This document shows positions 1 through 21,725 of a stretch of 21,725 bases of DNA, one piece after another; positions within the stretch are counted from its first letter, which is position 1, and each line of letters starts with the position of its first letter. The notes beneath the pieces were generated by a model. It saw only the letters and a program-made list of their open reading frames with translations, searched no databases and was not told the origin of the DNA. The position numbers were made by a program, and so were the translations under genes. Origin of the DNA: a virus; the IMG/VR virus record IMGVR_UViG_3300042503_000652, positions 1 to 21,725 of that record; one strand, given 5' to 3'.

Positions 1-1
1 G

Positions 2-208
2 CAATACGGTGCATATACTGCAATTGGTTCTTTAGATTTGATGTGTGCATGTTTGGATATTCCAACACCAAAAGATGGTGAAGTAAATGGTGGAATGGTT
101 CACGAAGCGTATTGGAGTCACAACAGATTAAAAGAAATATCTGACTATTGTGAAAGAGATGTTGAGGTTTTGATTGATGCAATAATGAAATTAAAAAGTT
201 TAAAGTAA
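2..208 (+). CDS. 3'-5' exonuclease, DEDDy (PolB-like) family, C-terminal fragment
   Basis: The reading frame is open from the left edge and ends in TAA at 206-208, so only the last 68 residues are present and the start lies outside the window. The fragment carries the Exo III motif of DEDDy exonucleases (Y-x3-D, seen as DYCERDVEVL) preceded by LMCACLDIP and GGMVHEAYW, a layout typical of predicted PolB-like 3'-5' exonucleases of bacteria and phages. Such enzymes remove nucleotides from DNA 3' ends in proofreading or repair; the Exo I and Exo II motifs that would confirm activity are out of view. The stop codon overlaps the ATG of the dUTPase gene by one base (TAATG), so the two genes are probably cotranscribed and translationally coupled. 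The family call is fairly firm; the exact role is inferred. Confidence 0.75.
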   Translation, partial: QYGAYTAIGSLDLMCACLDIPTPKDGEVNGGMVHEAYWSHNRLKEISDYCERDVEVLIDAIMKLKSLK

Positions 209-810
209 TGAGTAATTTTAATAATGTTTCTGAAGAAGAAATACAAGACATGTTAAAATTTTTGGATTCATTAGATGATGAAAATAATGATGTTGATTAT
301 AATGCCATTATGGAAACATTAGGGTTAGATATACCTGAATTAGAAAAAGAGATTCAAGAATATATACCAACTATTGATCTTTCATATAAGAAAACAAAAG
401 AAAATGCAATAGACCCAAAATACGCATATATTAGTGATTCAGGGTTTGATTTATATTCAACTGAAGACGTATGGATACATTCCCTTGATAGACAATTAGT
501 ATCAACAGGATTACATTTTGATATTCCAGAAGGTTATGAAATTCAAGTAAGATCAAAAAGTGGTTTGGCGTTAAAACAAGGTCTTATGGTGTTAAACTCA
601 CCTGGTACGGTAGATCAAGGTTATTTAGGTGAAATACAAATTATTTTATTTAACACCACAAGAGAAAAAGTAAAAATAGAAAAAGGTCAAAAAATCGCAC
701 AAGCAGTTCTTTGTCCTGTAGTTTCAGGAAAGTGGGTCAAATTAATAGAAAAAAATGATTTGGGAAATAAAGATAGAAACGATAACGGGTTTGGGTCGAC
801 AGGGATATAA
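208..810 (+). CDS. dut: dUTP diphosphatase (dUTPase)
   Basis: This enzyme hydrolyses dUTP to dUMP and pyrophosphate, keeping uracil out of phage DNA and supplying dUMP for dTMP synthesis. All five motifs of trimeric dUTPases are visible: motif I around residues 74-83 (DSGFDLYS), motif II at 115-121 (RSKSGLA), motif III at 130-142 (NSPGTVDQGYLGE, with the catalytic-type Asp136), motif IV at 158-165 (EKGQKIAQ) and the P-loop-like motif V at 190-199 (RNDNGFGSTG). At 200 residues it is longer than the usual 140-155, because about 55 acidic, predicted helical residues precede the catalytic core. The ATG at 208 overlaps the upstream stop. The 29-bp gap to the next gene contains only A/T-rich sequence. 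Confidence 0.97.
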   Translation: MSNFNNVSEEEIQDMLKFLDSLDDENNDVDYNAIMETLGLDIPELEKEIQEYIPTIDLSYKKTKENAIDPKYAYISDSGFDLYSTEDVWIHSLDRQLVSTGLHFDIPEGYEIQVRSKSGLALKQGLMVLNSPGTVDQGYLGEIQIILFNTTREKVKIEKGQKIAQAVLCPVVSGKWVKLIEKNDLGNKDRNDNGFGSTGI

Positions 811-839
811 AAAAATAAAATAAGATTAATAATAAAAGT

Positions 840-1409
840 ATGACAGAAAAAAATAATTTAGTCGAAGTAATGAGATTTAAAGGTAGTATATACGAAAATG
901 GACTACGTAAATTATGTAATGACGTTAGAGAAATAATAGGAGATTCCCCAACTATTGTTGAGTTGGGTTCTTACATGGGTGAGAGTAGTTTAATTTTTGC
1001 TGAAGAATTTCCTAATGGAAAAATATATTGTGTTGATAGTTGGGAAGGAGGATTTGACAACGCAGATAGCTGTAGTGGTGATGATTATAATTTGGTTGAA
1101 AATCAATTTGATTTACGAATGAATTTGGTTAATAATATAACTAAAATAAAAGGTTTATCCACCAGTGTGGGTTTTGAATGTGATATGGTATATATTGATG
1201 CATGTCATAAATATGAATGTGTAAAAAACGATATTATTCATTGGCTTCCTTTTGTAACAAAAATAATGTCTGGTCATGATTATTACGAGGATATTAATTT
1301 TTGTAATCAACATCCACACATAAAAGGTGTAAAAATTGCTATAGAAGAAATGTTAGGGTTTCCAGATAAAAAATACGATGATGGTTCTTGGTTAATAATA
1401 AAAAAATGA
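840..1409 (+). CDS. class I SAM-dependent methyltransferase (Methyltransf_24/CmcI-like)
   Basis: A 189-residue Rossmann-fold methyltransferase. Motif I for S-adenosylmethionine binding is at residues 39-49 (IVELGSYMGES), followed by the acidic end of strand 2 at Asp66 (IYCVDSW). Residues 118-147 (YIDACHKYECVKNDI ... GHDYY) match the DG/DA-x-H-x-Y-x2-V-x2-D and GHDY blocks of the family related to cephalosporin hydroxylase CmcI and to sugar or nucleoside methyltransferases. The substrate cannot be read from sequence. The stop codon overlaps the start of the following glycosyltransferase (ATGA), so a sugar O-methyltransferase acting on a glycan made by the neighbouring enzymes is a reasonable inference. 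No DNA-methyltransferase target-recognition region or NPPY/DPPY motif is seen, which argues against base methylation. Confidence 0.82.
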   Translation: MTEKNNLVEVMRFKGSIYENGLRKLCNDVREIIGDSPTIVELGSYMGESSLIFAEEFPNGKIYCVDSWEGGFDNADSCSGDDYNLVENQFDLRMNLVNNITKIKGLSTSVGFECDMVYIDACHKYECVKNDIIHWLPFVTKIMSGHDYYEDINFCNQHPHIKGVKIAIEEMLGFPDKKYDDGSWLIIKK

Positions 1410-2107
1410 AAATAGGAATTTGTTTAATAATAAAAGATGAAAATGAGTATGTTGACGAATGGTTATCATATTATAGAAAATTAGGAGTTGATAAATTTTT
1501 TATATATGACAATAACAGCTCAATCCCAATTAATATAGAATCTGAAGATGTTGATGTTATTTTGTGGAATAATGAAAAATTTGGGTCTCAAAATCAGGCT
1601 TACTTAGATTGTTGTAAAAAAAATGAAGAGTTTGATTATATAGGGTTTTTTGACACTGACGAGTTTTATATGTCAAACACTATGAATATAAAAGAGGATT
1701 TAAATGATATGACCAATAAATTTGGTGATTTTAGTGGGTTTGGGATATATTGGAGGATGTATGGTAATCCAGAACCATATTTTTTAGAAAGAAAATCAAT
1801 AGATGAATACATTTACTATTATAATAATGATCACATTAAAAGTTTTATAGACCCGAAAACAATAAATCATTTTCCTGATCCCCATTTTCCACACATAAAT
1901 GGAAGATATATTGACGAGTTGGGTCGAAATGTTATATCACCAATTGGTCATCATACTAGTGAAACAATATGGATAAAACATATATGGTCAAGAAGTTTAA
2001 GTGAATTCGAATCAAAGACAAAAAGAGGTGATGTAAATAGAGTTGCAAGAATTATTACTATGGATGATTTTTATCGACATAACGACCAATGTGTAAAATC
2101 TAATTAA
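1406..2107 (+). CDS. glycosyltransferase, GT-A fold (GT92/GT2-like)
   Basis: The protein opens with MKIGICLIIKDENEYVDEW and continues to a YDNNSS block, the nucleotide-sugar binding start characteristic of the 'glycosyltransferase family 2_4/GT92' group. The metal-binding DxD is seen as DTD at residues 83-85 (FFDTDEF). It should transfer a sugar from a nucleotide donor to an unknown acceptor in the cytoplasm. I chose the ATG at 1406, giving 233 residues: it forms a 4-base ATGA overlap with the preceding methyltransferase stop and places the conserved strand right at the N-terminus. A frame-open TTG at 1388 would add six residues but looks spurious. It belongs to the packed methyltransferase-glycosyltransferase run. 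Confidence 0.85.
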   Translation: MKIGICLIIKDENEYVDEWLSYYRKLGVDKFFIYDNNSSIPINIESEDVDVILWNNEKFGSQNQAYLDCCKKNEEFDYIGFFDTDEFYMSNTMNIKEDLNDMTNKFGDFSGFGIYWRMYGNPEPYFLERKSIDEYIYYYNNDHIKSFIDPKTINHFPDPHFPHINGRYIDELGRNVISPIGHHTSETIWIKHIWSRSLSEFESKTKRGDVNRVARIITMDDFYRHNDQCVKSN

Positions 2108-2109
2108 AT

Positions 2110-3624
2110 ATGATAACAATAATATACTCAACACATAAGGATAAAAATTATAATGACAAGTTTAAAAACCACATATTAAACACAGTCGGCATTAAAGACG
2201 TTCAAATATTAGAATTTATTAACCACAATCAATATTCACTGGCACAAGTGTATAATAGTGGTATTACAGAATCAATTTACGACATTGTTGTTTGTTGTCA
2301 TAACGATATAAAATTAGAAAAAAATTGGGGTAAAAAACTTTTAGAAGATTTTTCTAATAACCCCGAGTTTGGTGTAATTGGGAAGGCAGGTTCTTGTTAC
2401 TTTCCTTCTTCAGGTGTGTATTGGGAAAAGTTGCATCAAACAATGGTTGGTCAAGTTTATCACCACCCTGAAGGTCAAAAAAAATGGATTAATAGATATT
2501 CAGTTAAATTACCCTATTTAATTCCTGTTGTAACAATTGATGGATTATTTATCTCTTTTGATAAAACAAAAATCAAACATTATTTTGATGAAACAATTGG
2601 TAAGTTCCACTTTTACGATCATGGATTTTGTGTGCCAAATTATTTAGATGGTGTTAAATTAGGGATTACCTCTTCTTTTGAAATAACTCATGAATCTATT
2701 GGTAAACCAAATGACGAATTTTGGGAAAGCAAAGATAAGTTTGTTCAAAAGTGGGGATCTAAATTACCCTTGGATTTAAAACCAAATTCAGTTTATGCCC
2801 CCAAAATTAAAACAAAAGAATTTAAAAAATTTAAAAAAGTTGCAATTATAATACCAACAAAAGGTAAAGTTGATATGTTGTTAGAATGTATTAAATCATT
2901 CGAGGACCATTGTGATACAAAAAAATTTACAATTTTTATCGCAGACACCGGATCTACCAAAGATGAAATTGACCGTATTAAAGATAAAATATTATCCACA
3001 AATAATATTAAATTAATTGAATATGATTATTATAACTTTGCAAAAATTAATAATGACGTGGTTAAAAATCATGTTGGGGATGATTATGAATTTATCTTAT
3101 TTTCAAATAATGACATAAAAATTTTAAATGACGTTATTACAGGCATGTTGAGTGTTTTTGAAAAAAATAAAAACGCAGGAACTGTTGGTGCAAGATTACA
3201 TTTTGAAGATAACACAATACAACATAATGGGGTTTTTATTTCAAAAAATACAAAAAGAGGTGACATTATAGGGGTTAGTCATTTAAATCTAACAAATTAT
3301 TACAATTATTATAGCGGGGTTAAAGAAATATTTGGAAATACTGGCGGTTTATTAATGATTAGAAAAAATCTTTTTGAATCATTAGGTTGTTTTAATGAAA
3401 ACTATATTTCTTGTTTTGAAGATGTTGAATTGAATATAATGTGCTTGTCTAAAGGTTTAAAAAATTACAATAATAGTGACTGTGTTGCTTATCATTACGA
3501 ATCTCAAACAAGAAACGAAGATCCTGAAAACTTGAAAAAATTGTCTTTAGATTATCATAACAACCTTATAAAGTGCGTTGACTCAAATATTGATAAAATA
3601 AAAAAATATCTTAACATAATATAA
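2110..3624 (+). CDS. bifunctional glycosyltransferase with two GT2 domains
   Basis: This 504-residue protein contains two consecutive GT-A domains. The first (about 1-215) has an HND acidic site at residues 64-66 and a later GLFISFDKTKI...FHFYD...THESIG block typical of phage and bacterial GT2-like proteins. The second (about 242-485) begins KVAIIIPTKGK, has its metal site as NND at 333-335, a GGLLMIRKNLFESLG acceptor-side block near 412-426, and the ED-VEL motif near 437-441 followed by a YHYES histidine segment at 461-465. Two domains in one chain commonly make a two-step or polymerising transferase, for example adding alternating sugars; which sugars is unknown. It starts two bases after the previous stop. 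The protein is soluble, with no membrane segment. Confidence 0.88.
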   Translation: MITIIYSTHKDKNYNDKFKNHILNTVGIKDVQILEFINHNQYSLAQVYNSGITESIYDIVVCCHNDIKLEKNWGKKLLEDFSNNPEFGVIGKAGSCYFPSSGVYWEKLHQTMVGQVYHHPEGQKKWINRYSVKLPYLIPVVTIDGLFISFDKTKIKHYFDETIGKFHFYDHGFCVPNYLDGVKLGITSSFEITHESIGKPNDEFWESKDKFVQKWGSKLPLDLKPNSVYAPKIKTKEFKKFKKVAIIIPTKGKVDMLLECIKSFEDHCDTKKFTIFIADTGSTKDEIDRIKDKILSTNNIKLIEYDYYNFAKINNDVVKNHVGDDYEFILFSNNDIKILNDVITGMLSVFEKNKNAGTVGARLHFEDNTIQHNGVFISKNTKRGDIIGVSHLNLTNYYNYYSGVKEIFGNTGGLLMIRKNLFESLGCFNENYISCFEDVELNIMCLSKGLKNYNNSDCVAYHYESQTRNEDPENLKKLSLDYHNNLIKCVDSNIDKIKKYLNII

Positions 3625-3630
3625 AATTAA

Positions 3631-4077
3631 ATGGACAAACAAAATAGAACCATTGGAATTACATGTTCAACATTTGACCTATTACACGCAGGTCATGTAA
3701 TAATGTTGGAGGAGTGTAAAAAATACTGTGATTACTTAATATGTGCACTACAAGTTGATCCGACTATAGATAGACCACAAAAAAATAAACCAATTCAAAG
3801 TTTAGTAGAAAGATACCTACAATTAGATGCGGTTAAACATGTTGATAAAATTATTCCGTATAACACGGAAGAAGAATTAATTACAATTTTTTCATCTTTA
3901 GATTTAGATGTTAGAATTATTGGAGAGGAATATAAAGACAGTGATTTCACCGCGAAAAACATTTGTCTTAAAAGGGGTATTAAGTTAGTTTATAATAAGA
4001 GAGATCACGATTTCTCATCATCTAATTTAAGAGAAAGGATTTATACACAGGAATCCAATAAAAGATTTGTAAAATAA
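3631..4077 (+). CDS. cytidylyltransferase-like nucleotidyltransferase (TagD/RfaE C-domain type)
   Basis: A 148-residue protein of the nucleotidylyl-transferase superfamily. The HxGH signature is at residues 19-22 (DLLHAGHV), the mid-protein block VERYLQLDAVKHVD at 59-72 matches the family's RxxxL segment, and the SSSNLRERI block at 129-137 matches the phosphate-binding ISSSxLR motif. Members activate small sugar or polyol phosphates with CTP or ATP, such as glycerol-3-phosphate to CDP-glycerol or heptose phosphate to ADP-heptose. The length fits TagD-like glycerol-3-phosphate cytidylyltransferase (about 130 residues), but the substrate is not decided by sequence alone. Sitting between glycosyltransferases, it plausibly makes the activated donor they use. 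Confidence 0.85.
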   Translation: MDKQNRTIGITCSTFDLLHAGHVIMLEECKKYCDYLICALQVDPTIDRPQKNKPIQSLVERYLQLDAVKHVDKIIPYNTEEELITIFSSLDLDVRIIGEEYKDSDFTAKNICLKRGIKLVYNKRDHDFSSSNLRERIYTQESNKRFVK

Positions 4078-4081
4078 AAAT

Positions 4082-4813
4082 ATGCAAAGAAGAAAAACAC
4101 AACAATCTGAAGAACAAACTACCAGACCTCAATCAAGAAAGGATTATATTAATTCTATTATTAAAAAAAAGAGTAAAAGTAAGTTTTTAACAGAAAATCA
4201 AAAGGAATATTATAATATTCTAACGTCAAACCAAATAACTATTTGTTCAGGACCTGCAGGTGTTGGTAAAAGTTACATCGCAATGAAAGCGGCGGTTGAT
4301 CTTTTAATGGAACCCGATAATGGTTATGAAAAAATTATTATTGTTAGACCCGCAGTTGAGGCCGAAGAAAAATTAGGAGCACTTCCTGGTAATTTAGAAG
4401 AAAAATTAGACCCATATATTTTTCCGTCTTACTACCTTTTAAATAAAATCATTGGAAAAGATGCGAGAGAAAAATTAAAAGATGCCGAAATTATTGAAGT
4501 ATTTGCTTTGGCGTATATGAGAGGTATGAACATCGACAACTCAATTTTAATTTTTGAGGAAGCACAAAACTCTACCCCAAATCAGATGAAACTTCTTTTA
4601 ACAAGAATCGGATCCAATTCAAAATTTTTCATATCGGGAGATTTAGAACAAACTGATAGGTATAAGGATAAAAAACAATCAGGTCTTTACGATGCAATAA
4701 CAAGGTTTAACTTTATAAATGACATAGGGACTTTTGAGTTCAATGATAAAGACGTGGTTAGAAACCCACTTATTTCTAAAATTTTACAAAAATACGATGA
4801 GAATAGGGCTTGA
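4082..4813 (+). CDS. phoH: PhoH family ATPase
   Basis: The core from about residue 37 to 215 is a PhoH-like P-loop ATPase. Walker A is GPAGVGKS at 57-64, the RPAVEAEEKLGALPG segment at 89-103 is diagnostic of PhoH, Walker B is ILIFEEAQN at 155-163, and the sensor-like SGDLEQTD lies at 185-192. PhoH proteins are related to the N-terminal half of superfamily I helicases and are widespread in T4-like marine phages; the cellular role is unsettled (RNA or DNA helicase or nuclease-linked functions have been proposed). The first 35 residues are basic and probably unstructured. The gene starts four bases after the previous stop, and its end overlaps the next gene by 17 bases. Confidence 0.95.
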   Translation: MQRRKTQQSEEQTTRPQSRKDYINSIIKKKSKSKFLTENQKEYYNILTSNQITICSGPAGVGKSYIAMKAAVDLLMEPDNGYEKIIIVRPAVEAEEKLGALPGNLEEKLDPYIFPSYYLLNKIIGKDAREKLKDAEIIEVFALAYMRGMNIDNSILIFEEAQNSTPNQMKLLLTRIGSNSKFFISGDLEQTDRYKDKKQSGLYDAITRFNFINDIGTFEFNDKDVVRNPLISKILQKYDENRA

Positions 4814-5459
4814 TATTAATGGTGTGTTAAGAGACACTATTGGAAAATTTGAACAACTTTATGAAAAACATTTAATTGAAAAAAGTGAAGACGATTTTTT
4901 AGGTCAGACATACGAACTTGATATGTCAGGAAATACCGAAATGATTGAATCAACTGAAGAATCTTTTGAATATCAAAAGTTATCTGATGTATCCAGTCTT
5001 GATCTAATAAAACATTTTTCATTTAAAAATAATGAAGAACTTTTTAGTTTTATGTATGAAGAATATGCTATGGAGTTATTTGGTCATGCACCGTCAACAG
5101 AAATGACAACTTTTAACATATTAAACGATCTATATTTTGAATTAAGAGAAGAAAACGAACTTATTATCGTTTCCAATGAAATTGGAAAATCCAAACCTTC
5201 ATCACTTTTCTTTTTATCAAAATTTGGTTGTCTTTTGGAAAAGGTTGTTTTTTTTAGTGAAATCACCAAAAATAACATGTGGGATCAAATAGACATTTTA
5301 CTTACAGCGAACCCTGACTTATTATTAAATAAACCTGTGGATAAAATTGTTGTAAAATATAATACCACATACAATAAACACATTTCTTCAGAACTCGAAA
5401 TATCTTCACTTTCTGAGTTTCAAGAAATAATTAAAAATTTAAAACATAATGCTGTTTAG
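4797..5459 (+). CDS. HAD-superfamily-like protein with degenerate active site
   Basis: The N-terminus MRIGLDINGVLRD resembles motif I (DxDGVxxD) of haloacid-dehalogenase-type 5'-nucleotidases, and LIIVSN at 122-127 followed by lysines at 131/133 resembles motifs II and III. Two key acidic positions look lost: the second motif I aspartate is Asn8, and the motif IV region reads IDILLTANPDLL (165-176) instead of carrying the usual acidic Mg2+ ligands. Phosphatase activity is therefore doubtful, and it may be a binding or regulatory relative. I chose the ATG at 4797 (220 residues) because motif I follows directly. An in-frame TTG at 4734 would lie deep inside phoH. It overlaps phoH by 17 bases and the next gene by 11. 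Confidence 0.65.
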   Translation: MRIGLDINGVLRDTIGKFEQLYEKHLIEKSEDDFLGQTYELDMSGNTEMIESTEESFEYQKLSDVSSLDLIKHFSFKNNEELFSFMYEEYAMELFGHAPSTEMTTFNILNDLYFELREENELIIVSNEIGKSKPSSLFFLSKFGCLLEKVVFFSEITKNNMWDQIDILLTANPDLLLNKPVDKIVVKYNTTYNKHISSELEISSLSEFQEIIKNLKHNAV

Positions 5460-5706
5460 TCTTTTTGGTGAAAACTACTACATCGATTTGGATAAAGTTG
5501 AAAAAGAAGTGGAAATGACAAGTTCTTCGGGAGAGTCTCAAATCCATTTAGTTAAGTATGAAATGGTTAAAATGATGGTTGACACCATTTTAACGGAAAT
5601 TGAACCTGTTGATGAAAAGTTAGGTCCTAATAATAGTGAACTAACAATACCATTTAAAATTTCTTTTAATAGTTTAAGAGTAAAAAACATAATAAACAAA
5701 ATATAA
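5449..5706 (+). CDS. hypothetical protein, 85 aa
   Basis: I do not recognise this protein. It is small, begins MLFSLFGENYYIDLDKVEKEV, has a probable amphipathic helix around residues 38-55 (YEMVKMMVDTILTEI) and a beta-like C-terminus (ELTIPFKISFNSLRVKNIINKI). There are no cysteines, no signal peptide and no membrane segment. Its start overlaps the HAD-like gene by 11 bases and its stop precedes the next gene by six, so it belongs to the same transcription unit. The alternating strand-helix-strand look and tight packing support a real gene; the function is unknown. Confidence 0.7.
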   Translation: MLFSLFGENYYIDLDKVEKEVEMTSSSGESQIHLVKYEMVKMMVDTILTEIEPVDEKLGPNNSELTIPFKISFNSLRVKNIINKI

Positions 5707-5712
5707 TAGGAT

Positions 5713-6771
5713 ATGAACAACGACAATCACGAAAAATTAGAACTGTCCATAAATAGAATGAAAGAAAAACTTTCAAGAATTTATTTTATGGTTCAAGACA
5801 CAAAAGGAAACGCCAAGGCATCTGTTAGATACATTTACCAAATGGCATTAACATTAAAAAGAAATGGATATAACGCCATTATTTTACATGAAAAACCTGA
5901 ATACTTTGGAGTATCGTCATGGTTGAGTGAAGAATATATGACTGAGTTAGAACATCGCGCAATTGAAGGAACAAGTTTAGAAATTTCACCTGATGATTTA
6001 ATTATTATCCCTGAAATTTACGGATTTGTTATGGATCAAATCACTAAATTACCATGTGGTAAAATTGTTTTGAGTCAAGCTTTTGATCATATCTTTGAAA
6101 CTTTACAACCTGGCCAATCCTGGACACAATTAGGGTTTTACAAATGTATTACAACTTCAGAAAAACAAAAAGAACTAATCCAATCTGTAATGAGAAATGT
6201 TACAGTAGATGTTGTGGCCCCTTATATTTCTGATGTTTTTCAAAAGAATGAATACCCACCAAAAACAATTATTAATATCCATACAAGAGATCAAAGAGAC
6301 ACCTCAAATCTTATCAAAAGTTTTTACGTAAAGTTTCCACAATATAGATGGATTACGTTTAGAGACCTTAGAGGCTTAAGTGAAAACGAGTTTGCCGAAG
6401 CAATGAAAGATAGTTTTATTTCAATTTGGATTGACCAAACAAGTTCATTTGGGACTTTCCCATTAGAATCAATGAAAATGGGAATCCCTGTATTAGGTTT
6501 AGTTCCTGATGTTGTTCCTTCTTGGATGAATGAAGATAATGGACTTTGGGTGAACAACAAAACAATTATTGTAGATGTTTTATCTGATTTCATTCAAAAT
6601 TGGTTAGAAGACAATTTAAATCCTGAATTGTTTGATAGAATGAATCTAACACTCGAAACAATTAGTAATAAAGAAAAATTTGAAAATGAAACTTTAAGTT
6701 TATTTGGTGACATTTTTGAAAAAAGAATCACTTCATTTGAAGATCAACTATCAAAATTTGAAACTATTTAA
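5713..6771 (+). CDS. glycosyltransferase, GT-B fold (GT4-like)
   Basis: A 352-residue soluble protein. The N-terminal half has a Rossmann-like start (SRIYFMVQDTKGNAKASVRY at 21-40) with helices consistent with an acceptor domain. The C-terminal half carries the GT4-type donor site at residues 246-265 (FGTFPLESMKMGIPVLGLVP), equivalent to the G-x-F-P-L-E-A-M-A-x-G-x-P-V signature in which the Glu contacts the nucleotide sugar. An INIHTRDQRD block at 187-196 corresponds to the strand that opens the second Rossmann domain. The donor and acceptor are unknown. The start is preceded by AGGAT, the nearest thing to a Shine-Dalgarno sequence in the early region. The following GT2 gene starts two bases after its stop, suggesting a joint pathway. 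Confidence 0.83.
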   Translation: MNNDNHEKLELSINRMKEKLSRIYFMVQDTKGNAKASVRYIYQMALTLKRNGYNAIILHEKPEYFGVSSWLSEEYMTELEHRAIEGTSLEISPDDLIIIPEIYGFVMDQITKLPCGKIVLSQAFDHIFETLQPGQSWTQLGFYKCITTSEKQKELIQSVMRNVTVDVVAPYISDVFQKNEYPPKTIINIHTRDQRDTSNLIKSFYVKFPQYRWITFRDLRGLSENEFAEAMKDSFISIWIDQTSSFGTFPLESMKMGIPVLGLVPDVVPSWMNEDNGLWVNNKTIIVDVLSDFIQNWLEDNLNPELFDRMNLTLETISNKEKFENETLSLFGDIFEKRITSFEDQLSKFETI

Positions 6772-6773
6772 TT

Positions 6774-7580
6774 ATGAACACAGAAAATAAAGTATCGGTT
6801 ATATTACCAATCAAATCAGGAAAAGCAATCAGTTTTGTTGATTTTTTTGACAAGGCTATTCAATCAGTTAAAAATCAAAAAGACTATGTTAATGAATTAA
6901 TCATTGTTCATGGTTCAGAAGATTATTTAACATCACATTTAACTTCATACGATTTTGGTGATTTAAATGTAGTTTTAGAAAGTTGGTCTGAAGAACCAAA
7001 TTTTGGAAAACAAGTTAATCACGGAGTGTCAATTGCAAATTCTAATTGGTGTTCAATTTTAGAATTTGACGATGAATATTCAAATATTTGGTTTAAAAAT
7101 GCCATTAACTATATGGATATTTACAAAAATGTTGACGCATTCCTTCCGATTGTTGTTGACATTGATAGTAAAATGGTATTTGCAGGATTTACAAATGAAG
7201 CGACATTTGCACAAAACATCTCAACTGAAATGGGTATTCTAACAAATGAAACTTTACAAACCTTCCAAAATTTTCAAACATCAGGTATGGTTTTCAGAAA
7301 AGAAAAATTTTTAGAAGTGGGTGGATTTAAATCTAATTTGAGACTTACTTTTGGTTATGAATTATTCTTACGTTTGACCCATAATTCAGCAAAAATTATG
7401 ACAATTCCAAGAATTGGATACAAACATATGAATTTAAGAGAAGGATCTATTTTTTGGAATTACAAAAATGGTGACAATAGAATCACGCAAGATGAAGCAA
7501 AATTTTGGATCGACACTGCGAAAAAAGAATATTTCTTCACAAATGAGAGGGATATAAATTACGAACCCCAAGAAATTTAA
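6774..7580 (+). CDS. glycosyltransferase family 2 (GT-A)
   Basis: A 268-residue GT2-type enzyme: KVSVILPIKSGK at 6-17 opens the nucleotide-sugar domain, a VNHGVSIANSNWCSILEFDD segment at 81-100 ends in the acidic metal site (FDD, 98-100), and SGMVFRKEKFLEVGGF at 170-185 is the acceptor-side block found before the ED/GYE region (GYELFLR at 194-200). No membrane anchor is present, so it acts in the cytoplasm. Together with the GT-B gene just upstream it forms a second glycosylation pair, separated from the first group by phoH and the HAD-like gene. Its TAA overlaps the ATG of the sigma factor gene by one base, so sugar modification and late transcription genes share a transcript end. Confidence 0.85.
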   Translation: MNTENKVSVILPIKSGKAISFVDFFDKAIQSVKNQKDYVNELIIVHGSEDYLTSHLTSYDFGDLNVVLESWSEEPNFGKQVNHGVSIANSNWCSILEFDDEYSNIWFKNAINYMDIYKNVDAFLPIVVDIDSKMVFAGFTNEATFAQNISTEMGILTNETLQTFQNFQTSGMVFRKEKFLEVGGFKSNLRLTFGYELFLRLTHNSAKIMTIPRIGYKHMNLREGSIFWNYKNGDNRITQDEAKFWIDTAKKEYFFTNERDINYEPQEI

Positions 7581-8323
7581 TGTTAGGGAGTGGTGAAGAA
7601 ATATCGGTAGAAAAGAAAAAGAAAGGACGTAAACCAACAACTAACAATTATTTTGATGTAAGAGAAGAAGAGGCCGTGAGAAACTTTCTTACGGCCGAAA
7701 CTTTTGAAGAACGTAACAAAATATATAATGAGTTTTTAAAAGATCCTTTAGATAAGATGATATCTTCTATTATTAGAAGATATAAATTATATAGAAAAGA
7801 TATGGATTATGAAGAAATACATATCGACACTCATTCGTTTTTAATGACGAAGATTGAAAAATTTAAACCTTCAAAAGAAAAGAAAGCATATTCATACTTA
7901 GGGACTATTTGTAAAAATTACCTTATGGGTCAGATTATGAAAGACCAAAAGGAAATGAACAGAAAGATCTCTTATGAAGATATTTCTTCAGATCTTACTA
8001 ATAGAACTGAAATGTCATACGTAATTGATAATGACGATTTGAGTTCTGAATATGTGATCAAAAAGTTTTTAGAAAAACTAAAACAAGATCTTGATGATAG
8101 TGAATGTAATGAGCAAGAACATAAATTAGGATCTGCAATATGTGATTTGTTTGAGAATTATGGAACTATATTTCCTGACACAAATAATAACAAATTTAAC
8201 AAAAATATTATTTTATTTGAACTTAGGGAGATGACTAATTTATCAACTAAAGAAATAAGAAATTCAATTAAAAAATATAAAAAGTTGTATTTTGAGTTAG
8301 TTCAAGAATTACTTAAAAACTAA
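7580..8323 (+). CDS. late-transcription sigma factor, T4 gp55-like
   Basis: Residues 55-130 look like a minimal sigma70 region 2: a helix DPLDKMISSIIRRYKLY, an acidic linker, then IEKFKPSKEKKAYSYLGTIC and KNYLMGQIMKDQKEMNRK. This parallels T4 gp55, which has a FDETKYKNPHAYI...KKERKEVAKKYSY arrangement. The C-terminal part (about 165-247) is helical and ends with a possible DNA-binding helical unit (TNLSTKEIRNSIKKYKKLYF). At 247 residues it is longer than T4 gp55 (185). It should direct the host RNA polymerase to late promoters, working with a sliding clamp and a co-activator. It sits at the border between early genes and virion genes. The sigma call is good; the gp55 equivalence is inferred. 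Confidence 0.75.
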   Translation: MLGSGEEISVEKKKKGRKPTTNNYFDVREEEAVRNFLTAETFEERNKIYNEFLKDPLDKMISSIIRRYKLYRKDMDYEEIHIDTHSFLMTKIEKFKPSKEKKAYSYLGTICKNYLMGQIMKDQKEMNRKISYEDISSDLTNRTEMSYVIDNDDLSSEYVIKKFLEKLKQDLDDSECNEQEHKLGSAICDLFENYGTIFPDTNNNKFNKNIILFELREMTNLSTKEIRNSIKKYKKLYFELVQELLKN

Positions 8324-8331
8324 TATTTATA
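8323..8331 (+). promoter_or_regulatory. variant late-box motif (AATATTTATA-type)
   Basis: ATATTTATA (preceded by A rather than G) fills the 12-base gap before the first late gene. It matches nine of ten bases of the GATATTTATA box seen upstream of other virion genes, but it lies only four bases from the ATG, closer than the 11-12 of the exact copies. It may be a chance A/T match. Confidence 0.3.
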
Positions 8332-8335
8332 TATT

Positions 8336-8707
8336 ATGCCAAGACCACCAAAAAAAGAAATTAACTTATCCAAAGAATCCATGTTGTCTTTGATGCAAGA
8401 AATCTATAACGAACTTGTGGAACAAAGAAATACGGCAATTAGAATCCAAAATAAAATGTTGACGATGATGAAAGAACCTGAAGATATGACTCTTATTGGT
8501 CCTGTCATTGAAAAACAACAAAAAATTATTAACGATTGTGTTGAGAAAAAATTAACATTATCTAAACTACAATCTACTATGTGGCAAAAAAATACAGAAA
8601 AAGAAGAAGATTTCACTCTTTCAGACTTGGATTTAGATGACGAAACATTTCAAAATTTATTAAAAAAAGACATTAGTAGTGATGGTTCATATAAAATGAA
8701 AAAATAA
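8336..8707 (+). CDS. small helical protein with acidic C-terminus (function unknown)
   Basis: This 123-residue protein begins MPRPPKKEINLSKESM and is almost entirely helix-forming up to residue 95, with coiled-coil-like heptads in the segments LMQEIYNELVEQRNTAIRI and IEKQQKIINDCVEKKLTLSK. The end is acidic and hydrophobic (EEDFTLSDLDLDDETFQNLL), then short and basic. I cannot name it. Two candidates fit size and place: a gp33-like late co-activator, since it follows the sigma gene and T4 gp33 is 112 residues with a hydrophobic-acidic clamp-binding tail, or a small terminase subunit, since the coiled coil and Pro/Lys-rich start are common there. Neither is demonstrated. Confidence 0.75.
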   Translation: MPRPPKKEINLSKESMLSLMQEIYNELVEQRNTAIRIQNKMLTMMKEPEDMTLIGPVIEKQQKIINDCVEKKLTLSKLQSTMWQKNTEKEEDFTLSDLDLDDETFQNLLKKDISSDGSYKMKK

Positions 8708-8713
8708 TTTATT

Positions 8714-10639
8714 ATGGCAGTTGATATTAATGAAGATTTAAAAAAAGCGGCTAATAAAACAAATGTTTATAAAAAATATAAACAATATAAGCAGGACTAT
8801 GATGAACTTAAGAAAAAGGCCGGTGATTCGCAAGAAACTGCAAACAAATTTTTATCAAATCAATTAAGTGATTTTGTTAAATACAGAAAAAAACACACCA
8901 CAAATCCTAAAACTTTTTTAGATGAGCTGATTACACAACTCAAAGAATTGAAGGGTTCTGGTTTAGAAACTGATACGTTAATAAAAAGAATTTTTGTTAA
9001 TTCTTTAAAAAAAACTAAACCTGAAATAAAAAATCTTATAATAGAAGAGGTTCAAAAATCTCTTGCGTGTAGTAATTTACAAGATTATCAATTTAATACA
9101 ACTTATTATATTCCTGTAAAATCTGTGGATCTTTTTGGGATTTTTGAATCGTCACCCACAGATAAAATTGGAAAGTTATTTTTTGAACAAGAACCCGTAT
9201 TATACGGAACTTTTCCTTTCTCAATGAATAGAGAACTTTATGATCGAACACAAAATTTAAATCAAAGTTATTTGTCGGTGGCGGGGAACGATTATATTGG
9301 GGTGTCCCAACAAAATCTTTTTGATATAACTTATGTTGAAAGTTATGTTGACCAAAATGCTCAAACAATACAGGGTAATTTTTTTAAAGTAGATTTAAAA
9401 CCAAGACAAAATATTGCATTAGTTGATGAATTTTTAAATGATTATTATGGAACTATTGATATATTAAATTATAAGACATTTTTTACCAACTTGGTTGATT
9501 ATGTCACCGGATCAATTTCATTTGGTAGAGGAGATGGTAAATTAAAATTATCATCAATTCAAAAATCTTTAATAATAATGCAAAGAATATTAGGTCTATG
9601 TTCGGATTCTAATAAAGAAATAAATGTCGGAGGGACATCAAAAGTTTCTGAAGTTGATAATGTTGATGAATCGTTTTATGAATTTAACGATGTTGATTTA
9701 AGAATAATTGATCAAATTACTTCAGACATAAAATTAGGTGTTTTAGAATTTGAAGATTGTGATAATGTAAAAGTCCCAATGAATTTAGATGCCGTTTTAA
9801 CCGCTTTAGACAATTTACAATTTAATGAAGATACTTCTGATGTTAATGAAATAAATGACGCTTTAGGTATTATATATCCTGTCATTGATGAAGACCCAAC
9901 TTTTAAGTTATCTGTCGATGCAGGGTTCTTCCAACAATTTATTAAGGCAATTATAAATACGGTTTTATCACCTAAAACAGTATTACCTATAATGATTGTT
10001 GCTGGTATGGTAAATCAACCAATATTTGATCAAATATCTAATTTAGAAGATTTTTTAAAAAGATTTAAAAACTTTTTCAACGAACTTTTAACTAAAATTG
10101 CTGCGATGTTCACTAAAGCAGTATTTAATGAATTAAAAAAAGAAATTAAAGTTTTAGTCGCATTACTTCTAAAGGATATTGCAGATGAAAAAACAAAAAA
10201 GAAATACAGAATAATTTTATCGATAGTTGCTATAATTCCGGCTTTGACACAAATTGTTAAAGATTTTAGAGAATGTAAAAGTGTGTTGGATGAATTATTA
10301 CAACTATTAAATATTGGTGTTAGAAAACGATTGGATGCATTATCAGCGGCAGGAGGTGAATTACCACTACCTCTTTTATTATCCGCAAGACTTTTAGATG
10401 GTTATTCACCAACCAGATCTTTTTTAAACACAATTCAAAATTTAGAAGAGTTAGGTATCCCAACAGGACCAATGCCAGACGGTAGTCCAAATAAATTTTT
10501 GGCATCAATAAAAGCGATGATTGATGGTAATGCCAAAGAAATAGATGAAAATGGAAAAGTAGCGATTGGAATTGGTCCATTAACCATAACACCAGCAGGA
10601 ATAACAATACCAACAGATGCATATGGAAAATTCATTTAA
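8714..10639 (+). CDS. virion structural protein, probably baseplate/tail
   Basis: A 641-residue protein that I recognise only as a phage structural type. The first 100 residues are basic and helical (coiled-coil-like YKKYKQYKQDYDELKKK). Residues 110-260 are mixed beta (NTTYYIPVKSVDLFGIFES...). Residues 395-520 hold hydrophobic helices (TVLPIMIVAGMV; VLVALLLKDI; ILSIVAIIPALTQIV) that could be packing helices or membrane-active segments. The C-terminus is Gly/Pro-rich beta (KVAIGIGPLTITPAGITIPT). It lies directly upstream of a short coiled-coil gene and the gp5-like spike, overlapping the former by 23 bases, which supports a baseplate-hub or wedge role by context. Long hydrophobic helices are also seen in tape-measure proteins, but at 641 residues it would be a short one. 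Confidence 0.65.
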   Translation: MAVDINEDLKKAANKTNVYKKYKQYKQDYDELKKKAGDSQETANKFLSNQLSDFVKYRKKHTTNPKTFLDELITQLKELKGSGLETDTLIKRIFVNSLKKTKPEIKNLIIEEVQKSLACSNLQDYQFNTTYYIPVKSVDLFGIFESSPTDKIGKLFFEQEPVLYGTFPFSMNRELYDRTQNLNQSYLSVAGNDYIGVSQQNLFDITYVESYVDQNAQTIQGNFFKVDLKPRQNIALVDEFLNDYYGTIDILNYKTFFTNLVDYVTGSISFGRGDGKLKLSSIQKSLIIMQRILGLCSDSNKEINVGGTSKVSEVDNVDESFYEFNDVDLRIIDQITSDIKLGVLEFEDCDNVKVPMNLDAVLTALDNLQFNEDTSDVNEINDALGIIYPVIDEDPTFKLSVDAGFFQQFIKAIINTVLSPKTVLPIMIVAGMVNQPIFDQISNLEDFLKRFKNFFNELLTKIAAMFTKAVFNELKKEIKVLVALLLKDIADEKTKKKYRIILSIVAIIPALTQIVKDFRECKSVLDELLQLLNIGVRKRLDALSAAGGELPLPLLLSARLLDGYSPTRSFLNTIQNLEELGIPTGPMPDGSPNKFLASIKAMIDGNAKEIDENGKVAIGIGPLTITPAGITIPTDAYGKFI

Positions 10640-10859
10640 TATCAACGAAAAAAAAATTAAGTCTCAAGAAATTCTTGACATAATTAGAGAACATAAAGAT
10701 AGATCCAATAAGGATTTACAATTGGCAATGGATTTTATCCAAGAAGATTTTAATTTAACAAAAGAATCTTTAGTTAAATTAACACACCATTTAGATAAAT
10801 TAGAAAACACTTATAATTTGTTATATAAAGAATATTCTGAACGAACAAAATCAAAATGA
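10617..10859 (+). CDS. small coiled-coil protein, 80 aa
   Basis: A short, highly charged helical protein with heptad-like hydrophobics through SLVKLTHHLDKLENTYNLLYKEY. There are no cysteines and no signal peptide. Two in-frame ATGs (10617 and 10623) could start it; either overlaps the end of the 641-aa gene by 17-23 bases. Its stop forms an ATGA overlap with the gp5-like gene, so all three are translationally linked and probably assemble in the same tail substructure. It could act as a small chaperone or hub component. I do not recognise a named family. Confidence 0.7.
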   Translation: MHMENSFNINEKKIKSQEILDIIREHKDRSNKDLQLAMDFIQEDFNLTKESLVKLTHHLDKLENTYNLLYKEYSERTKSK

Positions 10860-12433
10860 ATTTAAAAGGTAAAATAACTGAAGCATTACACGACAAAATC
10901 ATCTTTCAAGGTTTTGTAATTAACAATCAAGATCCTTTGATGCTTGGTAGAATTCGTGCACTTCCTGTTGATGAGGTTGAATCAGACGTATTACCTGAAG
11001 ATTGGAACCCTGAAAAAGATATATGGACTTCAAGAGACCCGTTAATTTATTTACCACTATTACCTTACTATATAAGTCAAGTTCCAAAAGTTGATGAATA
11101 TATCCATATATTTTTCTACAACACAAATCAAACAATTGACAACTCAAAATTTTATATTCAAGGTCCAATTACAAGACCTCAAAATAACTTTTTTGAAAAT
11201 TGGCATAACTCAGAATCTATGTTGGCGAGTGGTGAGTTTTTAAAACAAGCCAACAATATAAAAGATCCTTTAACTTTTGAAAATAAAGGAAACTCAAAAG
11301 GTATATATCCTGAACCAGGTGATAATGCAATTTTAGGTCGAGGAACTTCTGATGTTATTGTTAAACAAAATGAAGTTTTAATTAGGGCAGGAAAAAATAT
11401 CACAACACAAACCGCAGAATTTAATTTACCAACACCAAGACAAAATAGAAGTTTTTTACAAATATCAATTTACGATCAAGAAAAAAAAGTATTTGACCCA
11501 ATCAAAAAAAGACTTTTCACTGATCTTTCTCAAGTAGTTAAAAAATTAATTGAATGGGACATTACTGATGAATTCACATTAACAGGTTTTACCAGTGGTG
11601 GTGGAGTCACAGGAACAACGACATATAACGGTAATATTAAATTATATTCGTTACTTCCAAAAGACAAAACTAAAACCAACGAAATTGATATGACAACACC
11701 ATTAGAACAATATAAAAGTGGTCCTGAATATACTTTGGAATTTACAGGAAAAACTTTGGAACAGGGTGTTAAGATTATTAATCAATTTATAAATGGTGTT
11801 AATCAAGGGAAAATTAATGTAGATGGATATACCCAATTTCCATTAGAAAACGATACAAGATTAAAAGATCAATTCCCTTTTTATTTTAGACCATCAAAAG
11901 ATAGTGTTGATAGATTATCGTCGACGGGAACTACAGATTTTAATATGATTAATAACTTTTTTAGAAAAATAAAACTATTACCATCAGATAGACAATTTGG
12001 TAGTGTGTTAGTTTGGTCAAAAAACGTTGTTGGTCAACAATTAACATTACAAAACACAACTTTAATACAAAACATTTATACACCAAATCCTGTTTCTTAC
12101 GGAACATTGGCATCAGATTTTATTTATTTTTTATCTCATAAAACAGATATACCATCTAAAAGTAAAATCAATCTACAACCAAAAGAAACTCTATACGGTA
12201 TTCCACAAGAATACTTTACAGAACAAATTTTACCAAATACAGATCCAATGGTAAGAGGAAATGAATTAATGAAACTTCTTACGTTAATTGTTAAATTTTT
12301 AGGATCACATGTTCACAATATAAATGAAGCCCCAATTCCAATAGGAACTGACGGAACCAAGTTAGATGAAATTAACAAAATTTTACAAGACGCAGATAAT
12401 TCAATATTAAATCAAAATATTCGAATTAATTGA
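10856..12433 (+). CDS. baseplate central spike protein, gp5-like OB-fold
   Basis: The N-terminal region (about 16-105) looks like the OB-fold of T4 gp5/phage gpV spikes: FQGFVINNQDPLMLGRIRALP at the start, PLLPYYISQVPKVDEYIHIFF in the middle and a GPITRPQN exit strand. Residues 159-180 (ILGRGTSDVIVKQNEVLIRAGK) resemble the beta-needle approach found after such OB domains. The C-terminus has NELMKLLTLIVKFLGSHVHN, a pattern often seen in phage baseplate proteins. No T4-type lysozyme domain is evident: I find no E-x8-D-x5-T catalytic layout, so this spike lacks that peptidoglycan hydrolase. At 525 residues it is close to T4 gp5 (575) despite that. It sits on the tip of the tail and pierces the outer membrane. 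Confidence 0.78.
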   Translation: MNLKGKITEALHDKIIFQGFVINNQDPLMLGRIRALPVDEVESDVLPEDWNPEKDIWTSRDPLIYLPLLPYYISQVPKVDEYIHIFFYNTNQTIDNSKFYIQGPITRPQNNFFENWHNSESMLASGEFLKQANNIKDPLTFENKGNSKGIYPEPGDNAILGRGTSDVIVKQNEVLIRAGKNITTQTAEFNLPTPRQNRSFLQISIYDQEKKVFDPIKKRLFTDLSQVVKKLIEWDITDEFTLTGFTSGGGVTGTTTYNGNIKLYSLLPKDKTKTNEIDMTTPLEQYKSGPEYTLEFTGKTLEQGVKIINQFINGVNQGKINVDGYTQFPLENDTRLKDQFPFYFRPSKDSVDRLSSTGTTDFNMINNFFRKIKLLPSDRQFGSVLVWSKNVVGQQLTLQNTTLIQNIYTPNPVSYGTLASDFIYFLSHKTDIPSKSKINLQPKETLYGIPQEYFTEQILPNTDPMVRGNELMKLLTLIVKFLGSHVHNINEAPIPIGTDGTKLDEINKILQDADNSILNQNIRIN

Positions 12434-12441
12434 TATTTATA
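12432..12441 (+). promoter_or_regulatory. candidate late promoter/leader box GATATTTATA
   Basis: Exact GATATTTATA ending 12 bases before the ATG of the DNRLRE-like protein gene. The same ten bases occur at 13927-13936 with identical spacing and at 16988-16997 on the minus strand with spacing 11. It could be a gp55-type late promoter element or a translation-start element. Confidence 0.5.
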
Positions 12442-12453
12442 AAGAAAAACTAA

Positions 12454-13923
12454 ATGTCAATTCATAACTCCTACTTTAGTAGAAACAACACGATAGTATA
12501 TAATAGTTATGTTAACACAGGAAGAAATCCTGTTATGCAACTTTACTATGGGGACGGTGGTTTAGCAAACCCTGTTGGTTATTCACGTTTTATCTTTGAT
12601 ATAGATTTAACTTCATTAAGAGAAAAAATCGCTCAAGGTATAATTTCCACAAATTGTTTAAATAGTGAAATGACTCATATATTAAAGATGACAAATACCT
12701 CATCATTTAATAATGAACTATTAAATACCTCAATGCCTGACGGTAGTATGAGAGCAACTTCATTTGATTTAATACTTTTTAGAATACCCCCCGTTAATTT
12801 TGATCCTGCACTTCCTCAAACTTGGGACGAAGGTGTTGGGTATGATTTTTATGATATACCTGAACCATTAGGTCCAAATAGATCATATTCTGTTAGACCA
12901 TCAAATTGGTTTGAAAGAACAACTATTAATGATTGGCAACAAGCGGGAATATATGATAATAGAAATCAAGGTTTAGTTCCATTTTCATCTATTACAATTG
13001 TTGATATACAACACTTTGAACTTGGTAATGAAGATATTGAGTTTGATATGACTTCAGAAATTAACGATGTTTTAAGTGGAGCTATTCAAAACCCAAGAGG
13101 ATGGGGTATTGCTTATTTACCTCAAGTTGAGAACTTATCAGGAACCACAGGAACATATTCAGTTGGGTTTTTTACTAGACATACTCAAACATTCTATGAA
13201 CCATACCTTCTAACAACATACAACGATTTAATCGAAGATGATAGAAATAATTTTTCGATGGGAAAATCAAATAAATTATATCTATACATTTATGAAGATG
13301 GTAATTTTATTAATTTGGATCAAAATCCTTTAGTTTCAATTTCTGACTCACAAGGAAATCCAATTCAAGGACTCCAAAATCTTCCAACATGTTTAAGAAC
13401 AAGAGGGGTTTATGAGGTTACATTACCCCCATTAATCGGTTATCAAACACCTTGCACATTTACAGATACTTGGTCCAATATTGAATTAAATGGATTCAAT
13501 TTACCTAACCAAGTTAATGAATTTGTATTATATCCATTTAAAAAATCAATTCAAATTGGAACGAACACAAATGATCCATCACAATACGGGTTTTCTTACT
13601 ATGGATTAAAACAAGATGAAAGAATATTAAATACGGATATTAGAAAAGTTGGGGTTATTATTAAACAAGCTTATACTACTAATAAACAACTTCCGAATGT
13701 TGATGGTCAATATAGAGTGTATGTTAAAGAGGGAACAACTGAGGTTGTCGTTCAAGATTGGACAACTTTGAATAGAACTCCAAATGAGTATTATTTCATG
13801 TTTGACACAAGAGACAAAATACCAAATGAATACTTTGTGGATATTAAAGTAACCACTTCAGGTCAGATTAATGTTTACAAGCAACAAATTAATTTCTTTA
13901 TTGTAAATGTTAAATCAGAATAA
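12454..13923 (+). CDS. virion protein with DNRLRE/CBM-like beta domain
   Basis: A 489-residue beta-rich protein. Residues about 43-265 follow the layout of DNRLRE (CBM96-like) domains: an early strand YSRFIFDIDLTSL, a central W-x-E-x-T segment (NWFERTTINDWQQAGIY), a D-M-T-x-E-I-x-D-V strand-helix near 200, a GWGIAYLP strand, and a closing FYEPYLLTTYND that mirrors the P-x-L-x-V-x-Y ending of the family. The remaining 220 residues look like one or two Ig-like beta modules ending KQQINFFIVNVKSE. Such domains bind carbohydrate or form surface scaffolds, so a role in host attachment (fibre or baseplate periphery) or head decoration is possible. The family resemblance is by eye; position in the tail module is seen directly. 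Confidence 0.6.
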   Translation: MSIHNSYFSRNNTIVYNSYVNTGRNPVMQLYYGDGGLANPVGYSRFIFDIDLTSLREKIAQGIISTNCLNSEMTHILKMTNTSSFNNELLNTSMPDGSMRATSFDLILFRIPPVNFDPALPQTWDEGVGYDFYDIPEPLGPNRSYSVRPSNWFERTTINDWQQAGIYDNRNQGLVPFSSITIVDIQHFELGNEDIEFDMTSEINDVLSGAIQNPRGWGIAYLPQVENLSGTTGTYSVGFFTRHTQTFYEPYLLTTYNDLIEDDRNNFSMGKSNKLYLYIYEDGNFINLDQNPLVSISDSQGNPIQGLQNLPTCLRTRGVYEVTLPPLIGYQTPCTFTDTWSNIELNGFNLPNQVNEFVLYPFKKSIQIGTNTNDPSQYGFSYYGLKQDERILNTDIRKVGVIIKQAYTTNKQLPNVDGQYRVYVKEGTTEVVVQDWTTLNRTPNEYYFMFDTRDKIPNEYFVDIKVTTSGQINVYKQQINFFIVNVKSE

Positions 13924-13926
13924 AGA

Positions 13927-13936
13927 GATATTTATA
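13927..13936 (+). promoter_or_regulatory. candidate late promoter/leader box GATATTTATA
   Basis: Exact copy of the ten-base box, ending 12 bases before the ATG at 13949, inside the 25-base gap between two virion genes. Same spacing as the copy before 12454. Confidence 0.5.
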
Positions 13937-13948
13937 AAATAAAATATT

Positions 13949-14323
13949 ATGGCAACAGAAAGATTTGAGGTGTGTTTTCAGACTGGGGTTTACATTAATG
14001 TGGATACTGGAGCATTAACACCAACGACAGGTGAAACTTATTCTGTAAGTTTAACAGGAACTACATTATGTGCAACATTTGTTGGTGGATCCACAGGTGC
14101 TGGTCCCGTATATGATATAGAAACTTTATTTGATTCTTGTTATGACTGTAATGAGTTTATTCCATTGTCTGCAAATACGGCATATACTCTTTGCCTATTA
14201 GATTGTGATAGAAATCCCGTTGAATTACAATTTCCACATCCTGTTTGGACAAACAATAATGGAAATGCTGTCACACAATTAAATGCGGTTACTCTCGGAG
14301 GACCAAATGGTTTAAACAATTAA
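13949..14323 (+). CDS. small Cys-rich virion-type protein
   Basis: A 124-residue protein with no signal peptide, rich in Thr, Gly and beta-forming residues, carrying six cysteines: one in ERFEVCF, one in TLCATF, a CYDC pair, and two in TLCLLDC. The cysteines and beta look suggest a compact, possibly metal- or disulfide-stabilised fold, such as a small decoration or tail-tip protein. The CYDCN pair is reminiscent of the CADCN pair in the capsid protein insert of this same window. I do not recognise a named family. It follows a GATATTTATA box and is closely followed (three bases) by a probable internal head protein gene. Confidence 0.7.
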   Translation: MATERFEVCFQTGVYINVDTGALTPTTGETYSVSLTGTTLCATFVGGSTGAGPVYDIETLFDSCYDCNEFIPLSANTAYTLCLLDCDRNPVELQFPHPVWTNNNGNAVTQLNAVTLGGPNGLNN

Positions 14324-14326
14324 TAT

Positions 14327-14770
14327 ATGAAAAATTTAAACTCAATCATTAGAAAAGTTATTAGAGAAACTCACGAAGAAAAATCTTCAAGATATATGTT
14401 CTTTTCAAATTTAGAACAAATGAGAAGACAATGTGATTTATTGTTAGATATGGATCAATCAATGATTGAAGAAATATTAGAACATGGACATGATTGGGCT
14501 CAAGATCATATTGCCGAAGCAAAAAACAATATGGATCAAGTTTTTGATTTTATAATGAATGAAGTGGAGGGTGAAGATCATTCTGATGATATGATGATGG
14601 AAGGTAGAAAAAAAACAGGAACAAAACTTTGTGCTAGAGGTAAGACATCTGCTAAGTCAAAATATGACGTATACCCCTCAGCTTACGCTAATGGCCACGC
14701 CATTCAAGTATGTAAAGGTAAAATCAAAGGATTAGACGGAAAGAAAAAATGTTCCCCCCCTTATTGTTAA
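14327..14770 (+). CDS. probable internal head protein with Cys/Lys-rich C-terminus
   Basis: A 147-residue protein in three parts. Residues 1-14 form a short amphipathic segment (MKNLNSIIRKVIRE) ending in I-x-E, the recognition form of T4-like prohead proteases; it aligns residue for residue with the start of the 314-aa protein encoded at 16032-16976. Residues 20-80 are helical. Residues 83-96 form an acidic-Met patch (EDHSDDMMMEGRKK), and the C-terminus is basic with four cysteines and a KYDVYPSAYANGHAIQVCKG segment that I have seen in phage and giant-virus proteins but cannot tie to a function. A packaged, protease-trimmed protein inside the capsid is the best inference. A DNA-binding role for the basic tail is possible. 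Confidence 0.7.
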   Translation: MKNLNSIIRKVIRETHEEKSSRYMFFSNLEQMRRQCDLLLDMDQSMIEEILEHGHDWAQDHIAEAKNNMDQVFDFIMNEVEGEDHSDDMMMEGRKKTGTKLCARGKTSAKSKYDVYPSAYANGHAIQVCKGKIKGLDGKKKCSPPYC

Positions 14771-14835
14771 AAAAATTAAAACCACTTTTTTGAGAAATTT
14801 TTTTCTAAAAATTTTTTTTTAATCTAATTGATTCA
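14771..14835 (+). terminator. possible weak terminator in T-rich intergenic stretch
   Basis: The 93-base gap after the 147-aa gene has two long T runs, and a 5-bp AGAAA/TTTCT hairpin with a T loop at 14793-14807 followed by AAAAATTTTTTTTT. The stem is short, so termination would be inefficient. The rest of the gap carries the -7 box described separately. Confidence 0.3.
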
Positions 14836-14843
14836 TATATTTG
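14836..14843 (+). promoter_or_regulatory. host-type -7 box TATATTTG
   Basis: TATATTTG fits the Bacteroidota housekeeping -7 consensus TAnnTTTG. It lies 20 bases upstream of the ATG at 14864, leaving room for a leader of roughly 12-15 bases. No clear TTG/TTTG -33 element stands 17-23 bases upstream, only a T run, so the promoter is plausible rather than certain. Confidence 0.45.
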
Positions 14844-14863
14844 TAGAACAATAAAACAAACGT

Positions 14864-15295
14864 ATGAAAAAATTATTCAACAGGTTCTACAAACGATTTA
14901 AAGTAAGATTAAGTAAAATTGGCAGAACTTCGTCAATGAGGACTTATGAAGAAGTCGAATTACATGAAAAAACTGCATTTAAAATTTGTGTAAAATTAAT
15001 TTCTGATAAAGATTCAGATTTTATGATTGCACCCATGTCTCAAAAAAGATTTATAATTAATGAAAAGTTAAATCTTTTTATTATAATTGACTATGGAAGA
15101 GTCGAAATAACAAATCACGTTTTTCATTATGATGTTAGACTTTCGAATAGAGATTTTGAAAGGGTTACATATTTATATGATACAGAAACTGAAAAAAGAA
15201 GATCAAACACTGAATTAACAATTAAGTCTAATGTAAAAAATACGTTAGATAAAGTATATGAAGCAATAATTAAAGAAACCGAAAAAGATCAATAA
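14864..15295 (+). CDS. hypothetical protein, 143 aa, basic N-terminus
   Basis: I do not recognise a function. The first 25 residues are strongly basic (MKKLFNRFYKRFKVRLSKIG) and could bind membrane phospholipid or nucleic acid, but there is no hydrophobic signal peptide. The centre is beta-like (KRFIINEKLNLFIIIDYGRVEITNHVFHYDVRLS) and the end helical (RYLYDTETEKRRSN...KNTLDKVYEAIIKE). It appears to be the first gene of a two-gene unit with the lipoprotein that follows two bases after its stop. It is set apart from the upstream virion genes by a 93-base gap with a host-type promoter box, so it is probably expressed early. Confidence 0.7.
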   Translation: MKKLFNRFYKRFKVRLSKIGRTSSMRTYEEVELHEKTAFKICVKLISDKDSDFMIAPMSQKRFIINEKLNLFIIIDYGRVEITNHVFHYDVRLSNRDFERVTYLYDTETEKRRSNTELTIKSNVKNTLDKVYEAIIKETEKDQ

Positions 15296-15297
15296 AA

Positions 15298-15561
15298 ATG
15301 AAAAGTCTATTATTTGTAACTATTTTATCATTAACATTACTTAGTTGTAAAACTTCTAAAAACGCAGGTTGTGACGCTTATTCTGTAAATTCAATTAATA
15401 ATTCAGATACTCTAACTAAACTTCAAAAAATACAAAAAAGTTTGGATGAAGATGCATTGATAATCTCAACTTGGACTCAAGAAGAAAGAAATTATTTTTA
15501 CCAAAATTTTGTTTTTTCTTATGAAGAATTAGATCAAAAAATAGGTCTAAAATTAAAATAA
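15298..15561 (+). CDS. small lipoprotein
   Basis: The N-terminus is a classic lipoprotein signal: Lys2, a hydrophobic stretch LLFVTILSLTLL, and the lipobox L14-L15-S16-C17, predicted to be lipidated at Cys17 and cut by signal peptidase II. The mature part is about 70 residues, mostly helical (TLTKLQKIQKSLDEDALII; QEERNYFYQNFVFSYEELDQKIG), with one further cysteine at 25. Residues after Cys17 are KTSKN, not the acidic export signal of surface lipoproteins in Bacteroidota, so a periplasm-facing location is more likely. Candidate roles are superinfection exclusion, as with T5 Llp, or an outer-membrane spanin subunit; it lacks the Pro-rich composition of many spanins. It ends exactly where the convergent gene ends. 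Confidence 0.8.
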   Translation: MKSLLFVTILSLTLLSCKTSKNAGCDAYSVNSINNSDTLTKLQKIQKSLDEDALIISTWTQEERNYFYQNFVFSYEELDQKIGLKLK

Positions 15562-16026
15562 CTATCCTCCACTAGCAGGATTTACGGCAACTATATTTGC
15601 TTGATCGTTTGGGTCTTTAGCCTTACAAAAATGTTTTTGTCCTGTAGAATCATAAGTTAACACAATCATTTGTTTAGAATCTACAGGATTTTCAGCATTT
15701 AATTGACTTTTAAAAAATCTTGATAAAGGAACAATATCTAATTCATATTCTGTTTGAACTTCACCTACAGGACTGTCAGGAATCATAGATGGATTTTGAA
15801 CTTCAACCACAACACTCCAAAGTCCAGGTTCTTCTTGTGTGATGTTATTTACAACTGAGGACCCTATTTCAATTGATGGAGTTCCTTCACTCATTTTTCT
15901 AATGTCAACTAATTTATAGCAATTAATAGGTCCTAAAGCACTACCTGTTTTTACTTGTTCAACTAATAGTGGTTTTACACTACCCATATTTGATTCTAAA
16001 AGTTGTTTAAATCTATTTATATTCAT
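15562..16026 (-). CDS. probable internal head/virion protein, 154 aa
   Basis: The protein starts MNINRFKQLLESNMGSVKPLL: a short amphipathic segment ending in L-L-E, again the hydrophobic-x-Glu form cut by T4-like prohead proteases, here after Glu11 (a second possible site, LLVE, ends at Glu23). The rest is a beta-type domain (CYKLVDIRKM; LWSVVVEVQNP; YELDIVPLSRFF; KQMIVLTYDSTGQKHFC) with a Gly-rich end and no membrane segment. It lies five bases downstream of the 314-aa gene, so both form one late unit. I do not recognise the folded domain; the head assignment comes from the N-terminal motif and neighbours. Confidence 0.7.
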   Translation of the reverse strand: MNINRFKQLLESNMGSVKPLLVEQVKTGSALGPINCYKLVDIRKMSEGTPSIEIGSSVVNNITQEEPGLWSVVVEVQNPSMIPDSPVGEVQTEYELDIVPLSRFFKSQLNAENPVDSKQMIVLTYDSTGQKHFCKAKDPNDQANIVAVNPASGG

Positions 16027-16031
16027 AATAA

Positions 16032-16976
16032 TTATTTTTTTCTTGGTTTATAACTTGTCATGACAGGTTTTTGACCTTTACCTGTTTGAGTATCTCTCTT
16101 TTCAGCTCTTCTTTTTTGTTGACAAGCGGATCTTTTTTGTGAATCACTCATTTTAGATGCCACACCAGCCGCTCGACATTTTGGGTAAGCCCCTTTACTC
16201 GTATCCGTTCTACCACAAGGGGGGTGTTTTCCGTCGACTTTACGACAAATGTTTACCCACGGTCCTTTTGGTTGAGAAGATCCTTTAGGTTTCTTCTTTG
16301 TCCCAAACCACACGGCTAAATCTTCATTAATTGTGTCAGGATAATCTATATCTCTTTTATATGATCCATTATTATCTTTTTCCCAAACACCAACCGTTCT
16401 TTTTATATTATTTTTAAGAGTGTTTTTTTTAATTGTTCTATTATAAAATGAATCAACAGAATCGGTAAAAGGGTCTAACTCATTTTTCCATTTATAAATA
16501 CCAATTTCTAAAGGTGCATTGTATGGACCTGCGGTAACTGTAGTGCTAGTCTCATTTAATAAATTATCATCGGACAACTCTATCCATTCATTAAAAGGAA
16601 CTTTTTCCGTAAATGGTGACAATTTTTCTTTCACATTTGGATTAAATCCGTCTTGCATGTATGGATTTACAGGATTACCATCATCATCTGAAAATGTTGA
16701 ATATGGGTGATGTTTGATGAAATCTTGTATTTTAGCTGCGGTTTTTTCTAATTTAATAATTTGACCTTTTCTAAGATCGAATTTTTCATCATAACTATCA
16801 TACTGAACTAAAGGACTTTTAAAGTCTGACACCGCATCTGTAAAAGGACCCAAAGATGTATTTTCCCAATATCTAAGTCCAGGTTGCATTGGTGGTGCGT
16901 AACTTCCTCTACCACCACTACTATCACCAGTTGCTTCTTTAATGACCTTTTTAATTATTTGATCTAACTTATTCAT
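16032..16976 (-). CDS. probable internal head protein with PFT repeats and Cys/basic C-terminal domain
   Basis: A 314-residue modular protein. Residues 1-14 (MNKLDQIIKKVIKE) match the start of the 147-aa protein and end in I-x-E before Ala, a likely prohead protease site. A flexible Gly/Pro stretch follows. Three copies of a L-x-PFT(D/E)-x-V motif stand at about 42-49, 119-126 and 167-174; the first and third also share W-x-N upstream and a phenylalanine downstream. The C-terminal third (from about 220) is basic and Cys-containing, with WFGTKKKPKG, WVNICRK, HPPCGR and YPKCRAAGVASK segments. This arrangement resembles DUF5872-type regions found in phages and giant viruses. It may be a packaged DNA-binding or capsid-lining protein. 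Confidence 0.72.
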   Translation of the reverse strand: MNKLDQIIKKVIKEATGDSSGGRGSYAPPMQPGLRYWENTSLGPFTDAVSDFKSPLVQYDSYDEKFDLRKGQIIKLEKTAAKIQDFIKHHPYSTFSDDDGNPVNPYMQDGFNPNVKEKLSPFTEKVPFNEWIELSDDNLLNETSTTVTAGPYNAPLEIGIYKWKNELDPFTDSVDSFYNRTIKKNTLKNNIKRTVGVWEKDNNGSYKRDIDYPDTINEDLAVWFGTKKKPKGSSQPKGPWVNICRKVDGKHPPCGRTDTSKGAYPKCRAAGVASKMSDSQKRSACQQKRRAEKRDTQTGKGQKPVMTSYKPRKK

Positions 16977-17006
16977 TTGATTATAATTATAAATATCTTA
17001 TATTTG
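16976..17006 (+). promoter_or_regulatory. Bacteroidota-type promoter TTTG-N19-TATATTTG
   Basis: TTTG at 16976-16979 and TATATTTG at 16999-17006 are separated by 19 bases, a full match to the Bacteroidota primary sigma consensus (TTTG, spacer about 19-21, TAnnTTTG). The expected transcription start is at or within a few bases of the ATG at 17011, so the message would be nearly leaderless. Confidence 0.65.
16988..16997 (-). promoter_or_regulatory. candidate late promoter/leader box GATATTTATA (minus strand)
   Basis: Read on the minus strand, the exact box GATATTTATA ends 11 bases before the ATG of the 314-aa gene. On the plus strand the same bases read TATAAATATC, containing the T4 late octamer TATAAATA, and they lie between the -33 and -7 elements of the host-type promoter for 17011. 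Confidence 0.5.
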
Positions 17007-17010
17007 AGTT

Positions 17011-17214
17011 ATGGAACAAGAAAAATACGGAAATCTTTTTGGGACGATAGATTTATTATCTGAAGAACATTTAGAACTTATATTGTCCACTATGGATAAT
17101 GAACATGCACTCTATTATTTAGTTGAATCTGTGAAATCTGCCCATAGAAAAGGATCTTTTACAATCGGTGAATCAGAAGTTATTTCAAAAGCAATTAGAA
17201 CTTTATTAAAATAA
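17011..17214 (+). CDS. small conserved-looking protein, 67 aa (unknown)
   Basis: A 67-residue acidic, helical protein: MEQEKYGNLFGTIDLLSEEHLELIL, then STMDNEHALYYLVESVKSAHRKGSFTIGESEVISKAIRTLLK (quoted in parts; the second part spans residues 26-67). There is no signal peptide and there are no cysteines. It is the only plus-strand gene within the minus-strand head region, with its own host-type promoter on one side and a hairpin terminator starting at its stop on the other, so it is a self-contained transcription unit, probably read early by host RNA polymerase. Small early phage proteins often bind host proteins, but nothing here shows a target. Confidence 0.75.
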   Translation: MEQEKYGNLFGTIDLLSEEHLELILSTMDNEHALYYLVESVKSAHRKGSFTIGESEVISKAIRTLLK

Positions 17215-17240
17215 AAAAAGGGACAATTTCTTGTCCCTTT
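17213..17240 (-). terminator. intrinsic terminator between convergent genes (bidirectional hairpin)
   Basis: A perfect 10-bp stem, AAAGGGACAA/TTGTCCCTTT at 17217-17226 and 17231-17240, closes a four-base loop that reads GAAA on the minus strand. Minus-strand transcripts continue into TTTTTTTATTTT, an ideal tail for ending the capsid gene message. Plus-strand transcripts from the 67-aa gene meet the same hairpin with a weaker T tract. Confidence 0.92.
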
Positions 17241-17262
17241 AATGTTATTTTTAAGATATTGA

Positions 17263-19164
17263 TTATCTCAATTCTCTTAAGTCGAATGTTCTAACTCCAT
17301 CAACTGTGATACGTCCGTAGAAACGGTTGTTAACCATTTTCTTAGCGTATCTTGTCATAATACCTTTGATAGGTGTAAAGTTGAATGGGTTATACATTGT
17401 AGGTGTTAATTGTAGAGGAACATACGGTGCGTAAATGTAACCTGTGTCTAACAATGAAGTTCCTTTGTGTCCGATCAAAACTTGGTTTGGTGGGAAGTAA
17501 GGATCACGGTAAACTTGGTAACGACCTGATAATGTTCCAACTCTTTCAATACCCATGTTGTATTGATCTTGCTCAGGAGCCGCGTTAGATACGTGGAAGT
17601 ATTCTAAGTCATCAAAGATTGCAGAAACCTCAGAAGATACAACGATCCAGTTAGCACCACCTCTCAAAGTAGATTTGTGGATTTGTGCTGACAATTGGTT
17701 GATTGCTGTAATCAAAGTTTGGTTCCAGTCTTTTTGAGTATAAGATGTAGTAGCGTTAATTCTTCTCCATCCGTTGTAGTCCCAACGTAAGTTCCAAGCC
17801 GCACCTTTACGTAAGTCACGTAAAATTTCACGGTCGATCTCAGCTGCTACTTGCTCTGACAACAATGCTGTCAATTCAGCTTCAGCGTCGATGTTGTGGA
17901 ATGCCGCAACGTCTTGAGCTAATTCAGGAGACCATTGTGCTCTTAGTTTTCTTTCAGTTACAGAAACTGTTACAGATTCTAAGTCGAAAGAAACCTCACC
18001 AATTTGATCTTCAAACTCAAGGTTTGCATATCTTCTATACCATGCTGTGAATGAACCACCTGTAGATGCAGAGTAAATAGTTGTTCCTGTGTAACCATCT
18101 AATGATGTTGAGTTACAATCAGCACATACTGGACAAGATAAATCTACTTCTAAATAGATACAACCATTATTATCACAGATATCATTGTAACTACCACCAT
18201 TTCCTGTTGGAGGAGTTGAAGGGTTGTTGTAGTTGTTTCCGTTATTAGTGAATTGTGTTTGTGCGTTTGAACTTGTAGGTTGAACAATTCCTTTACCGTA
18301 GATTTGAGTTACAACTCTAAATAACAATGGTAAGTATTGACCTGAACCATTTTGAATTACATCACATGGTGTTGTAGATGCCGATAATCCAGCTCCACCG
18401 TAGATTTTAAGATCTGAAAGGAAAGATTCAGTATCCATTTCATTACCATCAGGACCGATAAGTTTACCACTACCTGCGTTAGCAAAACCACAAAGTTTGA
18501 TAATAACTTTTCTTGTGTTACCAGCTGGAATTTGAGCATCAACTAAAGTTCCTGCAGACCATAATTGTGTTGCGGCAGTTGCAGTAACTGCAGTCCATCT
18601 ACCTTTAGAGTAGTCAAATAATCCTGGAGGATCTAAACTTGCCTCATTTCCTTCATAGAATAAATCGTAAAGATCTTTTCTGTAAGGATAACCTGGTCCA
18701 CCTGGATAACCTTGGTTAGGGTTATCATTTCCTGAATTAATAGCTTCAGGAGAACCGATAGGTGCGTAATGATCACCACCTGTTGGGTTATTCGGGAAAT
18801 CTGCAATTGATCCAGCGTTTGAATAACCTTGGATTCTTGGCACAAAATAGAACAATTTACCGATTGGTAAGTTCATAGCTTGTACTGATACGATGTCGTT
18901 AGCCAACAATTTAGAGAAAACTCTTCTTACGATTGGAAAAACCACTGTTTCGAATGCTCCGTTAGAACTTCCATCAGCAGTTGCTTCGTTGATCAAGAAA
19001 GAAGCTTGGTTTTCATATAACTGTGCTACGTTTTCTTTTAAGTGACCTTTTAGACCATCCAAAAAGCCTAATTTGTCCCATTTGTTAATTGTGTCTTCTT
19101 TGATAACTTTAAGGTGTTTTAAACCGATGTTACCAACAAGACCTGATTCTAATAATGCTCCCAT
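17263..19164 (-). CDS. 23: major capsid protein, T4 gp23-like precursor
   Basis: A 633-residue gp23-family capsid precursor. The N-terminal prohead region ends in NQASFLINE before ATADGSS, so cleavage by the gp21 protease is expected after Glu60, as in T4 (after Glu65 there). Family landmarks follow: PIVRRVFSKLLANDIVSVQAMN at 77-98, ERKLRAQWSPELAQDVAAFH at 404-423, DAEAELTALLSEQVAAEIDRE at 426-446, GRYQVYRDPYF at 547-557 and YIYAPYVPLQLTP at 576-588. It is about 110 residues longer than T4 gp23 owing to an insert near 115-375, which includes a cysteine cluster (330-350). Its codons are richer in GC than its neighbours, with Arg often CGT, fitting very high expression. A terminator lies 22 bases past the stop. 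Confidence 0.97.
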   Translation of the reverse strand: MGALLESGLVGNIGLKHLKVIKEDTINKWDKLGFLDGLKGHLKENVAQLYENQASFLINEATADGSSNGAFETVVFPIVRRVFSKLLANDIVSVQAMNLPIGKLFYFVPRIQGYSNAGSIADFPNNPTGGDHYAPIGSPEAINSGNDNPNQGYPGGPGYPYRKDLYDLFYEGNEASLDPPGLFDYSKGRWTAVTATAATQLWSAGTLVDAQIPAGNTRKVIIKLCGFANAGSGKLIGPDGNEMDTESFLSDLKIYGGAGLSASTTPCDVIQNGSGQYLPLLFRVVTQIYGKGIVQPTSSNAQTQFTNNGNNYNNPSTPPTGNGGSYNDICDNNGCIYLEVDLSCPVCADCNSTSLDGYTGTTIYSASTGGSFTAWYRRYANLEFEDQIGEVSFDLESVTVSVTERKLRAQWSPELAQDVAAFHNIDAEAELTALLSEQVAAEIDREILRDLRKGAAWNLRWDYNGWRRINATTSYTQKDWNQTLITAINQLSAQIHKSTLRGGANWIVVSSEVSAIFDDLEYFHVSNAAPEQDQYNMGIERVGTLSGRYQVYRDPYFPPNQVLIGHKGTSLLDTGYIYAPYVPLQLTPTMYNPFNFTPIKGIMTRYAKKMVNNRFYGRITVDGVRTFDLRELR

Positions 19165-19196
19165 TTTTTTTGGTTTTTATTATTTATGTTTATTGT
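19165..19196 (-). promoter_or_regulatory. A/T-rich leader of the capsid gene
   Basis: The 32-base gap before the capsid gene, read on the minus strand, is AACAATAAACATAAATAAT followed by AAAAACC and an A run. It has CATAAATAATA, close to the T4 late octamer TATAAATA, but no GATATTTATA and no Shine-Dalgarno sequence. It may carry its own late start or only a translation-favouring A-rich leader. Confidence 0.3.
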
Positions 19197-20678
19197 TTAT
19201 TTTATTTTACCCATCAAATCTTTCATTCTTAAGAATTGAGGATTTTCATAAGTTTTTGATTCAATCAAATTAACTGATGAACCTGTTTCAACAGTTCTAT
19301 TTACAGTTCTTTCAATTGACTCATTAAGTTTAGTTTCTGATGCAGAACCTGAATTCAATTCACTTTTAATTGTTCTGTATAGATTTTTTGATTCTTTTAA
19401 AGACTCAACATTATCAAATCTTTTAAGAATATTTATTTTTTCTTGTTTTGTTGTCGAATGTTCAGTGAATAAACGAGTTGCGTATGCTAAATTGGAATTA
19501 AAAACTGCCACTTCATTTAATTTTGTTCTAAACACATCAAGAGCCTTTCTGTATTCTTCATTTTTTTCTCTTAATAAGTTTATTTCTCCATTAGATTCAG
19601 TTTCGTGAAGTTTGAAAGGGTTAAAACTCATATTTCTATTGTTTGTTCTCGCCTTTCTTAGACCTCTACTACCATCTTTAGATCCATTACCTAAAGTTCT
19701 TGAAGCTTCTTTTGTTTCAGCTTTCTTAACTTTAGTCATATCTCCTTTCATGTTTTCACCTTCTTTGTATTCGAATTTTGCTTTACCAGTTCCCATAGCT
19801 TTAGTTCCTTTTCCAAAAGCTTCTTTTCTTTTTTCATTGAAACCTCCACCCATGTTAGGTTTTTTATCGTAACTAAATCTAGGACCTTTACCGATTCCAA
19901 CTCCTTTTGGTTTAACAGATTTTTTTGATTTTTTAGATTTTTTAGATTCCATCATGTAATCATCCATTTCCATCATGTCATCTTCTTCCATCATGTCATC
20001 TTCTTCCATCATGTAATCATCCATTTCCATCATGTCACCCATGTCATCTAATTCAATTTCGTAGACAGTTTCTTCTTCGTCAAGACCAAAACCACCTTTG
20101 ATAGCACCCATTGCGGCACCACCCCAATTGAATTCAGAAATTTCATCTTCTAAACCAACGAATTCATCTTCTTCTTCGTCCATTTCGACTTCATACATAT
20201 TTTCGTATTGTTCTTCAGATTCACCTAATTGGATCATGTAGTCATTATCACCATCTTGAAGGTGGATATTTCCTCCCTCTTTTTTAACGATAATTCCATC
20301 TTCATCACCCATCGCTTTAAATACTTTTAAAACTTCTTCATCTGAAGCACCAGTCATGTCGATTGTTTCGTCATCATCCATAGCCATTTCGTCATCATCC
20401 ATAGCCACTTCATCATCGTCCATCATTTCATCATCATCCATAGCCATTTCATCATCATCCATAGCCACTTGATCATCATCCATCATGTCTTGATCGTCAA
20501 CATCGACTTCATCATTCTCAACCTCATCTTCTTGTTCTTTCAGAGATTCTTTTACTAATTGTCTGATTTCTTCTGTCATTGTAGACTGAAGTATTCCTTT
20601 TGCATTTTCTTGTAGAGTTTCTTCCAAATTTCTAATTTGAAAAAGAGCATCTTCTACTACATTTTTGTTATTTGCCAT
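19197..20678 (-). CDS. 22: prohead core scaffolding protein, T4 gp22-like
   Basis: Assigned from position between the protease and capsid genes and from composition. The 493-residue chain has an N-terminal helix, an acidic low-complexity tract at 67-105 (DDDEMAM-type repeats), a small ordered-looking domain near 106-152 (SDEEVLKVFKAMGDEDGIIV...), a second acidic-Met tract at 213-244, then an abrupt switch to a basic stretch at 245-350 (SKKSKKSKKSVKPKG...). The C-terminal 130 residues are helical and gp22-like, ending NPQFLRMKDLMG. T4 gp22 has 269 residues, so the low-complexity inserts account for most of the extra length. It fills the prohead core, is probably degraded by gp21, and has many hydrophobic-x-Glu sites (such as KLNE at 386-389). 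Confidence 0.85.
   Translation of the reverse strand: MANNKNVVEDALFQIRNLEETLQENAKGILQSTMTEEIRQLVKESLKEQEDEVENDEVDVDDQDMMDDDQVAMDDDEMAMDDDEMMDDDEVAMDDDEMAMDDDETIDMTGASDEEVLKVFKAMGDEDGIIVKKEGGNIHLQDGDNDYMIQLGESEEQYENMYEVEMDEEEDEFVGLEDEISEFNWGGAAMGAIKGGFGLDEEETVYEIELDDMGDMMEMDDYMMEEDDMMEEDDMMEMDDYMMESKKSKKSKKSVKPKGVGIGKGPRFSYDKKPNMGGGFNEKRKEAFGKGTKAMGTGKAKFEYKEGENMKGDMTKVKKAETKEASRTLGNGSKDGSRGLRKARTNNRNMSFNPFKLHETESNGEINLLREKNEEYRKALDVFRTKLNEVAVFNSNLAYATRLFTEHSTTKQEKINILKRFDNVESLKESKNLYRTIKSELNSGSASETKLNESIERTVNRTVETGSSVNLIESKTYENPQFLRMKDLMGKIK
19947..20039 (-). repeat. acidic-Met repeat tract in scaffold, A-B-B-A order
   Basis: On the plus strand the DNA reads as units A (CATCATGTAATCATCCATTTC, 21 bases with one form), B (CATCATGTCATCTTCTTC), B, A. 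The encoded peptide is MEMDDYMMEEDD, MMEEDD, MMEMDDYMMES. It sits immediately before the basic SKKSKKSKK stretch. Confidence 0.85.
20364..20480 (-). repeat. tandem DDD(E/Q)xAM repeat tract in scaffold
   Basis: Six units of about seven residues form two 20-residue super-repeats of the form DDDxVAM-DDDEMAM-DDDE(M/T). The DNA repeats (CATCATCCATAGCCA type on the plus strand) are nearly identical, suggesting recent tandem duplication or slippage. Confidence 0.9.
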
Positions 20679-20751
20679 ACTTTTTATAAAATATTTTTCT
20701 AATAAATATCACAACAAATCAAAAAAATTCATTTTTTAGATATTATGGCAC
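20679..20751 (-). promoter_or_regulatory. scaffold gene leader with GATATTTATT box
   Basis: The gap upstream of the scaffold gene holds GATATTTATT at 20701-20710 (minus strand), nine of ten bases of the late box, 22 bases from the ATG, and a nearer ATATTTTATA variant about eight bases from it. Since a terminator lies just upstream, this region very probably contains a promoter for the scaffold-capsid unit. Confidence 0.5.
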
Positions 20752-20786
20752 AAAAAAAAGGGAAAAACTATTGTCTTTCCCCTTTT
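20752..20786 (-). terminator. intrinsic terminator after the small gene downstream of gene 21
   Basis: On the minus strand GGGAAAGAC pairs with GTTTTTCCC (nine pairs, one G-T wobble) around the loop AATA, and is followed by TTTTTTTT. It stands 22 bases past the stop of the 70-aa gene, separating the protease transcript from the scaffold-capsid transcript. Confidence 0.88.
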
Positions 20787-20807
20787 AAAATTTTATTCTT
20801 AGAAGTT

Positions 20808-21020
20808 TTATCCTTCGATTACCTCATCGATTTTAGATTCAACGATAGCCGTAATTCTCCAATCCATAGAATAATTTTCGTAAACTTTTGTTACTTTCGC
20901 CTCAACATCGGTAGGTGAATAACCTTTAACCAATTTCTCTTCTTTCATTTTTTTCACTTTTCCTGTGTTCTCATCAACCATATCAGTTGTGATTCTTGCT
21001 ATAAAATACTTCTCATCCAT
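20808..21020 (-). CDS. small protein between genes 21 and 22, DUF4494-like
   Basis: A 70-residue protein: MDEKYFIARITTDMV opening strand, a KEEKLVKGYSPTDVEAKVTK strand-helix, and a WRITAIVESKIDEVIE closing strand. The pattern 'x-E-x-x-L-V-x-(A/G)-x-(S)-x-T-(D/E)-(A/V)-E-A' followed by a terminal strand resembles DUF4494, small proteins common in Bacteroidota. In T4 the small head genes 67 and 68 lie near the protease, but this protein has no acidic scaffold composition, so I do not equate them. It starts seven bases after the protease stop and is followed by a strong terminator, so it ends the protease message. Function unknown. Confidence 0.7.
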   Translation of the reverse strand: MDEKYFIARITTDMVDENTGKVKKMKEEKLVKGYSPTDVEAKVTKVYENYSMDWRITAIVESKIDEVIEG

Positions 21021-21027
21021 AATTTTG

Positions 21028-21725
21028 TTATTTATCCAAATAATCGGATAATCTTTTCATTAAGTCAAGTGATTTAGAACCAGATTCACCAACATGTCGT
21101 TCAGCATTCATTTTTTTCTCCTCATCAAGATTTTCTTCAAAGTTTAATCTTTCATTTGGTTCTTTAAAAAGATATGCTCCTGGTGTAGATGGTGAAGATA
21201 CAAGGTCAAAACAAATTAATTCAAAATCATCTTGAACTTCGTTTTGCTCACCAACTTTTTTAAGTGATCCCACACCACGAGAAGAAATACCTAAAGTAAC
21301 TCCCTGACGAAGATAGTTTGCCGCTAAATCACCTTTAGTAGAAACAACACCTCTTTCATGAAACCCAGGACTTGTTAGTAATTTCAATTTACCTAACAAT
21401 ACAGGACCTTCCCACCATATATCAGTAATCATATGGGAAACTCTATCTAAGTCTATTAGAGAAGACTCAGGGTGGTTTAGTTCTGAAAGGGCGGTTCCTT
21501 TTTGAATCATCTTTTTATAATTCTCGGCTTCTCTTTTTAAAATCTTTTCAGGATAGATTCTTCCGTTTCTATTTGGGGTGTTATATTTTTGTAATACTGC
21601 ATAAAACTCAAAAGGTTTTGAATGATCCAACATATCACGATTCTCCCTTATCATAGATAAGTTTCTTCTTTCATTCGGATCAATATAACCCGCATCATAC
21701 TCAACAAGAATTCCACGACCTGAAT
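21028..21725 (-). CDS. 21: prohead core protease, T4 gp21-like (N-terminus outside window)
   Basis: A serine protease (herpesvirus assemblin-like fold) that matures the T4-type prohead. Landmarks, numbered from the ATG at 21654, are TPNRNGRIYP at 26-35, ELNHP at 58-62 with the catalytic-type His61, MITDIWWEGP at 75-84, and LGISSRGVGSL at 121-131 with the catalytic-type Ser. The frame stays open upstream of 21654 to the window edge, adding at least 23 residues (GRGILVEYDAGYIDP...) that correspond to the N-terminal strand of gp21 proteins, so the ATG at 21654 is probably internal and the gene is partial. The Lys/Glu-rich C-terminus (after 165) includes possible self-cleavage sites. It leads the minus-strand head module. 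Confidence 0.95.
   Translation of the reverse strand, partial: SGRGILVEYDAGYIDPNERRNLSMIRENRDMLDHSKPFEFYAVLQKYNTPNRNGRIYPEKILKREAENYKKMIQKGTALSELNHPESSLIDLDRVSHMITDIWWEGPVLLGKLKLLTSPGFHERGVVSTKGDLAANYLRQGVTLGISSRGVGSLKKVGEQNEVQDDFELICFDLVSSPSTPGAYLFKEPNERLNFEENLDEEKKMNAERHVGESGSKSLDLMKRLSDYLDK

Follow-up and report, generated by a model that had tools for sequence, protein, structure and literature searches.

Two overlapping promoters of different classes are probably present in the 34-nt gap between divergent genes of a T4-like phage

Can 34 nt between two divergent phage genes hold two promoters, and, if so, do these promoters form a switch? The gap lies in a 21,725-nt stretch of viral DNA (referred to here as “the window”), between a leftward gene encoding a 314-aa protein and a rightward gene encoding a 67-aa protein. 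An earlier note on this DNA proposed that a host-type promoter reads rightward, that a late-type box reading leftward sits inside its spacer, and that binding of a late sigma factor could shut off the early 67-aa gene, i.e., a simple early-late switch.

The window belongs to a T4-like phage and encodes a gp23-like major capsid protein (Pfam E-value 3.7e-74), a gp21-like protease, a scaffold-like protein and a candidate sigma factor. Judged by sequence, the phage is T4-like with promoters that look like those of Bacteroidota. Relatives were taken as the best 80 of at least 600 loci for gp23 and the best 80 of 191 loci for the 67-aa protein, both with a bias toward close relatives. The 67-aa gene occurs in 127 sequences (gp23 loci, 67-aa loci and the window), which reduce to 69 distinct ones by the last 60 nt upstream. 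Genome-wide statistics come from four long records (272,576, 296,330, 151,972 and 229,188 bases), in which genes were called with a simple script as ATG reading frames of at least 50 aa; gene-based counts are therefore approximate. Orientation was assessed in these four related records by comparing sense and antisense occurrences of a motif across 370 tandem gaps, each 25 nt or longer. Since the motif ATATTTATA is identical when reversed, a reversed-motif control is void, and the reverse complement was used as the control.

The arrangement described in the earlier note is present as claimed. The gap itself (16977-17010) runs from the start codon of the 314-aa gene (minus strand, A at 16976) to that of the 67-aa gene (plus strand, A at 17011). 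A rightward TTTG-N19-TATATTTG spans 16976-17006, with its 19-nt spacer at 16980-16998, and its TTTG shares one base with the 314-aa start codon. The leftward box GATATTTATA (minus strand, 16997-16988) lies wholly within this spacer (Table 1).

Table 1. Features of the gap, its flanking genes and the candidate sigma gene, in window coordinates
Feature	Position	Strand	Basis
TTTG (-33 element, rightward host-type promoter)	16976..16979	+	Sequence; two-part motif 13 sense : 0 antisense
TATATTTG (-7 element, rightward host-type promoter)	16999..17006	+	Exactly 12 nt before the 67-aa ATG
GATATTTATA, late-type box of the 314-aa gene	16988..16997	-	Sense 66:1 in tandem gaps; kept in 66/69 relatives
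AT-rich edge of the leftward late promoter (~-28 to -24)	17008..17012	-	GC profiles before tandem late boxes
67-aa gene, conserved in the phage group	17011..17214	+	Alignment of 53
314-aa gene, predicted to be driven by the late-type box	16032..16976	-	Box in 61/64 distinct upstreams
Candidate phage late sigma factor (gp55-like)	7580..8323	+	Weak phrog_234 match and region-2 fold

The 67-aa protein is predicted with confidence (pLDDT 90.7) to form two short strands and three helices. The model has no match in the PDB at E<=0.001 and no known fold in BFVD, where the best match (3.1e-3) is an uncharacterised phage protein; the protein has no match in the phage collection. The N-termini of the 314-aa protein and of a 147-aa protein (14327-14770) are alike, with 9 of 20 residues identical; this shared stretch may serve in capsid targeting, like the N-terminal sequences of T4 head proteins.

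In the window alone, TTTG-N17..21-TANNTTTG is at chance level, with three occurrences against 1.84 expected, a count reached in 30 of 100 shuffles, and GATATTTATA with up to two mismatches is not enriched, with 67 occurrences against 81.9 expected. Exact GATATTTATA occurs three times, each just upstream of a gene start and in the correct orientation. The significance of both motifs comes from the statistics of the relatives.

For the late-type box, these statistics are strongly directional. In the 370 tandem gaps, the 9-mer ATATTTATA is found 66 times in sense and once in antisense, and the 8-mer ATATTTAT 119 and three times; exact GATATTTATA is found 26 times in sense and once in antisense before 419 tandem genes at the gp23 loci. 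Because of this sense bias, the box in the gap is read leftward, toward the 314-aa gene. With up to one mismatch, the box precedes the gp22-like scaffold gene in 28 of 28 distinct upstream sequences and a 489-aa gene in 15 of 15; for the 314-aa gene, the proportion with a box within 50 nt is that given in Table 1. For gp23, the box is found within 50 nt in just 10 of 82 distinct upstream sequences and is absent from 72. The gp23 gene (17263-19164 in the window, and in relatives) may share a transcript with the gp22-like gene. The isolated Flavobacterium phage immuto (TATTTATA, seven sense and two antisense) and Microcystis phage Mel-JY01 (ATATTTAT, eight and one) show this bias as well; sense boxes in Mel-JY01 lie mostly 41-45 nt before the ATG. 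No such box was found in the 41.5 kb examined of LR756508, a gp23 relative. In other divergent gaps, palindromic late boxes overlap and face both ways (G003, 5649-5674; G002, 70083-70121).

The sequence around sense boxes gives the late-type class further definition. Among 213 late boxes (ATATTTAT) before an ATG, there are peaks at 12-13 nt (63) and 20-25 nt (69), and the clustering at 12-13 nt (G001, G002, G003 and G005; loci L164-L212) suggests a large leaderless class. By the spacing of that class, the leftward transcript in the gap would start at ~16983-16984, with a leader of 7-8 nt. GC content falls to 0.06-0.17 at -16..-12 before 138 tandem late boxes and has its minimum at -27/-28 before 186 late boxes, with the T of the box counted as -12. 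A profile of 70 boxes shows no element further upstream than the AT-rich tract, and the GC signal at -33 is present in the host-type set but far less so in the late set (0.47 vs 0.34). The start site has an A-rich signature, with A at +13 of 60 of the 70 sense boxes. In the gap, the AT-rich edge reaches two bases into the start codon of the 67-aa gene.

The late promoter of T4 is TATAAATA at -13..-6 and depends on gp55, gp33 and gp45, as outlined in PMC1524935, PMC2988020 and PMC7892883. The boxes described here resemble it in being short and AT-rich, about one turn before the start, in lacking a conserved -35 element, and in preceding head genes; a candidate gp55-like sigma factor also appears to be encoded nearby. 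However, their sense strand, TATTTATA, is the reverse complement of the T4 late box, and there is an AT-rich element near -28, whereas the upstream DNA of T4 late promoters is reported not to be conserved. The late box of the gap, read rightward, matches TATAAATA as given in PMC1524935. A T4 late promoter pointing right was rejected, with TATAAATA found 19 times in sense and 96 times in antisense in tandem gaps.

The candidate sigma factor matches phrog_234 (late sigma) with an E-value of 0.0035, and of 3.9e-5 in a genome search; phrog_234 matches are found in the window and in three of the four long records (not G003). The match to Pfam Sigma70_r2 is below the cut-off. In a low-confidence model (pLDDT 66), the fold is that of sigma region 2, with Z 8.8 and an rmsd of 2.6 to a sigma factor over 91 residues, and the leading structure matches are sigma factors. 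There is no sequence match to T4 gp55, which is also absent among the 50 structure matches listed. By sequence, the sigma assignment is weak. We use “late” as a provisional label, based on the orientation of the motif, its position before structural genes such as that for the gp22-like scaffold, and the weakly matched sigma gene. In our survey, which covered open-access literature, we recognised no paper that deals with the late promoters of T4-like phages from Bacteroidota or with a late box of sequence TATTTATA.

The rightward promoter has the same -33/-7 elements as the Bacteroidota housekeeping promoter, TTTG/TAnnTTTG, described for Flavobacterium johnsoniae (PMC6847099), and the two-part motif TTTG-N15..23-TANNTTTG is found 13 times in sense and never in antisense in the 370 tandem gaps. 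In 18 of 1049 genes, TA..TTTG is found at an offset of exactly 12 nt from the ATG, compared with 0-4 at the other listed offsets and one for the reverse complement at offset 12. Twelve of these 18 genes have TTG 17-22 nt upstream; the two-part motif occurs 11 times at offset 12 and at most three times at any other. Since the F. johnsoniae -7 element sits at -12..-5 (PMC6847099), an offset of 12 corresponds to a transcript that starts on the AUG, i.e., a leaderless one. The TATATTTG of the 67-aa gene fits this class exactly, with TTTG followed by TAHHTTTG at the known spacing, in a genome group where the motif is biased to the sense orientation. In F. johnsoniae, by contrast, 87% of predicted transcripts are reported to have leaders >10 nt; promoters of that species are described as AT-rich near -18 and -28 (PMC6847099), and the phage late promoters studied here are AT-rich there too. 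It is rare for one gene to have both elements: a late box precedes 2 of 36 host-type genes, compared with 291 of 1013 others. Genes bear either a host-type or a late-type element, and the classes avoid each other. The earlier claim of two distinct promoter classes, late to the left and host-type to the right, is thus supported by the 66:1 and 13:0 ratios in tandem gaps.

Conservation separates the two elements. The earlier note looked to relatives to keep both, and this expectation holds for the late box but not for the host-type element. With up to one mismatch, 66 of 69 distinct relatives have the late box ahead of the 67-aa gene. Among the 69 relatives, all of which keep the 67-aa gene, TAHHTTTG is intact in four distinct gaps (three at -12, one at -11), is replaced at -12 by TAHHTTT[T/C] (TTTT or TTTC for TTTG) in 10, and is missing from 55. 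It is damaged or missing in L085, L087 and L092 despite 96-100% identity of their 67-aa proteins, by which they are nearer to the window than is L008. The note had named loss in close relatives that keep the genes as evidence against its proposal, and for the host-type element this is what is seen. In L008, all 34 bases of the gap are identical to the window, although identity over the initial 153 nt of the 314-aa gene is 74.5%; the whole gap therefore seems to be conserved in this pair. A nucleotide identity of 0.31 for the 67-aa gene of L008 was an ungapped artefact of a length difference and was discarded. The tree of the 67-aa protein has poor resolution, with 31 of its 60 inner branches open; on it, the fewest changes are 7 for the state of the host-type element, 15 for the spacing on the 67-aa side and 29 for that on the 314-aa side.

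The rightward match could be a chance product of an AT-rich gap, with the 67-aa gene transcribed from elsewhere in all relatives. We consider this quite improbable. The two-part motif is at chance level in the window, the host-type element is not conserved, and the -33 TTTG belongs in part to the leader context of the 314-aa gene, all of which would favour chance; against this, membership of the 12-nt class is exact (18 vs at most 4 per other offset; 11 vs at most 3 for the two-part motif), and the element is unchanged between the window and L008. Moreover, of the 69 distinct relatives, L075 alone has a further host-type -7 element (offset 41) within the 95 nt that precede the 67-aa gene.

The same data bear on the proposed switch. 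In its working form, host holoenzyme would make the 67-aa mRNA early, and late holoenzyme would then take the overlapping leftward promoter and silence the gene. The cores overlap, the promoter classes are disjoint, and the gap is identical to that of L008 despite diverged flanks, all of which would suit such a toggle; the geometry of the cores also supports the earlier view that joint occupancy is unlikely. However, the host-type element is damaged or lost even where 67-aa proteins are 96-100% identical. Promoter overlap alone need not cause competition in E. coli, where basal transcription from five bidirectional promoters was reported to be too low for polymerase competition, which arose upon activation (PMC12825309). 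With the host-type element intact in just four of 69 gaps, a conserved early-late occlusion switch is unsupported, and switching cannot be taken as the function of the site. A working toggle is, in our view, unlikely. The same holds for its lineage-specific version, a 34-bp sigma-swap toggle in the lineage of the window and L008, in which a leaderless early gene served by the host holoenzyme would be displaced once the phage late holoenzyme, with a box that is the T4 one read backwards, took the promoter nested in the host-type spacer, with no repressor protein needed.

The loss of the host-type element from most relatives leaves room for the box to act in both directions. The near-palindromic ATAAATAT and ATATTTAT differ in the centre alone, and late holoenzyme might fire both ways from a single promoter, making both genes late. 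ATAAATAT reads right 22 nt before the 67-aa ATG, a distance within the 20-25 nt common for sense late boxes, and bidirectional promoters that arise from -10 symmetry are described as common in E. coli (PMC12825309). Of 66 relatives, 47 have a spacing of 23 nt between the box and the 67-aa ATG, some of them without the host-type element, and six have 24 nt; the others are 11, 13, 17 (four), 25, 26, 28 (two), 31 and 49 (two). On the other side, the distance to the 314-aa ATG ranges from 14 to 40 nt, once 65 (66 relatives). However, the antisense box is nearly absent from tandem gaps (66:1), and the box centre therefore sets direction. Spacing is loose where a sense box drives the gene (22-49 nt for the gp22-like gene, 8-42 nt for a 143-aa gene), unlike the fixed 23 nt, and the A-rich start signature is weaker rightward, with A at the matching position, -9, in 29 of 47 compared with 60 of 70. 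In a search for a conserved rightward promoter upstream of the 67-aa gene, exact ATATTTAT was found in none of the 69 distinct relatives; with one mismatch, it was found in 28, in most cases at a site that overlaps the left box. We regard a single bidirectional promoter as rather improbable.

The fixed spacing can be read from the leftward promoter instead. No relative has a spacing of 18-22 nt. One gap at 18 nt (L096) was not classed as 67-type, and we read it as a 67-type gap whose start was called at an upstream in-frame ATG. The mean late-promoter profile at hypothetical spacings of 18, 19, 20 and 21 nt is -0.59, -1.64, -3.20 and -1.99, rising to 0.75 at 22 and 1.78 at 23, and is good from 23 to 26; it is also good at 16 (1.05), a spacing used by no relative. 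Given the empty 18-22 range and the low profile at 18-21, we therefore read the 67-aa start as packed on the far edge of the promoter. What relatives conserve, by this reading, is a late promoter that reads left, with its AT-rich -28 edge closely abutted by the 67-aa start codon. Packing tolerates spacings >23 nt, and 47 of 66 relatives at exactly 23 is tighter than it requires.

Together, these sequence comparisons make it fairly probable that two core promoters, each of its own class, overlap in the gap: a conserved late promoter reading left and a lineage-specific host-type promoter reading right, with the 67-aa start packed on the late edge. The leftward one would be a phage late-type promoter for the 314-aa gene, with sense box TATTTAT, an AT-rich contact near -28 and a short leader; it is presumably old, and in nearly all relatives the start codon of the 67-aa gene is packed against its upstream edge. 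Reading right would be a newer promoter of Bacteroidota host type, from which, in this lineage only, the 67-aa mRNA would start on its own AUG. Judging from the geometry, it is likely that in this lineage one polymerase excludes the other. The 67-aa gene may thus be expressed early here and then yield to the 314-aa gene, but this is not the conserved function of the site.

Several known systems share parts of this arrangement. In phi29, the A2b/A2c early and A3 late promoters hand over from early to late during infection, as in the proposed toggle, but the switch is described as relying on the regulator p4 with p6 rather than on a sigma swap on overlapping cores (PMC10899789). Plasmid pLS20 uses overlapping divergent promoters as a genetic switch, but in the control of conjugation and with DNA looping, not a phage sigma swap (PMC4207663). 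Bidirectional promoters of E. coli have a near-symmetric -10 box between divergent genes, like the gap, whereas the box here is strongly directional in tandem gaps (PMC12825309).

For a large group of uncultured T4-like phages, this analysis provides sequence-level definitions of two promoter classes, with many leaderless phage mRNAs predicted. In this group, the late box is that of T4 facing the other way. The gap would be a compact test piece for asking whether a sigma swap alone can turn a gene off.
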